From Olivibacter domesticus (GTDB lineage: Bacteria > Bacteroidota > Bacteroidia > Sphingobacteriales > Sphingobacteriaceae): 64,000 nt of DNA. The notes below the pieces were generated by a model. The model was not told the origin of the DNA and ran no database searches. It was given only the letters and a program-made list of their open reading frames with translations. The stretch is taken from the NCBI RefSeq assembly GCF_900109575.1, contig NZ_FOAF01000006.1, forward strand, positions 62,001-126,000, written 5' to 3'. Of this stretch, positions 1-64,000 are shown piece after piece (within the stretch, counting starts at the first letter, position 1; each line of letters opens with the position of its first letter). Both the position numbers and the translations under genes were made by a program.

Positions 1-2
1 TA

Positions 3-3000
3 CTTCTTATGAAATTAGCGTTAATTGTTTTATTGATAAGCTTATTGGAAGTAAACGCCACTACCTATGCTCAACACATTAACTTAGAGAGAAAAGAAGC
101 ACCTTTAACAAGTATCTTTAAAGAGATCCAGAAGCAAAGTGGTTACAACATCTTTTACGATGTTAATATGATAAGAAATGCATTTCGGGTAAGCCTCCAC
201 CTACAAAAAGCTACATTAAAAGAAGCGATGGATCAAGCATTAAGGAATCAAGACTTAAGTTATGAGATTGTCGACAAAAATATTATCATCAAGAACATCG
301 CAGGGAATAACATAACACAAGAGAGAACAATTACCGGCAGGGTAACCGATCAACAGCAGCAGCCTTTACCTGGAGTCACTGTGCGCTTGAAAGATGCCCG
401 CACGGCAGGAAGTACCAATGCAACCGGTTATTACGCCATTAAGGTATCCAATCCACAGGCAGTGCTCGTTTTCAGTTTGATTGGTTATGGCACTGTAGAA
501 CGTGCCATAAGTGCAGACAATACACTAAATATTATATTGCAAGAACAGGCCGCCGATCTTAATGAAGTCGTGGTCGTGGGTTATGGCACTCAAAAACGCG
601 TTGATCTCACAGGCGCCGTTTCTTCTGTAAATGCAAAGCAAATACAAAATTTACCTAGCCCTAGTTTAGATGGCGCTATCACAGGTAAAATGCCGGGCGT
701 ACAAGTTTCGCAAACAACCGGAGCACCGGGGGGCGGCATCGCTGTAAAGATAAGAGGGATGGGTTCTATCGGCGCGGGCAATGAACCACTATATGTGATT
801 GATGGCTTTCCCATCACTGCAAATTATAATCAAGGCGACAATCCCTTGAATTCCTTAAATCCAAACGATATACAATCTATTGAAGTATTAAAAGATGCAT
901 CATCCACAGCCATTTATGGATCAAGGGGAAGCAATGGTGTGATTATCGTAAGCACCAAAAGCGGGCAATCAGGAAAAATGAAGATTGATCTGGATGCCTA
1001 TACCGGGTTCCAGCGCGTCACTAAATATATGGACCTGATGAATGCGCAAGAGTATGCCGAATACATCATCGATTCCCGTAATAATGCCTGGATAGATGCT
1101 GGTGGCGATCCCAGCGCACCCAATGAAGAACGAGGCGCTATTTACCAGATTTTGCCGGCACTGCAAAATCCAGCGGCGCTGGGTGAAGGCACCGATTGGC
1201 AAAAAGAAGTGCTACGCACAGCTCCCACACACAACTTGCAGCTCACCTTTTCGGGTGGTAACGAACGCGTAAATTACATGACCAGCGCGGGTTATTACAA
1301 ACAAGATGGGATTATCCTAAATTCCGATTTTGAGCGTTATTCTTTCCGCGTAAACCTAGATGCCAATGCCTCTAAGAAATTCCGAATAGGGCTCAATTTA
1401 ACACCCGCCTATACCGTTAGCAATCCGGTAACAGCAGAAGGGCATTTTAGCGATGGTGCAATTGTACTGAGCTCATTGATGATGGCTCCCCACCTTCCGG
1501 TTTATAACGAGGATGGCAGCTACACCACGGGGCTTACCCTGGGTAATGGATTTAGCAGCTTGGAAAATCCTGTAAAAGTAGCAAACGAACGCGTTAGGCA
1601 CCGCAATCAGTTTAGACTGCTGGGCACATTATTTGGGGAATATTCCTTTTCCGATCATTTACGTTATAAATTATTGGTAGGTACCGATCTACAAAACTAT
1701 AAACAGAATACATTCAACCCATCCACTGTTGGCTTTGATGGAAACCCTGCGCCCGTGATTCCCACTGCCGACTATAATTCACAGGAATCCTATAATTGGT
1801 TGGTAGAACACACCTTAAATTACACAAAAGACTTTAATCGGCACCACATAGATGCCCTCGCAGGTTTTACGGCGCAAAAGGTTCGTGCCGATATCGCTGC
1901 CATTTCCGCTACCAATTTCCCGAATGATCTCGTGCAGACCATCAATGCCGGCATTGTATCGGCTGCCTCCACATCGGCACTCGAATGGTCGTTACTCTCC
2001 TACCTGGCACGGGTAAATTATAATTACGACGGCAAATATTTATTTACCGCAACCGTCAGGCGAGATGGATCCTCACGCTTTGGCTCCAATAATCGTTGGG
2101 GAGTATTCCCTTCTTTCTCGGGAGGTTGGCGGCTATCGGAAGAAAGTTTTATGGACAACCTCAGCTTTATCCAAGAACTTAAGTTGCGTGCCAGCTATGG
2201 TTTCACCGGAAATAATTTTATTAACAACTATGATCATCTGGGGCTATTATCGATGCGAAATTATGTTTTCGGCGGAGAAGGAGGTACCATTGCAAACGGT
2301 ATTGGGCCAAACACCCTTAGCAATGCCAATCTCAGTTGGGAAAAGAACCGTCAGCTCGATGTAGGCCTGGAATTAGGGCTCTTCGATGGTCGTCTGTTTT
2401 TCGTTGCCGATTACTATCGAAAAATCACCTCCGATCTTTTATTGAATGTTCCTGTGCCTTCCCTAACCGGATACACCCTTGCCCGACAAAATATCGGGAA
2501 AGTAAAAAATCAAGGCTGGGAATTTGGCCTTACCTCTCAAAACCTCACTAATAACCTGAAATGGACTACCGATCTCAATTTCTCCCTCAATCGAAACACG
2601 GTATTAGCACTCGGGCCAAGTGGCGAACCGCTCTTCGGCAATTACGAACAGATCACGAACAGCCATATTACAGAAATAGGGAAGCCCATGGGTAATTTTT
2701 ACGGCTACCAGCTAATCGGCATCTTCCAGACACAAGAAGAGATCGATAATAATCCAAGTTTTGCCGATTCAAAACCAGGCCAGTTTCGCTTTGCAGATGT
2801 AAACGGAGATGGGCGTTTGAGTATAGACGATCGCACCATCTTAGGGAACCCACAGCCCGATTATATTTTCGGTATCACGAATACCTTTTCTTATAAAGGT
2901 GTGGAGTTAAGCTTTTTGATACAAGGTGTACAAGGCAATGAAATTATGCATCTTGGGAGGAGGTTCTACGCTAATTTTGCAGGAACTGCCAACGGTCTAA

Positions 3001-3377
3001 AGGAGATGAACAACCGCTGGCGTTCCGTTGAAGATCCGGGAGATGGTTTTACCCCTCGCGCCAATCGCGATCTCTCTCGCTATAGCAGCAGTAATGCCAG
3101 TGCCAATATATCCTCCACCCATATAGAAGATGGTTCTTTCATCCGCTTACGAAACATATCCTTAGCCTATAATCTCCCCGGCCGCCTTATAGAAAAGTTT
3201 TCACTTCGAGCAGTACGGGTATATGCTAACGCACAGAATCTATTTACCATTAGCAATTATACCGGGTATAACCCAGAAGTAAGCGTGAGCGGAATCAGTG
3301 CACTTACGCCAGGAGTAGATTATGGCGGATACCCTATTTCCAAGGTAATTACAGTTGGTTTTAATGTTGGCTTTTAG
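3..3377 (+). CDS. SusC-like TonB-dependent outer-membrane receptor with STN domain (pair 1), 5' end cut by window
   Basis: Imports a polymer or oligosaccharide through the outer membrane with its SusD partner, powered by TonB. The frame is open to the window edge. The first ATG (base 9) lies inside what looks like the signal peptide, so the true start is probably upstream. From that ATG: signal helix to about residue 22, STN (secretin/TonB short N-terminal) domain about 24-97, carboxypeptidase-regulatory-like domain about 107-180, TonB-box-like NEVVVVGYG near 190, then plug and a long beta-barrel to 1122. An STN domain is usually paired with a FecR/ECF sigma switch, so one is expected just upstream of the window (inference). 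The next gene starts 10 bases downstream, and four genes run as one operon. Family assignment is very secure; the substrate is not known. Confidence 0.96.
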   Translation, partial: LLMKLALIVLLISLLEVNATTYAQHINLERKEAPLTSIFKEIQKQSGYNIFYDVNMIRNAFRVSLHLQKATLKEAMDQALRNQDLSYEIVDKNIIIKNIAGNNITQERTITGRVTDQQQQPLPGVTVRLKDARTAGSTNATGYYAIKVSNPQAVLVFSLIGYGTVERAISADNTLNIILQEQAADLNEVVVVGYGTQKRVDLTGAVSSVNAKQIQNLPSPSLDGAITGKMPGVQVSQTTGAPGGGIAVKIRGMGSIGAGNEPLYVIDGFPITANYNQGDNPLNSLNPNDIQSIEVLKDASSTAIYGSRGSNGVIIVSTKSGQSGKMKIDLDAYTGFQRVTKYMDLMNAQEYAEYIIDSRNNAWIDAGGDPSAPNEERGAIYQILPALQNPAALGEGTDWQKEVLRTAPTHNLQLTFSGGNERVNYMTSAGYYKQDGIILNSDFERYSFRVNLDANASKKFRIGLNLTPAYTVSNPVTAEGHFSDGAIVLSSLMMAPHLPVYNEDGSYTTGLTLGNGFSSLENPVKVANERVRHRNQFRLLGTLFGEYSFSDHLRYKLLVGTDLQNYKQNTFNPSTVGFDGNPAPVIPTADYNSQESYNWLVEHTLNYTKDFNRHHIDALAGFTAQKVRADIAAISATNFPNDLVQTINAGIVSAASTSALEWSLLSYLARVNYNYDGKYLFTATVRRDGSSRFGSNNRWGVFPSFSGGWRLSEESFMDNLSFIQELKLRASYGFTGNNFINNYDHLGLLSMRNYVFGGEGGTIANGIGPNTLSNANLSWEKNRQLDVGLELGLFDGRLFFVADYYRKITSDLLLNVPVPSLTGYTLARQNIGKVKNQGWEFGLTSQNLTNNLKWTTDLNFSLNRNTVLALGPSGEPLFGNYEQITNSHITEIGKPMGNFYGYQLIGIFQTQEEIDNNPSFADSKPGQFRFADVNGDGRLSIDDRTILGNPQPDYIFGITNTFSYKGVELSFLIQGVQGNEIMHLGRRFYANFAGTANGLKEMNNRWRSVEDPGDGFTPRANRDLSRYSSSNASANISSTHIEDGSFIRLRNISLAYNLPGRLIEKFSLRAVRVYANAQNLFTISNYTGYNPEVSVSGISALTPGVDYGGYPISKVITVGFNVGF

Positions 3378-3387
3378 AAAAGATATT

Positions 3388-4824
3388 ATGAAGAACATAC
3401 TATTATACTGTTTATTTATATGCATATTAAACAGCGGATGTAAGAAAGACTTTTTAGGCCGCGCGCCCATTTCCGATACCGATACAGAAAACTTTTATCG
3501 CAGCCCAGAAGATATGCTGCAAGCCGTAAATGCGGCCTATTCCTACCTTAGGGAAAATGGTCAGTACGGACAAACACTTTATGCGGTGGGGGAAGTAGCC
3601 TCAGACAATACTGAGATATTAGATGCACAGGCTGGTATCGATATCAGTCAGATTGATGATTTCACCACCTTGACCAATAATGGCCTATTGGACGATATGT
3701 GGAATCACCATTATAAGGGCATACTATCATGTAATGCGGTGATAGATCGTATCGGAAACGTAGCCATGGACGAAGCGCTCAAAAATCGTTATATTGCCGA
3801 AGCGCGCTTCCTCAGAGCACTCATGTATTTCAATATGGTGAGAACATTTGGTGATATCCCATTGGTAACCAAGGAAATTTTAAAGCCCGAGGAAGGGTAT
3901 GCTTACACCCGAAACCTTAGTACCGAGGTATATGAGCAGATTATAACAGATCTCGAGTTTGCCGCGCAGACCTTACCTATTCGTTATGCTGCCGCTGATC
4001 TCGGCAGAGCAACGGCCGGTGCAGCCAGGGGATTATTAGCGAAGGTTTACCTTACTAGGCAAAACTGGGAGCAAGCCGCTACCCAAGCAAAATTGGTGAT
4101 CGATTTAGGAATTTATATGCTCATGCCTGAATATGCAGACGTATTTGCTATCTCCAATAAAAATGGCCCCGAATCCTTATTTGAAGTACAGTACAAAAAA
4201 GGCGGTTACGGACTGGGCAGCCCCTTTAACAACCGTTTCGCCCCCCGTCAATCAGGCCAATTGGTTTCCACCATTGGCGCGGGCACCGGACATAATCATC
4301 CAACGGCCGAAATGGCCAGTGTATATGAGGTGGGCGATAAGCGGAAAGAAGCGGCCATGGCAGAAGGTTATCAGAATGGCAATCAATTTGTGGCTGTAAG
4401 ATATGTGAAGAAATATTTAGACCCCGCATTGTTTGAAGCAGGGGATGCTGATAATAATTGGCCCATACTCCGCTACGCTGATATTTTACTGATGCGCGCA
4501 GAAGCCTTAAACGAGCTTGGATACACCCCTAACGGCGAAGCCTTTGAGCTATTAAACCAGATTCGGAAACGTGCCGGTCTATCCGAAAAAGATGCCACTA
4601 CCCTACCCGATCAAGTTAGCTTTAGAGATGCTCTCGCCCAAGAACGGCGTGTAGAACTGGCCTACGAAAACCATCGTTGGTTCGATCTGGTACGCACAGG
4701 CCGTGCGCTGGAAGTGTTGGGTCAAAAAGGTGAAAACATCCAATCCCACCAATTGTTGTTTCCAATACCACAAGTTCAAATAGATATTAACCCCGATCAG
4801 ATTAAACAAAACCCTGGATACTAA
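3388..4824 (+). CDS. SusD/RagB-like surface glycan-binding lipoprotein (pair 1)
   Basis: Outer-surface lipoprotein expected to cap SusC and capture glycan. I chose the ATG at 3388 because it gives a clean lipoprotein signal (MKNILLYCLFICILNSGC, lipid-modified Cys18, then Lys-Lys-Asp). A longer frame from 3355 would overlap the SusC gene. The 478-residue product has the SusD TPR-like helices (for example EARFLRALMYFNMVRTFGD and ILRYADILLMRAEALNELG) and ends in KQNPGY, the hallmark SusD C-terminus. Its TAA shares one base with the ATG of the next gene, which indicates translational coupling in the operon. Confidence 0.96.
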   Translation: MKNILLYCLFICILNSGCKKDFLGRAPISDTDTENFYRSPEDMLQAVNAAYSYLRENGQYGQTLYAVGEVASDNTEILDAQAGIDISQIDDFTTLTNNGLLDDMWNHHYKGILSCNAVIDRIGNVAMDEALKNRYIAEARFLRALMYFNMVRTFGDIPLVTKEILKPEEGYAYTRNLSTEVYEQIITDLEFAAQTLPIRYAAADLGRATAGAARGLLAKVYLTRQNWEQAATQAKLVIDLGIYMLMPEYADVFAISNKNGPESLFEVQYKKGGYGLGSPFNNRFAPRQSGQLVSTIGAGTGHNHPTAEMASVYEVGDKRKEAAMAEGYQNGNQFVAVRYVKKYLDPALFEAGDADNNWPILRYADILLMRAEALNELGYTPNGEAFELLNQIRKRAGLSEKDATTLPDQVSFRDALAQERRVELAYENHRWFDLVRTGRALEVLGQKGENIQSHQLLFPIPQVQIDINPDQIKQNPGY

Positions 4825-6275
4825 TGAAAACTTCCTCCGTTCTTATAACCTTACTGTTACTATTTTCTTACTCCTTTGGGCAACAAGCAATTCATCCCGA
4901 TAAGCAATATGCAGAAGCAAAACTAATTCAAAAAAAAGCAAATGGGTTCAAAGGCATTTGGTATATGAACCAACCATCCAATGACACCTATGTTTATAAA
5001 TACAGTGGTGGTCTTGCTACCTATCCCGCTAACCATCGCCCTTTTGCCATCTATGCCGATCAAGTTAAAAAAACCTTTTTTTGCTTCGGCGGTACCGACG
5101 AACAAAACAGTACACTGCTGCATAACGTGTCTTATTACGATCATCGAACCGGAAAAATAGCCAATCCAACGATCCTGTTAGATAAAAAAACCACAGATGC
5201 CCATGATAACCCAGTAATCTCCATAGATGATGACGGCTATATTTGGGTATTCTCTACTTCTCACGGCGTAGCACGTCCTTCTTATATTTCAAGATCGAGG
5301 AAGCCTTATAATATCAAAAAATTTGATATCATCAACGCCACTGAAAAAGTGGGGGGAGCAAGCAAAGCATTTAATAACTTCTCTTATTTTCAGGTGTATT
5401 ACCTTTCTGGAAAAGGTTTCATTGCGCTCTTTACCAAATACAACAATAAAGGGCAACGAGTTATCGGCTTTAACACCAGTCAAAACGGTATCAGCTGGAA
5501 TGAATGGCAAGTACTTGCACACATTGAAGAAGGACATTACCAGATCAGTGCTGAGCAAAATGGCAAAATTGGCGTTGCCTTTGATTATCATCCAAAAAGG
5601 AAAGGACTAAATTATCGAACGAATTTATATTATCTCGAAACGGTAGATTTTGGAAAAACGTGGAAAACGGCATCAGGCGAACGTGTTCAGCTACCATTAA
5701 CCGACAAGCATAACCCTGCTCTCATTAATGATTATGCGGCGAGTAAGTTAAACAGTTACCTGCTAGACATCAATTTCGATGAAAGCGGCAAGCCGCTCAT
5801 TTTAACTATTACCAGCAAAGGTTATCAAGCCGGGCCGCAAAATGCTCCACGAAATTGGGTTTTAACACGTTTTCAGTCGGCACAATGGGTCAATCACATT
5901 ATCACACAATCAGATAGTAACTATGATATGGGTTCGTTATATGTGAAAGGAGATAGTATCAGTGTTATTGGCCCCACTGTAGATGGTCCCCAGGCCTACA
6001 ATCCAGGCGGTGAAATTGCCCGCTGGAGCAGTCATGACGGTGGAGAGAACTGGCAAATGACGCAGCTCACGAAAAACAGTACGATGAATCATGGTTATGT
6101 TAGACGCCCGCTACATGCCCAACCAGATTTTTATGGCGTATGGGCCGATGGCAATGCCAGAAAACCATCTCCTTCGCATCTTTATTTTATGCATGCCGAC
6201 GGACAGGTATTTCAGCTACCTATCCAAAACACCAAAAAGTTGATTAAGCCACAAGCACAACCCTTACAGCCATGA
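4824..6275 (+). CDS. Secreted BNR_4-family beta-propeller protein, putative polysaccharide lyase
   Basis: 483 residues with a signal peptide (MKTSSVLITLLLLFSYSFGQ) and no lipobox Cys. The fold is recognisable as the BNR_4 type: repeated blades, HDNPVISIDDDGYIWVF near residue 130, a second His in FSTSHGVARPS, a FSYFQVYYLSGKG blade and SSHDGGENW (Asp-box-like) near 400. BNR_4 proteins include the seven-bladed ulvan lyases of families PL24/PL25, which use His, Tyr and Arg residues in comparable positions. The His and Tyr residues here make lyase activity plausible, but the polymer is not proven and a non-catalytic propeller remains possible. The gene sits between susD and a lactate permease with start/stop overlaps on both sides, so it is the only degradative enzyme candidate of this locus. 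Confidence 0.8.
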   Translation: MKTSSVLITLLLLFSYSFGQQAIHPDKQYAEAKLIQKKANGFKGIWYMNQPSNDTYVYKYSGGLATYPANHRPFAIYADQVKKTFFCFGGTDEQNSTLLHNVSYYDHRTGKIANPTILLDKKTTDAHDNPVISIDDDGYIWVFSTSHGVARPSYISRSRKPYNIKKFDIINATEKVGGASKAFNNFSYFQVYYLSGKGFIALFTKYNNKGQRVIGFNTSQNGISWNEWQVLAHIEEGHYQISAEQNGKIGVAFDYHPKRKGLNYRTNLYYLETVDFGKTWKTASGERVQLPLTDKHNPALINDYAASKLNSYLLDINFDESGKPLILTITSKGYQAGPQNAPRNWVLTRFQSAQWVNHIITQSDSNYDMGSLYVKGDSISVIGPTVDGPQAYNPGGEIARWSSHDGGENWQMTQLTKNSTMNHGYVRRPLHAQPDFYGVWADGNARKPSPSHLYFMHADGQVFQLPIQNTKKLIKPQAQPLQP

Positions 6276-7891
6276 CGTGGACACCAATTATAAACCCGAT
6301 GCCTTCCATGATCCTCTCCATTCTGATCGCTCTACTCCCTATTTTAACTATTTTTTGGGCGTTAATCATCAAGAAAATGAAGGGTCACCATGCCAGTATA
6401 TTAGCGACACTGGTGGCCTTTCTAATTGCATTTGCGGTCTATCAAATGCCTGCTAAACTAGCCGTACTCGCCACACTCTACGGTTTCATTTATGGTCTAT
6501 TCCCAATATGCTGGATCATTATCAATGCCCTATTCCTTTTTAACCTCACTGTAAAAAGCGGCTCTTTTATAGTCATTAGGCATTTCATCGCGTCCATTAC
6601 TGCCGATAGGCGACTACAAGTGCTACTCATAGCCTTCTCTTTTGGCGCCTTTTTAGAAGGAACAGCAGGTTATGGCGCACCCGTAGCCATTACCGCAGCC
6701 ATGCTGGCAGGTTTAGGATTTAAGCCCCTATATGCAGCAGGTATCTGCTTAATCGCCAATACCGCGCCAGTAGCATTTGGTTCGGTAGGCATCCCTATCA
6801 GTGTCTTATCGCAAGTATCCGGTCTTTCCGAAACGGCACTATCACAAATGGTGGGCAGAACACTTCCCATCCTATCGTTTGTGTTACCATTTTACCTGAT
6901 TACACTACTAGCAGGTATCAAAAATACAAAAGCAGTATTCCCGGCCATCTTCGTATCTGGTATTTCCTTTGCCCTATTACAATGGTTTTCCTCAAACTAT
7001 CTAGGGCCGACACTGCCCGACATTATAGCCGGGGTAGGTTCTATGTTAGCATTAATTCTGTTCTTGAAATACTGGCAGCCCAAGCATATATGGCACTTTG
7101 AAGGAGAGCAGACAGCCACCGTAAGTGCCAAAAAACATTACTCAAAACAACAACTGCTCAAGGCTTTCAGTCCTTTTTTATTACTTACCCTCTTCATAAT
7201 CCTGTGGGGGCTAAGTCCGATAAAAAGTTTATTAGACCAATTAGGAAGTATCGAGATTAGCATGCCCGGTTTACATCAGGTATTAGCAAACGATCAGGGA
7301 GTACCGCTATCCAAAATTATTAGATTTAATTATCTTTCCACCCCAGGTACGGCCATATTAATTGCTTCCTTACTTTCCTTACCTATCATAAAATTTTCTT
7401 TTAAGGCCGCGCTTTCCACCTATGTAGCTACGCTTTTACAATTGAAATATGCCATATTGACAATCAGTTTCATCATGGGCTTTGCCTATTTGCTAAATGA
7501 TTCGGGTATTACCCTAACCCTCGCAATGGCAATGGCCAATACAGGTAAACTTTTTCCATTTTTTGCTCCCATTTTAGGATGGCTAGGTGTATTTATTACG
7601 GGATCAGATACCTCCTCCAATGCCTTATTTGGAAAATTGCAATATGAAACGGCCAGTAAGATTGGCGTAAACCCCGTTGTTGCGGTTGCAGCGAATGCCT
7701 CCGGAGGTGTAGTAGGCAAGATGATTTCTCCGCAATCCATTGCTGTGGCAGCAGCAGGTGGCGGATTAATCGGTCAGGAATCACAACTACTGCGCTTCAC
7801 CATCAAACATAGTCTTATATTATTATTTATGATCAGTTTACTGGTATTCATGCAGGCCTATGTTTGGGAATGGCTCGTGCCGACCACCTAA
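6272..7891 (+). CDS. lldP: L-lactate permease family transporter (LctP)
   Basis: Inner-membrane symporter of the LctP family (lactate, glycolate). 539 residues, almost entirely hydrophobic, with about 13 membrane segments. Family signatures are visible: FGAFLEGTAGYGAPVAITAAML near 130-150 (quoted here as one motif region), ANTAPVAFGSVGIPI near 170, GVFITGSDTSSNALFG near 440 and AANASGGVVGKMISPQSIA near 470. It overlaps the upstream lyase-like gene by four bases (ATGA), so it is translated from the same message. A carboxylate permease as the last gene of a SusCD operon is unusual, because most such loci carry an MFS sugar transporter. It may import an acidic breakdown product. The gene symbol is by family homology only, as orthology to E. 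coli lldP cannot be proven here. Confidence 0.92.
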   Translation: MTWTPIINPMPSMILSILIALLPILTIFWALIIKKMKGHHASILATLVAFLIAFAVYQMPAKLAVLATLYGFIYGLFPICWIIINALFLFNLTVKSGSFIVIRHFIASITADRRLQVLLIAFSFGAFLEGTAGYGAPVAITAAMLAGLGFKPLYAAGICLIANTAPVAFGSVGIPISVLSQVSGLSETALSQMVGRTLPILSFVLPFYLITLLAGIKNTKAVFPAIFVSGISFALLQWFSSNYLGPTLPDIIAGVGSMLALILFLKYWQPKHIWHFEGEQTATVSAKKHYSKQQLLKAFSPFLLLTLFIILWGLSPIKSLLDQLGSIEISMPGLHQVLANDQGVPLSKIIRFNYLSTPGTAILIASLLSLPIIKFSFKAALSTYVATLLQLKYAILTISFIMGFAYLLNDSGITLTLAMAMANTGKLFPFFAPILGWLGVFITGSDTSSNALFGKLQYETASKIGVNPVVAVAANASGGVVGKMISPQSIAVAAAGGGLIGQESQLLRFTIKHSLILLFMISLLVFMQAYVWEWLVPTT

Positions 7892-7901
7892 TTATATCAA
7901 A

Positions 7902-7928
7902 TGTGCTTATGTGCAAAGCATAAGCACA
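7902..7928. terminator. Hairpin between convergent genes, likely bidirectional terminator
   Basis: Perfect 10-bp stem (TGTGCTTATG / CATAAGCACA) with a 7-base loop, placed between the convergent lactate permease and MOSC genes. It is flanked by AT-rich sequence on both sides. Confidence 0.75.
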
Positions 7929-7936
7929 AAATTTTA

Positions 7937-8761
7937 CTACCCAACAAGAAACCGCTCTTCCGTATGCATACTTAAAACCTCCAACCTATCTCCCACACGG
8001 ATTAATCCAGCACCAGTATGAATTAAATTTTGACCAAACATAATCTTCTTATTTTTAGAACGATAAGAAGCCAATGTTTTTAAAGGTTCTTTCGCTTTCT
8101 CGGCTGTTTGCTGATCGATCGTGGTTACGACACAACGCGCACAAAGTTTCACGCCATAAAAGTCGATATTCCCTATTCGGATATGATGCATTACGTCCTC
8201 TTCAAAGGCATGTCCACCGCTAAATACAATATTAGGCCTGAATCTATTCATTGGTAAGGGTTCATCCAAACGGCCATTCAAATCATCTAAAGAAGCCTGT
8301 CCAATTGTCAAAAAAGGATAAGCATCAGAAAAAGAGGTAATCATCCCATCAGGTGCATACTGTTGATCCACCTGACGGTGCGTACGCTCAGGCATATAAA
8401 CAAGCCTACACTTCATCGCCAGCGCATCACTGAACCAATCATCCAATTCCTTCTTTACCAATACCCCTTTACAGGTATCATTCCAGATGGTAAACAGCTG
8501 CTCGTCCTGTCCCTCCTGGTAAAAAGGCACCTTTACAACTTCCATACGGGGGTGTGTCAATGATAATCCCCCCTCTTCAATCGCCACTTTTATTAAAGCC
8601 ATTTGAGCAACCTCCCGTTGTGTAAGAAATCGGTTATGCGCGTCAACCAGCATCCAGCGCCGATCGTATTTAAATCCACGGTCCGTAACTTCCGCAGAAG
8701 AAAGCGATACCCCGCCTAATGATTTTATGGGATAAATATAGAGTTCACTTATGGTAAGCAT
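7937..8761 (-). CDS. MOSC-domain protein with N-terminal MOSC beta-barrel
   Basis: Molybdenum-cofactor sulfurase C-terminal (MOSC) family, the group that includes YcbX-like and mARC-like proteins acting on N-hydroxylated compounds or carrying Moco. The start at 8761 gives MLTISELYIYPIKSLGG, the typical family N-terminus. The frame extends 17 residues further (to 8812) with a hydrophobic stretch that does not fit a cytosolic enzyme. N-terminal barrel about 1-115; MOSC domain about 120-265 with MNRFRPNIVF, CARCVVTTIDQ (the conserved Cys that ligands Mo in this family) and FGQNLIHTGAGLIRVGD near the end. The length of 274 residues is normal. It is monocistronic and faces away from the SusCD genes, so it is probably unrelated to glycan use. 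Confidence 0.9.
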   Translation of the reverse strand: MLTISELYIYPIKSLGGVSLSSAEVTDRGFKYDRRWMLVDAHNRFLTQREVAQMALIKVAIEEGGLSLTHPRMEVVKVPFYQEGQDEQLFTIWNDTCKGVLVKKELDDWFSDALAMKCRLVYMPERTHRQVDQQYAPDGMITSFSDAYPFLTIGQASLDDLNGRLDEPLPMNRFRPNIVFSGGHAFEEDVMHHIRIGNIDFYGVKLCARCVVTTIDQQTAEKAKEPLKTLASYRSKNKKIMFGQNLIHTGAGLIRVGDRLEVLSMHTEERFLVG

Positions 8762-9276
8762 GTTTGTAAATAGATTTAATAACAAAAATAGAAAAACTCC
8801 ATTGCTCCGCAAAGTGGAGATTTATTGCAGATATCACTCTTCTCACCGAAGCAATTTCAAAAGTCATTCCTTTATTTACGAAAACGTTATCGTAGATTTT
8901 TAAATGATTAAACACTTCTTATTAACATATTTTCTGTAATTAAGCGTTGTTTTAGGTAAATAAAAAACTAGTCAAAAACCAGTATGAGTCCAATTTAAAC
9001 AGTAAACGCATTAATGATGAAGATTCCGTGGCAAAAAAATAAAAGATTATATCTCTAAAATTGAGGCGCTTTTCAAGAATTTAAATTCTCTTCTTAGCGT
9101 TATTAGCCCTCTCATAAGAAACAAAACTCTCCAGAAATGTAGCATCCTACATCTCCGGTGGTGTCCTTATGCACAATTTTGAAATAATGTAAGCTAAGCT
9201 TTATTAACCTTAAAACAAATTATGAGCCTAATATGATTACAAAGGCTTCATCTAACCATTTTAAAAAAACAAACAG
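8762..9276. other. Intergenic region between divergent MOSC and SusC genes
   Basis: About 515 AT-rich bases between two divergent genes, so it must hold both promoters. I see no convincing TAnnTTTG element on either strand. A perfect 14-bp palindrome (AGAATTTAAATTCT, 9076-9089) and a small stem (TGTAG/CTACA near 9137-9150) lie on the SusC side and could be operator or leader structures. No open frame looks coding. Confidence 0.4.
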
Positions 9277-12200
9277 ATGAAATTTAAGAACCTAATGAGC
9301 CGACAGAAGTTTAAACGAGACGTTTTACTGCTGTCTTTATTTTCTTATTCTTGCTTTTCTGCCTCTGCTGTAATGGCAGTCGCCCCTCCTGCACATGTAG
9401 CAGCGCTGAGCGATAATCTGAACAGACAAGAACGAGAAATTCGAGGAAAAGTATTAGATGAGAACAAACAAGCCCTAAGTGGAGCCACGGTGGCCATCAA
9501 AGGAACGACGAAGAAAGTTTCCAGTGGTGCAGATGGTACCTTCATTATCCAGTCGGGTTCTCCGGCCGATGTATTGGTCGTTTCCTTCATAGGGTACCAA
9601 GCCTCCGAACATGTATTAAGTGCCGGTCAACCTGCACAGATCATTATCACCCTACAACCTGATGAAGAAAATGCGCTCGAAGAAGTAGTGGTAGTAGGTT
9701 ACGGTAGTCAACGCAAACAAGATGTAACCGGAGCCGTTTCATCGGTAAGCGCAAAGGCAATTGCCGAAGTACCCGTTGCCCAAGCATCGCAAGCACTACA
9801 AGGTAGAGCTGCTGGAGTACTGGTAACCAACACCAACAATAGGCCTGGCGGAGCAGCCACGGTACGTATCCGCGGTAACCGATCTTTTTCAGCCGGTAAT
9901 GATCCCTTGTACGTAATCGATGGAATTCCGATAACAGGCGGACTAGAAGACTTTCCTCCACAAGACATCGCCTCGATGGAAGTGTTAAAAGATGCCTCTG
10001 CAACAGCCATTTATGGTTCCCGGGGGGCAAATGGCGTCATCATTGTCACCACCAAACGGGGCGGTACGACAGGAAAAACGACTGTAAGTTATGACAACTG
10101 GTTTGGTTTCTCCAAGGCATATAAGCAGATCGAGATGATGAATGGCCAGCAATTTGCGGAGTTCAAAAGAGAATCACGGAGAGCTACCGGCAATTATGAT
10201 GATAGCGACCCAAATGCCGATCAAAACACCTCCGGCTTATTTGACCCCGTAGAACTTCGTTCTATTGCAGAAGGGCGTAGCACCAACTATCAGGATCTTA
10301 TGCTGCAAACAGGCCACAGCATGAACCATTCACTCAGTGTGTTAGGTGGGTCAGAAAAGACGCAATTTAACGTCAGTTTTAACTACATGAATGATCAGGG
10401 CATCATACCTGTACAAGATTTCAGCCGTTATGCGATGCGCGTGAACATCGATCATCGAATCAGTGATCGAGTACGTATCGGTACCTCCATGTTAGGGAAC
10501 TATAGTATTACCAATGGACAAAGCTTAAACCCTTACGATGATACCCTGCTAGAAAACCCACTGGGTATTCCCTATGACGAAAATGGCGAACTTATTTTCT
10601 TACCCACTACCGATGGTTTACGCAGCAATCCCCTAGCCGAATTGGTACCGGGGGCCTTGTTAAACAAAAATAAACGCATGCGGCTTTTCACCAGCATTTA
10701 CGGTGAAGTCAAATTAGCGGAGGGGTTTACCTATCGCTTAAATTTCGGTCCAGACCTTATTCACAGTCGCATTGGCAACTTTCAGGGGAAACAAACCAAT
10801 GCCCGCTTAGGAGGTACTGCAGCAGCACAGGGTAATGAAGACTTGGTATTTAACTATACCTTAGAAAACATTTTAAAATATAATAAAACCTTTAATGAAA
10901 AGCACGCCTTGGAAGTTACCGGTTTATTCGGTTTGCAGCATCGCCAACAAGAAGCTACCGATATCAGTGTAAGAGGAATCCCTGTAGAAGAGATGCAGTA
11001 TTTCAATTTCGGGGCAGCAGAAGAAATTTTAGGAACAGGAAGCGACTTTCAGCGCTGGGATATTGTATCGTATATGGGTAGAGTGAATTATATATTTGAT
11101 GATCGTTTCCTTGCTACCCTAACCGCCAGAGTTGACGGATCTTCCCGTTTCGGCAGCAATCATCGTTATGGATTTTTCCCTTCCATCGCAGTAGGGTGGA
11201 CCATCAGCAACGAGTCGTTCATGCAAGACAATAACATTTTTGACCTGCTAAAATTACGCGCAACCTATGGCTCAACCGGCAATACCGGTATAGATCCTTA
11301 CGGTACGCAAGGTTTATTACAGCGAACCAGCTATGCGTTTGATGAGAACGCGGGATACGGCTTTCGGCCAAATCAGTTGCGCAACGACAATTTAAAATGG
11401 GAAACCACCAGGCAATTCAATGCCGGTATAGATTATGCCATATTAGGTGGAAGAATATCAGGTGCTGCAGAATTTTATATTCAGCAAACCAAAGATCTTT
11501 TGATGGAACGCCAGTTGCCTTTTACAAGCGGTTATGGTTCCGTTATGGAAAATGTAGGTTCCACAAAAAACGTAGGCTTTGAGTTTAGTCTTTCCTCTAC
11601 CAATATTAAACCTGAAAACGAAAAGGGCTTTTCATGGAACACGGACCTAAACTTTGCCACCAACAAAGAAAGTATCACAGAATTGTATGGCGGAGCACAG
11701 GATGATGTAGGAAACCGTTGGTTTATAGGTCATCCGCTCCAAGTATATTACGACTTTGAAAAGACAGGTATCTGGCAAAGCAATGAAGTAGATGAAGCCG
11801 CTAGTTATGGAAGAGTACCCGGTGAAATCAAAGTAAAAGATCAAAATGGCGACGGCGTCATCAACGATCAGGACCGCGTTATTTTGGGTAACAATAGGCC
11901 TACCCTAACCGGTGGCTTAACCAACCGTTTTGGCTATAAAGGTTTTGATCTCTCGGTATTCTTATATTTCAATCTCGGTAACATGATTTACAGCAGCTTT
12001 CATGAGGTTCACAACACCTTATTTGGCCGCTACAATAATTTGAATGTTAATTACTGGACCCCCAACAATCCAACAAATGAATATCCGCGGCCCAATCAAA
12101 ATCAAGAGAAACCTGTTTATAACACCTCTATGGCCTATTTTAGCGGTTCCTTCCTAAAGATACGGAACATTAATCTTGGCTATAATTTCCCGGAGCGTAT

Positions 12201-12393
12201 CGCCGCGAAGATTGGCGCACAATCATTAAGGTTCTATGTAAGCGCGCAGCAACCGCTGATCTTCTCCTCTTACGTCAACAAGCATCAGGGTGTAGATCCC
12301 GAAGGCATAGATTTTAACGCAGATAGTGAAAATCTGCCGGTAAACACTCCTCCAAGCCGCACTTGGCTTTTTGGTTTAAACATTAAATTTTAG
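9277..12393 (+). CDS. SusC-like TonB-dependent receptor (pair 2), no STN domain
   Basis: 1038-residue outer-membrane importer. N-terminal signal region to about residue 40 with an unusually long charged start (MKFKNLMSRQKFKR), then a carboxypeptidase-regulatory-like domain (IRGKVLDENKQALSGATV), TonB-box-like LEEVVVVGYGSQ, plug (VRIRGNRSFSAGNDPLYVIDG) and barrel. It lacks the STN signalling domain, so it is not expected to be controlled by a FecR/ECF sigma pair, and none is adjacent. The SusD gene follows after 5 bases. No degradative enzyme is attached to the pair. Confidence 0.96.
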   Translation: MKFKNLMSRQKFKRDVLLLSLFSYSCFSASAVMAVAPPAHVAALSDNLNRQEREIRGKVLDENKQALSGATVAIKGTTKKVSSGADGTFIIQSGSPADVLVVSFIGYQASEHVLSAGQPAQIIITLQPDEENALEEVVVVGYGSQRKQDVTGAVSSVSAKAIAEVPVAQASQALQGRAAGVLVTNTNNRPGGAATVRIRGNRSFSAGNDPLYVIDGIPITGGLEDFPPQDIASMEVLKDASATAIYGSRGANGVIIVTTKRGGTTGKTTVSYDNWFGFSKAYKQIEMMNGQQFAEFKRESRRATGNYDDSDPNADQNTSGLFDPVELRSIAEGRSTNYQDLMLQTGHSMNHSLSVLGGSEKTQFNVSFNYMNDQGIIPVQDFSRYAMRVNIDHRISDRVRIGTSMLGNYSITNGQSLNPYDDTLLENPLGIPYDENGELIFLPTTDGLRSNPLAELVPGALLNKNKRMRLFTSIYGEVKLAEGFTYRLNFGPDLIHSRIGNFQGKQTNARLGGTAAAQGNEDLVFNYTLENILKYNKTFNEKHALEVTGLFGLQHRQQEATDISVRGIPVEEMQYFNFGAAEEILGTGSDFQRWDIVSYMGRVNYIFDDRFLATLTARVDGSSRFGSNHRYGFFPSIAVGWTISNESFMQDNNIFDLLKLRATYGSTGNTGIDPYGTQGLLQRTSYAFDENAGYGFRPNQLRNDNLKWETTRQFNAGIDYAILGGRISGAAEFYIQQTKDLLMERQLPFTSGYGSVMENVGSTKNVGFEFSLSSTNIKPENEKGFSWNTDLNFATNKESITELYGGAQDDVGNRWFIGHPLQVYYDFEKTGIWQSNEVDEAASYGRVPGEIKVKDQNGDGVINDQDRVILGNNRPTLTGGLTNRFGYKGFDLSVFLYFNLGNMIYSSFHEVHNTLFGRYNNLNVNYWTPNNPTNEYPRPNQNQEKPVYNTSMAYFSGSFLKIRNINLGYNFPERIAAKIGAQSLRFYVSAQQPLIFSSYVNKHQGVDPEGIDFNADSENLPVNTPPSRTWLFGLNIKF

Positions 12394-12398
12394 CAACC

Positions 12399-14075
12399 AT
12401 GAGAACAATATTAATCATATGTATTTTGGCCGCAGGACTATCCATTTCCTGTAAGAGCATGCTCGATGAAGAGATTCACTCGCAGGTAAACGATAATTAT
12501 CTATCTACACCCGAGGGCTTTGAAGATGGTGTAAAGGCCGCATATTCAACCTTAAGAACCTTCCATGCCAACGAGATGGGTATGACGATGACGGTTTTTG
12601 GTACAGACACCTATACCATGGGTTCAGATGGCTCTTATAAATTCATTAACGAGTATTCCTCACAATTTGATCCACGTACGGCTTATGTACGCGATCTATG
12701 GAATGGTTTATATATAGGCATCAATACCTGCAATGCTGTTATTGATCGGGCAAATGATATCGAAGGCCTAACAGAAGAGCAGCGTAATACACGGGTGAGC
12801 GAAGCACGGTTTCTGCGTGCCTATTATTATTTCACGCTCATACAGCAATTCGGTGCCGTACACCTCAGCACTGCCGAAACCAAAGAGCCAACAACGCAGG
12901 CCTCGCGTGCTAGCATAACAGACGTTTATCAGGTCATTGAAGATGATCTACGTACTGCCGTGCAAAATTTACCTGCCACCCAAACAGATTATGGAAGAGC
13001 AACCAAACCCGCAGCAGAACATTTGCTCGCTAGGGTATTACTTACAAGAGCCACCTCAGAAGCAGCAAAAGATAGTGATTACGCCGATGCCGCGACCTTG
13101 GCTGAAGGAGTCATTAACAACTACAGTTTTCGTTTGTTAGATGATTTTGCATCCGTATTTGTACAAGGTGCAGGAGAGCGTAATGATGAAGTGATCTGGG
13201 CGGTGCAATATACCAAAAATGCCCTTACCAATGGTGCCGATGCCGATGCCGACGGTACGGGAAATTCTGCGCATCGCTATTTTCTGATGGAATATGATGT
13301 ACAGCCCGGCATGAACCGAAATCTGGCAGATGGGCAACCTTGGAAGCGTTTCATGCCTACCAATTACACCCTGAACACCCTCTTTGCCGATCGCATAAAC
13401 GATACCCGTTATAAAAAGAGCTTTAAGGATGTATTTTATTGCAGTAAACCTGGAACCTATACAGTTAACGGTAAAGAAGTCACCTATGCATTGGGCGATA
13501 CGGCTATATGGCTGCCCGGCTACAAATTAGATCCAGCCGTTAAAGCTTCCAAGAACTTTTTGGTAATAGAACCTGATGCCTATACCAAAAAGTTATATCC
13601 TACCCTCGTCAAGTTTTTGGACCCAGAGCGGCCCGACATCAATTATGAATTTGGGTCGAGAGACTTTCTGGCATTTCGATTAGCCGAAACCTGCCTGATT
13701 GCAGCAGAAGCCTTTATGTACAGTGGTCAAACAGACAAAGCCGTTACCTATATCAATATGGTACGTGCACGGGCTGCTTACAGTGGATTAGACGAAGCAG
13801 CCGATGCCACACATCGCCAGGCCATGCTGGTTACCGCTGCAGATCTGAATATCGACTTTATCCTCGAAGAGCGCGGAAGAGAATTATTGGGAGAGCAACT
13901 TCGTTGGTATGATTTAGTGCGCACCCACCAATTGGTGCAACGCGTGCAAGCCTATAATCCCGATGGTGGAAAGAATATCAAAGATTACCATGTGCTACGC
14001 CCCATTCCGCAAGATCAAATAGATCGTACAGAAGGAGGCACCAGTAGTTTCCCACAAAATCCGGGATACAATTAA
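12399..14075 (+). CDS. SusD/RagB-like lipoprotein (pair 2)
   Basis: 558-residue surface lipoprotein; signal MRTILIICILAAGLSISC with lipid Cys18 followed by Lys-Ser. SusD helices include SEARFLRAYYYFTLIQQFG near 145 and FRLAETCLIAAEAFMYSG near 430; ERGRELLGEQLRWYDLVRT near 490 is the typical C-terminal segment, and the protein ends QNPGYN. It is longer than its paralogue in pair 1, with an insert around residues 280-400 that probably shapes the glycan site (inference). It is the last gene of a two-gene operon, followed by a strong hairpin. Confidence 0.96.
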   Translation: MRTILIICILAAGLSISCKSMLDEEIHSQVNDNYLSTPEGFEDGVKAAYSTLRTFHANEMGMTMTVFGTDTYTMGSDGSYKFINEYSSQFDPRTAYVRDLWNGLYIGINTCNAVIDRANDIEGLTEEQRNTRVSEARFLRAYYYFTLIQQFGAVHLSTAETKEPTTQASRASITDVYQVIEDDLRTAVQNLPATQTDYGRATKPAAEHLLARVLLTRATSEAAKDSDYADAATLAEGVINNYSFRLLDDFASVFVQGAGERNDEVIWAVQYTKNALTNGADADADGTGNSAHRYFLMEYDVQPGMNRNLADGQPWKRFMPTNYTLNTLFADRINDTRYKKSFKDVFYCSKPGTYTVNGKEVTYALGDTAIWLPGYKLDPAVKASKNFLVIEPDAYTKKLYPTLVKFLDPERPDINYEFGSRDFLAFRLAETCLIAAEAFMYSGQTDKAVTYINMVRARAAYSGLDEAADATHRQAMLVTAADLNIDFILEERGRELLGEQLRWYDLVRTHQLVQRVQAYNPDGGKNIKDYHVLRPIPQDQIDRTEGGTSSFPQNPGYN

Positions 14076-14090
14076 CGATTATTTAACGCG

Positions 14091-14136
14091 TATAAAAATA
14101 GGCGGGTTTTTAAGAAAAACCCCGCCTATTTTTATA
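14091..14136 (+). terminator. Rho-independent terminator after pair 2
   Basis: Long inverted repeat: TATAAAAATAGGCGGG pairs with CCCGCCTATTTTTATA, with one extra C bulged near the loop. The A-run and T-run flanks would make it work in both directions. It starts about 15 bases after the susD stop. Confidence 0.88.
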
Positions 14137-14202
14137 CTTAATATTCAACCTGCAAAGCAAAAGGCAATACGCTTAAGTCTATATAATATCAGAAAAAATA
14201 CC

Positions 14203-14232
14203 TATGTTTGATTGAATATTTCACAAATATTC
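14203..14232 (+). promoter_or_regulatory. Putative -7 element and palindromic operator of the 14.3-16.8 kb operon
   Basis: TATGTTTG at 14203-14210 matches the Bacteroidota -7 consensus TAnnTTTG; no good -33 box is seen. Immediately downstream, GAATATTT-CAC-AAATATTC (14214-14232) is a perfect 8-bp inverted repeat placed where a repressor would block initiation. The operon's own LuxR-type regulator is a candidate binder (inference). Confidence 0.45.
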
Positions 14233-14305
14233 ACATATTTATACATAAATAGCACAATGCTATCGCGTGTTTTCAAGCATAAATCATATACAAAAACTGA
14301 TCATT

Positions 14306-14680
14306 ATGGATACCTTTTATGAAATCCCTTTAAAGGAAGCTATCACTTGGACCAAAAATTGGCGCAAATACAAACAATCGCATGGTAAAAAGAAAAATGA
14401 ATATATCCGGGCCTTTCGGGTAGATTTAGCAGAGCTTGATGAAATCAGGCGGGAAAAGGGTACAGAACATGTACGTATTTATTTCGGGCTGGAAGAAAAA
14501 GATGGGGTTATGATCGAAAAGCTTGTGTTGGTAGGTGTTGATGATGAAGATAATGATATAATCGACATCAAGTCCCTTTCGGCGCAGCCAACATCCAGTG
14601 GTACATTCGATTTTTCCAAACCGTGCCCTCCTACCTGCTCGGAAGAAAATGTATTAAACAGTGATGAAACAGTTATTTAG
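14306..14680 (+). CDS. Uncharacterised small protein with C-terminal Cys-Pro-Pro-Thr-Cys motif
   Basis: 124 residues from the ATG at 14306; an upstream in-frame ATG at 14267 would add 13 residues without helping. Soluble, charged, mixed alpha/beta, no signal peptide. N-terminal helix with Trp-Thr-Lys-Asn-Trp-Arg, a middle with EHVRIYFGLEEKDG and KLVLVGVDDEDND, and a tail with FDFSKPCPPTCSEEN. The paired cysteines could bind metal or form a disulfide. The 3' end overlaps the next gene by 17 bases, so the gene belongs to a four-gene operon with a membrane protein, a histidine kinase and a response regulator. It may be the regulated output or a sensory partner. I do not recognise a named family. 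Confidence 0.8.
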   Translation: MDTFYEIPLKEAITWTKNWRKYKQSHGKKKNEYIRAFRVDLAELDEIRREKGTEHVRIYFGLEEKDGVMIEKLVLVGVDDEDNDIIDIKSLSAQPTSSGTFDFSKPCPPTCSEENVLNSDETVI

Positions 14681-15317
14681 ATACATACCCGAAATACTCA
14701 TTAATTATTCATCATTCGTATTACTATTTCCACTTTATTTTGTCTTAGTAGATTTTAAAAGGTTTCCACTCGTTTTAGAGTCGCTTAGTTATTATCTTAT
14801 AACAGCGTCCATAACGGAATTGATAGCAACAGGATTATGGTTTTTTAGCATTAATAATTTACCCCTCCTGCATGTTTACACTCCCCTTGAGCTTGCCCTG
14901 TTAACCTGGTTTTACAGGCATCTCTTACCTCCTCATTTAAACAAGTGGGCTAAGCGCGTGGTGGTCGGTTTTATAGCCTTGGCATTCATCAATGCATGCT
15001 GGTTTCAATCTATCTTTAGTTTCAACACCTATGCCAGAAGTTTAGAAGCGCTCATCGTTATAGGTTATTCGCTTGTTTTCTTCTTTAAGGAAATCAATGA
15101 TCCAGGAGGAGAAGTTATTTTCCGCAAGCCAGCTTTCTGGATTAATGGGGGCTTCCTTCTGTATTTTTCCGGAAATTTGATCCTCTTTTTAGGCAGCAAC
15201 TCCATCTTGTCATTTGGCCCTACCTTTAACGAGTTGGTGTGGGCGCTACATGCAGTTTTTTATATATTTCTATATCTATTTATTGGTACAGGCTTATGGA
15301 TGTTTCATCGAAAATAG
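14664..15317 (+). CDS. Uncharacterised polytopic membrane protein of a two-component operon
   Basis: 217 residues with about six hydrophobic segments and a short basic C-terminus. The ATG at 14664 is used; a GTG directly before it (14661) is an alternative. It overlaps the upstream small-protein gene and its last 22 bases overlap the start of the histidine kinase gene, so the four genes are tightly coupled. The kinase itself has only one membrane helix and no obvious extracellular sensor, so this protein is a reasonable candidate for the membrane sensor or the kinase's partner (inference from position and topology). No enzyme motif is seen. Confidence 0.8.
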   Translation: MKQLFRYIPEILINYSSFVLLFPLYFVLVDFKRFPLVLESLSYYLITASITELIATGLWFFSINNLPLLHVYTPLELALLTWFYRHLLPPHLNKWAKRVVVGFIALAFINACWFQSIFSFNTYARSLEALIVIGYSLVFFFKEINDPGGEVIFRKPAFWINGGFLLYFSGNLILFLGSNSILSFGPTFNELVWALHAVFYIFLYLFIGTGLWMFHRK

Positions 15318-16093
15318 ATCTTCAACTCCTATTATTGGCGGGTATGCTCGGCATGTTTATGCTATCTGGCGTCATTATAATCTTTATTATTCTGTATCAG
15401 AAACGTCTATATCGAAACAAGCTGCAGTTGCATCAGCTGAAAGCGGAGCACCAGCTCGCGTTGCTATATAATAATATTGAAACGACCGAAATAGAGCGCA
15501 AGCGTATAGCACGTGATTTACATGATGATATCGGCAATCTCTTTGCTACCCTTCATTTATATCTTAATCAGCTAAAATTATCCGGATCAACTTTTCCCGA
15601 AACCGCTACCCCACTGCTTGAAGAAAGCAGTACCTTGATCAGTCAGGGCATGGAGCAGATTAGACGGATCAGTCATGATCTATTACCGCCCGGTTTAACG
15701 CTATTCGGTTTAGTGCCGACGTTGAAAGACTTATGCCATAAAATTAACGCAGACGATTTCAGCATCAATTTCGTAGCCGCCCCCATACAGACAGCCCTTC
15801 CTGAACAGGTATCTTTATCCATTTATCGCATTGTACAGGAACTCTTGAACAATACAATGAAACATGCGAAAGCCACAAAAGTCTTCATCCATTTAGAAAA
15901 CGAGCTTGAAAAAAAACTAACATTAACATATGAAGACGATGGTATCGGTTTATCCAATGCAGGCGAAATAAGTAAAGGCCTTGGTCTGAGCAATATGGAG
16001 AACCGCGCCAACATGATTGGAGGACACATACACTTTGTATCACAAAAGCACAAGGGATTCACCGCTACATTGGAGGTTCCACTAAATAAATAA
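15296..16093 (+). CDS. NarL-type sensor histidine kinase (HisKA_3)
   Basis: 265 residues. The start at 15296 (MDVSSKIDLQ) is preferred to the upstream in-frame ATG at 15239, which lies deep in the preceding gene. One membrane helix at about 11-34, then a coiled linker, the HisKA_3 dimerisation box ERKRIARDLHDDIGN with phospho-acceptor His76, and an HATPase_c domain with an N-box (IVQELLNNTMKHAKA), DDGIGL and GLGLSNMENRANMIGG. There is no periplasmic sensor domain. Its cognate regulator starts 4 bases after its stop. It should autophosphorylate and pass phosphate to that regulator. Confidence 0.93.
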   Translation: MDVSSKIDLQLLLLAGMLGMFMLSGVIIIFIILYQKRLYRNKLQLHQLKAEHQLALLYNNIETTEIERKRIARDLHDDIGNLFATLHLYLNQLKLSGSTFPETATPLLEESSTLISQGMEQIRRISHDLLPPGLTLFGLVPTLKDLCHKINADDFSINFVAAPIQTALPEQVSLSIYRIVQELLNNTMKHAKATKVFIHLENELEKKLTLTYEDDGIGLSNAGEISKGLGLSNMENRANMIGGHIHFVSQKHKGFTATLEVPLNK

Positions 16094-16097
16094 GCGA

Positions 16098-16772
16098 ATG
16101 AGCGAAAAAAAAATACAGATAGCCGTTGCTGACGATCAGATTTTGTTTCGTAAAGGGCTGATAAAGCTGCTACAAAATTTCTCCCTGTTGGAAGTTACTA
16201 TAGAAGCAGAAAATGGTAAGCAGCTCCTCGAAAAAATTGGCCAGTCTGCTACGCTTCCAGACGTAGTGCTGCTAGATCTCAGTATGCCCGAAATGAATGG
16301 TATAGAAACCACCAAGTACCTGCATACTACCTACCCCGATATTAAGATTCTAATGCTGTCCGTTCACGATGACGACAACTACATCGTACATCTTTTAGCA
16401 TGTGGTGCCAGCGGCTATCTCGAAAAGAACGCCGATCCAGAAGAAGTGCTCCGTGCCATTACTTCAGTAGTACAAGATGGCATTTATTTTAATAAAAAAA
16501 CACTCCATGCCATGCAGCATAACCTCAGTCATCCAACAAGAAAAAAAATTATACTTGATGATCCCCATCATGACCTAACCCTTCGCGAAATAGAGGTGCT
16601 CGAACTGATCTGCCAGGAGCTAACCGCAGCAGAAATAGCCGATAGGCTTTCCTTGAGTGTCCGCACCATTGATGGGCACCGCAATAACCTCCTACGGAAA
16701 GTCGGCGCACGCAACACTGCAGGCTTAGTTAAGTTTGCTATTATGAACGGTATCATAACCATCCAACATTAA
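16098..16772 (+). CDS. LuxR/NarL-family response regulator
   Basis: 224 residues: CheY-like receiver domain about 6-125 with acidic pair Ala-Asp-Asp at 11-13, phospho-acceptor Asp60 (VVLLDLSMPE) and Lys in LEKNADPEE near 110; then a LuxR-type helix-turn-helix about 155-215 (LTLREIEVLELICQELTAAE and the following recognition helix). Partner of the kinase gene just upstream. A hairpin follows the stop, closing the operon. Confidence 0.95.
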   Translation: MSEKKIQIAVADDQILFRKGLIKLLQNFSLLEVTIEAENGKQLLEKIGQSATLPDVVLLDLSMPEMNGIETTKYLHTTYPDIKILMLSVHDDDNYIVHLLACGASGYLEKNADPEEVLRAITSVVQDGIYFNKKTLHAMQHNLSHPTRKKIILDDPHHDLTLREIEVLELICQELTAAEIADRLSLSVRTIDGHRNNLLRKVGARNTAGLVKFAIMNGIITIQH

Positions 16773-16789
16773 ATCCTCCGCATTAGCAG

Positions 16790-16825
16790 GTAAAAATACC
16801 TGATTTTGAAAACAGGTATTTTTAC
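16790..16825 (+). terminator. Terminator of the two-component operon
   Basis: 13-bp perfect stem (GTAAAAATACCTG / CAGGTATTTTTAC) with a 10-base loop, 18 bases after the response-regulator stop. Confidence 0.8.
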
Positions 16826-16958
16826 GCTTATCGATGATCCTTCCATCTGCTTAATTTGTATTGACAAGTACGGCCTTGATTTTTACACGCATCAAGATCT
16901 TGTTTAAAGATCAACCTAAACCTGTGGGTTGATGTTTATCACCCTTGCCTTTTAACTA

Positions 16959-16985
16959 AACAGGTCGGAAAATTTCCGACCTGTT
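16959..16985 (-). terminator. Terminator of the minus-strand SusCD pair 3
   Basis: AACAGGTCGGAAA / TTTCCGACCTGTT, a 13-bp perfect stem with a one-base centre. It is about 30 bases beyond the susD stop at 17015, and the minus strand continues into T-rich sequence. It also separates this unit from the convergent two-component operon. Confidence 0.78.
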
Positions 16986-17014
16986 ATTCCTATTTTACCA
17001 AGCAAATACTCATT

Positions 17015-18760
17015 TTAAAGGCCGTCGTTCCAGCCTGGATTCTGTGAAAGATTCGGATTGAGTTGCCTTTCCTGAATGGGAATAGGATACAAATAATCCC
17101 TATTCTCATCAAATTTCTTATCAATCTTCTCATTTACCACTACATTTCCGCCATCTTCACCCTTTTCCAATGAAACATCCGTTCCTAATTTTAAGAATTG
17201 TATGCTCCCCGTGGGTTTCGTCCCCGTATAAATCTGCACATCCGCATTCCCGTCATTATTAAAATCATAGCTTCCCAATCCAGGGAAGTACATACCCTTA
17301 AATTGCTTTGTTAGCAGATGTCCCTCCTTCCAGCGCATCAGATCATCCCAGCGGAAAGACTCCATTACCAGCTCAATACGCCTTTCGCGTCGTACCTCCA
17401 AAATAAGCCCCTTGTTCGCACCATTTACCTGCAGGTATTGCGCGGCCAAGTAAGGATCCGGAGCAATGTTCGCTGCAGCCAGGTCTATCCCGGGCATTCC
17501 CACCCTTTCCCGCAGTTTATTAATAGATAGGTCCAAATCCGCCTGCGTAACATTCCCTAATTCAGCTTTCGCCTCCGCATAGTTTAGTAGCACTTCACCC
17601 AACCTGAAAACCGGCATATCATTTTCAGAGCGGTTATACGAATCATATTTCACATCCCCCACAAATTTGATCACCTGATAGCCCGTCATACTTGCGCCGA
17701 ACTGCGGCACCTCCTCAGCAGCTCCACCGATCCGTTGATAACCCGGTGTACGGATGGTTTGTGAAAGGCGTGGATCCCGATCTTGCACCTCTTGGTAAAA
17801 TTGCATAGTCTCATAGCCCACCTTATCCGTAAAGCGCGAACCATCCTTCATGAGGTAACTATTCACCAATTGCTTTTCCAGGCCCGGTCGGCCGTAAGAC
17901 GAAGTAATCGTATAATAGTTCACATTGTGCCATATCTGCAACGCATCACTAAAGCGGCGGGTTAAAATCACTTCATTTTCATCCGAGTTCACCGCCGCAA
18001 AAAGCTCTAAATAAGATTTATCGGGCGTTGTCTGAAATAAAACATAAGGCCCTTCCGCAATCAATGTTCCCGCAGCAGCAGCAGCTTCGGTCAGAAAGCG
18101 TTCATAGTCGGGCAAAGCAAACTCCGTATGGTATTTCCTAAAAGTACCTTCGAACAAAGCAATGCGCGATTTAAGCGCCAGGGCCGTCCACTTATTCACC
18201 TTTTCGACCGACTTCCCCGTCGGCAGGTTCGCAATAGCATAATCAATATCAGCCATAATAGAATCCATCACTACCGTGCGCGGATCTCTGGGCTGTGTCA
18301 AAGCCGCTTCATCACCCTCCTCAATTACCTTCGAATACCAAGGAGCATCGCCAAAGCGTCTCACCTTATTAAAATAAAACCAAGCCCTAAAAAAACGGGC
18401 AATGCCCACATAAGGTTTTGCCTTATCCTCCGGCACCGTTCTATTATAATTGGCCATGAAATAATTAATTTTGCGCAACTCACTCCAATCCCAACCACCA
18501 CCGGAAACCGGTATCGTACGCGTACCCCTTATTTCATCACTCAAACTTTGTTTCACCACATTATCAATATCCTCATTATATACCCCTTCCGCAGAAGGCA
18601 GCACATTGTAAAATGAGTTTGTATACAATTCAAGATCCTTTTCCGTCCTGAAAAAAGCATCCGGAGAAATGTCAGACTCGGGCTGTCTATCTAAAAAATC
18701 TTTCTGGCAAGCGCTGAGAAAGAGTACGCCCAATAGGAGTCCTATATAGTGTGTTTTCAT
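17015..18760 (-). CDS. SusD/RagB-like lipoprotein (pair 3)
   Basis: 581 residues from the ATG at 18760, which yields a proper lipoprotein signal (MKTHYIGLLLGVLFLSAC, then QKD). The frame is open 25 residues further upstream (to 18835), but that extension does not look like a signal. SusD features: IARFFRAWFYFNKVRRFGD near 135, FRLGEVLLNYAEAKAELG near 405, RERRIELVMESFRWDDLMRW near 480 and a C-terminus around SQNPGWNDGL. It follows the SusC gene after 86 bases. No hydrolase or regulator is attached. Confidence 0.96.
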   Translation of the reverse strand: MKTHYIGLLLGVLFLSACQKDFLDRQPESDISPDAFFRTEKDLELYTNSFYNVLPSAEGVYNEDIDNVVKQSLSDEIRGTRTIPVSGGGWDWSELRKINYFMANYNRTVPEDKAKPYVGIARFFRAWFYFNKVRRFGDAPWYSKVIEEGDEAALTQPRDPRTVVMDSIMADIDYAIANLPTGKSVEKVNKWTALALKSRIALFEGTFRKYHTEFALPDYERFLTEAAAAAGTLIAEGPYVLFQTTPDKSYLELFAAVNSDENEVILTRRFSDALQIWHNVNYYTITSSYGRPGLEKQLVNSYLMKDGSRFTDKVGYETMQFYQEVQDRDPRLSQTIRTPGYQRIGGAAEEVPQFGASMTGYQVIKFVGDVKYDSYNRSENDMPVFRLGEVLLNYAEAKAELGNVTQADLDLSINKLRERVGMPGIDLAAANIAPDPYLAAQYLQVNGANKGLILEVRRERRIELVMESFRWDDLMRWKEGHLLTKQFKGMYFPGLGSYDFNNDGNADVQIYTGTKPTGSIQFLKLGTDVSLEKGEDGGNVVVNEKIDKKFDENRDYLYPIPIQERQLNPNLSQNPGWNDGL

Positions 18761-18846
18761 CTTTTTACTTTTAATAAAACCCTTAATCGATATATATGCA
18801 CATGCTTTAATGTCCATTTTAAACAAGTATTTCATCTTCTATTCTA

Positions 18847-21800
18847 TTAAAATGTAACATCAAGCCCTAAAGAGAAAGTACGGGTAAACGGATACGCCCG
18901 GCCGTTGATATCTCCCGTTAGCTCACCCGAAGCCTGCTCCGGATCAATATAATCCGAACGCAGTTTGGTGGCAGTCCACAGATTTTCACCGCTCACAAAA
19001 ATTCTTGCACGGGTCAATTTGGCCTTCGCAATCAACTGCGCCGGTAAAGAGTATCCAATCGTTAAGTTTTTAAGGCGGATATACGCCAGGTCTTGTAAAT
19101 AACGATCATTCTTCACATTCAAGGCCCCCCGATCGTTGAGCGCATCATAGCCCCTCAGCAAAGGAAGGTAGGCATTTGGATTTTCCGGTGTCCAGATATC
19201 ATCCGTAAAATCTTGGGGAATAAACGAATAATACGGACGCGAGTAGGGTCCCCAGAATTTATCGGCATTATTACCCGGGTACCAATTCTGTTTTCCAATT
19301 CCCTGAAAAAACACCGACAGATCAAAGCCCCCCCAATTCGCTCCTAAGTTGATTCCAAAACGATAGCGCGGTAAAGTATTACCGATACGTTCCTGATCAC
19401 CTGGGTCATCCAGCGTATTCTTGCCATTGTTCACCACACCATCGCCATTTACATCTATAAATTTCACATCGCCCGCCTGCAAGTTTTTCCAATCGCCCGG
19501 AGCACCTAAACGTTGTTGATTAACGTAATCCTGGTTCACCACCTGCTGGTAATCTATCGCCTCTTGGTTTGATTGAAATAAACCTGCCACCCGATAGCCC
19601 CATATCTCCCCCAGCTCCTGGCCCACATAATAATTACTCAAAAGGTTACTTGGGTTATCAAAACGTGTAATTTCCGCTTTCGTATCCGAAAGCGCCAGTC
19701 CGACATTATAGCCAAAAGGCTTTCCACCCAATTGAGTCCTATCTTGCCAGCTTACCGACAGTTCCCAGCCCGTATTGCGCAAATCGCCCGCATTCTGCTT
19801 AGGAGTAGCCGCTCCATATACAGCAGGTAGCGTTTTACCCGGTATCAGCATATCCAGCGTATTACGCACATACCAATCGAACGTAGTAGACAAACGATTT
19901 TTGAAAGCACTGATATCAACACCAAAATTGGTTGTCTCTGCACGTTCCCAAGTAAGGAATGGCGATATAGGAACCGGAGATGATAAATACTGCATCCGCT
20001 TTCCATTCGAAATGATAGACAGATTACCGCGCGAGAGCAAGGGGATATAACCATATACGGCAGCCTCCTGCTGGTTACCCAGCGAGCCATAAGAAGCCCG
20101 TAATTTAAATTCATTGATGACCCTGTGTAATGGTTCAAAAAACGATTCCTCGCTCACACGCCATCCACCAGAGATGGACGGAAAGAAGCCGAAACGCTGT
20201 CCATTAGGAAACCGGGAAGTCCCATCATAACGGCCATTCAATTCTAGCAAGTACTTTCCCTTGTAATCATAGTTTAAGCGTCCGAAAAATCCCTGCAAAG
20301 CCCACGTATTCGCATTACCCGATACATCCATATCGCCCGTTCCCAGGTTAAGATCGTTCAGATCATCAGAGATCAGGTCTTTACGTTGTGCGTAGAGGCG
20401 CTTATAGCTTTGCAGTTCCTGGTTGTAGCCCGCCGTTAATTTAAAATTATGCTCACCAAGCGTTTCCTGATAATCGGCAAAAGCATTTAACACATGGTAA
20501 TCGGTACGGTAGTCGGTCTCCGTTAGCTGATCATTACCTAAGTATTCAATTACACCAGGGTAAACAGACCATGGCGCCTGCGTTCTCCTGCTAAACCAAT
20601 AAGTTGGATTAAAAGTATAGGCATAATTTCCAGTAATATGTAGTTTATCAGATAAGGTAAACACCGTACTGAAATTATTCACCAGCTCATATTCCTTCTC
20701 CCCATTTTTCGACTTTCCGTGCAGCAAATCGGCAAACACACCATCGCCCACCGTATAGTTATTCAGCTCCGTTCGATAGGTTGCTGTTCCATCCGGATTC
20801 ATCGGCACATACGAAGGCAGGGCATGCACGGTAATAGAAACAAAGTTCGAATTATCCTTATCAGGATCCACATTATTCTGCCAACCAGGGTAGGTGTAGT
20901 TCGCATAATTGAACTGCGTGTTATTCGTAATCGTTAACCACTTGGTTACCTCTGCCGATATCTTACCCCTTAAATTATATTTACGGAATTTGTCTTGCTG
21001 GAGCCGCATGATCCCATTTTTCTCATACATCCGCCCTGACACCAGAAAATCAACCTTTTCATTTCCACCCGTAAAGCTCAGGGAATGCTCCATCGATGTT
21101 TGCGTATCCCTGAACATCTCTTTCCACCAATCGGTATTTCCATAATAAACATATTGCTCACGTCCCTTTCTGTTGTCGATCACTACACTTGGTAAACTTT
21201 TATCCGTTTTACGCTTCAACAGTTCCGCATAATCCTCATCCGTATAACCCGTATAACTATTACCGGTAGCCCTTCTAAAGGCCTCATCATTCAGTATTGC
21301 TGCATCATAACCATCGGTAATGAAATCCGTTCGCACTGTTAAATCCGACCAGCCGAAATTATTGCCGTAATTCACGTTTATTTTCCCGGCACGGGCTCTT
21401 TTGGTGGTCACCAACATCACGCCGAAAGCACCACGGGCACCGTAGATGGCTGCCGCCGAGGCATCTTTCAATACCGATACACTTTCCACATCCCGCGGGT
21501 TAATGTTATTCAAATCTCCCGGTACACCATCAATCAAAATCAGTGGTGAAGCATTTTTACTGTTTATAGAAGCATAGCCTCTAATGTTCACCACACCCTC
21601 CGCTCCCGGCCTGCCATTATTAAAATTGATATTCAAGTTCGGTATTACCCCCTGTAAACCTTGCGTTACGTTGGCTATTGGTCGGTCATTAAGTGCCTTT
21701 GAATCGATCTGGCTAACAGCGCCTGTGAGGTTTACCTTTTTCTGCGTTCCGTACCCTACCACCACTACTTCATCTAGATCAGATCCTGAAGGTTCCATAC

Positions 21801-22131
21801 TGACGGATTGGTTTTGCTGCTCCCCTGCTTTCAGCGTAATATCAGCCACTTCCCTCTTTGCAAAACCTACATAAGAAAAAGTCAGTTTATAAGACCCTTG
21901 AGGCAAGTTTGTTAAAGCATATTTTCCGGTGGCGTCAGTCGCCACTGTTCGGCTGAGTTTAGCCTGTACATTAGTAGCAATAACCGAAACACCAGGTAGC
22001 GGTTGCCCTGTGTTATCCTTTACAATACCTTGAATGCTTGCAGCGCCTGTTTGTGCGCTTGATTGATAAAAAATAAGCATAAAAACAAGACATAACTTGA
22101 TCGTTACAATAGAAGTGATTGTTCTTTTCAT
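18847..22131 (-). CDS. SusC-like TonB-dependent receptor (pair 3), no STN domain
   Basis: 1094 residues: signal peptide to about residue 26 (cleavage near YQSSAQ), carboxypeptidase-regulatory-like domain (IQGIVKDNTGQPLPGVSVIA), TonB-box-like LDEVVVVGYGTQKK, plug with VVNIRGYASINSKNASPLIL, and a barrel ending in the aromatic-rich terminal strand FSLGLDVTF. There is no STN domain and no adjacent anti-sigma factor. The upstream spacer has repeated GTCTA/TAGAC half-sites that may be operators. Confidence 0.96.
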   Translation of the reverse strand: MKRTITSIVTIKLCLVFMLIFYQSSAQTGAASIQGIVKDNTGQPLPGVSVIATNVQAKLSRTVATDATGKYALTNLPQGSYKLTFSYVGFAKREVADITLKAGEQQNQSVSMEPSGSDLDEVVVVGYGTQKKVNLTGAVSQIDSKALNDRPIANVTQGLQGVIPNLNINFNNGRPGAEGVVNIRGYASINSKNASPLILIDGVPGDLNNINPRDVESVSVLKDASAAAIYGARGAFGVMLVTTKRARAGKINVNYGNNFGWSDLTVRTDFITDGYDAAILNDEAFRRATGNSYTGYTDEDYAELLKRKTDKSLPSVVIDNRKGREQYVYYGNTDWWKEMFRDTQTSMEHSLSFTGGNEKVDFLVSGRMYEKNGIMRLQQDKFRKYNLRGKISAEVTKWLTITNNTQFNYANYTYPGWQNNVDPDKDNSNFVSITVHALPSYVPMNPDGTATYRTELNNYTVGDGVFADLLHGKSKNGEKEYELVNNFSTVFTLSDKLHITGNYAYTFNPTYWFSRRTQAPWSVYPGVIEYLGNDQLTETDYRTDYHVLNAFADYQETLGEHNFKLTAGYNQELQSYKRLYAQRKDLISDDLNDLNLGTGDMDVSGNANTWALQGFFGRLNYDYKGKYLLELNGRYDGTSRFPNGQRFGFFPSISGGWRVSEESFFEPLHRVINEFKLRASYGSLGNQQEAAVYGYIPLLSRGNLSIISNGKRMQYLSSPVPISPFLTWERAETTNFGVDISAFKNRLSTTFDWYVRNTLDMLIPGKTLPAVYGAATPKQNAGDLRNTGWELSVSWQDRTQLGGKPFGYNVGLALSDTKAEITRFDNPSNLLSNYYVGQELGEIWGYRVAGLFQSNQEAIDYQQVVNQDYVNQQRLGAPGDWKNLQAGDVKFIDVNGDGVVNNGKNTLDDPGDQERIGNTLPRYRFGINLGANWGGFDLSVFFQGIGKQNWYPGNNADKFWGPYSRPYYSFIPQDFTDDIWTPENPNAYLPLLRGYDALNDRGALNVKNDRYLQDLAYIRLKNLTIGYSLPAQLIAKAKLTRARIFVSGENLWTATKLRSDYIDPEQASGELTGDINGRAYPFTRTFSLGLDVTF

Positions 22132-22480
22132 AATTCATAAATTTGGGTTCAAAGATGGTTTAAACTGAGGAATTGTAGATTAGACAACTATTAACTTTTT
22201 ATTATCAAAACCTATAAAATCACATCAATTCAGACAACAAAATAACTTGTTTTTAACAAAAAAATTAAAATGTTGCAAAATTATCATTTTTGATAAAAGG
22301 TGTTTTTAGACAAAAAAGAGTCTAAATGGCTTCTTTTTCTGTTACGCAATCGGTTGCATAAAAGGGTTTTTAAATACGAAAAAAAACATGCATGATCGTG
22401 CATGTTTGTAACATTAATTTAATATGATAAGTGTTTTGTTTTTGGTTTATATTCTAATTTTATACCTCCTACTTTTTCTT
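22132..22480. promoter_or_regulatory. AT-rich upstream region of SusC pair 3 with GTCTA half-sites
   Basis: Very AT-rich. On the minus strand TAATTTTG (near 22274-22281) fits the -7 consensus, but the -33 box is poorly placed. TTTAGAC-N8-GTCTAAA (about 22305-22326) is an inverted repeat, and further TAGAC/CAGAC half-sites lie near 22183 and 22232. The same GTCTA core recurs upstream of the peptide-export genes at 22892 and 23195. Regulatory meaning is inferred only from the recurrence. Confidence 0.35.
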
Positions 22481-22484
22481 GACA

Positions 22485-22855
22485 AAAAGTAGGCAAAAGT
22501 CAAGGCTTCATGGACTTCGCTAAAAACCAGCTTCCTCCTATGTTCTGTGGAGCCGTTCCGTTACACTCCACTTCACACAGAACTATCCCACCTCTTCCAA
22601 GCTGATTTTTTTAACGCTCATTCCATGAGGCCGGTCCTGCAAACGTGCCATAGCTCACCATTTCATTATCCCCAATATTGCCTTCACTCATAACGCACAA
22701 CTGGCAACTCACAACTAATAAAGGCAACTCAACGAAAGGCCGGTCGTGCATGCGTGCCATAGCTCATCATTGCACTACCCTCACAACTCGCAACTCACAA
22801 CTCACAACTAATACAGAGCAACTCATAACTGATAATCAGCAATTCATACCTAAAA
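22485..22855. repeat. Dispersed intergenic repeat with a 109-bp imperfect tandem unit
   Basis: Starts with a segment around CAAGGC-TCA-GG-TTCGCTAAAAA that recurs near 34362. A unit starting GGCCGGTC at 22629 repeats from 22738 (109-base spacing) with GTGCCATAGCTCA in both copies. The region then dissolves into many short CAACTCACAACT-like words also found at 34450-34550. No coding frame is credible. It looks like a multicopy intergenic repeat family typical of this group of genomes (inference from two copies in this window). Confidence 0.65.
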
Positions 22856-22887
22856 TAACCCGGAATTAAAAAATACCAGAATTCAGG

Positions 22888-22920
22888 TATTGTCTAGCGA
22901 AATGAGATTAACTAATTTAG
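22888..22920 (+). promoter_or_regulatory. Putative promoter of the peptide-export operon
   Basis: TTG at 22890-22892 and TAATTTAG at 22913-22920 are separated by 20 bases, close to the TTG-N19-21-TAnnTTTG pattern of Bacteroidota promoters (one mismatch). A hairpin AATACC/GGTATT spans the upstream edge (22872-22891). The first peptide gene starts about 55 bases downstream. Confidence 0.4.
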
Positions 22921-22974
22921 CTATTCACAAACGTGAAGCTTTTTTATAAACTGTTAATTTTAAATCTTTAAACT

Positions 22975-23160
22975 ATGAAAGCACAAGCAGAGAACAACCA
23001 GATTTCAATCAACTCGGAGTCAAAAAGCTTAACAGAACAACTCACTCCATTAGATACCGACGTTTTATACACAACGTATGGTGGCTCCATTTTACCTTCG
23101 GCGCCCGAAATTTATGATTCCATTGTAGATTTCGTTAGGCGAGGCATAAAGGCATTGTAG
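22975..23160 (+). CDS. Small peptide with possible double-glycine leader, first gene of the export locus
   Basis: 61 residues. Gly36-Gly37 (in LYTTYGG) would give a 37-residue leader and a 24-residue amphipathic product that starts SILPSAPEIYD and ends RRGIKAL. It lies 110 bases before the HlyD-type gene and shares its strand. The leader lacks the Glu-Leu-Ser...Glu-Glu pattern seen in the two peptides at the other end of the locus, so cleavage by the C39 peptidase is only plausible. It could be a secreted signal, an unusual bacteriocin or a non-processed accessory peptide. It matches no family I know. Confidence 0.65.
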   Translation: MKAQAENNQISINSESKSLTEQLTPLDTDVLYTTYGGSILPSAPEIYDSIVDFVRRGIKAL

Positions 23161-23224
23161 TAAATAAGCAATTTCTTTTTTTATTAAACGTATTGTCTAA
23201 CAATTTCAGGGCAATGATCATTAA

Positions 23225-23254
23225 GCCTGCCTAAAGGGTATCTTTTGGGCGGGC
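23225..23254 (+). terminator. Intercistronic hairpin between small peptide and HlyD genes
   Basis: GCCTGCCTAAAG pairs with CTTTTGGGCGGGC (two G-T pairs) around a short loop, followed by AT-rich sequence. It probably acts as a leaky terminator or mRNA-stabilising stem that keeps peptide message above transporter message (inference). Confidence 0.5.
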
Positions 23255-23270
23255 AATAATATTTCTTACC

Positions 23271-24455
23271 ATGAGCAAAAAGTTGATTTTTCCTGTAGAT
23301 ATAGTTGAGTACACTACAGAGCAGCATTTCTTTGAGCATAATAACAGCAGTAAAATTATTTACCTGACGGTGCTCTTAGCCATTGTAGCTGCATTTACAT
23401 CCCTTTTTTTTCTTCGGGCAAGTGTCAGCGTCAATGGGGGAGGTATTCTTACTTCTGTCAATGAAAGGAACACTATAAAGGCGCCTGCATCAGGAAGGAT
23501 AGATCAGGTTTATATCAAACTCAACCAAGAAGTAAAAGCAGGGGACACCTTATTTAGTATACAAACCAACATTTTAGAAGAGCAATCGGATTATTTAGTC
23601 AAACGAAAAGCAGAGTTGCACCAACGTATTGTCGACCTCCAGAAACTTACGCAATTAGGTGCTACCATCCACACTACAAAAAATATATCCCTGTTATCGC
23701 CCGTATATAGACAGCAATTCAATCTTTATCGGCAGCAGCATCTCGAAGCACATTTACAATTAGAAAACGCGCGCACCATTTATCAACGTAATAAAATTCT
23801 GCACGACAGAAAAGTTTTATCCGACGCCGAATTTGATAAATTCAATTTTGACTACAAAACAGCGCTTAGTAAGCAAAAACTCTTAGACGAACAGCAGGTC
23901 AGCCAATGGCATACCGATCTCAACGATCTCCAAACTGAATTAATGGACCTATCCTCTCAAAACGAAAAATTTAAACAAGAGCGAGATCTATATACCGTAA
24001 GAGCTCCCATTGATGGTTCTGTGCAACAGCTAAATGGTATCTCGTCCGGCAGTTTTGTTTCTTTGGGAGAATCAGTAGCCGAACTATCCCCTAGCTCAGG
24101 GCTCATTGCTACCGTAAATGTTGCTCCAAAAGACATCGGTTTATTGCAGCTAAATATGCCGGTAAACATTCAGGTCGACGCTTTTAACTATAACGAATGG
24201 GGGATGGCCAAAGCCAGCGTCATTGACATTTCAAAAGACGTTTATATCGACCAAGATCGTACGCCTACGTTTCAGGTTAAATGTAAACTCAAAAAACATT
24301 CGCTGTATTTAATGAACGGTTATGAAGGTCGCTTAAAGAAAGGTATGAGTTTTCAAGCCAGGTTTCAGGTTACCAAACGCACACTTTTCCAATTGCTTTA
24401 CGACAAAGTTGACGATTGGCTGAACCCCGCGAAAAGAAGCTCTTCCGCTGTATAA
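23271..24455 (+). CDS. HlyD-family periplasmic adaptor of a peptide exporter
   Basis: 394 residues. Cytoplasmic N-terminus, one membrane helix at about 30-50 (IIYLTVLLAIVAAFTSLFFL), lipoyl-like half-domains (KAPASGRIDQVYIKLNQEVKAGD near 70, VRAPIDGSVQQLNGISSG near 245), a long helical hairpin between them, and a beta-barrel region to about 375. This is the membrane-fusion partner that links the ABC transporter encoded 18 bases downstream to an outer-membrane channel. No TolC-like gene is present, so a TolC from elsewhere must be used. Confidence 0.94.
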   Translation: MSKKLIFPVDIVEYTTEQHFFEHNNSSKIIYLTVLLAIVAAFTSLFFLRASVSVNGGGILTSVNERNTIKAPASGRIDQVYIKLNQEVKAGDTLFSIQTNILEEQSDYLVKRKAELHQRIVDLQKLTQLGATIHTTKNISLLSPVYRQQFNLYRQQHLEAHLQLENARTIYQRNKILHDRKVLSDAEFDKFNFDYKTALSKQKLLDEQQVSQWHTDLNDLQTELMDLSSQNEKFKQERDLYTVRAPIDGSVQQLNGISSGSFVSLGESVAELSPSSGLIATVNVAPKDIGLLQLNMPVNIQVDAFNYNEWGMAKASVIDISKDVYIDQDRTPTFQVKCKLKKHSLYLMNGYEGRLKKGMSFQARFQVTKRTLFQLLYDKVDDWLNPAKRSSSAV

Positions 24456-24473
24456 AACTAAAATGTCTCTACC

Positions 24474-26642
24474 ATGAAAAAAATAAAAGTTAAGCAGCAT
24501 GACATTACCGATTGCGGCGCAGCCTGTCTCGTTTCAGTCGCCGCTTTCCATAAGCTCAAGCTTCCCATTGCAAGAATTCGGCAGCTCGCAAATACCGATA
24601 AAAAAGGCACCAATGTGATGGGCATGATCCAAGCCGCCAACAAAATTGGCTTCACCGCAAAAGGCGTCAAAGGCCCCTTCGATAGTCTCTTTAAAATACC
24701 GCTACCCGCTATCGCTCATATGGTGCTTAAAAATGGCCTGCATCATTATGTAGTGATTTACAAAGCAACTGAAAAGTACATAGAAATTATGGATCCGGGC
24801 GATGGCCAGCTTCATCGGCTAACACATAAAGATTTTCAAGAACAATGGAGTGGCATACTCCTTCTGTTGGCTCCCGGAGAAGAGTTTACAGCCCGTACCG
24901 AAACGGTTTCTATTACCAGTAGATTCCTGTTCTTGTTAAAACCGCATCGTTCCACGCTACTTCAGGTACTTTTCGGTTCAGTTGTGTACACCATATTAGG
25001 CTTGTCGACAGCCATCTTTGTACAAAAAGTTGTAGATCAAGTGTTGCCCAATGAAAACCTTAATCTCCTTAATCTGATGGGCGTCATTATGGTTGTACTC
25101 CTCCTGCTCCAGTTTTTTATCAATCATTCCAAAACGATTTTCACGTTAAAAAGCGGCCAGCAGATTGATGCACGCTTAATATTGGGTTACTATAAACACC
25201 TACTCCGTCTTCCGCAACAATTCTTTGATACCATGCGTGTAGGAGAAATCATCTCCCGTATAAACGACGCCGTTAAAATCAGAACCTTCATTAACGATGT
25301 ATTGGTAAATTTTGCGGTGAATATATTCATCGTTATCTTCTCCTTTCTCTTGATGTTCACCTATTACTGGAAGCTGGCCTTAATTATGATTGTACTGATT
25401 CCGATTTACTGTATTATCTATTACATTTCAGACCGGCTGAATAAGAAAACGCAAAGGGCTTTGATGGAACATACAGCAGACCTGGAAACCCAGCTCGTGG
25501 AATCGGTCAACGCAGCAGGCACCATCAAACGTTTCGGATTGGAAGATTTTGCGAATATCAAAACCGAGAACAGGTTTATTAAGCTTTTGCAAACCGTTTA
25601 TCGTTCTTCCGTGAATGCCCTCTGGATCACCAATACAAGCAGTTTTTTCTCCGGGTTATTTACGGTTATTCTTTTATGGGCCGGCGCAAACTTTGTTATC
25701 ACCGGGCATATAACACCGGGAGAACTCCTCTCGTTCTACGCCATAATAGGCTACTTCACTTCCCCTGTAAGTAATCTTATTGGCATGAACCGCAGCATAC
25801 AAGATGCTGTGATAGCGGCCGACCGGCTTTTTGAAATCATGGATTTAGAACGCGAAGAGCAGGAAAACAAAGCCATTTTATATCCAGAAGACATCGGCGA
25901 TATTACATTTAAAGACGTCAGCTTTCGTTATGGATCACGGGCACCCGTATTTGAGCATCTCCATTTGCATATTAAAAAAGGCCATGTTACCGCCATTGTA
26001 GGCGAAAGCGGTTCCGGAAAAACAACCATACTATCGCTACTTCAACGCATATATCCCATACAAGAAGGCGGTATATTTATTGGGCAGCTAGACATTAAAT
26101 ATATAACCACCGAAAGCCTCCGGCAAGCAATCGCCGTTGTTCCGCAACACATCGATCTTTTTGCAGGAAATGTAATAGAGAACATCGCAGTAGGTGATCT
26201 CTCGCCAAACATCAATCGCATGATAGAGATCTGTAACACTCTTGGCATCATGCCATTTATAGAGAAGCTACCCGGCGGTTTTGACACCTATTTAGGAGAA
26301 AATGGCACGGCTTTATCTGGCGGACAACGGCAGCGCTTAGCCATCGCAAGAGCCCTATACAGAAATCCCGAAATCCTGATCCTTGATGAAGCCACCTCCT
26401 CCTTAGATTCCTCCTCCGAGCAGTATATACAAGAAGCCGTTGCACAGCTCCGCAATCAGGGGAAAACTATCATTTTAATTGCCCACCGGTTAAGTACTGT
26501 GATAAATGCCGACAAGATTATCGTCATGCAGAACGGTCAGGTAACAGAGCAGGGCTCCCACCAGGCACTCATGGAAAAAAGGGCTGCCTATTACAAGATG
26601 TGGCAACCACAAACACCTTTCTTACAAGATAACGTAGTATAA
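24474..26642 (+). CDS. Peptidase-containing ABC transporter (C39 bacteriocin-type exporter)
   Basis: 722 residues, normal for the class. C39 cysteine-peptidase domain about 1-135: oxyanion Gln8, catalytic Cys14 (DITDCGAAC), His91 (GLHHYVVIY) and Asp107 (EIMDPGDG). Membrane domain about 155-440 with six helices. ATPase domain with Walker A GESGSGKTT at 510, signature LSGGQRQR at 614, Walker B ILILDEATSSLD near 636 and the H-loop in IAHRLST. It should cleave after double-glycine leaders and export the core peptide. The matching leaders are encoded at 27075 and 27321. All catalytic residues are present, so it should be active. Confidence 0.97.
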   Translation: MKKIKVKQHDITDCGAACLVSVAAFHKLKLPIARIRQLANTDKKGTNVMGMIQAANKIGFTAKGVKGPFDSLFKIPLPAIAHMVLKNGLHHYVVIYKATEKYIEIMDPGDGQLHRLTHKDFQEQWSGILLLLAPGEEFTARTETVSITSRFLFLLKPHRSTLLQVLFGSVVYTILGLSTAIFVQKVVDQVLPNENLNLLNLMGVIMVVLLLLQFFINHSKTIFTLKSGQQIDARLILGYYKHLLRLPQQFFDTMRVGEIISRINDAVKIRTFINDVLVNFAVNIFIVIFSFLLMFTYYWKLALIMIVLIPIYCIIYYISDRLNKKTQRALMEHTADLETQLVESVNAAGTIKRFGLEDFANIKTENRFIKLLQTVYRSSVNALWITNTSSFFSGLFTVILLWAGANFVITGHITPGELLSFYAIIGYFTSPVSNLIGMNRSIQDAVIAADRLFEIMDLEREEQENKAILYPEDIGDITFKDVSFRYGSRAPVFEHLHLHIKKGHVTAIVGESGSGKTTILSLLQRIYPIQEGGIFIGQLDIKYITTESLRQAIAVVPQHIDLFAGNVIENIAVGDLSPNINRMIEICNTLGIMPFIEKLPGGFDTYLGENGTALSGGQRQRLAIARALYRNPEILILDEATSSLDSSSEQYIQEAVAQLRNQGKTIILIAHRLSTVINADKIIVMQNGQVTEQGSHQALMEKRAAYYKMWQPQTPFLQDNVV

Positions 26643-26673
26643 TAATAATCCGATACAAATTAAAAAAGATCCT

Positions 26674-26991
26674 ATGAAGTTATTTATGTATATCGATCGG
26701 GTAAACCGGTTACACGAGTTAATCAAAAGGAAAAGTACAGGAAAGCCCGAGACCTTAGCCAAGAAATTAAATTTATCCGTTTCCAGAGTGTATCAGATTA
26801 TTGAGGAGCTAAAACTTATGCAAGTTCCCATTGCCTATTCCCGTACCATACAAAGCTATTATTATACCAATGATTATGAAGTACTCATAGATGTACAGCT
26901 ACGTCCGCTCGAAGAAAAAGAGCACTATCATACCAGTGGAGGAGGTTTTCAAAAAATTCATACATTATTGCTCCCTACAATTTTATTATAG
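26674..26991 (+). CDS. Small winged-helix/HTH protein in the peptide-export locus
   Basis: 105 residues. An N-terminal HTH_11-like winged helix (residues about 8-55, with GKPETLAKKLNLSVSRVYQI) is followed by a wing around YYYTNDYEVLIDV and a short tail. It lies 31 bases after the transporter gene and 83 bases before the first double-glycine peptide gene, so it is a likely local regulator of the peptide genes (inference). It has no ligand-binding domain, so how it senses anything is unclear. Confidence 0.78.
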   Translation: MKLFMYIDRVNRLHELIKRKSTGKPETLAKKLNLSVSRVYQIIEELKLMQVPIAYSRTIQSYYYTNDYEVLIDVQLRPLEEKEHYHTSGGGFQKIHTLLLPTILL

Positions 26992-27009
26992 TGAAAGGTT
27001 TTACCTTGG

Positions 27010-27056
27010 GTTTGTTAAATCACAGTCAAACCCCGGGCTATAATCGGGATGGTTAA
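27010..27056 (+). promoter_or_regulatory. Stem-loops in front of the double-glycine peptide genes
   Basis: GGGTTTG (27010-27016) pairs with CAAACCC (27029-27035). The second arm overlaps a further possible stem (CCCG/CGGG, 27034-27052), so two exclusive folds are possible. Such a switch or terminator could separate peptide expression from the transporter genes. No clear -7 element is seen here. Confidence 0.4.
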
Positions 27057-27074
27057 ACTTTAAAAAAATACATT

Positions 27075-27278
27075 ATGAAAACAATGGAAATGGAAAATTT
27101 TGGCGTTCAGGAGCTGAGCTTAACAGAAATGGAAGAAAACACAGGCGGTTTATTTCCTTTAGTAATCGGAGGTATCGTTATCACTGCTAAAGCAGCAGGT
27201 TGGATCGGAGCAGGAGTAGCCGCTGCCGGTATCTTCGGAGCAGGTGCTTATGTAGGCTACAGATCAGCTGCAGAATAA
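27075..27278 (+). CDS. Double-glycine leader peptide, class II bacteriocin-like
   Basis: 67 residues. Leader of 25 residues ending EENTGG, with the ELSLTEME pattern recognised by C39 peptidases. The 42-residue core is very rich in Gly and Ala (GWIGAGVAAAGIFGAGAYVG), with several GxxxG motifs as in helix-helix packing two-peptide bacteriocins, and ends YRSAAE. It is presumably processed and exported by the transporter encoded upstream. The target or function (antibacterial or signalling) is unknown. Confidence 0.82.
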   Translation: MKTMEMENFGVQELSLTEMEENTGGLFPLVIGGIVITAKAAGWIGAGVAAAGIFGAGAYVGYRSAAE

Positions 27279-27320
27279 TAATTATTTTGTTTAATCGTTA
27301 ATAAAATATTAGATTTAATT

Positions 27321-27509
27321 ATGGAAGCACTATCATTGGATTTAAACAAGATTGGCTTAACAGAACTTTCCATCGAGGAACGAGAAGAAGTTCAAGGAGG
27401 ACTAATATTGGCCCCATTCCTTGCTATAGGAGCTGCTGCTGCCGCTGGCGTAGCTATATACGAAGCCGGTAAAGCCACTGGTGAGTTCATTTATTATGTA
27501 ACACATTAA
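27321..27509 (+). CDS. Double-glycine leader peptide with GEFIYYVTH tail
   Basis: 62 residues. The 27-residue leader (GLTELSIEEREEVQGG at its end) closely parallels the leader of the previous peptide. The 35-residue core starts LILAPFLAIG, is Ala-rich, carries GKATG and ends GEFIYYVTH. That tail is repeated in the next small gene. The pairing of two leader-bearing hydrophobic peptides fits a two-peptide bacteriocin, but this is not proven. Confidence 0.82.
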   Translation: MEALSLDLNKIGLTELSIEEREEVQGGLILAPFLAIGAAAAAGVAIYEAGKATGEFIYYVTH

Positions 27510-27521
27510 TAATATTGAATT

Positions 27522-27647
27522 ATGGAAAAGTATGCATATTTATTAGAAAACAAGTTCATTAAAATCGCCTTAGTGGGTCTCTCAATCTATTTTATTTTTA
27601 GGTTAGGAAAGAGCTTTGGAGAGTTCTTGTACTACGTAACCCACTAG
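27522..27647 (+). CDS. Leaderless 41-residue membrane peptide sharing the YYVTH tail
   Basis: Begins MEKYAYLLENKFIKIALVG, has one hydrophobic helix (about 12-28, IKIALVGLSIYFIF) and ends GKSFGEFLYYVTH. This matches the tail of the preceding peptide at 11 of 13 residues or conservatively, whereas most codons differ by synonymous changes (for example TAT/TAC, ACA/ACC, CAT/CAC). It has no double glycine, so it should not be a C39 substrate. It starts 12 bases after the previous stop and is followed by a terminator, so it is co-transcribed. Possible roles are a membrane immunity peptide that mimics the exported peptide, or a pore partner (inference). Confidence 0.72.
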   Translation: MEKYAYLLENKFIKIALVGLSIYFIFRLGKSFGEFLYYVTH

Positions 27648-27680
27648 TTTAATATGCGAATATAATTTTCCAACCTTTTT

Positions 27681-27709
27681 AAAGGCAGCGAGTACATTTC
27701 GCTGCCTTT
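27681..27709 (+). terminator. Terminator of the peptide locus
   Basis: AAAGGCAGCG / CGCTGCCTTT, a 10-bp perfect stem followed by a T-rich stretch, about 34 bases after the last peptide gene. Confidence 0.85.
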
Positions 27710-27752
27710 GTTATTTTCTTCAATCTGTCTCCCGTTATTTTCCATCTAAACT

Positions 27753-28703
27753 TTAAACTACATATGTTGTTTTATTCTGGCTACCGATACTTTTAAAGAA
27801 ATTTAAAGAAACACCTTTTTTCAAGTCTCTACTAGCAGTAGCTGAAGACAGTTCCTTAAAAACATTCATATAGTCTTTTCTAGTAAATTCGTTAATACCC
27901 AAACTTAAAAAATACGACAGCCTATCAATGTCTTTCAATATCCTACCTGTATAATTTAGCATATCAGCTAACGATTTATCAATCACGCCTAACATATATT
28001 CAATAAAATGAGTTGATTTACCGCTCTTGTCACTTAAAGCCAAAGATTTATAGTATTCATCTTGTGTTTTACTGATCAACGTTTCAAAAGACAGGTATTC
28101 GAAAACTGGAAATTCATTCATCAATATAACCGTTTGCCACAGTCTGCCCATCCTTCCATTTCCATCCAAAAAAGGATGTATAAACTCCATTTCATAATGA
28201 AAGACACAACTTTTTATTAAAGTTAATTCATCTGAATCTTTAAGATATTGAAATAGATCGTTCATTAAATATGGAACATTCTCATAAGGAGGGGCTATAT
28301 GTTCCACATTTACTCCTTTTACAATTCCTACACCCTTTTTCCTATATTGGCCCGCACTGTTAATTAAACCCGTCATTAATTCACGGTGTGCCCTTTGAAA
28401 GCTTACATTCGAAGCGTATTTAAATTCCCTCAGGTTTTCATAAACTTTAATTGCGTTTAAAACTTCTAAGATATCTTTTTTTGGCCCTATAACTCTTTTA
28501 TGTTCAATCAGTTCCGTAATCTGCTCTTCCGTTAATGTGTTCCCTTCTATTTGCAAAGAAGAATGAATTGTTTTAATTCTATTTTGCTTCCGTAATTGAG
28601 GCGATTGCCTACTTAAATAATTCGCATTCACTTCCCCCAATTTCTCAGACACAGAACTGATCAGTTTTAGTATTTTTGGAGTAATATCGTATGGAGGTTT
28701 CAT
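27753..28703 (-). CDS. Fic-family AMPylating protein with N-terminal inhibitory helix
   Basis: Fic proteins usually transfer AMP from ATP to a target hydroxyl group. 316 residues from the ATG at 28703. Three further Met codons up to 28715 are possible but overlap a palindrome that looks like an operator. Inhibitory motif S49-x-x-x-E53-G54 (SSLQIEGN), which makes this a class II Fic with the block on the N-terminal side. Catalytic motif HPFLDGNGRMGR at 176-187 is intact. The C-terminal about 80 residues resemble a winged-helix segment. It is monocistronic, converges on the peptide locus, and no separate antitoxin is seen, as expected for class II. Confidence 0.93.
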   Translation of the reverse strand: MKPPYDITPKILKLISSVSEKLGEVNANYLSRQSPQLRKQNRIKTIHSSLQIEGNTLTEEQITELIEHKRVIGPKKDILEVLNAIKVYENLREFKYASNVSFQRAHRELMTGLINSAGQYRKKGVGIVKGVNVEHIAPPYENVPYLMNDLFQYLKDSDELTLIKSCVFHYEMEFIHPFLDGNGRMGRLWQTVILMNEFPVFEYLSFETLISKTQDEYYKSLALSDKSGKSTHFIEYMLGVIDKSLADMLNYTGRILKDIDRLSYFLSLGINEFTRKDYMNVFKELSSATASRDLKKGVSLNFFKSIGSQNKTTYVV

Positions 28704-28727
28704 TGATAGCATCATTTGATACTATCA
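28704..28727 (-). promoter_or_regulatory. 24-bp near-perfect palindrome at the fic start
   Basis: TGATAG-C-ATCA-TT-TGAT-A-CTATCA is symmetric except for one pair and the two centre bases. It abuts the Fic start codon, so a bound dimer would block expression. Fic-type proteins with a winged-helix tail sometimes self-repress; that is inference here. Confidence 0.5.
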
Positions 28728-29072
28728 AAAGTAGTAGTATATAGCTGCACTTCAAAAAAATTTCGAAATCAATTTCGCTAAAATTCAATTAGAAACCGAG
28801 CATCCTTCGGCGAAAAAAAATAATTCAGTAATATTGCGGAACAATTGCTAAATCGAATTAGATACACAAAAAGACCAATTTCAGCAAAAATAACGATTAA
28901 ATTAAACTAGCTAATCAATGTTTTGAAAAGACATGAAATACCGACGAGCTACCTCATTTATGACCAGTTTCATCACCGACTTTGAACACTTACTATTAAA
29001 GTAAAAAAGGATAACGATCTCATGCCTAACAGTTAAATATCATTATAAACACAAACAACAAATCTTAAATTT
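28728..29072. other. Intergenic region between fic and SusC pair 4
   Basis: About 345 AT-rich bases between divergent genes. The only structure I can name is the 14-base palindrome CGAAAT-CA-ATTTCG (28764-28777). There is no clear TAnnTTTG and no coding frame. Confidence 0.35.
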
Positions 29073-32000
29073 ATGACAAAACACAGCAAATGGATTGCTT
29101 TATGCAGCATTCCTATTCTAGGTTACGTTATGGCCACACAAGACCTCTACGCCGCCGCACGACCTACTCCCTCAGTAGATCATGAAACACCTTTTCAGCA
29201 ACGCACTGTTCGAGGGAAAATCAGCAATGTAGACGGAACTCTTCCGCTCATTGGTGCCAGCATCAAGATCAAAGACATGCCAGGCGGAACATCTACCAAC
29301 CAAGAGGGTCTGTTTGAGCTGGCCTTGCCGCAGCCGCAAGTAACCCTCATTATCTCATCCATTGGGTACATTACAAAGGAAGTTGCCGTTACTGATCAGC
29401 AAAACCTAAACGTCCAGCTACAAGAAGATGCCAACAACTTAGAGGAGGTGGTGGTAGTAGGTTATGGCTCATTGGATAAACGCGAGCTTACCAGTGCCGT
29501 ATCCAGTATCAAGCAGCGCGATTTAGTGGCAGGTACGGTATCTCCCCTATTGGCCATCCAGGGGAAAGTCCCAGGTCTTAACATTTCTTCCAATAATGGA
29601 TCCGATCCAAACGCTAATGTTTCCATACAGCTACGGGGAGTAAACTCAGTAAAAGCCTCACAGGGCCCTCTAGTAGTTATTGACGGTGTTCCCGGAGGAG
29701 ACATTAATTCTGTCGCGAAGGAAGATATTGAATCCATCAACGTACTTCGTGACGCATCTGCAGCAGCAATCTATGGTACACGGGCCTCAGGAGGTGTCAT
29801 TCTCGTTACCACAAAACGACCGCAGATAGGCAAGGCAGCAGTTAATTTCACTTCCGAGTACTTTATCGAAAGTGTCCGCAAACGCCCCGATCTCCTTTCG
29901 GCGGAAGAGTACCTGGCCCATGGCCTAGGGCAGGACAATGGCGCCCGCACCGACTGGTACGACGTCGTTACCAACAAGAATCCGTTCAGCCATCGGCAGG
30001 TAGTAAATGTAAGCGGCGGCTCCGAAAATGCGAACGTTTACACCACCTTCTTCAAACGAGATGCCAAGGGGATTTCCATTGGCTCCCAACGCGGCGAGAT
30101 TGGTGGAAGGGTGAACAGCAACTTCAAATTCTTCGATGGCCGCGCGGAGCTAAGTACCAATTTTAGTTATAATCAAGTGGATGCCGACTTCCCAGGAAAT
30201 GGGGCACCTGGCGATTTCCGTGATGAGAACAACAGCTTATATAACATTGCAATCGGCCTAGATCCAACCATTTCACCTTACGATGCTTCCGATCCCTCCG
30301 GCTATAATGTCTTAACCGGTGGTTATAATACCTGGAACCCTTTGGCAGAGGTGATGCTGCGCAAAAAGCAAAATCAGTACCGCTACCTGCTAGCAAATGC
30401 AACATTGAAAGTAAACCTCACGCAGGATCTCTACACCACAGCCATGGTGGGTATTAAGAACAATAGCGAGCATCCCACTTTCTTCCGCTCTGCCCAGCAC
30501 CGCGTTTCGCGCGAGCAAAATGTGGATGGGTATGCAAAACAAGAATATAAGCGTTGGCAAGACCGCATTGTGGAATGGACGCTGAATTATAGCAAACGAT
30601 TTGATGAACATCAAATCTCCGCAGTGGCCGGCTATAGCTACCAAGATTTCAATGGACAGGGATTCTGGGCGGAGAACTCCAATTTCCCGGTCGATGGATT
30701 GGAAGAAAACGACATGGGCTCCGGTACCTGGCTGGCCGACGGTCGCGCAGGACTGGGCTCATGGAAAGATCCATGGGTTAAACTCGCCGCTTTCTTCGGG
30801 CGTGTCAATTACTCATTCAAAGATCGTTATATCATCACAGCAAATCTGCGCCATGAAGGCTCTTCAAAATTCGCTCCCGGCAACCGTTGGGGCACCTTCC
30901 CCGGTGTATCGGCCGGTTGGCGTCTTAGTCAGGAACCCTTTATGCGTAAGCTCACATTCATTGACGACATCAAAATCCGTGCTGGTTATGGTGAAACCGG
31001 AAACGAAGGCTTCGGCGCCGAAGTATCGACCCGCGTGTACTCTGCCGACACCTGGTGGCCATTCGCCGGTAACTGGAATCGTACCTTTGGTGTTAAACAC
31101 AACCAGAACCCAGGTATCCGTTGGGAAGTCAAAAAAGAATATAATGTCGGCATGGACTTTACCATCCTGAACAATAAGTTAAGCGGTCGATTTGATTACT
31201 ACAAGCGCGTCATAGACGATTTGATTTACGAAATCAGTGTTTCCCAACCACCCGCCATCCATGATAAAACCACGATAAATGTAGGCAGCATGGAAAACCA
31301 AGGTTTCGAGTTTGAACTAAACTACAACGTCGTGAACAAGAACGATTGGACCTACACCACATCCATCGTTGCCTCCCATAATAAAAGTAACTTACGCACC
31401 CTCTCGGGCAGCCAGACCTTTATGGATAGCAAAAACTTTCCGTCACCGGGATCCCCTGGTACGGCGGTACGGCTTTATCCCGGCGAAGCAATCGGCCAAT
31501 TTTATATTTGGCAATTTGCAGGTTTTACCGATGACGGCCAATGGTTACTATATAATAAAAACAATGAAGTGATCCCAGCAAGCGATAAGAAAATCGAAGA
31601 TAAACGCTTCATCGGAAACGGTATCCCGAAATTGCAATTATCATGGAACCATTCCATATCCTATAAAAACTGGGATGCCAGCGTCTACCTACGTAGCTGG
31701 TTGGGTTATGATGTATTTAACATGATGAAGATGTACAATGGCATTGCGAACGTGACAGGTAGAAATGTATTAAAAAGTGCCTATGATGAACTTGCCAACG
31801 TAAAAGGCGAAAAGCAGTTGAGTGATTACTGGCTTGAAAACGGAAATTTCCTCAAGGTAGATGCCATCAGTTTAGGCTATACCTTCAATAAAAATTGGAT
31901 CGACCCTTTTAAAAACATCCGCGTATATGCAACAGGAAGAGACCTTTTCGTTTTCACCAAATATAGCGGCCTCGATCCCGAAGTCAATATCAATGGCTTA

Positions 32001-32075
32001 GAACCGGGATTTGAAAACCTCGATGTGTATCCACGCACCCGCACTTTCATGTTCGGTTTACAAGCAAGTTTTTAA
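29073..32075 (+). CDS. SusC-like TonB-dependent receptor (pair 4), no STN domain
   Basis: 1000 residues, the shortest SusC here. Signal region to about residue 28, carboxypeptidase-regulatory-like domain (VRGKISNVDGTLPLIGASIK), TonB-box-like LEEVVVVGYGSLDKREL, plug with VSIQLRGVNSVKASQGPLVV, and a barrel ending FMFGLQASF. Base composition is a little more GC-rich than in neighbouring intergenic DNA but ordinary for the SusC genes. SusD follows after 18 bases; no enzyme or regulator is present. Confidence 0.96.
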   Translation: MTKHSKWIALCSIPILGYVMATQDLYAAARPTPSVDHETPFQQRTVRGKISNVDGTLPLIGASIKIKDMPGGTSTNQEGLFELALPQPQVTLIISSIGYITKEVAVTDQQNLNVQLQEDANNLEEVVVVGYGSLDKRELTSAVSSIKQRDLVAGTVSPLLAIQGKVPGLNISSNNGSDPNANVSIQLRGVNSVKASQGPLVVIDGVPGGDINSVAKEDIESINVLRDASAAAIYGTRASGGVILVTTKRPQIGKAAVNFTSEYFIESVRKRPDLLSAEEYLAHGLGQDNGARTDWYDVVTNKNPFSHRQVVNVSGGSENANVYTTFFKRDAKGISIGSQRGEIGGRVNSNFKFFDGRAELSTNFSYNQVDADFPGNGAPGDFRDENNSLYNIAIGLDPTISPYDASDPSGYNVLTGGYNTWNPLAEVMLRKKQNQYRYLLANATLKVNLTQDLYTTAMVGIKNNSEHPTFFRSAQHRVSREQNVDGYAKQEYKRWQDRIVEWTLNYSKRFDEHQISAVAGYSYQDFNGQGFWAENSNFPVDGLEENDMGSGTWLADGRAGLGSWKDPWVKLAAFFGRVNYSFKDRYIITANLRHEGSSKFAPGNRWGTFPGVSAGWRLSQEPFMRKLTFIDDIKIRAGYGETGNEGFGAEVSTRVYSADTWWPFAGNWNRTFGVKHNQNPGIRWEVKKEYNVGMDFTILNNKLSGRFDYYKRVIDDLIYEISVSQPPAIHDKTTINVGSMENQGFEFELNYNVVNKNDWTYTTSIVASHNKSNLRTLSGSQTFMDSKNFPSPGSPGTAVRLYPGEAIGQFYIWQFAGFTDDGQWLLYNKNNEVIPASDKKIEDKRFIGNGIPKLQLSWNHSISYKNWDASVYLRSWLGYDVFNMMKMYNGIANVTGRNVLKSAYDELANVKGEKQLSDYWLENGNFLKVDAISLGYTFNKNWIDPFKNIRVYATGRDLFVFTKYSGLDPEVNINGLEPGFENLDVYPRTRTFMFGLQASF

Positions 32076-32093
32076 CCATTAACGAAGACAATC

Positions 32094-33776
32094 ATGAATA
32101 AGCTTTTCACATATACCCTACTACCGCTGCTGTTACTCTTAAGCAGTTGCACCAAGCTCGATCAGGAGTTTTACAGCCAAGTTACACCCGAAACCTTTTT
32201 CAAGAGTGAAAAAGATATCCTTGCAGCACTCAACCGACCCTTCACCCATGCCCGCTGGTATCTGGGCGAAGACCGCTGGCAATTACAGGAACAAACTGCA
32301 GACAACTTTGCCATTACCACCAAAGGCCCTCACTGGTATAATGGCGGTACTAATGAGCGTTTTCATTACCACACCTGGACACCCGACGAAGGATGGATCT
32401 GGGGAACCTGGCGTGGCACGCTCATGGGTATAGCATTGGCCTTAGATGCCCGTAGCGATCTAGAGAAATTAGACTATACCAAATTCGCCTTGACGCCCGA
32501 AGATCAAGCGGCACACGTCAATCAGCTTAATACCCTGATTGCCTATTTTTATTTGCGTGGACTCGATTATTTCGGCGGAATGCCCATTTTCAATAATCTG
32601 GAAGGTGAAAACTTACCACGCAATACAGATCAGGAAGTATTCAACCACATCGAGCAGCTGTTAAAAACTGCCATGACAGCATTGCCTAAGAAAGAAGGCG
32701 GACAGAAAGAACAGGGAGAGCTGAAGCAAGCTGCTGCGGCCACCATGCTGGCGCAACTCTATTTCAACGCCGAGGCCTATATAGGTAAACCCATGTATGC
32801 TGAGTGCCAGCAGTTGGCCCAGGCTATTATCGATGGCCAGTATGGACCTTATCAGCTCGATCCTACCTGGTACGGCCCCCATGGTTTCAAAAACGATGGA
32901 TCGCCCGAAATTATCTGGTCGATACCTTCTGAGTTCAATAAGTTGCAGTACGACTGGTTTTACAGCAATTTTTATCATTATAACAGTCGCGAATACTTCG
33001 ATCAGGATATGGGGGCAGATAACGGTACCCATTTAAGTCCTTCCCGTCGTCCAGATTCCAGTTTATACAAAAATGAATGGAAGCTCGGTTCACCTTTCGA
33101 AAAATTCGATGCGGTTGACCTTCGCAAAAAGCCCTATCATTACTTAGGAAGCGGCAATTACGAAGGTATGTTCCTGGTTGGGCGACAAACAAAACCTGAC
33201 GGCGGTACCATCCTAGGTACGCAGGAATATAAAGATAGGGCGCTTGCTCTACTTGACCAAGTGGGTCGTTTCAGCGAAGTTGGCGCCGGCAAAAAATACA
33301 GTGCCATTTCCCAGCTCCCGTCCAAAATGTCGGAAGGCGAAGAGAACACAGGCATCCGTTTGGTAAAGGTTCCTATCCCTACCTTAGCCGAAAACACCTT
33401 ACGTTGGGGGGCGGATAATCCTGCCATCCGGCTGACGGAAGTATATTACATGTTGGCCGAATGCAAATGGCGCAGTGGCGACCTCGCTGGTGCAGCCGAA
33501 CTTATTAATACGGTTAGAAAACGTAATTTTGAAAACGGAGTAGACCCTAATCCGGTGCGTGCCGACAACCTCGACAAATACCGCTTTTTAGATGAGTGGA
33601 GTATTGAGTTTCTGGGTGAAGGCCGCAGGCGCACAGACCTGATTCGGTGGAACATGTTCACTACCGAAACTTGGTGGGATCATAAAGCTTCTCAATCAGA
33701 CCACCTGAAGCGATTCCCTGTGCCTACACAGGCCATTTCAGGAAACAATAATTTAACCCAAAATCCCGGTTACTAA
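32094..33776 (+). CDS. SusD/RagB-like lipoprotein (pair 4)
   Basis: 560 residues; signal MNKLFTYTLLPLLLLLSSC, then TKLDQEF. It is Trp- and Tyr-rich in the first third (ARWYLGEDRWQLQEQ, HWYNGG, WIWGTWRG), which suits carbohydrate stacking. SusD helices are at LIAYFYLRGLDYFGG near 145 and TEVYYMLAECKWRSG near 450; the C-terminus is TQNPGY. Last gene of the pair, followed by a strong terminator. Confidence 0.95.
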   Translation: MNKLFTYTLLPLLLLLSSCTKLDQEFYSQVTPETFFKSEKDILAALNRPFTHARWYLGEDRWQLQEQTADNFAITTKGPHWYNGGTNERFHYHTWTPDEGWIWGTWRGTLMGIALALDARSDLEKLDYTKFALTPEDQAAHVNQLNTLIAYFYLRGLDYFGGMPIFNNLEGENLPRNTDQEVFNHIEQLLKTAMTALPKKEGGQKEQGELKQAAAATMLAQLYFNAEAYIGKPMYAECQQLAQAIIDGQYGPYQLDPTWYGPHGFKNDGSPEIIWSIPSEFNKLQYDWFYSNFYHYNSREYFDQDMGADNGTHLSPSRRPDSSLYKNEWKLGSPFEKFDAVDLRKKPYHYLGSGNYEGMFLVGRQTKPDGGTILGTQEYKDRALALLDQVGRFSEVGAGKKYSAISQLPSKMSEGEENTGIRLVKVPIPTLAENTLRWGADNPAIRLTEVYYMLAECKWRSGDLAGAAELINTVRKRNFENGVDPNPVRADNLDKYRFLDEWSIEFLGEGRRRTDLIRWNMFTTETWWDHKASQSDHLKRFPVPTQAISGNNNLTQNPGY

Positions 33777-33789
33777 TATAGAAATCCAT

Positions 33790-33832
33790 AAAGCCCTTGA
33801 AGATGCGTTGCCGCTGCATCTTCAAGGGCTTT
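33790..33832 (+). terminator. Terminator after SusCD pair 4
   Basis: 17-bp perfect stem (AAAGCCCTTGAAGATGC / GCATCTTCAAGGGCTTT) followed by a T-run; a textbook intrinsic terminator. Confidence 0.95.
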
Positions 33833-33906
33833 TTTCTTGTTCAAGCAAACCAAACAACTTGTTTATATGGTTTCAAAAAGGGATAGTTTTTTAAAAAAGT
33901 AAAAAA

Positions 33907-34200
33907 ATGTTAAATCTACCGGACAGGCCGAAGCTTGGTACAGGTTTTGTAACTATATCGTTATCAACACCAACTGCTATGTGTTTAACGTTAGAATCAT
34001 TAGGTGCCCTTTTGGAAGCTGATGTACAGGCAGACTGTACAGGAACCTTTAGGTATATTACACTAAAGGATGATTATATTATTTCAGAAAATCTCGTAAC
34101 GAAAGAACTCGAAGTTAACGATCTACATATTTATGAATGGGAGTCATTGTCCATGAAGCATTTAAAAGGTATGTTTCATGGGGAGCCGCTGAAAATATAG
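33907..34200 (+). CDS. Uncharacterised 97-residue protein
   Basis: Acidic soluble protein with no signal peptide. Segments such as GTFRYITLKDDYIISEN and DLHIYEWESLSMKHLKG suggest a small beta-rich fold. I recognise no family. It has its own hairpin directly after the stop, which supports a real gene. It is isolated between two SusCD-type regions and a repeat block. Confidence 0.55.
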   Translation: MLNLPDRPKLGTGFVTISLSTPTAMCLTLESLGALLEADVQADCTGTFRYITLKDDYIISENLVTKELEVNDLHIYEWESLSMKHLKGMFHGEPLKI

Positions 34201-34210
34201 ATGAAAATTA

Positions 34211-34243
34211 ATTTTCCTCCGTACCTGAAGGCACGGAGAAAAT
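34211..34243 (+). terminator. Terminator after the 97-residue gene
   Basis: ATTTTC-CTCCGT pairs with ACGGAG-AAAAT around CCTGAAGG-type loop sequence, 10 bases beyond the stop codon. Confidence 0.65.
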
Positions 34244-34354
34244 GACTAACATTACGATTCTTCTTTACCTTCTTTTGCTGCGAAAGAGAGTTACAAACCG
34301 AGAAGCTAGCTTCGAGCTCATGAATGCCATTAAAACAAACACTCAATGAATAAA

Positions 34355-34560
34355 GATCAAGGCGTCACGGTTTTCGCTAAAAATGGCTTTCCCTACTTGT
34401 TCCGTGAGGCCATTTTTTCCTACGCGCTAGAGCCCCGTGATTTCATCACTCGCAACTCATAACTGGCAACTCACAACTTATTAAATGAGGCCTCTCATAA
34501 CCAATAACGGGTAACGAATAACTAATAGCGGGTAACTGACAACTCATAACTTAGACAGGG
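34355..34560. repeat. Second copy of the dispersed intergenic repeat
   Basis: Begins around ATCAAGGCGTCACGG-TTTCGCTAAAAATGG, matching the start of the 22.5 kb repeat, and then carries the shared word AACTGGCAACTCACAACT plus degenerate AACTCATAACT, GGGTAACG and AACTAATA words. The order of elements is the same as at 22485-22855, so the two are copies of one family. Confidence 0.6.
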
Positions 34561-34569
34561 CTTAGGCCG

Positions 34570-34690
34570 TACTGAGGTAGGGTGATTGCAGGGTCGCTAT
34601 AGGGTCATTGCAGGAAGATTGTATAGTGGTTCTATAGTGAAGCTAGCAAGAAGCTATAGTCATCCTAGCAAGATGCTATACCGGGGCTAG
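34570..34690. repeat. Degenerate short-word repeat cluster
   Basis: Two near-identical words, GCTAGCAAGAAGCTATAG (34642-34659) and CCTAGCAAGATGCTATA (34664-34680), follow several CTATAGTG, GTATAGTG and GGGTCATTGCAGG words. Units are unequal and contiguous, so this is not a CRISPR array. Confidence 0.5.
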
Positions 34691-34697
34691 GCTCATT

Positions 34698-34731
34698 AAA
34701 GGCTGCAAGCCCAGTGAGCGTTGCAGCCTTT
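34698..34731 (-). terminator. Hairpin after the 45-residue minus-strand frame
   Basis: AAAGGCTGCAA / TTGCAGCCTTT, 11-bp stem. On the minus strand it begins 4 bases after the stop of the small frame at 34735-34872; it could also end plus-strand transcripts. Confidence 0.7.
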
Positions 34732-34734
34732 TTA

Positions 34735-34872
34735 TTAGCGGTCGCGCAGTGTATTGCGGATGGCTTCTATTACTTCATTTTCGAGGTATATGTCTTTGCC
34801 GTCTAATTTATAGGCTTTCAGTACCTTTTTCTTTTTGAGATGATATAGCTTCGTATCTCCTATTTTGAGCAT
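34735..34872 (-). CDS. Possible small or truncated DNA-binding-type protein
   Basis: 45 residues from the ATG at 34872, with the frame open further upstream. The sequence (LKKKKVLKAYKLDGKDIYLE, then NEVIEAIRNTLRDR) resembles the second half of an excisionase or MerR-like HTH_17 domain, where a basic turn and a beta wing follow the recognition helix. The recognition helix itself is missing, so this may be a decayed remnant. The adjoining terminator supports transcription on this strand. The evidence is weak. Confidence 0.35.
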   Translation of the reverse strand: MLKIGDTKLYHLKKKKVLKAYKLDGKDIYLENEVIEAIRNTLRDR

Positions 34873-35307
34873 ATTTATCGGCATTATCGAGTACCCGTGG
34901 AGATGTACAATGCATACAGTTCCGTGGAGCCTGAGATAGGGATTTTTGGAAAGAAGAGTATACTAAGCAATATCAAGAAAATCAAATCCTTAAAGAAGAA
35001 TTTGAAAAGTTGAAAAAGGCTAAGGGCAAAGAATAAACTAAAAATGAAAGCTCAGTTGTTGCCAAGGTTTCATTTTTATTCTACTTCAAATAACATAAAC
35101 CTTTCAGATCATTCGTATAATACAGGTCGTATTTTGAAAACAGCTTCTGGTATCTTTTTATGAAACGAATTTGAATGTGTACAAGGCATAGTGAAGTTTA
35201 AGAACCAGATGAACTTCCTATACCAAAAATGAAGAATAATAAACAAAAAGACAATGGACAACGATTACGTGTAAAGCAATAAAAAAGAAGTGTCCAATCA
35301 ATCAGGA
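34873..35307. other. Intergenic region without a recognisable gene
   Basis: About 435 bases. It has several short Lys/Glu-rich frames on the plus strand (about 34900-35040) that look like coding debris, but none has a start and a family. No strong hairpin or repeat was seen. Confidence 0.35.
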
Positions 35308-35613
35308 TTAAAACTTTATTGAGAGCTCCAAGTGACCACCTAAACCGGTTTCAACAATTTTTTGAAGTGTTGAAAAACGGACCTCCTTAATATTGTTTTC
35401 AATTTTTGAAATATACGATTTGGATGTGCCAACTTTATTTGCCAGTTCTTCCTGTGTCAATCCTTTTTCAATCCGGGCTTCATGTATTAAAGCACCGATT
35501 TTAAAGTTCTCATAGCCAGAATCAAGTACCTCACGTTTTTCGGAACCACGTTTACCATAGTGCTTATCCTTGAATTGGTCGAGTGTCATGATGTCACTTT
35601 TTACTGATTTCAT
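35308..35613 (-). CDS. higA: HigA-type antitoxin, XRE-family helix-turn-helix
   Basis: 101 residues. A DNA-binding HTH_3 domain occupies about 42-92 (IHEARIEKGLTQEELANKVG, SKSYISKIENN). The N-terminal extension (MTLDQFKDKHYGKRGSEKRE) is typical of the antitoxin that follows a HigB/Gp49-like toxin. The start may also be the Met at position 9. The gene overlaps the 3' end of the toxin remnant by 20 bases, the usual toxin-first order. The antitoxin looks intact although its toxin is cut. Confidence 0.85.
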   Translation of the reverse strand: MKSVKSDIMTLDQFKDKHYGKRGSEKREVLDSGYENFKIGALIHEARIEKGLTQEELANKVGTSKSYISKIENNIKEVRFSTLQKIVETGLGGHLELSIKF

Positions 35614-35854
35614 ACTCTTCTTTTATCTTAAGTGCCTTTTTAATTTCCTGTTTAGGTGTCTTCTGCGTTTTCTTTTGAAATCCGTTTGCCAAAACCACCA
35701 AATTACCCTGGTCAAAAAAACAGAAAATGCGAAAAATGTCATTCCCTTGTTGAACTCTGATCTCAAAAAGTCCATCTGTATTCTCCATGTGTCTGAGATA
35801 CGTTTCATAATACTTTTGTGCGTTATCATGAACACGGGAGACAGAATAGCAGTC
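35594..35854 (-). pseudogene. 5'-truncated HigB/Gp49-like toxin remnant
   Basis: The frame from the ATG at 35788 gives 64 residues starting MENTDGLFEIRV, then FRIFCFFDQGNLVVLANGFQKKTQKTP, which is the second half of the phage Gp49-like HigB toxin. In-frame codons upstream (to 35854) continue the similarity for about 10 residues (KYYETYLRH) and then reach a TAG. The first 35 or so residues of the roughly 110-residue toxin are absent. The break falls 10 bases before the stop codon of the DUF4886 gene, so that junction may be the scar of a deletion or insertion. Confidence 0.75.
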
Positions 35855-35864
35855 CTAAAACCTT

Positions 35865-36749
35865 TTATCTGGCAATTTCAGACGCCACTGCCTTCATCTT
35901 AAGCGTGGTAATCTTAAATGGACTTTTTACCGCAGCATGTGCAGCTTGTCTAGCAACTTCAGCTTCTTCGGGAGTGACTTTTTCCGGATGATAGCGATCG
36001 GTAGGTGCCTCTTCTCCAAATAGTGATTCAAACCAAGTACAAGCAGCAATAAACCGTCCAATATGCAGATTCAGATGATAGCCGTCCCTGGTGAGATTAT
36101 CACCCAGAAAAGTAGTACGGGCATCTTGAATAGCCGTTCCTGACGGTACAAGAACGTCAAAATGGAATTCTTTTTTTGCTTGAGCAGAAGCTTTCATGAT
36201 AGCCTGATACATCCGTTGCTGGTCTTTTCCATAGTTAGCAAATCCAGCATGCGTAGAATTAGGCGCATAAGCCCACGTTTGATGCCATATATACCGAACA
36301 TTAGGGGCATCTACACTGTCTAAGAAATGCTTTATGCCCGTAAGCGGTTCAACATATGTATCAAACATACCGGATAAACGACTTGCTTGTTGAATGGAAA
36401 TATAATCCCATCGCTCACTTTGCAGCGCTGTAAGAATACTTACCTTATTGCTGGTAGATTTAAGGCCATCTGCTGCAATTTTCCGATAGCGATAAGCATT
36501 TTTATTTCCCTGTATATTTTTCCAATGGAGCGATAATGGGGCACCGCCGATATATAAGTTTCCGATAACGATCTTTTTTCCTGCAGCATCGGCCAATTCA
36601 TGGAGGTACTGTTCTACAGCATCTTCAGAAAAACTGTTACCAATGGCCAATACCCGTATCGTATCTCCTGCAGCTGGCTGACCGTATACCAGGGACAGCG
36701 GAGCGAATACGATAAATAAGATATTTAATACGAATTTTATCTTAAACAT
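35865..36749 (-). CDS. Secreted DUF4886 / SGNH-like hydrolase
   Basis: 294 residues from the ATG at 36749, which gives the signal peptide MFKIKFVLNILFIVFAPLSL ending before QPAAGD; the frame extends to 36812. An SGNH-type nucleophile is likely in LAIGNSFSEDA (Ser about residue 36), with Gly and Asn blocks in IGGAPLSLHW and the Asp-His pair in TRDGYHLNLHIG near 230. DUF4886 proteins are esterase-like and found in Bacteroidota glycan loci, so a carbohydrate ester is a plausible substrate. It is co-directional with and 28 bases after the lipocalin-like lipoprotein gene. Confidence 0.85.
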   Translation of the reverse strand: MFKIKFVLNILFIVFAPLSLVYGQPAAGDTIRVLAIGNSFSEDAVEQYLHELADAAGKKIVIGNLYIGGAPLSLHWKNIQGNKNAYRYRKIAADGLKSTSNKVSILTALQSERWDYISIQQASRLSGMFDTYVEPLTGIKHFLDSVDAPNVRYIWHQTWAYAPNSTHAGFANYGKDQQRMYQAIMKASAQAKKEFHFDVLVPSGTAIQDARTTFLGDNLTRDGYHLNLHIGRFIAACTWFESLFGEEAPTDRYHPEKVTPEEAEVARQAAHAAVKSPFKITTLKMKAVASEIAR

Positions 36750-36777
36750 ATCGGCAAAGGTAAAGAATTTATCAGCG

Positions 36778-37206
36778 CTATTTCCTAAAAAGTAGGGCAA
36801 CCTGTTCTCCACCCGCCATGATGGTCATTTGTAAGGTCTCATTGCTGTCGTTCAGTACAATGTTCGCTTGCTGCCGCTCGTCGCCGTCTATCAAATAATA
36901 GGTGCCGTTTTCATTTAGCCAGGCAGATTGAAGCGTTTCTGTCTGACAGTTGCCCGCACTTTCGTCCGGTACGGAGAGCGTCAGGTTCATGTTGTTTTCA
37001 TCGATCGTCAAACGTGAATCACGAAAGCATGCACGGTCGGTTACATCAACGGCTTCCGTGCCATCGTATATCGCCCGTAGGTTCCAGGCGCCGATAGCGG
37101 GATCGCTTACTTTTAATTGTTCGTCATCCTCTTTTGAACAGGAAAGGTTGGTTGTAATCAATACCACTGCAAAAAGCATTTTCAGAAAGGTTGGGGCTGT
37201 TTTCAT
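36778..37206 (-). CDS. Lipocalin-like lipoprotein
   Basis: 142 residues from the ATG at 37206, giving MKTAPTFLKMLFAVVLITTNLSC with a lipid Cys followed by SKEDDE, a surface-export type of acidic start. The frame is open to 37305, but that extension is not signal-like. The body (IGAWNLRAIYDG, DSRLTIDENNMNLTLSV, YYLIDGDERQQANIVLN) fits the short lipocalin-like beta-barrel family of Bacteroidota. Function unknown. First gene of a two-gene unit with the DUF4886 hydrolase. Confidence 0.75.
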   Translation of the reverse strand: MKTAPTFLKMLFAVVLITTNLSCSKEDDEQLKVSDPAIGAWNLRAIYDGTEAVDVTDRACFRDSRLTIDENNMNLTLSVPDESAGNCQTETLQSAWLNENGTYYLIDGDERQQANIVLNDSNETLQMTIMAGGEQVALLFRK

Positions 37207-37513
37207 CTGCAAAATTTTACTATTAATAATTGTAAGTTCTTTTAACGAGCCGGCCTCACCGACACCCATCTCGTTAACAGCAACTAAATTAAGGAGATTA
37301 GACAATCCTGTAAATCGCAGAAAACCTTTGTTTTAACTCATGGATTTCAGGGATACCGCATCTGTATCTCAGTTCACCGAAAAATTCCAGCCCTTTACCG
37401 GGTTCTTCTTTCCGTTCGCCTATTTCTCATAGGCCAGCGATGCTTAATACCCTAATTTGAATCAACAAACAAAACGTAAACATATTTTAACAAGGGCATA
37501 AAAGAAATTAATT
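37207..37513. promoter_or_regulatory. Divergent promoter region; right part is duplicated at 47174-47315
   Basis: From 37373 (TTCACCGAAAAATTCC) the sequence matches the region upstream of the second NTF2-like gene. The second copy has a full -7 element (TACTTTTG near 47255), whereas here one T is lost (TAATTTG near 37454). That may weaken expression of this copy. The left 165 bases show no clear element for the minus-strand lipoprotein gene. Confidence 0.45.
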
Positions 37514-37966
37514 ATGAACACTTTAAAAACGAACATCATGAAAACCTTAATGACAACTTTCTTCGCAGCATTTATCTTTGTATCGGCAAGCGCCTTTACA
37601 AAAGCTGAAAACAAATCATCCCGTTTAGCCACCGCAGATAACAGTATAAATCTGTACATCGAAACCATCACAAATGGAAATGTGGAAAACATGGATACGC
37701 TTTTCGGTAGCCAGTTCATTCTGAACACCAACGCTAATGGCAAAGTTATTAGCCACAGTAAAACACAAATCATTGGTTTTTTAAAAGGACAAAAAAATGT
37801 AAAACAAAACTGTAGTGCTACCTATATTGTAATGGAACAAAGTGAGGATTATTCAATCGCTAAAGTAGAAATGAAATACCGTGATTTCACCAAAGTAGAT
37901 TATGTAACATTCAGTAAGGAAGGTACTGATTGGAAAGTTAACCAGGTAGTTACTACTTACAAGTAA
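37514..37966 (+). CDS. Secreted NTF2-like (Lumazine_bd_2/SnoaL-type) protein, copy A
   Basis: 150 residues. Signal peptide from the second Met (MKTLMTTFFAAFIFVSASAFTKA), so initiation at 37538 is also possible. The body has the NTF2-like cone pattern: helix DNSINLYIETITNGNVENMDTLF, then the strands FILNTNANGKVISHSK, ATYIVMEQSEDYSIAKVEMKY and DWKVNQVVTTYK. Such proteins are usually periplasmic binding or enzyme folds without a fixed role. It is a near-identical paralogue of the gene at 47316, and short pieces of the same gene lie at 54738 and 56537. Confidence 0.82.
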   Translation: MNTLKTNIMKTLMTTFFAAFIFVSASAFTKAENKSSRLATADNSINLYIETITNGNVENMDTLFGSQFILNTNANGKVISHSKTQIIGFLKGQKNVKQNCSATYIVMEQSEDYSIAKVEMKYRDFTKVDYVTFSKEGTDWKVNQVVTTYK

Positions 37967-38141
37967 AAACAACATCTTCTGCAGGAAGTCAATCATATAA
38001 ATTAAATCCCTAAAATTACTTTAAGTACTTTAGGGATTTATCGGTTATTCTAAATACTACAACAATAGGGTCATTCATCAAACAAGCGTTTCCTATCCGT
38101 ATTGAATTGCTATTGTGAAATCCATTCACTAAATTTGTATT

Positions 38142-38357
38142 ATGGAAGCTGTAGTAATTCATCCAAAAAACAAAGAGCAATTAGCTGCGCTGAAAGCCTT
38201 TGCCAAGGCATTGAAGATGGATTTCGAAACCAAAGTAACCGAAACCCAATACGATCCTGAATTTGTAAAACAAGTTTTGGCCGCTGATAAATCAGCAAAA
38301 AAAGGCAATGTCACGAGGATTAAAGATGCCAAAAACATATGGGCAGATATTCTATAG
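38142..38357 (+). CDS. DUF2683-type antitoxin of a YoeB module
   Basis: 71 residues, short and Lys-rich: MEAVVIHPKNKEQLAALKAF, then AKALKMDFETKV and a C-terminal VTRIKDAKNIWADIL. This is the usual partner of Txe/YoeB toxins in Bacteroidota. Its stop overlaps the toxin start by 19 bases, the standard antitoxin-first arrangement. It should bind and neutralise the toxin and help repress the operon. Confidence 0.85.
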   Translation: MEAVVIHPKNKEQLAALKAFAKALKMDFETKVTETQYDPEFVKQVLAADKSAKKGNVTRIKDAKNIWADIL

Positions 38358-38620
38358 ACGTTGAGAAAAAAGCAAGAAAACAACTGGCTGAAATCCATAA
38401 GTCCGGTAATAAATCCGATATCAGGAAAGTAGAAGTCATTTTCGAAGAATTAACAGAACACCCAGAGACAGGAACAGGTAACCCCGAACAATTGAAACAT
38501 GAACTATCAGGGTTCTGGTCAAGGCGTATCAATTCAAAAGATAGGCTCGTTTATAAAATCAACGACTTGCAAATAGTCGTCACCGTGGTTTCTGCTAAGG
38601 GGCATTACAGCGATAGATAA
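38339..38620 (+). CDS. yoeB: YoeB/Txe-family mRNA interferase toxin
   Basis: 93 residues, normal length. RelE-fold toxin that cleaves mRNA on the ribosome. Diagnostic parts are present: HPETGTGNPEQLKHELSGFW, SRRINSKDRLVYKI with the catalytic Arg, and the C-terminal SAKGHYSDR with the catalytic His-Tyr. All key residues seem intact, so the module is likely functional. Confidence 0.92.
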   Translation: MGRYSIDVEKKARKQLAEIHKSGNKSDIRKVEVIFEELTEHPETGTGNPEQLKHELSGFWSRRINSKDRLVYKINDLQIVVTVVSAKGHYSDR

Positions 38621-38647
38621 AGGTCATTGCGTCAAAAGAAGTTTTAT

Positions 38648-38679
38648 AAAGCGGTATCCGGTCATCAGGATACCGCTTA
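38648..38679. terminator. Bidirectional terminator between yoeB and the phosphatase-like gene
   Basis: AAGCGGTATCC / GGATACCGCTT, 11-bp perfect stem between convergent genes, with A and T tracts on both sides. Confidence 0.82.
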
Positions 38680-38686
38680 TTTTTTA

Positions 38687-39520
38687 TTAATGTGCCTTTA
38701 ACTCTAAGTATACCGGTCGGTGATCTGAGCGCGCAGCGGTAAAGTCATCCTTAATAAAATCTGCTTTGATGAGGTCCGATTTCAGATCTTTACTAATATA
38801 GATGTAGTCTATCCGTGATGAATAATTCTGTGGCGAGGTAGCATGGGCAGCATCTATGAATCCCGCATCCAACATCTTTTGTTGTACGGTATAGTCGATG
38901 GCCCTACCATTAACCAGGTTTTCATGAAATGAATATTTCTTAGCCGCTTCCTGATAACGCTGTATTAATTTACCATCGGCGTAAAGATTACTATCTAAAG
39001 GTGACAGCGAATTAAAGTCACCCATCAACATCCAAGGGCCATCCATGTATTTCCTGGCTTTCACTGTTTGAAGTATTACATCAATCTCCTCCCTTCGCTT
39101 CCAAAATTTGTGGGGGGATAAATGAAGTACGATTATATTGTATCCATTTGTTTTCGCTACAATAAAACCATGGTGCATATTATCCAACACTTTTTCAACC
39201 GCTACTATGGGAAACTTGGAGGTCAGTGCAACAGGGTAACCATCTTCTTTCAGTAATACAGCGTAAGGATGACCGTAGCTACGAGCAAGCTCTTCCAATT
39301 TCTTTTGGGTAAAGCGGTTGCATTCCTGAAGTGCCACAATTGAAGGATTCTGGCTTTTGATCCAGTTTGAAAACACAACTTTACCGGCTGTACTATCTTT
39401 TCGCATACCTTCAAAAATGTTGTAGCTAATAACCTTCATAGACTGTTGCGCATACCCTATAGTTAGACTCAGTAGCAAGATGACCCCAACAAAAGATACG
39501 GCACGAGCGAATCTTTTCAT
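38687..39520 (-). CDS. Secreted endonuclease/exonuclease/phosphatase-family hydrolase
   Basis: 277 residues from the ATG at 39520 (MKRFARAVSFVGVILLLSL, cleavage near YAQQ). EEP fold motifs: VISYNIFEG (Asn), IVALQECN (metal-binding Glu), GDFNSL near 170, RIDYIYIS near 240 and SDHRPVYLELK at the end (catalytic His). It follows the susD stop by 40 bases, so it is probably part of the sigma-FecR-SusC-SusD unit. A periplasmic phosphodiesterase suggests that the polymer handled by pair 5 carries phosphate or nucleotide links, or that nucleic acid is the nutrient (inference). Confidence 0.92.
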   Translation of the reverse strand: MKRFARAVSFVGVILLLSLTIGYAQQSMKVISYNIFEGMRKDSTAGKVVFSNWIKSQNPSIVALQECNRFTQKKLEELARSYGHPYAVLLKEDGYPVALTSKFPIVAVEKVLDNMHHGFIVAKTNGYNIIVLHLSPHKFWKRREEIDVILQTVKARKYMDGPWMLMGDFNSLSPLDSNLYADGKLIQRYQEAAKKYSFHENLVNGRAIDYTVQQKMLDAGFIDAAHATSPQNYSSRIDYIYISKDLKSDLIKADFIKDDFTAARSDHRPVYLELKAH

Positions 39521-39560
39521 TATACATTGATTATTCATATGAATTATTTTAGAAATACCA

Positions 39561-41078
39561 TTACTGTCCGGTATATGCCGGATTTGTTAACACCCCCTGT
39601 GACCGTAACACTTCTCTATCTGGAATGGGGTAGTACGCGTGATACGGGCGCAAATTAGTGGCAATTACCTCATATTCATTAGCCGTAGTTGATTTTACCG
39701 CATCATAAAATATCCCCCATCTCACCAAGTCCCATTTCCGTCCATACTCACCCATCAACTCACGTGCGCGCTCGTCTTTTATTTCTTGGAAGAATGAGTC
39801 CTTGCCCGGATAATTTGTCAGCTTATACATTTCAGAGGCCCTTCCTTTCACTTCATTTAAACACGACATCGCCAAATTAGCATCGCCCAATTCATTGGCA
39901 CATTCTGCCATCATCAACAGTGCATCGGCATATCTAAAGACCTTCTGATTGTTACCATCGGCTATATTGTCCATCCCGGGGCACCAGAATTTAGGGCCCA
40001 TCCAAGGCTTACCGGTCCCATTATTAGAAAGCGGCCGCTCAAAAGGCTGACCATTGTAATTATAGGCGAGGATAATATTACGGCGAGGATCATTTAGGTC
40101 ATACAATGACACATAATAGGCAGAAGGGGTTATTGAGTTAAAAGGATTTGCTTTAGAACCCAATTCAGGTATAGATACGCCATCATAAATAGCCGTTCCC
40201 GACTTTTTCGTAGGTGTGAAAAAGCAGGCCACTGTTGATGTTTTCTTTAACCCGGTGGCCGACCATGTAAATTGTACTTCAAAAATAGATTCGGCTGTGT
40301 TTTTATTTCTAAAGTAGGTATCTTCCAGCGGATATTGTGCTAAGGCCCCATATATCTTCTGGACTTCTTTCAGTGCGTTCAATGCTACCTCATATTCCTT
40401 GTTCCACATAGCCATTTTGGCTAACAACATATAAGCCATAGGAGCAGATATTCTATTATCCGGCACGTCCGCAGTTTTCTTATTCGGTAAGTGAGGGGCA
40501 TATTGCTGTAACTGTTCAATCAGTACACTTCTCGTTTCAGTAGCATCCATTCTACCGAGTTTCATAACCTTATCCAATACCTCCAGGTTAGATACATCAT
40601 CTTCATAAAACGGCACATCACCAAATGTACTGGTGAGAATATAAAAATACAGTCCACGTAATACAATAGCCTCTCCAATTAAAGCGGGTTTGCGGTCTTC
40701 AGCAATACCGGCACCTTCTATGCCTTTAATCGCCGCGTTGCAATACATAACACCTTTGTAGCATTGCTCCCACACCGCCTGTCCCATCCCTGGATTAGCA
40801 GGCGAGATCTCGAATTTCGCATCCAACTGAGAAGAATTTAAAAATGCCAGATCTGTACAGGCCTCATTGGCAACCATCAAGTTAGCGGAAAATATAGCCG
40901 TTAGCGGGTTATAACATCCATTTAGCGCCGCTATACATTGGCTTTCATTGTTAAAAAACTGGTCGGGAGATACAAAGCTCTCCGCTTCTTCATTTAGTGT
41001 TTTTTTGCACGACAATAGCATACTTGTAACTGTCAGGAAGCAGACAAGCAAGAAGCGGCTTTTAATTATAATGTTCAT
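39561..41078 (-). CDS. SusD/RagB-like lipoprotein (pair 5)
   Basis: 505 residues; signal MNIIIKSRFLLVCFLTVTSM, lipid Cys in LLSCKK. SusD helices: GEAIVLRGLYFYILTSTFGD near 135 and FRYADALLMMAECANELGD near 385; ERARELMGEYGRKWDLVRWG near 430. The end (GVLTNPAYTGQ) departs from the usual Gln-Asn-Pro-Gly-Tyr. It follows SusC by 17 bases. Confidence 0.96.
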   Translation of the reverse strand: MNIIIKSRFLLVCFLTVTSMLLSCKKTLNEEAESFVSPDQFFNNESQCIAALNGCYNPLTAIFSANLMVANEACTDLAFLNSSQLDAKFEISPANPGMGQAVWEQCYKGVMYCNAAIKGIEGAGIAEDRKPALIGEAIVLRGLYFYILTSTFGDVPFYEDDVSNLEVLDKVMKLGRMDATETRSVLIEQLQQYAPHLPNKKTADVPDNRISAPMAYMLLAKMAMWNKEYEVALNALKEVQKIYGALAQYPLEDTYFRNKNTAESIFEVQFTWSATGLKKTSTVACFFTPTKKSGTAIYDGVSIPELGSKANPFNSITPSAYYVSLYDLNDPRRNIILAYNYNGQPFERPLSNNGTGKPWMGPKFWCPGMDNIADGNNQKVFRYADALLMMAECANELGDANLAMSCLNEVKGRASEMYKLTNYPGKDSFFQEIKDERARELMGEYGRKWDLVRWGIFYDAVKSTTANEYEVIATNLRPYHAYYPIPDREVLRSQGVLTNPAYTGQ

Positions 41079-41095
41079 TTCTTTTGCTTAACTAG

Positions 41096-44000
41096 TTAAA
41101 ACTTCAATTCTGCACTGAACACAATGGTTCTACTATTCGGATAAGCTCCATTATCCATCCGACGAATTGTTGAGCCACCACTTTGCGTTGAGATTTCCGG
41201 ATCGTATCCGTTATAATCCTTCCATAGGTATAAGTTATTCCCACTGGCAGTCAACGTCAAGGTATTGAGTGCCCTTATAATTTTCTGAAGATTAAAGGTG
41301 TAGCTAACAGACGCATTTTTCAAGCGTAAAAAAGTGGCACTATGCACAAATCGGTCATTCGGAATGTCATCTTTTGAATCTGCCCTCGGGTAGTCTGAAG
41401 TAGGATTTCTTACCGGATGCCAAGCATTTGTCATGTATTCAAATTGATTGGATAGGTAAGTGCCCGTGCCCATAAATAGTTCAACAGGGTTATAGATCTT
41501 ACCACCCAGGGAATAGTTTAAATAAAAGCTTACATTAAACCCTTTTATGTTAAAGCTATTCTGAATTCCGCCGTATAAAACAGGATCGGCATTACCCAAG
41601 TATACAAGATCGTTATTATCCAAAATTCCATCTTGATTTTGATCAATGTAGCGCTGTCGACCAGGACTGTAATAACTTACGGCAGAGGAGGCGTAACGCT
41701 TATCGCTTTTATTCTGTTCAATTTCGTCCGTAGATTTCCATACCCCACCATATTGCATCCCCCATAATGCATTGAGTGGCTGTCCTTTTACGTAGCCATA
41801 CATCATATACTGCGCTCCATATGGATTATCATATGCCGACACCCTATCGAGCCCACCAATATCATCCACTAACTGCTTATTATGCGCCAACGTAAAAGAA
41901 GAAGACCAGCTAAATGATTTTCGTTCGATATTTCTTGAATTAACAGTCAGTTCCACACCACGATTGGACGTTTTTCCGATGTTGCTTAGGCGACTGGTAT
42001 ATCCCGTATGGGAAGGTAGTTGCACGGTTAACAAAAGGTCGGATGTTTTTGACTGATAGGCTTCTATTGTAAAATCTAAACGATTATTTAAAACCGTTAC
42101 ATCCAATCCTGCATTATAGGTAGCTGTCTTTTCCCAGGTTAGCCCTTCATTGGCGATTCTTGAAGGTAAATAGGCAACCGGCGTGGCACCATTAAAAATA
42201 TAACCGTTCGATATGGAGTTCATCATTGCCAAAGATTGGTATCGGGCAATCGCATCATTCCCTGAAACACCCGCGCTTAATCGTAATGCCAATTGATTGA
42301 TTGCCTTAAATCCTTTCAAAAACTTTTCTTCTTTAAGATTCCACTTGAATGCTGCTGACGGAAAAAAGCCCCACTTATGATTGTCAGCAAAGTTGGAGCC
42401 CCCATCGGCCCGGCCGGAAATAGTTAGGTAGTAGCGACTTTTATAATTGTAATTAATTCTGGCAAGATTAGCTAAGCGTGTTTGGTCTTCCAAATTCGAG
42501 GCAATATTAACAGTCTCCTTTGAAGGTACGGCTGCCAGGTCGTTCGTGTTAACCTCATCGATAAAATAGCCGTCGGCATTAACAGACATATCTACATATC
42601 GGAATGTTTGATAAGTAAACCCATACAGCACATCTACATGATGATCGTTCCATGTCTTGGTATAATTGATGGTGTTTTCATTTAGAATATTTTGTGTTCT
42701 ATATGCTCTTTTATAGGCATATGCTCCAGTATTTTTGCTGGCACGCGTCGGTAGCGTTGAAGGATAAAAATTATCATCAAATCGATTATAGTCATAGAAG
42801 GAGACCGAACTTCTAATTTTGATATTATTAATAGGTTTTACCTCTACGTAAAACATGGATGACAGTCCCTTTTTTAGCTGATCTCTGCGCTGCAGCTTGG
42901 AGTTTGCCAGTGGCGAATCGAACAGGGTACCGCTGTACCACTGACTATTCCAATCGTTGAAACTTCCATCTTCTTTATAAGCAGGTATGGTTGGTGCCAA
43001 AAAGATGGTAGATTTATACCATAATGTACTCGTGCCAATGTCGGCCTTATTGATTGCATGATCTATATAGGAATAATTAAACCGTATACCCGATTTTACA
43101 TATTTATTAAATGTTTTATCCAAGTTTAATCTCGCTTGATAGCGGCGCAACCCACTATTTATGATGATGCCCTGATTATCATTTACATTGAATGAAAAAT
43201 AGTATTGCGTAGATTTATCTCCCCCTGCAGCGGATAATGTATGATTTTGATAAGGTGCACTTCGGGTGATTTCTTTGGTCCAATTTGTTCCTTCTCCCAA
43301 GGCTGACGGATCGGGAAAAGGATACTCTTCGATGGGTTTAGACTGATTGGCCGTGCTGGCAAAATAAAATCGATCATTTTGTAGCTGAGCAAACTCTGTT
43401 GCATTCATGAGATCTAGAAAACGTGGGAGTTTTGAGGTTCCAATATCTGAGCGAAAGGTAAAATTGGTTTTTCCGTCAGTTCGCCCACCCTTCGTGGTAA
43501 CCAGTATCACCCCATTGCTTCCCCTTGAGCCATAAATAGCGGTGGAAGAAGCATCTTTTAGCACCTGAATAGATGCTACATCACTTGGATTTAATTCATT
43601 TAAATCGCTGATGGCATCCATCACCCCATCAACGACGTATAGCGGTTCGTTTGTTGCAGAAATAGATCGTGTACCGCGAATCCGTATGGACGTTCCAGCA
43701 CCCGGTTCGCCGCTCGTAGACATAATTTCAGCTCCTGCAATACGTCCTTGCAGCATTTGATCCACCCGTGTTACCGGAATATTGCGCAAGTCTTCCGTGT
43801 TCACCACCGACACTGCGCCTGTTAGATCTCTTTTCCTAACAGCACCATACCCAATTACCACCACCTCGTCCAAATCATTTGCCTTAGCGGTTAGGTATAC
43901 GGTCAGTTCTTTATTATCGTTAACTGCTATATTTTTTCCGAGATAACCCAAATATTGAAATTGTAATGTGTCTCCTGGTTTGGCAGCTATGGAAAAAAGT

Positions 44001-44518
44001 CCCTGACTATTCGATAGTACACTCATTTGTGACCGTGTATTTTTAACGGTTACAGACGTGAGAAAGATACCGGTATTACTCAACACCTTACCTGTAATAC
44101 GGACATCTTGTTTTACGCTGATTCCGGTAAATGCAGGTTCTGTTCTAGCAACTTTCAACTGAATATTAAAATCACCAATTTGTGAAATTTCACCCTTATA
44201 TCCCTTTAATAATTTTTTTAAAATCTCTGCCACAGGCGTATCTTTTGCCTGTACGTTTACACGTTGCTCATCATCCAACGCATCCGCATTGTAACCAATC
44301 AGAAAATCAGTTTTCTGTTCAATAATGGAAAAAGCTTGTTTAAGTGTAATATTTTGAGCGTGGAAGTCAATCGTCTTATTGTATATAGTTGTTTGTCCTT
44401 CACTGGCCAATGATATTGTTGTAAATAAAAACGTTATTGCAATTGCCAAACGCATAACATGAAGTAATTTGGATAAAAAAATAAAGAGCCAAGCCGGTCT
44501 TCGGAATAAATTTTGCAT
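41096..44518 (-). CDS. SusC-like TonB-dependent receptor with STN domain (pair 5)
   Basis: 1140 residues, the largest SusC here. Signal helix in the first 40 residues, STN domain about 45-115 (TLKQAFSIIEQKTDFLIGYN), carboxypeptidase-regulatory-like domain from about 137 (ITGKVLSNTGIFLTSVTVKN), TonB-box-like LDEVVVIGYGAVRKRDL near 215, plug and barrel. The STN domain should contact the FecR protein encoded 115 bases upstream and report ligand binding to the ECF sigma factor. Confidence 0.96.
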   Translation of the reverse strand: MQNLFRRPAWLFIFLSKLLHVMRLAIAITFLFTTISLASEGQTTIYNKTIDFHAQNITLKQAFSIIEQKTDFLIGYNADALDDEQRVNVQAKDTPVAEILKKLLKGYKGEISQIGDFNIQLKVARTEPAFTGISVKQDVRITGKVLSNTGIFLTSVTVKNTRSQMSVLSNSQGLFSIAAKPGDTLQFQYLGYLGKNIAVNDNKELTVYLTAKANDLDEVVVIGYGAVRKRDLTGAVSVVNTEDLRNIPVTRVDQMLQGRIAGAEIMSTSGEPGAGTSIRIRGTRSISATNEPLYVVDGVMDAISDLNELNPSDVASIQVLKDASSTAIYGSRGSNGVILVTTKGGRTDGKTNFTFRSDIGTSKLPRFLDLMNATEFAQLQNDRFYFASTANQSKPIEEYPFPDPSALGEGTNWTKEITRSAPYQNHTLSAAGGDKSTQYYFSFNVNDNQGIIINSGLRRYQARLNLDKTFNKYVKSGIRFNYSYIDHAINKADIGTSTLWYKSTIFLAPTIPAYKEDGSFNDWNSQWYSGTLFDSPLANSKLQRRDQLKKGLSSMFYVEVKPINNIKIRSSVSFYDYNRFDDNFYPSTLPTRASKNTGAYAYKRAYRTQNILNENTINYTKTWNDHHVDVLYGFTYQTFRYVDMSVNADGYFIDEVNTNDLAAVPSKETVNIASNLEDQTRLANLARINYNYKSRYYLTISGRADGGSNFADNHKWGFFPSAAFKWNLKEEKFLKGFKAINQLALRLSAGVSGNDAIARYQSLAMMNSISNGYIFNGATPVAYLPSRIANEGLTWEKTATYNAGLDVTVLNNRLDFTIEAYQSKTSDLLLTVQLPSHTGYTSRLSNIGKTSNRGVELTVNSRNIERKSFSWSSSFTLAHNKQLVDDIGGLDRVSAYDNPYGAQYMMYGYVKGQPLNALWGMQYGGVWKSTDEIEQNKSDKRYASSAVSYYSPGRQRYIDQNQDGILDNNDLVYLGNADPVLYGGIQNSFNIKGFNVSFYLNYSLGGKIYNPVELFMGTGTYLSNQFEYMTNAWHPVRNPTSDYPRADSKDDIPNDRFVHSATFLRLKNASVSYTFNLQKIIRALNTLTLTASGNNLYLWKDYNGYDPEISTQSGGSTIRRMDNGAYPNSRTIVFSAELKF

Positions 44519-44633
44519 TTTTGATTGTTAATGATTAAGTAGATCGTTAATTACATGAGGCATTAGTATTGCCTTGTTTAAGCGGATAATGTTGGTAGCA
44601 TTATCCGCTACTTATTAATCTTTTCTTCTTTTT

Positions 44634-45611
44634 TTACATAGGCACCTTACATTGATTAAGCTTTAGTATATATTGTTGTCCTTTTTGTTGTATGAGCGAA
44701 GCCGCACTCAAATCAGCTAGTATTTTAGCAGCAGTATTTGACGGAATATTGTTAAAATCAACCGTATATCTACAAGCGTGCTGGGCTGTTCCTTCTAGTA
44801 CAATTGAAATATTATAAAAGCGATTTAGTACCGACACAATTTCAGATACGGTCTTTTTCTCAAAATGAAGCTTATTATTTATCCATCCTTTAACATGTTG
44901 TGCATTAACCTTTTGCATTGTATATTTCTTATCTCTTTTATCAAATACAATCATTTGATTTGGTTGTAGAATGTAAGCGTTATTCCGCTTCGCAGCATCC
45001 ATAGCATCAACTTTCACCCTTCCTGATGCAACGGTAATACACATCTTATTATCTTGTGGATAAGCGCTTACATTGAAAGACGTTCCGAGCACTTGGGTCT
45101 TGCTACTGCTACTGTAAACAAAAAAGGGTAATTGATCATTCTTTTCTACCTCAAAAAAAGCTTCTCCCTCCAACCATATGGATCTGGTAGTCTTACCAAA
45201 GTCGCTCGGGATATGCGCTACCGATGCAGCATTGAGTATCATCACGCTCCCATCTTTCAATGTGATGGTTTTCCGCTTTCCATTCGCGGTTTTTATCTCC
45301 ACCATATCAATTTTGGGAATGTCGCTGTATGTTTTTCTACCTACCGCCAGCCAAATAGAAATAACCAAAATACAAAGCGCTGCAACACCTATTAAAGATT
45401 TTGCCCACATATGTTTCCGTGAAAAAACACGTAATTCTCTCTTTTCAGATTCCTTTTTAACAAAAGTCCGGCGCTTGATCTTCTCAAATACTTCCTGCTC
45501 ATTGAAGTCAGGAAAATCAGCCTTTGTTTCAAGCTTTTGTGCTTCCTCGTTAAAATATTGTTCAACCAGCCGTGCTAACTCCTCTGTTGATATTTTTCTT
45601 TTTCTTGCCAT
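44634..45611 (-). CDS. FecR-family anti-sigma regulator (pair 5)
   Basis: 325 residues from the ATG at 45611 (MARKRKISTEELARLV); a start 7 residues earlier at 45632 is possible. N-terminal cytoplasmic anti-sigma part about 1-70, one membrane helix about 76-98 (SLIGVAALCILVISIWLAVG), periplasmic FecR domain about 110-215 (ITLKDGSVMILNAASVAHIP, WLEGEAFFEVEKN, VLGTSFNVSAYP) and a C-terminal DUF4974 domain that contacts STN. It lies between the sigma gene and susC on the minus strand. Confidence 0.95.
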   Translation of the reverse strand: MARKRKISTEELARLVEQYFNEEAQKLETKADFPDFNEQEVFEKIKRRTFVKKESEKRELRVFSRKHMWAKSLIGVAALCILVISIWLAVGRKTYSDIPKIDMVEIKTANGKRKTITLKDGSVMILNAASVAHIPSDFGKTTRSIWLEGEAFFEVEKNDQLPFFVYSSSSKTQVLGTSFNVSAYPQDNKMCITVASGRVKVDAMDAAKRNNAYILQPNQMIVFDKRDKKYTMQKVNAQHVKGWINNKLHFEKKTVSEIVSVLNRFYNISIVLEGTAQHACRYTVDFNNIPSNTAAKILADLSAASLIQQKGQQYILKLNQCKVPM

Positions 45612-45668
45612 GTATCTAGGTGATAGATGCAAAAAAAAGGTTTACCCCCTAAGCGTGTATTGCAATTT

Positions 45669-46241
45669 TTAAAATGGAAATAAAAAAATGGTTAATAGTA
45701 AAAAATGTTGAAGAAAAATCCTCATTGCTCTGAGGGCGATGGTCATTTGGTTTTCTACGGTCTTAATGGAAATTTGGAGGCGTTCTGCTATCTCTCGGTT
45801 TGATAATTGTTCTATTCTACTTAAGCTAAAAATTTCTTTACACCTTTTAGGAAGCAGGTCTATCTCTTTCTGGAAAGATTGTTGTAATTCTTTAGTATGC
45901 ACATAATCTTCTATAGTTTCCGATGCTTTTAATTCTAAAAGTAGTTCCTCGTTCAAAAGATATTTCTTTCGCCTTACTGCCATTAGTACTTGGTTTTTCA
46001 TGCTTATATATAAGTAAGGTTTGAGCGATGAAATATGAAGCACGTCACGCTTTATCCATAAATTAATAAAAAGTTCTTGTATTAAATCTTCACATAACTC
46101 CTTATCATTTAGCAGCTGATATGCCGAACGGTAAAGCGCTTTTGCGTAGCGCTCATATATACATTGAAAAGCATATTCATCGCCATTAAACAATCCATTG
46201 GCCAACTCCTGATCAGTATATATTCGGCTCTGTTTTATCAT
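45669..46241 (-). CDS. ECF RNA polymerase sigma-70 factor (pair 5)
   Basis: 190 residues. Region 2 about 25-95 (YERYAKALYRSAYQLLNDKE, EDLIQELFINLWIKRD) and region 4 about 125-175 (LPKRCKEIFSLSRIEQLSNR, EIAERLQISIKTVENQM). It should direct transcription of its own SusCD operon after release by FecR. Encoded first, 57 bases before fecR. The C-terminal tail is hydrophobic (FLLLTIFLFPF), as in many sigma factors of this group. Confidence 0.95.
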   Translation of the reverse strand: MIKQSRIYTDQELANGLFNGDEYAFQCIYERYAKALYRSAYQLLNDKELCEDLIQELFINLWIKRDVLHISSLKPYLYISMKNQVLMAVRRKKYLLNEELLLELKASETIEDYVHTKELQQSFQKEIDLLPKRCKEIFSLSRIEQLSNREIAERLQISIKTVENQMTIALRAMRIFLQHFLLLTIFLFPF

Positions 46242-46493
46242 AAAAGGTTAAACCATCTTTATTGATTTATCCCCGAATGCTAATAGTCTATTTTCAAGTG
46301 TACAACAAAACTCCATACTATGTAAAACCTCAATTATCACAAAGTTCTTTTTTGAATGTGCATGGCAAAACTAATATTCACGTATTAAATTTGTATTACC
46401 TCCATATTAGGAAACGAGATTCTATAGCGTGTGTTCGGCGCAGGAGATAGTCGTCATTGTTTGTGGGACAATTTATAGTTGCTGAGTCGCCTA

Positions 46494-46889
46494 TTAGGTT
46501 ATCATATACGCCTCCATAATATAATCCAACAAGCTATACACACTAGACTTTGCCACAACATCCTCTGCGCCATTTTCCTTCATTAAAGATATATCATGAA
46601 AATCATCGCTCGATGTATAGCCTATCACCTTAATCATTGCGTTGTATTTCTTGATGCAGGCAGTCGTCTCTATACCTCCCATATTAGGCATTTTTAAGTC
46701 AATAATACATACATCCGGTAATGTGGTACATAACTTTAACTTGCCAACAAAATCCTGCCCATCTGTTGCATCAAATAAAAGCTTAAACCTACTATCTTTC
46801 CGAATTAAGGAATTCAATATAAAACGTTGGAATTTGTCGTCGTCGGCAATTGCGATATAGATTAAATGATTGTTTTGGTTGGCTCTCAT
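46494..46889 (-). CDS. Stand-alone CheY-like receiver protein
   Basis: 131 residues from the ATG at 46889; the frame extends to 46922. A receiver domain only: acidic IAIADDDKFQRF at 13-24, phospho-acceptor Asp64 (VCIIDLKMPN), Thr/Ser in IGYTSSDDF near 88, and Lys in VVAKSSVYSLL near 115. There is no output domain and no kinase gene nearby, so it may receive phosphate from an orphan kinase elsewhere or be the remnant of a longer LuxR-type regulator. It lies upstream of the sigma gene on the same strand but 252 bases away. Confidence 0.85.
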   Translation of the reverse strand: MRANQNNHLIYIAIADDDKFQRFILNSLIRKDSRFKLLFDATDGQDFVGKLKLCTTLPDVCIIDLKMPNMGGIETTACIKKYNAMIKVIGYTSSDDFHDISLMKENGAEDVVAKSSVYSLLDYIMEAYMIT

Positions 46890-47315
46890 GATTATAATTG
46901 GCTTAGTAATCGTTGTCAACACTACGGCTACGTTTCACACTGTTATACTAATTTAAAAAGAATTAACACCAATATTTCATAAAGTTTCCCACATATTAAC
47001 ATCTCATAAACTCAAAGACTCGTTTCAAAATCGATGAAAGAGATAAAATAAAGTATTGTGTGCTGCCTACACAACCCCATGCCATTTCGTTCTTCGATAC
47101 GTCCGTGCTTGCTGGCAATGTTCGGTTCCTCTCTTTCTCCCAACCTTCGGGAATCTTCGAAGGTCTAATATCTTTCACCGAAAAATTCCAGCCCTTTACC
47201 GAGTTCTTATTTCCGTTCGCCTAATTCCCATGGGCTGGCGATGCTTTATACCCTACTTTTGAATCAACAAACAAAACGTAAACATATTTTAACAAGGGTA
47301 TAAAAGAAATTAATT
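46890..47315. other. Intergenic region upstream of NTF2-like copy B
   Basis: Left half: no gene or clear motif; one minus-strand frame (46996-47178) is not credible. From 47174 the sequence is the duplicated upstream block of the NTF2-like gene, with TACTTTTG near 47255 as a full -7 element. Confidence 0.45.
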
Positions 47316-47768
47316 ATGAACACTTTAAAAACGAACATCATGAAAACCTTAATGACAACTTTCTTCGCAGCATTTATCTTTGTATCGGTAAGCGCTTTTA
47401 CAAAAGCTGAAAACAAATCATCCCGTTTAGCCACCGCAGATAACAGTATAAATCTGTACATCGAAACCATCACGAATGGAAATGTGGAAAACATGGATGC
47501 GCTATTCGGTAGCCAGTTCATTCAGAATACCAACGCTAATGGCAAAGTTATTAGCCACAGTAAAGCACAAATCATTGGTTTTTTAAAAGGACAGAAAAAT
47601 GTAAAACAAAACTGCAGTGCTACTTATACTGTAATGGAACAAAGTGATGATTATTCGATCGCTAAAGTGGAAATGAAATACCGTGATTTCACCAAAGTAG
47701 ATTATGTAACATTAAGCAAGGAAGGTGCTGATTGGAAAGTTAACCAAGTCGTAACCACCTACAAGTAA
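47316..47768 (+). CDS. Secreted NTF2-like protein, copy B
   Basis: 150 residues, differing from the copy at 37514 by only about eight residues (for example SVSAFT, NMDALFGSQFIQN, VTLSKEGADW). The similarity runs about 140 bases upstream and 45 bases downstream, so the whole gene with its promoter was duplicated. The Met at codon 9 (base 47340) is the alternative start with the better signal peptide. It converges with the four-gene lipoprotein operon and marks the left edge of a repeat-bounded block. Confidence 0.83.
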   Translation: MNTLKTNIMKTLMTTFFAAFIFVSVSAFTKAENKSSRLATADNSINLYIETITNGNVENMDALFGSQFIQNTNANGKVISHSKAQIIGFLKGQKNVKQNCSATYTVMEQSDDYSIAKVEMKYRDFTKVDYVTLSKEGADWKVNQVVTTYK

Positions 47769-47807
47769 AAACAACATCTTCCAGCAGGGAAGTTCATCAT
47801 ATAAATC

Positions 47808-47847
47808 AAACCCCAAGAGGTTGCTTTTAAGCAACCTCTTGGGGTTT
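47808..47847. terminator. Bidirectional terminator between NTF2-like copy B and the lipoprotein operon
   Basis: AAACCCCAAGAGGTTGC / GCAACCTCTTGGGGTTT, 17-bp perfect stem between convergent genes. Confidence 0.93.
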
Positions 47848-47880
47848 GCAATCATTTCTATCTTACCTTTCGTCAATAGC

Positions 47881-49929
47881 CTATTTCAGGTCAGCCAACG
47901 ACGCCTCAAAAACACCAACGATACCACCATTCCAGACAATCACGTATACCTTATCTCCAACAACAAACGCATTACTACTATCACCGCTAAAAACACCTTC
48001 ATCTGGTCCTATTAATTCTTTCAATTGATACCAACGACTTCCTTCATAGCGGTAAATAGAACGACTGTTAAAATCATAGTTCAAAGAAGAGCTTGGGATG
48101 ATGTGAATTTGACCGTTATGTACAAACCCCGCAGCGCCCGATAAGAATCCTGGCCCATCTGCTGGTGTTGCCGACCAGCTATTGCTTGCTATATTATACG
48201 CCAAAAGGTTTCCCGAATTAGTCATGGTGGCGCCAGCCCCCACAATCGCTATCTTGCCATTGCTAATGGAGAATGCATTATTCCATGAATAGCCACCATA
48301 CAGATCTTTGGGCATTCCGGCCATCTCCTCCCATTTCTTTGTGACGATACTATATCGATACATCGGAAAAGTTGGCTCCTCGGGATGTTCCCAATCATCA
48401 CTAAAGAGTAAATAAAGATGCTTTTCGGCCGCAAATGCGGTGGTCGTGTATCGTTGTTCAAACGACGGTGGCGCAGGCAAATCAGTCCAAGTATCTGACT
48501 TATAATCGTACTGTCTCAATTGCGACGCGCTCGGGACACTTCGAAAATAATACAATTTGTCATCCAGTGCGACCATTCGCCCCGAGGTAGCTGTATTCGT
48601 ACCCTTCGTCCAGGTATAATTTGATCTATTCCATTTATAGAAATACATCTTCTTATCGTTGTAAGTATCTCCATACGTGTAAGCAAAAACATTTCCTTCT
48701 ATACTATGGACATTGTAAGGATCGTTATTCGCCGGAAATTTCCTAGACACCATCACCCATGTGTCGTTCAATTTAAAATCTGCTTTATAAGTCACTTCAG
48801 CATCCAGCAATTTTATCTTCACTTTTGCTGCCCTGCGGGGAAATGGCCCCATAGGCACCTTCACCCGAATGCTGGAAGTATCTCCTTCCAACAGCTCTGC
48901 TTCTACGCCCTCAAAGAGGATTTGGTTTTTAGCTAGTTTTGGATGAAAGTTTTTGCCTTTAATTGTTAGCTCCTGCCAGGCTTTCCCCGATGTTGGCACA
49001 ATGTCAAGTGTTGGAAGCTGCAAATTGAATAGTTCACTACCTGTTGAACTTTGCAGCTGGGCTTTTACAGTAATATTTGTTTTTACCTTCTCTATATCTT
49101 CAGGAACCCTCACCTTGATCTGCTTACGCCCTACACTTACAAACGACGCTTTTACTTCACCGAATTTAACAGACATTCGATTGGAATCGAGATCAAAATG
49201 ATCGCCTTCAATGGTAATGATATCATTAAATGACCGATTTGAGGTAAAACTTGTTATCTCTGGTTTGTATAGTGAAAATTCTGTACTAACAATTTTGCTT
49301 GTTGTATCATATCGCGCGGTTATCACCGGAGATACCTCCGTTAAATCCTGCGGTATGTAAGCTGTCAAAACACTATCATTCAACACTTTGGTCACAACAC
49401 CCTGCGAACCAAAGCTGATATTAATATATCTATTTGCAAAATATTTACCATAAACATATATACTATCTAATAGATGCGCGTGATTCGTAGATATCGAATC
49501 AATTTTAATTTGCTTCGAACCGCTGGATAAAAATGATTTTACATTGTATATTTTTAGTTGTGTACTATCATTAATAGTAAAAAAACTATAATAATATTTT
49601 CTATTCTTCTCCAGTTGCGTATTTAAATCTTTGCGTATCATTCCTTTGGCGAGTTGTTTACTTTCCTCCATATAGTAGAACTGTCCATTATGGGTAGAAA
49701 TCACGCTGTCTAAAGCCAGTACAAAACCATATTTCCCCACATTCTGAGGGATTTTATTTACGTTGGCTACAAGCTGCACACCACCATCTTCAAACACATT
49801 TGCCTCTATAGCTTCTATCGGCAAAACTTCCTCGCCGACATCGACTCTTACATCATCTTCCTTCTTACATTGTATAAGCAGAGTAAAAGAAGTCAGTATT
49901 AGTGTTAAAAAAAATATATATTTTCTCAT
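47881..49929 (-). CDS. Surface lipoprotein with TIG and Kelch-type propeller domains (682 aa)
   Basis: Signal MRKYIFFLTLILTSFTLLIQ, lipid Cys then KKEDD, a start that targets lipoproteins to the outer surface in Bacteroidota. About three IPT/TIG Ig-like domains at roughly 150-230, 232-315 and 318-400 (SIYVYGKYFANRYINISFG; IITIEGDHFDLDSNRMSVKF; ELTIKGKNFHPKLAKNQILF), then a Kelch-like propeller to the end (KMYFYKWNRSNYTWTKG, YSIVTKKWEEMAGMPKD, LAYNIASNSWSATPAD). Built for binding, with no catalytic motif seen. Last gene of a four-gene operon, 9 bases after its 593-residue paralogue. Confidence 0.85.
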   Translation of the reverse strand: MRKYIFFLTLILTSFTLLIQCKKEDDVRVDVGEEVLPIEAIEANVFEDGGVQLVANVNKIPQNVGKYGFVLALDSVISTHNGQFYYMEESKQLAKGMIRKDLNTQLEKNRKYYYSFFTINDSTQLKIYNVKSFLSSGSKQIKIDSISTNHAHLLDSIYVYGKYFANRYINISFGSQGVVTKVLNDSVLTAYIPQDLTEVSPVITARYDTTSKIVSTEFSLYKPEITSFTSNRSFNDIITIEGDHFDLDSNRMSVKFGEVKASFVSVGRKQIKVRVPEDIEKVKTNITVKAQLQSSTGSELFNLQLPTLDIVPTSGKAWQELTIKGKNFHPKLAKNQILFEGVEAELLEGDTSSIRVKVPMGPFPRRAAKVKIKLLDAEVTYKADFKLNDTWVMVSRKFPANNDPYNVHSIEGNVFAYTYGDTYNDKKMYFYKWNRSNYTWTKGTNTATSGRMVALDDKLYYFRSVPSASQLRQYDYKSDTWTDLPAPPSFEQRYTTTAFAAEKHLYLLFSDDWEHPEEPTFPMYRYSIVTKKWEEMAGMPKDLYGGYSWNNAFSISNGKIAIVGAGATMTNSGNLLAYNIASNSWSATPADGPGFLSGAAGFVHNGQIHIIPSSSLNYDFNSRSIYRYEGSRWYQLKELIGPDEGVFSGDSSNAFVVGDKVYVIVWNGGIVGVFEASLADLK

Positions 49930-49938
49930 ATTGTTTAT

Positions 49939-51720
49939 TTAAGGCTCAAATACCCATATTTCCTTTGAAGCGGTGCCATAGTAGTTCACGCTATAATTTT
50001 TATCGCCACCGATGATGTAAGCCTTACCTTCCATTTCAAAGGCGGCGAATCGTGAGTGCGCTTCCGATACGATATGTTCTTTTAAGTTCCAGGAGTCTGT
50101 ATCAGGTGAATATTCCCATACATCCTTTACAGGAGAACTATTATCATTCCCGCCATATACATAACCTTTACCATTAATGACAAAGCCGACCGCTCCCCGG
50201 CGAAGGGTTCCAGGAAAGTCGCTCATTTTTTTCCATTGATTCGTTTTAGGGTCATATCTATTTACATTTGGGTTTAGATAGTCTTTATAACCGGTAGCAT
50301 TATAGTACATTCCGTTAAGGACAAATCCTACGCCGTCTGTATTCATGTCATTTACATTACCAATATCAACCCAATCACCTTCTATTAACTTCAACAGCTT
50401 AATTACTTGATTCTGATCAATTATCAAACTGATTACGCAATAAGCAGTGTTGTCAATTACAAATGCATCTATAACATTTTGCGTGTTGTTTGGTAAAAAA
50501 TTTCCTTTAATTTCTCCCGTTAAGGGGTCAAATGAAAGCCAGTAGGGATACGAAACACTTGTTGGAGCACATAGTTTATTATTTAAAACAAACGATGCGC
50601 TGCTTAAAGGAGAAGAATTGGCACTAGACGCTATTTTCTTCGTCCACTGCTCACTTGAGGGATTAAATTCCCAAATCTCATGATGATAATAATAGTTGTT
50701 ATCGCCATCAAGATACGAAAGGCCTACGTATCCTTTGCTATTCAGGGCCTCCGCAAAAAATCCAAGTGACGCCGGACCGGGAAAATCTGAAAGTTTACGG
50801 TAATGCACCAGCTGAAAGACATCAAATTCTGAAGTTGTCGGATCAGCAATTGTTTGTATAGTTAGCTTAGCTCCAACACTTAACGTTGCTTGCGGAGCTT
50901 TAAATTGAATCTGTTTATTGGTTGCCGCAGTAATTTCGACTGATTGATTATTAAATGTTAATTTATTATTAGCGACAATTGGACTGAAATTCTTACCATA
51001 TACCGTAACCGTTTCACCCATTCTAAAATATTTCTGTGATACTGAGTCAATGGAAGGCTGGTTCAGGAAAAACCACTCATACAACCTTTCAGAACCATTA
51101 ACAGAGAGCTTAATCACAGGATTTGGAACATTCACATCTGCCGGAATAACAAAGTGGATCTCGTCTTTATTGGCAAAAATCACTTCAGCTTTTGCGTTAT
51201 TCATATGTACAGCCAACTGACCTGCAGCTGATGTCAAATTCTTTCCTCGCACCGTTATCGTATCACCCCATGTACCTTGGTTTCGGTTAAACAATAAGTT
51301 GTCAACACCTTTACTCCCCTTACCCACGAAGGAAATGACGTCTCCATAATACGTTTCAGTCGTTAGCTCAACAAATGCGCACAAGTTATAGGTTACGTCT
51401 TTGTCAATCCCTGTTTCTGCTTTCAACGTAATGATGCCGTCCAGATCAGGCTTTTCCGTTTCAACCAAAAATCGATCGGAAGTACTCTTTGGATCCTTTT
51501 CCAGTGACCATATAAAACCAACTTTTTTTATCTGCGTCCGATCTAGACCCACCAATTGAGCCGAAAATAGGGCGCCTAATGAATCCACATTACGTACCGT
51601 TATGTTCTTCACATATTGCTGCGGCGTACTCTGACTCTCCTTTTTACAGGAAAAAAAGCTATTTATAAATAAAAAAGAGATTAAAAACCAAGTACTTGAT
51701 TTTACTGAAGCCTTTAACAT
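49939..51720 (-). CDS. Surface lipoprotein with TIG and Kelch-type propeller domains (593 aa)
   Basis: Signal MLKASVKSSTWFLISFLFIN, lipid Cys in FFSCKKES. Two TIG domains at about 138-210 and 213-285 (DTITVRGKNLTSAAGQLAVH; ETVTVYGKNFSPIVANNKL), then Kelch blades with NRYDPKTNQWKKMSDFPG, YVYGGNDNSSPVKDVWEYSP and AYIIGGDKN. Clear paralogue of the neighbouring 682-residue protein with one TIG domain fewer. 17 bases separate it from the Asp-box protein upstream. Confidence 0.85.
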   Translation of the reverse strand: MLKASVKSSTWFLISFLFINSFFSCKKESQSTPQQYVKNITVRNVDSLGALFSAQLVGLDRTQIKKVGFIWSLEKDPKSTSDRFLVETEKPDLDGIITLKAETGIDKDVTYNLCAFVELTTETYYGDVISFVGKGSKGVDNLLFNRNQGTWGDTITVRGKNLTSAAGQLAVHMNNAKAEVIFANKDEIHFVIPADVNVPNPVIKLSVNGSERLYEWFFLNQPSIDSVSQKYFRMGETVTVYGKNFSPIVANNKLTFNNQSVEITAATNKQIQFKAPQATLSVGAKLTIQTIADPTTSEFDVFQLVHYRKLSDFPGPASLGFFAEALNSKGYVGLSYLDGDNNYYYHHEIWEFNPSSEQWTKKIASSANSSPLSSASFVLNNKLCAPTSVSYPYWLSFDPLTGEIKGNFLPNNTQNVIDAFVIDNTAYCVISLIIDQNQVIKLLKLIEGDWVDIGNVNDMNTDGVGFVLNGMYYNATGYKDYLNPNVNRYDPKTNQWKKMSDFPGTLRRGAVGFVINGKGYVYGGNDNSSPVKDVWEYSPDTDSWNLKEHIVSEAHSRFAAFEMEGKAYIIGGDKNYSVNYYGTASKEIWVFEP

Positions 51721-51737
51721 ATTGCTAGATTAAGATT

Positions 51738-53117
51738 TTATTTAACTTTATAATAAACGCCGCGATCTGTCATCAACAGAAAGTCACCATCTTCCTTTAT
51801 ATGGTAATTATATATGCGATCTTTGAATGTAAGATCTACTTTACTCCATCCTACGCTGTTATAAATACCATCATTATTTGACCCATTAACTAAAAAGTAA
51901 ACTTGATTGTTAAAAAACTGGATATGGTTGATATGCTGCGAAGAAGAGTTCGGTGTGTAATAACTCTTGGTTATACCTTCATAATTGTCGGGAGAAATAA
52001 TGGCCAAGGTTGCATCACCTGAACCGATATACAGCTTTCCGTCTGGCCCCACCTTAAAATCTTCGATCGTAGATCTTCTGTACTGATAATCTATAAATAT
52101 GCGTTCCCATGAATCTCCATTGTTTTTAGAAACGTAAAACATATCCCACTTATCGAAAAGATAAAGATTGTTGTTTGCGTGGCGACTTATAAATCTGTAA
52201 GGTGTTGCGTACTCATTCTCAACCAATAATTTCTTCCAGAAAGAGCCTTTATCAGCTGTACGAAATAGGCCATTATAATCGTAGCTAACGAACATAAAAT
52301 CAGGTTCTACCAGAAAAGCCGAAGGGTAGCTGAGTCCGAGCAGTCCATTATTTAAACTCGACCAGTTAGAAAGGTTGTCCGAGTAGTAAATGCCCGCATC
52401 TCTAGTTAGCACATAAAGACGATTATTTTCTCCAAAACGTGCGCTAACGATCTCGCTATTAAATGGAAAAGCTTGAAGTGGCATCCAATTAATCCCCCCA
52501 TCTTCAGACACGTAAAGGCCGCCGTTCCGCATATTAGGGCTTACAAGGTACAGTTTCCCGTTATGTGAAAAAATCCCTGAAGAATAAAAATCATTTATTT
52601 CGCAACCGCAGGCTTTTCCCCAGCCTTGTGGTTTACTTCCTTTCGCAGACACGATAACAGAATCATCAGCAGGTTTATTGGGTAGGTAATCCGGGTTATT
52701 GAAAATAGTGTCCGAATAAAGCAGCACTACAAGTTGTTGCTCCTCTTTATTGCAGCCTAATTCCCATTTAAGTTTAACGTACCCATCATTATCCGGTCTT
52801 GAAATATCCACATAATCGAATGGATTAGAAGACACCGCATTCACCTTACCATTTCCTTCTAGAAACCGATATTTTAACCAGTAATATCGATTCATGCCTT
52901 CCCTTCCAGCAACCTTCATTACGATAGAATCTTTCAGCTGTTCCCCAAATATTCCTGATTGCCCATCCCCACTGATCAGTTCAATAGCACTTACCCTATC
53001 GTCATCTGGCCAAGTTAATTCGGGTTGCTTATCTTCTTTCTTACATGCTGTCATTACCAATAGGCAAAGCGTCAGCATCATTGTAAATGATTTCAATTTT
53101 TGAACGGTAATTTTCAC
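51738..53117 (-). CDS. Surface lipoprotein with Asp-box (sialidase-like) propeller (459 aa)
   Basis: Signal MKITVQKLKSFTMMLTLCLL, lipid Cys in MTACKKED. An N-terminal beta domain (about 30-155) precedes a propeller with Asp-box-like turns: VSEDGGINWMPL, YYSDNLSNWSS, RTADKGSFWKKL and VSKNNGDSWERIF. Asp boxes mark sialidase/BNR folds but are structural, and I see no sialidase Arg triad. The start codon overlaps the stop of the upstream gene (ATGA). Confidence 0.83.
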   Translation of the reverse strand: MKITVQKLKSFTMMLTLCLLVMTACKKEDKQPELTWPDDDRVSAIELISGDGQSGIFGEQLKDSIVMKVAGREGMNRYYWLKYRFLEGNGKVNAVSSNPFDYVDISRPDNDGYVKLKWELGCNKEEQQLVVLLYSDTIFNNPDYLPNKPADDSVIVSAKGSKPQGWGKACGCEINDFYSSGIFSHNGKLYLVSPNMRNGGLYVSEDGGINWMPLQAFPFNSEIVSARFGENNRLYVLTRDAGIYYSDNLSNWSSLNNGLLGLSYPSAFLVEPDFMFVSYDYNGLFRTADKGSFWKKLLVENEYATPYRFISRHANNNLYLFDKWDMFYVSKNNGDSWERIFIDYQYRRSTIEDFKVGPDGKLYIGSGDATLAIISPDNYEGITKSYYTPNSSSQHINHIQFFNNQVYFLVNGSNNDGIYNSVGWSKVDLTFKDRIYNYHIKEDGDFLLMTDRGVYYKVK

Positions 53118-54490
53118 GGATTTAAATTTAGATCGTACCTTAAAATCTGGTAATTGTTTAATGCAAATACAGTATGTTCATCTTTAATAACAGCTTTACT
53201 TAAATTACTTGCACCATAGTTGGCAATCATCTCTGTTTTCCAGCTTGATCCTCCATCTACGGTACTAGCTATCTCACCATATGCGCCCACTACTACACCG
53301 CGCTTACTATCAAAAAAACGAATTGCTAAAATATCAGTGCCGATACCGATATACATTCTTTGCCAAGTTTGGCCACCATCCGTCGTTTTAATCAATGCAC
53401 CGCCCTGGCCACCAATTAGAGCCTCGTTTTGATTAATTAAGTAAATTGTGTATAAATTATTATTTAAGTTGATAGGAAGCTCCGTCCATTTTTCTCCGCC
53501 ATCGTCGGTTCTCAGAATTTTTCCAACATCGCCACATGCATAACAGTGATTTTTGTCCAGACAAACTACGCTTCTCAAATTATTTATAAAGGTGAAGCCG
53601 TTATATTTCTGCCAACTCTTTCCTTTAGTAATCGATTTTAGTATTGCACCATTGTTCCCGACAGCAAAAATGGTATTCGCATCTGTCATATAAAAATCAC
53701 GGACACTTCGATGTCCTCCAATGGGTGGTTGCCAATCTTCGAATTCAAAATTTTGGCCACCATCGCTGGTGAAATAGGCATAATCATTTGTTACTTCAAC
53801 CAGTCCGATTTTGTTATCAAAAAAACATATATTGTAGGTATCACTTCTTGCTGAACCCGAAAAGCTTCCATTATCCTGTACCCAGGTATTACCCCCATCC
53901 GCTGTTTTGAACAAACCTCTCCAATCACTTGAGGCTATCCCGTGCAAGCTATCTAAAAATACCATGTCTTGGAAATAACTGTTATTATTAGCATATAATT
54001 GAAGCCATTTTTCTTTAACAGTTGCCGAAACCTTAATTGAATCTAATGCTTTGCAGCCACCAATATAGAAGATATCGTCGGCACAGTTGAAATATGTATA
54101 AAAAACAGCTTCTGGCTTCGTATTTTCCTCCAATTTCCACAAATACTTGAAATAGATACTGGTATCGTCTGCATTTTTTGCAGCCAAGCGAATCGCATAG
54201 TTAGGCCTGTCAGGTTGATTTCCAATCCGAACGCTATACTTTTCAAGATCTTCGGGGTTTTTGGGAGTAACTTTGATAATCACTGTATCAGGTAGATCGT
54301 ATTGAAAATAACCTACCTGATCGGCACCCTTGATGATCTCCATTTTGACCGAAAAATCACCAGGAGGGTTTATCTCGGTATCTGGTTGGTCTACAGGTTT
54401 TTCATCCTTTTTACATGAGATAATAAAAATAAATGCCAGCAGCATGGATATACCGAAGTAATAGCGAATAACCAGATTATAATATTGCAT
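53114..54490 (-). CDS. Surface lipoprotein with Asp-box propeller, Ycf48-like (458 aa)
   Basis: The start at 54490 (MQYYNLVIRYYFGISMLLAF, lipid Cys in IIS-CKKDEK) is favoured; the frame is open to 54538. Five or more Asp boxes in register: KTADGGNTW, FTSDGGQNF, RTDDGGEKW, KTTDGGQTW, STVDGGSSW, with a Ycf48/photosystem-assembly-type blade pattern that is common in Bacteroidota surface proteins. First gene of the operon, so it is the one nearest the repeated promoter at 54662-54693. Confidence 0.83.
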   Translation of the reverse strand: MQYYNLVIRYYFGISMLLAFIFIISCKKDEKPVDQPDTEINPPGDFSVKMEIIKGADQVGYFQYDLPDTVIIKVTPKNPEDLEKYSVRIGNQPDRPNYAIRLAAKNADDTSIYFKYLWKLEENTKPEAVFYTYFNCADDIFYIGGCKALDSIKVSATVKEKWLQLYANNNSYFQDMVFLDSLHGIASSDWRGLFKTADGGNTWVQDNGSFSGSARSDTYNICFFDNKIGLVEVTNDYAYFTSDGGQNFEFEDWQPPIGGHRSVRDFYMTDANTIFAVGNNGAILKSITKGKSWQKYNGFTFINNLRSVVCLDKNHCYACGDVGKILRTDDGGEKWTELPINLNNNLYTIYLINQNEALIGGQGGALIKTTDGGQTWQRMYIGIGTDILAIRFFDSKRGVVVGAYGEIASTVDGGSSWKTEMIANYGASNLSKAVIKDEHTVFALNNYQILRYDLNLNP

Positions 54491-54545
54491 ATAAGATTTA
54501 AATAATATCCAATCTGGACCAAGAAAAATAAACATCAAGAGGTTC

Positions 54546-54727
54546 GGGCATAATTCACAGCCAAGCTATTTTAATCAAGAAATCGATTTTCGTATAGGTT
54601 GAAGTAAATGTTTGTCTTATAGGCTTATGTTAATTAAATTCTTGTTTAGATTGATTTCCCACAAAAGTAAATAAAAAACAATAACCTTCAAAAATAAATT
54701 TTTATAGAACAGGGTGAAAATTATTCC
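54546..54727. repeat. 182-bp direct repeat carrying a promoter, copy 1
   Basis: Nearly identical to 56355-56536 over its whole length; only a few single-base differences are seen. It covers the upstream region of the minus-strand lipoprotein operon, including the promoter. Such a long, almost unchanged non-coding match implies recent duplication or conversion. Confidence 0.9.
54662..54693 (-). promoter_or_regulatory. Promoter of the lipoprotein operon
   Basis: On the minus strand TTTTG, a 19-base spacer, then TACTTTTG, an excellent match to the Bacteroidota promoter (TTTG and TAnnTTTG). The start codon at 54490 lies about 165 bases downstream of the predicted initiation site. Confidence 0.7.
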
Positions 54728-54737
54728 ATTACCACAT

Positions 54738-54804
54738 AGAAATGAAATACCGTGATTTTACCAAAGTGGACTATGTAACGTTAAGCAAGGAAGGTGCTGA
54801 TTGG
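54738..54804 (+). pseudogene. Remnant of the NTF2-like gene, copy C
   Basis: 67 bases match the 3' part of the gene at 47316 (reading AEVEMKYRDFTKVDYVTLSK-type codons, then GADW) and stop abruptly. The next bases, AGTCTATCATATA, match the sequence beyond the stop codon of the intact copies. An internal deletion removed the gene's end, and the 5' part is replaced by the 182-bp repeat. Confidence 0.8.
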
Positions 54805-54821
54805 CAGTCTATCATATACAT

Positions 54822-54863
54822 AAAGCATCAAGGCAGTCCCTATTGACCGCCCTGATGCTTTTT
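54822..54863. terminator. Terminator downstream of NTF2 remnant C and of the lectin gene
   Basis: AAAGCATCAAGGC pairs with GCCCTGATGCTTT (one mismatch) around a 16-base loop. It is a close relative of the hairpin at 56600-56641, part of the same duplicated block. Confidence 0.8.
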
Positions 54864-54908
54864 ATAACATTTATTGAATTACTTGTTGTTCTTCTTACTT
54901 AAAACAGT

Positions 54909-55907
54909 TTAGCGTAGAAAACCATAATGGGGACTACGATGGCCTCCTCCTGTTTGCGTTCTAAATGGAAGCACGTTTGTTGTCTCTTTATTATAGCCAG
55001 CATACATTACCACGTTTCCATCATTCTGAACAAGAATCTGTGCCCACTTCGCTAAATTCCCGTTAGGAGAATTCGGATCAACATATGAGCCAGATACCCA
55101 AAGCTTTTGGTCCCTATCAGGAAGCTTTCTTACAATAGCTAATTCGCCTGTTTCGTAGAACCAAAGCTCGCCAGGATATCGCATATTTCCAACCCATGCG
55201 TGATTGGCAGCCCAAATGGCTCCTCGGTCTGCTCTTCTATACAGAACTAAATTTCCATCATTCTGAAATTCAAGCATATATTCCAGATTTTGCGAATATA
55301 TTGCTTGCCCTTGAACTATCACTGGTTTAACGTTTGATGTTCTAATCGCCTTTTGAACGTAATAATCTGTAGTAGTTGACAGGTTATATATAACATCTAA
55401 CTTAATATTTTCCCACACTTGCGGTATAGCACGCTCAGCAGGTGGTGTTGGATATTGCCATTTTTGTGTTGGAAAAGGCCGAAAATAGTTATAGACTTGT
55501 CTATTATCGAGAGGCCCTGACGATGATTCGTAAACGAATTCAACCTGTCCATCCCACATATCTTTTGGTACTTTAAAGGTAATCGCTCCGTCAACATAAG
55601 TATTCTTAAAGGCACTTGTCGGAATGTGGTACTGATCTGTAGCTGATTTAGTTGACCCATCCCTAAATCTCAGTCGGACATAATAATAGACGGCCTCTCG
55701 TGCATTGCCATGATCCCAAGACGAGAATGTAAACCTAAGTGTATATGTTTTTTCCGTGTTATGAACAGGTATCTCGGTAGACAACACTCCGTCTATTAAA
55801 GGTACTCCATCTATAGCCGCATGTATCAAAAGGGGATATGCAGAACAGACGCTGCATAACAGCAGAAAAAACGATAAAAGTGCCGATGTTAGAAAATTAA
55901 TTTTCAT
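54909..55907 (-). CDS. Secreted protein with bulb-type (mannose-binding) lectin domain
   Basis: 332 residues from the ATG at 55907, which gives MKINFLTSALLSFFLLLCSV and cleavage near CSAYP. An unassigned beta-rich region (about 25-185) is followed by a monocot-mannose-binding lectin domain (about 195-315). Two sugar sites fit Q-x-D-x-N-x-V-x-Y exactly (QNDGNLVLY 215-223; QNDGNVVMY 294-302), and the middle one (near 250-258) is degenerate. Such domains occur in lectin-like bacteriocins (LlpA) and other mannose-binding secreted proteins. The start lies inside the end of the small lipoprotein gene (11-base overlap). Confidence 0.82.
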   Translation of the reverse strand: MKINFLTSALLSFFLLLCSVCSAYPLLIHAAIDGVPLIDGVLSTEIPVHNTEKTYTLRFTFSSWDHGNAREAVYYYVRLRFRDGSTKSATDQYHIPTSAFKNTYVDGAITFKVPKDMWDGQVEFVYESSSGPLDNRQVYNYFRPFPTQKWQYPTPPAERAIPQVWENIKLDVIYNLSTTTDYYVQKAIRTSNVKPVIVQGQAIYSQNLEYMLEFQNDGNLVLYRRADRGAIWAANHAWVGNMRYPGELWFYETGELAIVRKLPDRDQKLWVSGSYVDPNSPNGNLAKWAQILVQNDGNVVMYAGYNKETTNVLPFRTQTGGGHRSPHYGFLR

Positions 55908-56187
55908 TCTCATCTCCTTTCTCAAACTCTGCCTTATAGACGTTCGCTTCGCCATATCTCTTTATTAATTCTTCAACTGGCATTTTATAATTATCCCCAA
56001 TCAGAACAAAGTTCTTTGTGTCGTCATATCTGATTTGGCTAACATCAACATTATGCACAACTGATAAAAACTTAAATGCCTTTACTTCGATTTCGGGAGC
56101 AATTTTTGACTCGTACTCTGGAGTTTGTTTCTGACACGCAATAAAAACATTCACGCAGCAGAGAGCAATCAGTAAAATTTTTTTCAT
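55897..56187 (-). CDS. Small lipoprotein paired with the lectin
   Basis: 96 residues: MKKILLIALCCVNVFIAC, then QKQTPEYESK. Body about 75 residues with FKFLSVVHNVDVSQIRYDDT and NFVLIGDNYKMPVEELIKRY; no family recognised. It is translationally coupled to the lectin gene and sits downstream of promoter repeat 2. An accessory, anchor or self-protection role for the lectin is possible (inference). Confidence 0.75.
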   Translation of the reverse strand: MKKILLIALCCVNVFIACQKQTPEYESKIAPEIEVKAFKFLSVVHNVDVSQIRYDDTKNFVLIGDNYKMPVEELIKRYGEANVYKAEFEKGDENEN

Positions 56188-56354
56188 ATTAAAATTTATT
56201 TTGTTTAATGAGCAGTAAATATATAAATAAAATTTATTTTTACATTATTAACCATTTCTAATATTTACAAAAAAAATTAAACATACTATTAATTTAACAC
56301 TGCATTATGAAATCATTTTTTTCTATCTCAGAAAAAAAATGAACAGCAAAAGAT

Positions 56355-56536
56355 GGGCATAATACACAGCCAAGCTATTTTAATCAAGAAATCGATTTTC
56401 GTATAGGTTGAAGTAAATGTTTGTCTTATAGGCTTATGTTAATTAAATTCTTGTTTAGATTGATTTCCCACAAAAGTAAATAAAAAACCATAACCTTCAA
56501 AAATAAATTTTTATAGAACAGGATGAAAATTATTCC
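56355..56536. repeat. 182-bp direct repeat carrying a promoter, copy 2
   Basis: Matches 54546-54727 base for base apart from a few substitutions (for example CATAATACACAG against CATAATTCACAG). It lies upstream of the small lipoprotein/lectin unit on the minus strand. Confidence 0.9.
56471..56502 (-). promoter_or_regulatory. Promoter of the lectin unit
   Basis: Same TTTTG-N19-TACTTTTG arrangement as in repeat copy 1. The first start codon (56187) is about 277 bases downstream, so the leader RNA is long and diverges from copy 1 after the repeat ends. Confidence 0.65.
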
Positions 56537-56580
56537 CTCACCAAAGCAGATTATGTAACATTCAGCAGAGATGGTGTTGG
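56537..56580 (+). pseudogene. Remnant of the NTF2-like gene, copy D
   Basis: About 44 bases (CTCACCAAAGCAGATTATGT, then AACATTCAG) match the 3' part of the gene at 37514 and then break off. TCCATCATATATACATAAA follows, as in the other copies. Confidence 0.7.
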
Positions 56581-56599
56581 AGGTCCATCATATATACAT

Positions 56600-56641
56600 A
56601 AAAGCATCAAGGCGATCGATCAGGACCACCTTGATGCTTTT
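56600..56641. terminator. Terminator after NTF2 remnant D
   Basis: AAAAGCATCAAGG / CCTTGATGCTTTT, 13-bp perfect stem. Confidence 0.82.
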
Positions 56642-56757
56642 AATATCAAATCTTAACTTTATCAGATTTCTCCATTGCGCTTTGCTCCAGTCGAAATGAC
56701 GGCCACAAGCTTTCTAGACATCTCTATTAGTTATTTCTCTCATCAATCCAACACTCA

Positions 56758-58356
56758 CTAATACCCCGGGTTTTGTTTAAGATGCGGTTCAACACGCAAT
56801 ACCGTTTGATGAAAGGGCCACAAATAGTTATTAGGCGCAAAGGAGCGATCTTCAATTTTGAGTGACACTTTATTTCCATTCACCATACGGGTATGTCCCA
56901 AAGCAGGCTGATTCATCACCTGTTCTGCAAGACGCCATCTTAGAATATCTTCATAACGCAATCCTTCTCCCGCAAACTCAATACGCCGCTCATTACGTAA
57001 TAAGGTGATCCACTGATCTTGAGTATAAGCACTATAAGCTGGTAGCGTCACATCGGCGATCGACATGTCCAGCCCTGCCCGGGCACGCACCTGATTAATA
57101 CAACTCTTCGCTAATTCATCCACTTCACCTAGCATCATTTTAGCTTCGGCGTAGGTAAGTAAGACCTCGGCATAACGTAGAAGACCATACGTTAACGTGC
57201 CCTCCCGAAAAGCATCATCTTCCGGCACGAGTTTCCTAAACCAGTAGCCCGACTTACTGGCACGTTGGTTTTCATAATACATGGGGTTTCCGGATGTATA
57301 AATATCAATTTTTTCACCGTAAAAGGTATCTCCCGGCCCCATAATGCTTGCTGCATACCGAGGATCCCGATTGAGGGAAGGATTTAATTCATACTCCTCT
57401 TTTGTATGTAAAGGGCATTGATCAATAGGCCTTCCCTGTAAGGTCCAATAAGTGTCTACCAGCGATTTCAAGGGAACAGCGTACGATTGGCCATCTCCTG
57501 TACGAAAATGTGGCCCTAGATCACGGAACGATAAAGTAGTACCATTCCCTACACTTTCACGATCCATATGAATAATAAATTCTTTGTTTATCTGATCACC
57601 TTTATATTGAAACAAATCGCCATAGTTTCCATATAATTGGTATTTACCACTATCCATAATTTCCTTTGCTAACTGCGCCGCTAGCTCATAACGTCCAGTG
57701 AATAGCGCGTAACGCATAACAAGTGCCTTAAATGAATATTTATTGAACATGTATTTATTTGTTGTATACTGATCCGCAGGTAAACGTTCAGCAATGTCTG
57801 CTGCCATCGAAAAAAGATTCTCCAGCACCTGCGCTTGTGGAGTAGGTGCTACATTTGCTTCTTCAATAGTTGAGGGCACCAACACAAAGGGAATATCGCC
57901 CCAGCGCATCGTCACTTCAAAGTATAGCCATACACGAAGCCCTTCCAAAATTGCTTTATACCGTTCCCGCACGGCTTCATCTTCTACGTAAGGCACCTGA
58001 ATATTGGCAAGGTAGGTATTAATCCGCCCAATATGCTTCATATATAAGGTCCAATAGTATTCAAAAGCTCTTGTATTGCTGTTAAAGGTACCATTCGCAA
58101 TCCGTTGGTGATGATCACCTTCAGAACGACTATACGCATTATCTGTACGTGCATCTTTCATATAGAATAAAAGGCGCCTATCAGTCCTATTGGTGAATAC
58201 ATCTAAGTAGGCACTGTAAACAACACGCCTAAGATCATCTTCATCTACGAAAAACTCCTGAAAAGTCGTAGCCGTAGGATCTGTTTTATCTAAAAACTTT
58301 TCACAGCCCATCAATGTTTGGGCAAGCATGATCAGTATTATTATTTTCGCTTTCAT
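56758..58356 (-). CDS. SusD/RagB-like lipoprotein (pair 6)
   Basis: 532 residues; signal MKAKIIILIMLAQTLMGC then EKFLDK. SusD helices: ILEGLRVWLYFEVTMRWGD near 145 and GLLRYAEVLLTYAEAKMMLG near 395; NERRIEFAGEGLRYEDILRW near 455; ends LKQNPGY. A gap of 211 bases from SusC contains two small hairpin-prone CCTTCGG words, wider than in the other pairs here (5 to 86 bases). Confidence 0.96.
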   Translation of the reverse strand: MKAKIIILIMLAQTLMGCEKFLDKTDPTATTFQEFFVDEDDLRRVVYSAYLDVFTNRTDRRLLFYMKDARTDNAYSRSEGDHHQRIANGTFNSNTRAFEYYWTLYMKHIGRINTYLANIQVPYVEDEAVRERYKAILEGLRVWLYFEVTMRWGDIPFVLVPSTIEEANVAPTPQAQVLENLFSMAADIAERLPADQYTTNKYMFNKYSFKALVMRYALFTGRYELAAQLAKEIMDSGKYQLYGNYGDLFQYKGDQINKEFIIHMDRESVGNGTTLSFRDLGPHFRTGDGQSYAVPLKSLVDTYWTLQGRPIDQCPLHTKEEYELNPSLNRDPRYAASIMGPGDTFYGEKIDIYTSGNPMYYENQRASKSGYWFRKLVPEDDAFREGTLTYGLLRYAEVLLTYAEAKMMLGEVDELAKSCINQVRARAGLDMSIADVTLPAYSAYTQDQWITLLRNERRIEFAGEGLRYEDILRWRLAEQVMNQPALGHTRMVNGNKVSLKIEDRSFAPNNYLWPFHQTVLRVEPHLKQNPGY

Positions 58357-58567
58357 CAGTTTATTTTTTGTTTATTCATTATTGCATGCTTCTAAAGGCA
58401 TTCATGCTGCCTTCGGCGGTTTAGTTGTCAGATGGAGCCTTTGATGATTAAACCCCGAAGGGCTCATGAACACAAAAGCACCATTTAAAATCCGTGAATA
58501 AATAATCTTTACCCTGTATTTAACAATTATTTTAATCATGCCGGGTTCATTATCATGTATTTTTGAT

Positions 58568-61500
58568 TTATAAGATGGATGCCCGAAGGCCGAAACTATA
58601 AATTGCCATTCTAGGATAACTGCCATTACCGCCATTGCGCTCAGGTTCTAAGCCTTCCCACTTAGTGAAGGTAAAGGCATCCTGGGCATTGAGATAGATG
58701 CGCAGATTTTGAATGCTCTTGGATATATGTGGGAAAGTATAGCCTATCTGGATCATTTTAATACGAAAAAATGCAGCATTGCTCAGCCAAACATCGCTCA
58801 GCACGGCATTCGAACTGGCACCCGTCCATACCCTTGGATAACGGCTATTAGGGGTTTCCGGAGTCCATCGGTTATCCATATATTCCTGTCGTGGCGTACC
58901 CAAACTATTGTTAGTACCGTCCATTAACACCGGATAGCCTTCCAAACCATTTAGCCAGCCGGTACGCTTACCTACACCCTGCCCCATCATGGTAAAGTCC
59001 CAGCGTTTATATTTTAGGTCAATATTAACCGCATAATTCAAGTGTGGAAAGGGGTCACCTAAATCAACCCGATCCATTTCATTGATGACCCCATCGCCAT
59101 TTTGATCGATGTAACGGATATCACCCAGCAAGGTATTAGGCAGCTTTGCAGTCGTATTATTCACCTCTTCTTGTGTTTGAAAATAGCCATTGCTCTGGTA
59201 ACCGTAGTAGTTATCGAGCGCAATACCGGGGTACCAGACTTTGTTCTCATTGTCTTTAAAGATCAAGGTGTCATTGGCGCCATAGCCTGCCTTCAACACC
59301 TTATTCCGGTTATCGAACAACATCCCTCCAAGCGTATAACTGAAATCACCTTTTTTATCCGACCATTGCGCACTTATTTCCCATCCCTTATTTTCAACTG
59401 ATCCGATATTAACGGCCGATTCAAGGTTATTAGACCCCGTTAACGGCGGTACGGGGAAACGATCGTAAATAAGATCATAAGAATGTTTTCTATAGATCTC
59501 CGCTGTTAAGTTAAGCCTGTTATTGAGCGCTGTAAGATCTAGCCCAACGTTCCATTGTTTTTGCTTTTCCCAGGAGAATTCCGGATTTGGCACCCGCATC
59601 GTCCAGCCCCAATCGTTCACATTTTCCTGCCACAAGTAGGGATCAACATTTTCATTACCAATCAGTCCATAAGAAGCCCGTAGTTTTAGGTTAGTGATCG
59701 TATTAGAAGAACGGATTTTCTCAAAAAACCGCTCGTTCTGTATATTCCAGGCGATGGCGGCTGAAGGAAAAGTTCCCCAGCGATGGCCCGGCGCAAACTT
59801 GCTGCTTCCATCAGCACGCGCCGTAACCTCCAACAAATAACGGTTATCAAAGGAGTAGTTTGCTTTTCCGAAAAACGAGGCCTTGCTTACCTCCCGATAA
59901 TCAGTATAGTTATAATTCATAATCTCCGATCCCGCTATGAAATACAATTTATCCTTCTTCCCTCTGAAGTCTTGCTCATAATTTACGTTGGCCCGCGCGG
60001 TGAGCTGACTTACACTTACCCCTTGTTTCGATCCGACATTGTTTGCCCAGGTGGCAGCCGGTTTACCGTTCGCATCGTAAAACATAAAAGTCGAGCGTTT
60101 CACCTTGCTGGCCGACTTATCGATCGTATAAGAAACATTTCCTTCCAGGAATAAATTACTTTTAATAAAATATTTGGGACGCAGGTTAATCGTACTCACA
60201 TCATACATATTATTCCGCCTCCATCCATGCTCAATGGCGGCCAAAGGATTCAGGTTATTATGCAAAATATAATGTTCAGGAAGAGCTGATTCATAGAAAA
60301 CTGACTGCGTAGGATTCATTTTCCAGGCATCTTGGTACAACCAGTGATCATTGGGATCACCGTTGATATCCTCAAGCTGTAAGCGATTGACCTGCAAGCG
60401 GTGTGCATAGAAATCCGCCAGCAACACAAATTTATCGGCTACATTAATATTCGTATTGAACCGAGCACTGAATTTCTCGGACCCTTCAAATCGGTTCAGT
60501 CCGCCTTCATTAAGATAACCCAACATCAAATTGAAGGTACCCACACCACCCCCGCCCGAGATACTGGAAGTAAAATTCTTTGCCTGTGCCCGCTTTTGCA
60601 TCACCTCGTCTATCCAATCGACCTCTGTGTATTTCCCCTCATCTGCCAGTGCAATCTGTTCCTGGCTAAAAGACTCTGATTGTCCTTGCATGCGGTGTGC
60701 CTCATTATTGAGCTGCATATAATCTGCAGATCCAACTAAATGAGGTAAATCAATGGGTTCACTAAACGAAGTCCACGAATGTAGGTCCACCTTGAACTGG
60801 CCTGTTGAACCACGCTTTGTTACAATAACAATTACCCCATTAGCTCCCCTTGATCCGTATAAAGAAGCAGAGGCAGCATCTTTTAATACGTTGATACTTT
60901 TAATCTGATTGGGATCGAGATCGGTAAGACTTTGTTCCATACCATCCACAATAACTAATGGCTCCGCCCCTTGTAAGGTACTGATCCCTCGTATGGAGAT
61001 GGCACCGGGAACAGATCCAGGCATATTACTTCCCTGCATCATCGTTACACCTGGGAGCGTGCCGCTAAAAGCTTCCTGCAGTTTAAAAATCGGTCGGTTG
61101 GTGGCGCGATCCATATTAAGTTCCACCACCGAAGACGCCACGTGTCTTCTTTCAATGGTATTATAGCCCGTTACCACCACCTCTTCCATTTGGCGACTCT
61201 CCTCTTTTAAAACGACATCCATCTTCGAACGACCCTTGATATTTACTTCAAGGGTAGCATAGCCCATTAAGCTGAATATAAGGATGGCGTCTCCGCCTAC
61301 CTCCATTCGGTACTGCCCATCAACATCCGTCTGCACACCCAGGTTCGTTCCTTTTACTAAAACACTCACCCCCGGAAGCGGCTCCCCCTTCGCATCGCGT
61401 ACCGTACCGATTACATTCTGCACATTCCTTTTGATCGAACGTTTTTTTACAATAGTTTCAAGCGCTTTGGGTTCTTCTTTTGAGATGATAATGTTTTTCT

Positions 61501-61831
61501 CGATGATGTTATACGAGAGGCCTTGTGCAAACAAAATTTTCTGTAAGGCTTCTTCCAAGGATTTATCCTTTAGGTTTACAGTAACGGGCTTTGCTGCATC
61601 TAAAACAGCAGCATCTATCAAGATGTTAAACCCGCTCTGCTTTCTGATATCTTTAATGATATCGTTTAATGTTGCTTTGTTCCTGTTCAGGCTGACCGTT
61701 TGCCCGTATAAGGCTGCACTGACGTTTAAGGAGAGGAGCAACAGCATGAGAGTCACCTTCATGATCAGCAAAAATCTAAACAGTTTGCGCGTATTTTCAA
61801 GGCAAAAAATTGCCGTATATTTTTTATACAT
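58568..61831 (-). CDS. SusC-like TonB-dependent receptor with STN domain (pair 6)
   Basis: 1087 residues. Signal helix about 18-42, STN domain about 48-118 (TLNDIIKDIRKQSGFNILID), carboxypeptidase-regulatory-like domain from about 140 (VIGTVRDAKGEPLPGVSVLV), plug with ISIRGISTLQGAEPLVIVDG, barrel to FGLRASIL. The segment before the plug (MEEVVVTGYNTIERRHVASS) differs from the VVGYG-type of the other five, which marks it as a separate SusC subfamily. The STN should signal to the FecR encoded 130 bases upstream. Confidence 0.96.
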   Translation of the reverse strand: MYKKYTAIFCLENTRKLFRFLLIMKVTLMLLLLSLNVSAALYGQTVSLNRNKATLNDIIKDIRKQSGFNILIDAAVLDAAKPVTVNLKDKSLEEALQKILFAQGLSYNIIEKNIIISKEEPKALETIVKKRSIKRNVQNVIGTVRDAKGEPLPGVSVLVKGTNLGVQTDVDGQYRMEVGGDAILIFSLMGYATLEVNIKGRSKMDVVLKEESRQMEEVVVTGYNTIERRHVASSVVELNMDRATNRPIFKLQEAFSGTLPGVTMMQGSNMPGSVPGAISIRGISTLQGAEPLVIVDGMEQSLTDLDPNQIKSINVLKDAASASLYGSRGANGVIVIVTKRGSTGQFKVDLHSWTSFSEPIDLPHLVGSADYMQLNNEAHRMQGQSESFSQEQIALADEGKYTEVDWIDEVMQKRAQAKNFTSSISGGGGVGTFNLMLGYLNEGGLNRFEGSEKFSARFNTNINVADKFVLLADFYAHRLQVNRLQLEDINGDPNDHWLYQDAWKMNPTQSVFYESALPEHYILHNNLNPLAAIEHGWRRNNMYDVSTINLRPKYFIKSNLFLEGNVSYTIDKSASKVKRSTFMFYDANGKPAATWANNVGSKQGVSVSQLTARANVNYEQDFRGKKDKLYFIAGSEIMNYNYTDYREVSKASFFGKANYSFDNRYLLEVTARADGSSKFAPGHRWGTFPSAAIAWNIQNERFFEKIRSSNTITNLKLRASYGLIGNENVDPYLWQENVNDWGWTMRVPNPEFSWEKQKQWNVGLDLTALNNRLNLTAEIYRKHSYDLIYDRFPVPPLTGSNNLESAVNIGSVENKGWEISAQWSDKKGDFSYTLGGMLFDNRNKVLKAGYGANDTLIFKDNENKVWYPGIALDNYYGYQSNGYFQTQEEVNNTTAKLPNTLLGDIRYIDQNGDGVINEMDRVDLGDPFPHLNYAVNIDLKYKRWDFTMMGQGVGKRTGWLNGLEGYPVLMDGTNNSLGTPRQEYMDNRWTPETPNSRYPRVWTGASSNAVLSDVWLSNAAFFRIKMIQIGYTFPHISKSIQNLRIYLNAQDAFTFTKWEGLEPERNGGNGSYPRMAIYSFGLRASIL

Positions 61832-61961
61832 TTGATTTTAGGTTTATTAATGTAGGTCCAAACTTAATTGATAAACTATTGGCTAAAAGGCCATGTCAGT
61901 CAGGGGTACTCCACTACTCCTGACTCTTTTGCCTTCGCTCGTTACCACGATGTAAGTAGCG

Positions 61962-63146
61962 TCAATCCATAACGATCACCCTCCTTCCTTCAATAACGAA
62001 ATGTGCCGTTTTGAGCATCTCTAACGCTTTAATCATTTGCTGTATATCATCCATTCGCGAGATTGTTCCATCAAATTTTCTCCCGCTCAAATCACCCTTA
62101 TAAACGATTTCCACATCATACCACCTGCTCATCTTTTTCATGACACTTTCGAGCGGTTCATGATTAAAGAAAAAATAACCCTCTTTCCAAGCCAGCACCT
62201 CTTCTATATCAATTTTATGCACTTCAATTTCTTCTCCTTGATCTCGAACCCTTGCTTGCTCTCCCGGTTTAAGCAGACTTTTATTATCACCCTTTGCTAC
62301 TTGCACACTACCTTCCAGCAAGGTGGTGTGCACTTGCTGATCATCTGGGTAGGCACTCACATTAAAGTGTGTTCCTAAAACCTTTACCAGCACGTTTTTC
62401 GCTTCCACAAAAAAGGGCTGTTCCCTTTTTTTCGCCACCTCGAAATACACTTCCCCCGTAATGGATACCTTACGCACTCCTTCCGTAAATTTCACTGGAA
62501 AACGGATAGAAGAGGCGGCATTGAGCCACACCTTGCTTCCATCAGGTAACACTGCTTGGTATTCGCCCCCGGCCGGTGTGGTAATCGTGTTTTGTAAAGG
62601 GATCGTGTTTTTTGCATCCACTGCCGTTGCCTCATACATTAATGTTCCCTTATCTATTTGTAAGCGCGCGTCTCCTTGCATCACCAAGGCTTTGCTGGAA
62701 GAAGAATCCAATTCAATTGTTTTGCCATCCGCTAAGGTTAACACCGCCTTTTTGCTTCCTGGAACAATTTTGCTTGCAAGGTTAGCTTTAGAAGATGATT
62801 GACCTGGCCATTTAAACTCAACTTTGAATATTACAAGCATCAGTATTATGCTTGCAGCAATACTCGCGCTCGCCCATAAGGTCTTCCGCAATTTCTTCTT
62901 TGAAAAAAAAGATCGCCTCCCCCGATTAAATCGTTCATCACGCATAATTGCTTGATAGATCTCTCCACTGGGTACCTCTTGATCCTTCGCAAATTCCAGT
63001 TCTTCGCTCAGTTGGTTGATCACATCCGCTAAGGTTTTGTCTTCGTAATGTTGATGAATATAATCTACCAATTCCTGATAATCTGCTGGCTGAATCTGAT
63101 TTTCAAGATAAGCAGTAACCAATAACAATAAGCGATCTTTCGTCAT
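61962..63146 (-). CDS. FecR-family anti-sigma regulator (pair 6)
   Basis: 394 residues. Cytoplasmic N-terminus about 1-85, one membrane helix about 90-107 (ASIAASIILMLVIFKV), a FecR domain from about 185 (GGEYQAVLPDGSKVWLNAAS, GEVYFEVAKKREQPF, VLGTHFNVSAYPDDQ) and a C-terminal DUF4974 domain (FFNHEPLESVMKKMSRWYDV). A linker between helix and FecR domain includes a Leu/Asp-rich stretch (LTLADGKTIELDSSSSKALV). It lies between sigma and SusC. Confidence 0.95.
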   Translation of the reverse strand: MTKDRLLLLVTAYLENQIQPADYQELVDYIHQHYEDKTLADVINQLSEELEFAKDQEVPSGEIYQAIMRDERFNRGRRSFFSKKKLRKTLWASASIAASIILMLVIFKVEFKWPGQSSSKANLASKIVPGSKKAVLTLADGKTIELDSSSSKALVMQGDARLQIDKGTLMYEATAVDAKNTIPLQNTITTPAGGEYQAVLPDGSKVWLNAASSIRFPVKFTEGVRKVSITGEVYFEVAKKREQPFFVEAKNVLVKVLGTHFNVSAYPDDQQVHTTLLEGSVQVAKGDNKSLLKPGEQARVRDQGEEIEVHKIDIEEVLAWKEGYFFFNHEPLESVMKKMSRWYDVEIVYKGDLSGRKFDGTISRMDDIQQMIKALEMLKTAHFVIEGRRVIVMD

Positions 63147-63234
63147 GCGTTTTTCTATCCTTATAAAAAGCTATAATAGCTTTATAAGAGAGTTAACGTA
63201 TCAAATGAAAAGAAGGGTAGGGAAATGGTAAAAA

Positions 63235-63828
63235 TTATTTCACAAAGGAACAATAAAAGATAAAGGCAACATATAATACATCGTATCTTGCGAGTTGAGA
63301 CTTGATGGATTTCAGTGCACAAACCAGGTGGTATTTAACCGTATTTTTAGAAATGTGTAGCTCTTTAGCAATCTCCTCATAAGAAAGGCCTTCCATTCTA
63401 CTCAATTTAAAAACCATTTGCTGCTGTTTAGGTAGGCTTTTCAAGATGTCCGCTGTAATCTGTTGCAGATCCTTCCACAACACCGTGTCCTCGGTTTCGT
63501 TGCTTAGGGTTTCCTGCACAGTCATCAACTCCCGCTGCATACGAGAGGCGCTTGTTATACGCCGAAAGGCATCGATGGTTAAACGCCTTGCCTTGTTAAA
63601 TAGATAGGGATATAGCGGTAGTGTTTCTGATAAATCTTGCCGATGAATCCATAAACTCAGAAAGGCCTCCTGCGTAACCTCTTTACTAAGCTCATCGTTT
63701 TTTAGGAAAGCATAGGCAAAGCGATAAACCGCCTGATGATATTGTTGGTAAATCGACTGAAAAGCTTGTTCGCTTCCATTGCGGAGTTGTGCAATTAACA
63801 AAGGGTTTACACTCAGAGGGGGCGGCAT
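63235..63828 (-). CDS. ECF RNA polymerase sigma-70 factor (pair 6)
   Basis: 197 residues. Region 2 about 25-95 (YQQYHQAVYRFAYAFLKNDE, TQEAFLSLWIHRQDL) and region 4 about 125-180 (LPKQQQMVFKLSRMEGLSYE, EIAKELHISKNTVKYHLVC). First gene of the pair-6 unit, with a good promoter just upstream. Confidence 0.95.
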   Translation of the reverse strand: MPPPLSVNPLLIAQLRNGSEQAFQSIYQQYHQAVYRFAYAFLKNDELSKEVTQEAFLSLWIHRQDLSETLPLYPYLFNKARRLTIDAFRRITSASRMQRELMTVQETLSNETEDTVLWKDLQQITADILKSLPKQQQMVFKLSRMEGLSYEEIAKELHISKNTVKYHLVCALKSIKSQLARYDVLYVAFIFYCSFVK

Positions 63829-63856
63829 ATTTGGCTATCAGTTAGTATGTAGCTAG

Positions 63857-63886
63857 CAAATATAATATTTCTGAGTAAAGCGCAAA
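63857..63886 (-). promoter_or_regulatory. Promoter of the pair-6 sigma gene
   Basis: Minus strand TTTG, 18-base spacer, TATATTTG (perfect TAnnTTTG). The start codon follows about 29 bases after the -7 element. Confidence 0.7.
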
Positions 63887-63921
63887 AAAAAAGCTACCCC
63901 AATCAGGAGGTAGCTTTTTTT
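63887..63921. terminator. Terminator at the right end
   Basis: AAAAAGCTACC / GGTAGCTTTTT, 11-bp stem, ending the minus-strand gene that runs in from beyond the window. It overlaps the -33 region of the sigma promoter. Confidence 0.85.
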
Positions 63922-63940
63922 GAATATCATACAGATGCTA

Positions 63941-64000
63941 TTATCTTGCTATGCGTTGTACAATGCCGGACGATTGCATAGAAAGTGCTTGCGTGTAATC
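63941..64000 (-). CDS. C-terminal end of a minus-strand gene that runs out of the window
   Basis: The last 19 codons before the stop read DYTQALSMQSSGIVQRIAR, an ordinary coding composition, and a terminator follows 20 bases later. Too short to assign a family. Confidence 0.5.
   Translation of the reverse strand, partial: DYTQALSMQSSGIVQRIAR

Follow-up and report, generated by a model that had tools for sequence, protein, structure and literature searches.

Work on HetC in Nostoc describes ABC exporters with a C39 peptidase domain as removing a leader, usually one with a double glycine (GG) at its end, in a step coupled to export (PMC10986499). It also raises the idea that cleavage of a C39 substrate might yield a fragment acting on a transcriptional regulator, and it names PatS, HetN and HetP as possible sources, none of them demonstrated there (PMC10986499). 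The bacteroidetocins, like the peptides described here, are GG-leader peptides of Bacteroidota encoded with a C39-type exporter; their description reports four cysteines and a thiol oxidoreductase gene, with no immunity gene recognised (PMC6671954). The Cdz system of Caulobacter, as its excerpted account has it, resembles our locus in its two small glycine-zipper peptides, its type I secretion and its small membrane protein, which in Cdz confers immunity (PMC5380434). For the clusters selected in a survey of Bacteroidales RiPPs, the available text reports that homologues of described immunity proteins were absent (PMC10352776).

Here we describe a peptide-export locus in a 64,000-nucleotide stretch of the Olivibacter domesticus genome (hereafter the window; the genome is 6.78 Mb in 23 contigs). 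Judging from sequence, we consider it probable that this is a class IIb-like bacteriocin locus in which a small leaderless peptide, P4, provides immunity and a winged-helix (HTH) protein is a regulator with a C39 leader of its own.

Organization of the locus

P1, an HlyD-type adaptor, a C39 exporter, the HTH protein, P2, P3 and P4 are all encoded on one strand (plus in the window), and the locus is flanked by TonB-receptor and SusD genes. An earlier sequence-only reading of this DNA had described the adaptor, the exporter, the small winged-helix protein and four peptide frames, and we found all of them in place. Directly past the locus, on the minus strand, lies a gene for a Fic-domain protein (27753-28715; PF02661, 5.6e-19). 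At locus L023 of a congener (genome G003), a TupA-like ATP-grasp gene comes next after the locus, where the window has the Fic-domain gene.

P1 (22975-23160) is a 61-residue peptide with a predicted core, SILPSAPEIYDSIVDFVRRGIKAL, after a GG at residues 36-37. The sequence-only reading had counted two leadered peptides; the leaders of P2 and P3 stand, but the count passed over P1, whose GG is also in leader register (L at -12, L at -7 and T at -4, with the acid at -8 absent). In the four other genomes of its genus P1 had no relative above chance level (best E there 0.43), and no similarity was seen to the peptides of the exporter loci L029 and L030; its core was weakly similar to the upstream peptide of locus L025 (shuffle p 0.02). 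As there was no convincing relative, we rejected P1 as a member of a wider family, and it is the least supported frame of the locus.

A terminator-like hairpin between P1 and the adaptor gene (23225-23254, plus strand), found by consensus scan only, is a possible attenuator. Another after P4 (27680-27710, plus strand), with arms complementary at 11 of 11 positions, is the probable transcript end. Sigma-70-like sites in a promoter scan did not exceed those in shuffled sequence, and a motif scan found no TTTG/TANNTTTG pair, which we take to be the Bacteroidota-type promoter motif, within the locus. Elsewhere in the window, promoter-like TTTG...TANNTTTG sites occur on the minus strand as two nearly identical pairs, one at 37741-37769 and 47543-47571 and the other at 54662-54692 and 56471-56501. 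The intergenic sequence upstream of P1 (22640-22860) is a patchwork of fragments from a dispersed repeat (CAACTCACAACT-like and others), for which the genome has 42 matches, this stretch among them. We considered direct repeats 5' of P1 as an operator and rejected them, as they are part of this repeat.

Exporter and adaptor

The adaptor (23271-24455, 394 aa) matched HlyD_3 (PF13437, E 2.7e-17) and scored 139 bits against TIGR01843, below the cut-off of 208.65. The exporter (24474-26642, 722 aa) contains Peptidase_C39 (PF03412, E 5.2e-34; residues 6-136), ABC_membrane (PF00664, E 1.1e-43) and ABC_tran (PF00005, E 5.6e-30), and scored 515.5 bits against TIGR01193, just below the cut-off of 523.85. 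Over its full length it matches both PCAT1 (4ry2, E 1.2e-171) and ComA (8hf4, E 5.2e-111). Its Cys14, His91 and Asp107 align with the Cys, His and Asp of PCAT1, presumably the catalytic residues of that protein, in agreement with the intact triad noted in the sequence-only reading. All the features of a C39 ABC exporter, namely a C39 domain with Cys/His/Asp together with ABC membrane and ATPase domains, were found, and at the level of sequence the earlier proposal that the peptides would leave through this transporter is well supported.

The best named relatives of the exporter are from Mucilaginibacter and Pedobacter. Exporter loci of these two genera (L063, L064, L066, L068, L072, L076, L084, L089 and others) share GG-leader proteins of 77-82 aa that are Gly/Ser-rich (NGGGLLGGNDSS...SFSNETQDGDESS) and unlike bacteriocins. 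The O. domesticus genome also has a second C39 exporter, 62% identical, at 2826-6537 of L029 (C10), with a GG-leader peptide upstream of its HlyD gene and neither an HTH gene nor P2-P4 seen alongside. The congener locus L030 has two GG-leader peptides of the same kind.

P2 and P3 resemble class IIb bacteriocins

P2 (27075-27278, 67 aa) and P3 (27321-27509, 62 aa) are encoded by adjacent double-glycine precursor genes with leaders in register (residues 1-25 and 1-27, respectively). Their cores, LFPLVIGG...YRSAAE and LILAPFLAIGAAAAAG...GEFIYYVTH, are 42 and 35 aa long, contain GxxxG motifs (GAYVG in P2, GKATG in P3) and lack cysteine. We rejected a bacteroidetocin assignment because of this lack of cysteine in P2 and P3 and the absence of a thiol oxidoreductase from the eight proteins scanned (22975-28715).

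The congener locus L023 has the block HlyD-C39-HTH-P2-P3-P4 in the same order. Relative to L023, P2 is 73%, P3 58% and P4 78% identical, and differences at the three codon positions number 11/11/38, 22/12/41 and 8/4/20, respectively; the third-position excess and the kept order set these three frames above chance. In Pontibacter sp. FD36 (L130), HTH-P2-P3-P4 follow the C39 gene in the same order. The conservation beside the transporter that the sequence-only reading required of the small frames was found for P2, P3 and P4 (L023, L130) and not for P1. The P2-P4 peptides are nevertheless sparse among relatives: P3 matched at E<=0.1 in only 4 of 100, of which one is the window's own genome, another (G031) has a P4-like gene alone, and a third (G092) has a weak match with an internal stop.

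Against TIGR03949 (lactobin A/cerein 7B; cut-off 21.5), P3 of the window scored 18.2 bits and P2 of the window had no match. Seven related peptides were also run: the Pontibacter P2 orthologue (31.6) and an L121 peptide (22.8) exceeded the cut-off, an Aquimarina P3-like peptide fell below it (19.9), and those of L105, L110 and L120 and the Pontibacter P3 had no match. The recurrence of HTH-P2-P3-P4 and the score of the Pontibacter P2 orthologue make a class IIb-like two-peptide bacteriocin the best reading, and the two-peptide assignment made from sequence alone is well supported at that level. A tblastn search of a plasmid collection with P2 as query gave no match (E<=0.01), and we rejected a plasmid-borne family for this peptide.

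P4 shares the tail of P3

P4 (27522-27647) is a 41-residue peptide with one hydrophobic helix, and no leader was found in its entire stop-to-stop frame of 42 codons. The earlier description of four small peptides is thus misleading if taken as a secreted set, as P4 is leaderless and probably an immunity peptide rather than a secreted core. For the same reason we rejected the idea of four equal bacteriocins. What that description overlooked is a common tail: the last 14 residues of P3 (AGKATGEFIYYVTH, 27465-27506) and P4 (LGKSFGEFLYYVTH) are identical at 10 of 14 positions. Seven of these 10 residues are specified by different codons, which points to a resemblance that is either ancient or maintained by selection. 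Its position, its membrane helix, the tail echo and its single-gene relatives make P4 an immunity-gene candidate; most likely it is the immunity peptide, and it would act by toxin mimicry.

With a three-row profile (E<=0.01), 27 of 399 family genomes, counting that of the window, and 10 of 25 genera gave P4-like matches; the lower half of this list is weak and takes in matches within longer frames. No C39 match was found within ~1.5 kb on either side of the 12 strongest P4-like places outside the window's genus (L035-L046). Across an alignment of 17 hand-picked P4-like proteins, only the two glycines of GxxxG are invariant.

We surveyed 130 loci for similar echoes, comparing 45 leaderless hydrophobic same-strand frames near 252 GG peptides (97 loci) with the tail of the neighbouring core and judging significance by composition-keeping shuffles. 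At p<=0.005, 11 of the 45 echoed a core tail, against an expectation of 0.23; at p<=0.001 nine did, against 0.04. These 11 genes come from ten loci (window, L023, L105, L110 with two genes, L114, L120, L121, L137, L138 and L207) and fall, in our judgement, into some six or seven families of peptides: L023 belongs with the window family, and L114, L137 and L138 nearly duplicate one another. Since it was the window pair that led us to this test, that pair is not independent evidence. Thus the same tail echo recurs in unrelated peptide families. It is not universal, as 34 of the 45 candidates, including those of L025 and L028, lay above p 0.01 (30 lay above 0.05). An earlier filter with cross-locus ranking gave 7 of 46 below 0.01, and the hydrophobicity limit of 1.9 left out the P4 of Pontibacter itself (1.81) and an L127 look-alike (1.85). 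At 8418-11116 of L179, several leaderless small membrane frames lie between GG peptides and the exporter; the tails of some, such as GYVCGKIAYYICH, resemble a local core and are not among the significant echo pairs.

A double-glycine leader in the winged-helix protein

The HTH protein (26674-26991, 105 aa) is a putative regulator. In its AlphaFold model the first 70 residues form a confident winged helix (block means 84-96 pLDDT), a separate helix at 81-87 stands just before a GG, and the tail falls below 50. The best Foldseek match, NiaR (7cv0), is weak (E 0.03), as are the profile matches (PADLOC WYL, 2e-5; HTH_11, 3.9e-4, below the cut-off), and a PDB sequence search with the HTH profile gave nothing convincing (best E 0.014). 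PF09431 (SPIN90) was the sole Pfam model to pass for this protein (29.3, cut-off 27), and we took it as chance. A tblastn search recovered homologues in 26 of 89 exporter loci, and a profile search did so in 43 of 395 class genomes, the window's own included.

Near its C-terminus the HTH protein carries a C39-type double-glycine leader that the sequence-only reading had missed (residues 79-90, LEEKEHYHTSGG; 26908-26943). It has L at -12, E at -8, T at -4 and GG, followed by a short tail (GFQKIHTLLLPTILL, 26944-26988) that is predicted to be released if the site is cut. In a first alignment of HTH homologues from exporter loci, 12 of 13 had a GG near the end. We then surveyed 77 HTH frames from 70 loci: GG was present in 37 of the 51 whose region includes a C39 peptidase and in 2 of the 26 whose region does not (p 3e-8). 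The contrast held after dereplication at 60% (22/32 versus 2/20, p 4e-5) and in regions from the class scan alone (9/15 versus 2/26, p 5e-4). One of the two exceptions has a truncated transporter (L204), and the region of the other ends 645 bases from the gene (L190). The A4 profile behind many of these homologues includes the GG columns; with a GG-free profile that stops before them the contrast was weaker, at 12 of 20 with C39 versus 4 of 11 without. Among these four exceptions, L204 and L260 have transporter remnants, L259 ends 43 bases past the gene, and in L264 genes for GG peptides follow immediately downstream, with an exporter absent in ~6 kb. Most HTHs from regions without C39 are shorter proteins in which this segment is missing. 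The 14 of 51 that have C39 in the region and no GG carry AG (L120, L181 and L203, to which the GG-free search adds L254 and L255), SS (the first of two Aquimarina copies in L114, L129, L137 and L138) or no such segment.

The 24 non-redundant GG sites have L/I/V at -12 in 18, E at -8 in 16 and I/V at -4 in 19, frequencies close to those of 89 GG-peptide leaders of such loci, which were themselves chosen by a leader rule. The pattern L/I/V/M/F at -12, E/D/Q at -8, I/V/T at -4 and GG occurred at 19 of the 24 sites, compared with 17 of 1728 background GG sites in long frames. These data suggest that the HTH protein is a regulator docked, and perhaps cut, by the exporter. At 6239-6571 of L264, a homologue stops exactly after the GG with no tail, which speaks for docking or cutting and not for the tail.

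The HTH tail evolves fast in some clades and not in others. Three close pairs, from Flavobacteriaceae and Aquimarina and picked for testing, had more nonsynonymous codons in the tail than in the HTH plus leader: 5/12 versus 1/76 (L121/L126, p 1e-4), 4/12 versus 1/76 (L119/L126, p 1e-3) and 5/13 versus 8/76 (L114/L129, p 0.02). These tails still keep clade motifs, and no tail excess was seen in the g82 clade. A second copy of the HTH tail at 10193-10903 of L126, joined via unread bases after a peptide gene, is probably an assembly artefact.

Proposed mechanism and alternatives

We infer the following for export, killing, immunity and regulation. P2 and P3 would be made as double-glycine precursors that the C39 transporter and HlyD adaptor cut and export, and the cores of P1-P3 would all leave the cell if C39 leader excision holds here. 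In the membrane of related bacteria, P2 and P3 would work jointly by GxxxG-type pairing of their helices. P4 would stay in the producer membrane, copying the GxxxGEFxYY tail of P3 and occupying the partner or docking site of P3 but making no pore; from the GxxxG tail that the two have in common, P4 may either pair with P2 or block at the site of P3. The HTH protein would regulate the locus, and docking or cutting of its leader by the exporter could link expression to exporter state or release a short peptide.

P4 could instead be a third, leaderless toxin partner, or a general small membrane protein, in which case P3 would imitate its tail as a way to a target complex. P4-like proteins do occur as single genes in several genera (the family scan gave at most two in any genome, and Pontibacter L130 has three), and the two glycines invariant among the 17 would fit such a protein. 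However, we think this rather unlikely, as presence in so few genomes is unlike an essential target, and the echo tracks whichever toxin family is local, its sequence differing between loci. Glycine-zipper peptides retained on the producer surface, in a Cdz-like contact-dependent system, are very unlikely here. By eye, and with Cdz compared by description only, the locus does have leadered glycine-zipper peptides and type I secretion genes together with a small membrane protein, as CdzABCDI does in the excerpted account (PMC5380434). The cores of 42 and 35 aa contrast with CdzC and CdzD precursors of 86 and 84 aa, and the three membrane segments predicted for CdzI in the same account are not matched by P4, with 41 aa and one hydrophobic stretch (PMC5380434).

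The exported peptides may also be signals rather than killers, with P1 or the HTH tail as pheromone and the HTH protein as responder. The position of P1, set apart ahead of the exporter, and tails that outpace the HTH and leader in some close pairs while keeping clade motifs are consistent with signalling. We nonetheless regard it as distinctly unlikely, since P2 belongs with the class IIb family and has an immunity-like partner, the g82 clade lacks the tail excess, the L264 homologue lacks the tail, and the eight proteins scanned include no kinase or oligopeptide importer, although TonB-receptor and SusD genes flank the locus. The GG leader in the HTH protein may, alternatively, be a relic of its evolution or a structural feature that makes no contact with the exporter, given the 14 homologues that lack GG despite a C39 peptidase and the four that keep it without one in the GG-free search. 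The leader register, the enrichment with C39, the mostly shorter HTHs elsewhere and the setting of those four (three beside remnants or GG peptides, the fourth at a contig end) lead us to doubt this, and we favor a class IIb-like locus with P4 as immunity peptide and a leader-bearing regulator.

More tentatively, and with rather less than even confidence, we suggest for Bacteroidota loci that an HTH transcription factor is a C39 substrate whose C-terminal leader docks in the peptidase, so that availability of the exporter and its traffic set expression of the toxin genes and the tail may be released as a signal, and that in these loci a leaderless membrane helix mimicking the tail of the local toxin confers immunity. 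If true, a regulator bearing the cutting site of the exporter would be a new coupling of secretion and transcription. As a rule, a leaderless helix echoing the toxin tail would pair immunity genes with toxin specificities across the phylum.

Comparison with known systems

Our search of the literature, which covered listings and passages of open-licence papers, turned up neither a winged-helix protein carrying a C39 leader nor immunity through copying of a toxin tail. The HTH protein resembles HTH_11/WYL-type winged helices in its predicted fold and weak profile matches and differs from them in its length of ~100 aa, the lack of a WYL domain and its C-terminal C39 leader and tail. Compared with Cdz, as the excerpted description gives it, the cores are shorter, P4 has a single segment and shares toxin sequence, and the HTH protein has a leader.

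The exporter is like PCAT1/ComA-type exporters in its full-length match; it differs in its HlyD partner and in scoring just below TIGR01193, and it may recognise the regulator as well. With class IIb systems (TIGR03949; lactococcin G type) the locus shares adjacent double-glycine precursors, a C39 exporter and Gly/Ala-rich cores with GxxxG. It departs from them in the HlyD partner, the leader-bearing HTH protein and the scores of P2 and P3 below the TIGR03949 cut-off. The immunity proteins known from class IIb systems in lactic acid bacteria are larger than P4, and the candidate in their place here is a one-helix peptide that copies a toxin tail. We place the predicted toxins and their exporter among the class IIb-like, C39-exported bacteriocins, as a new member or variant.
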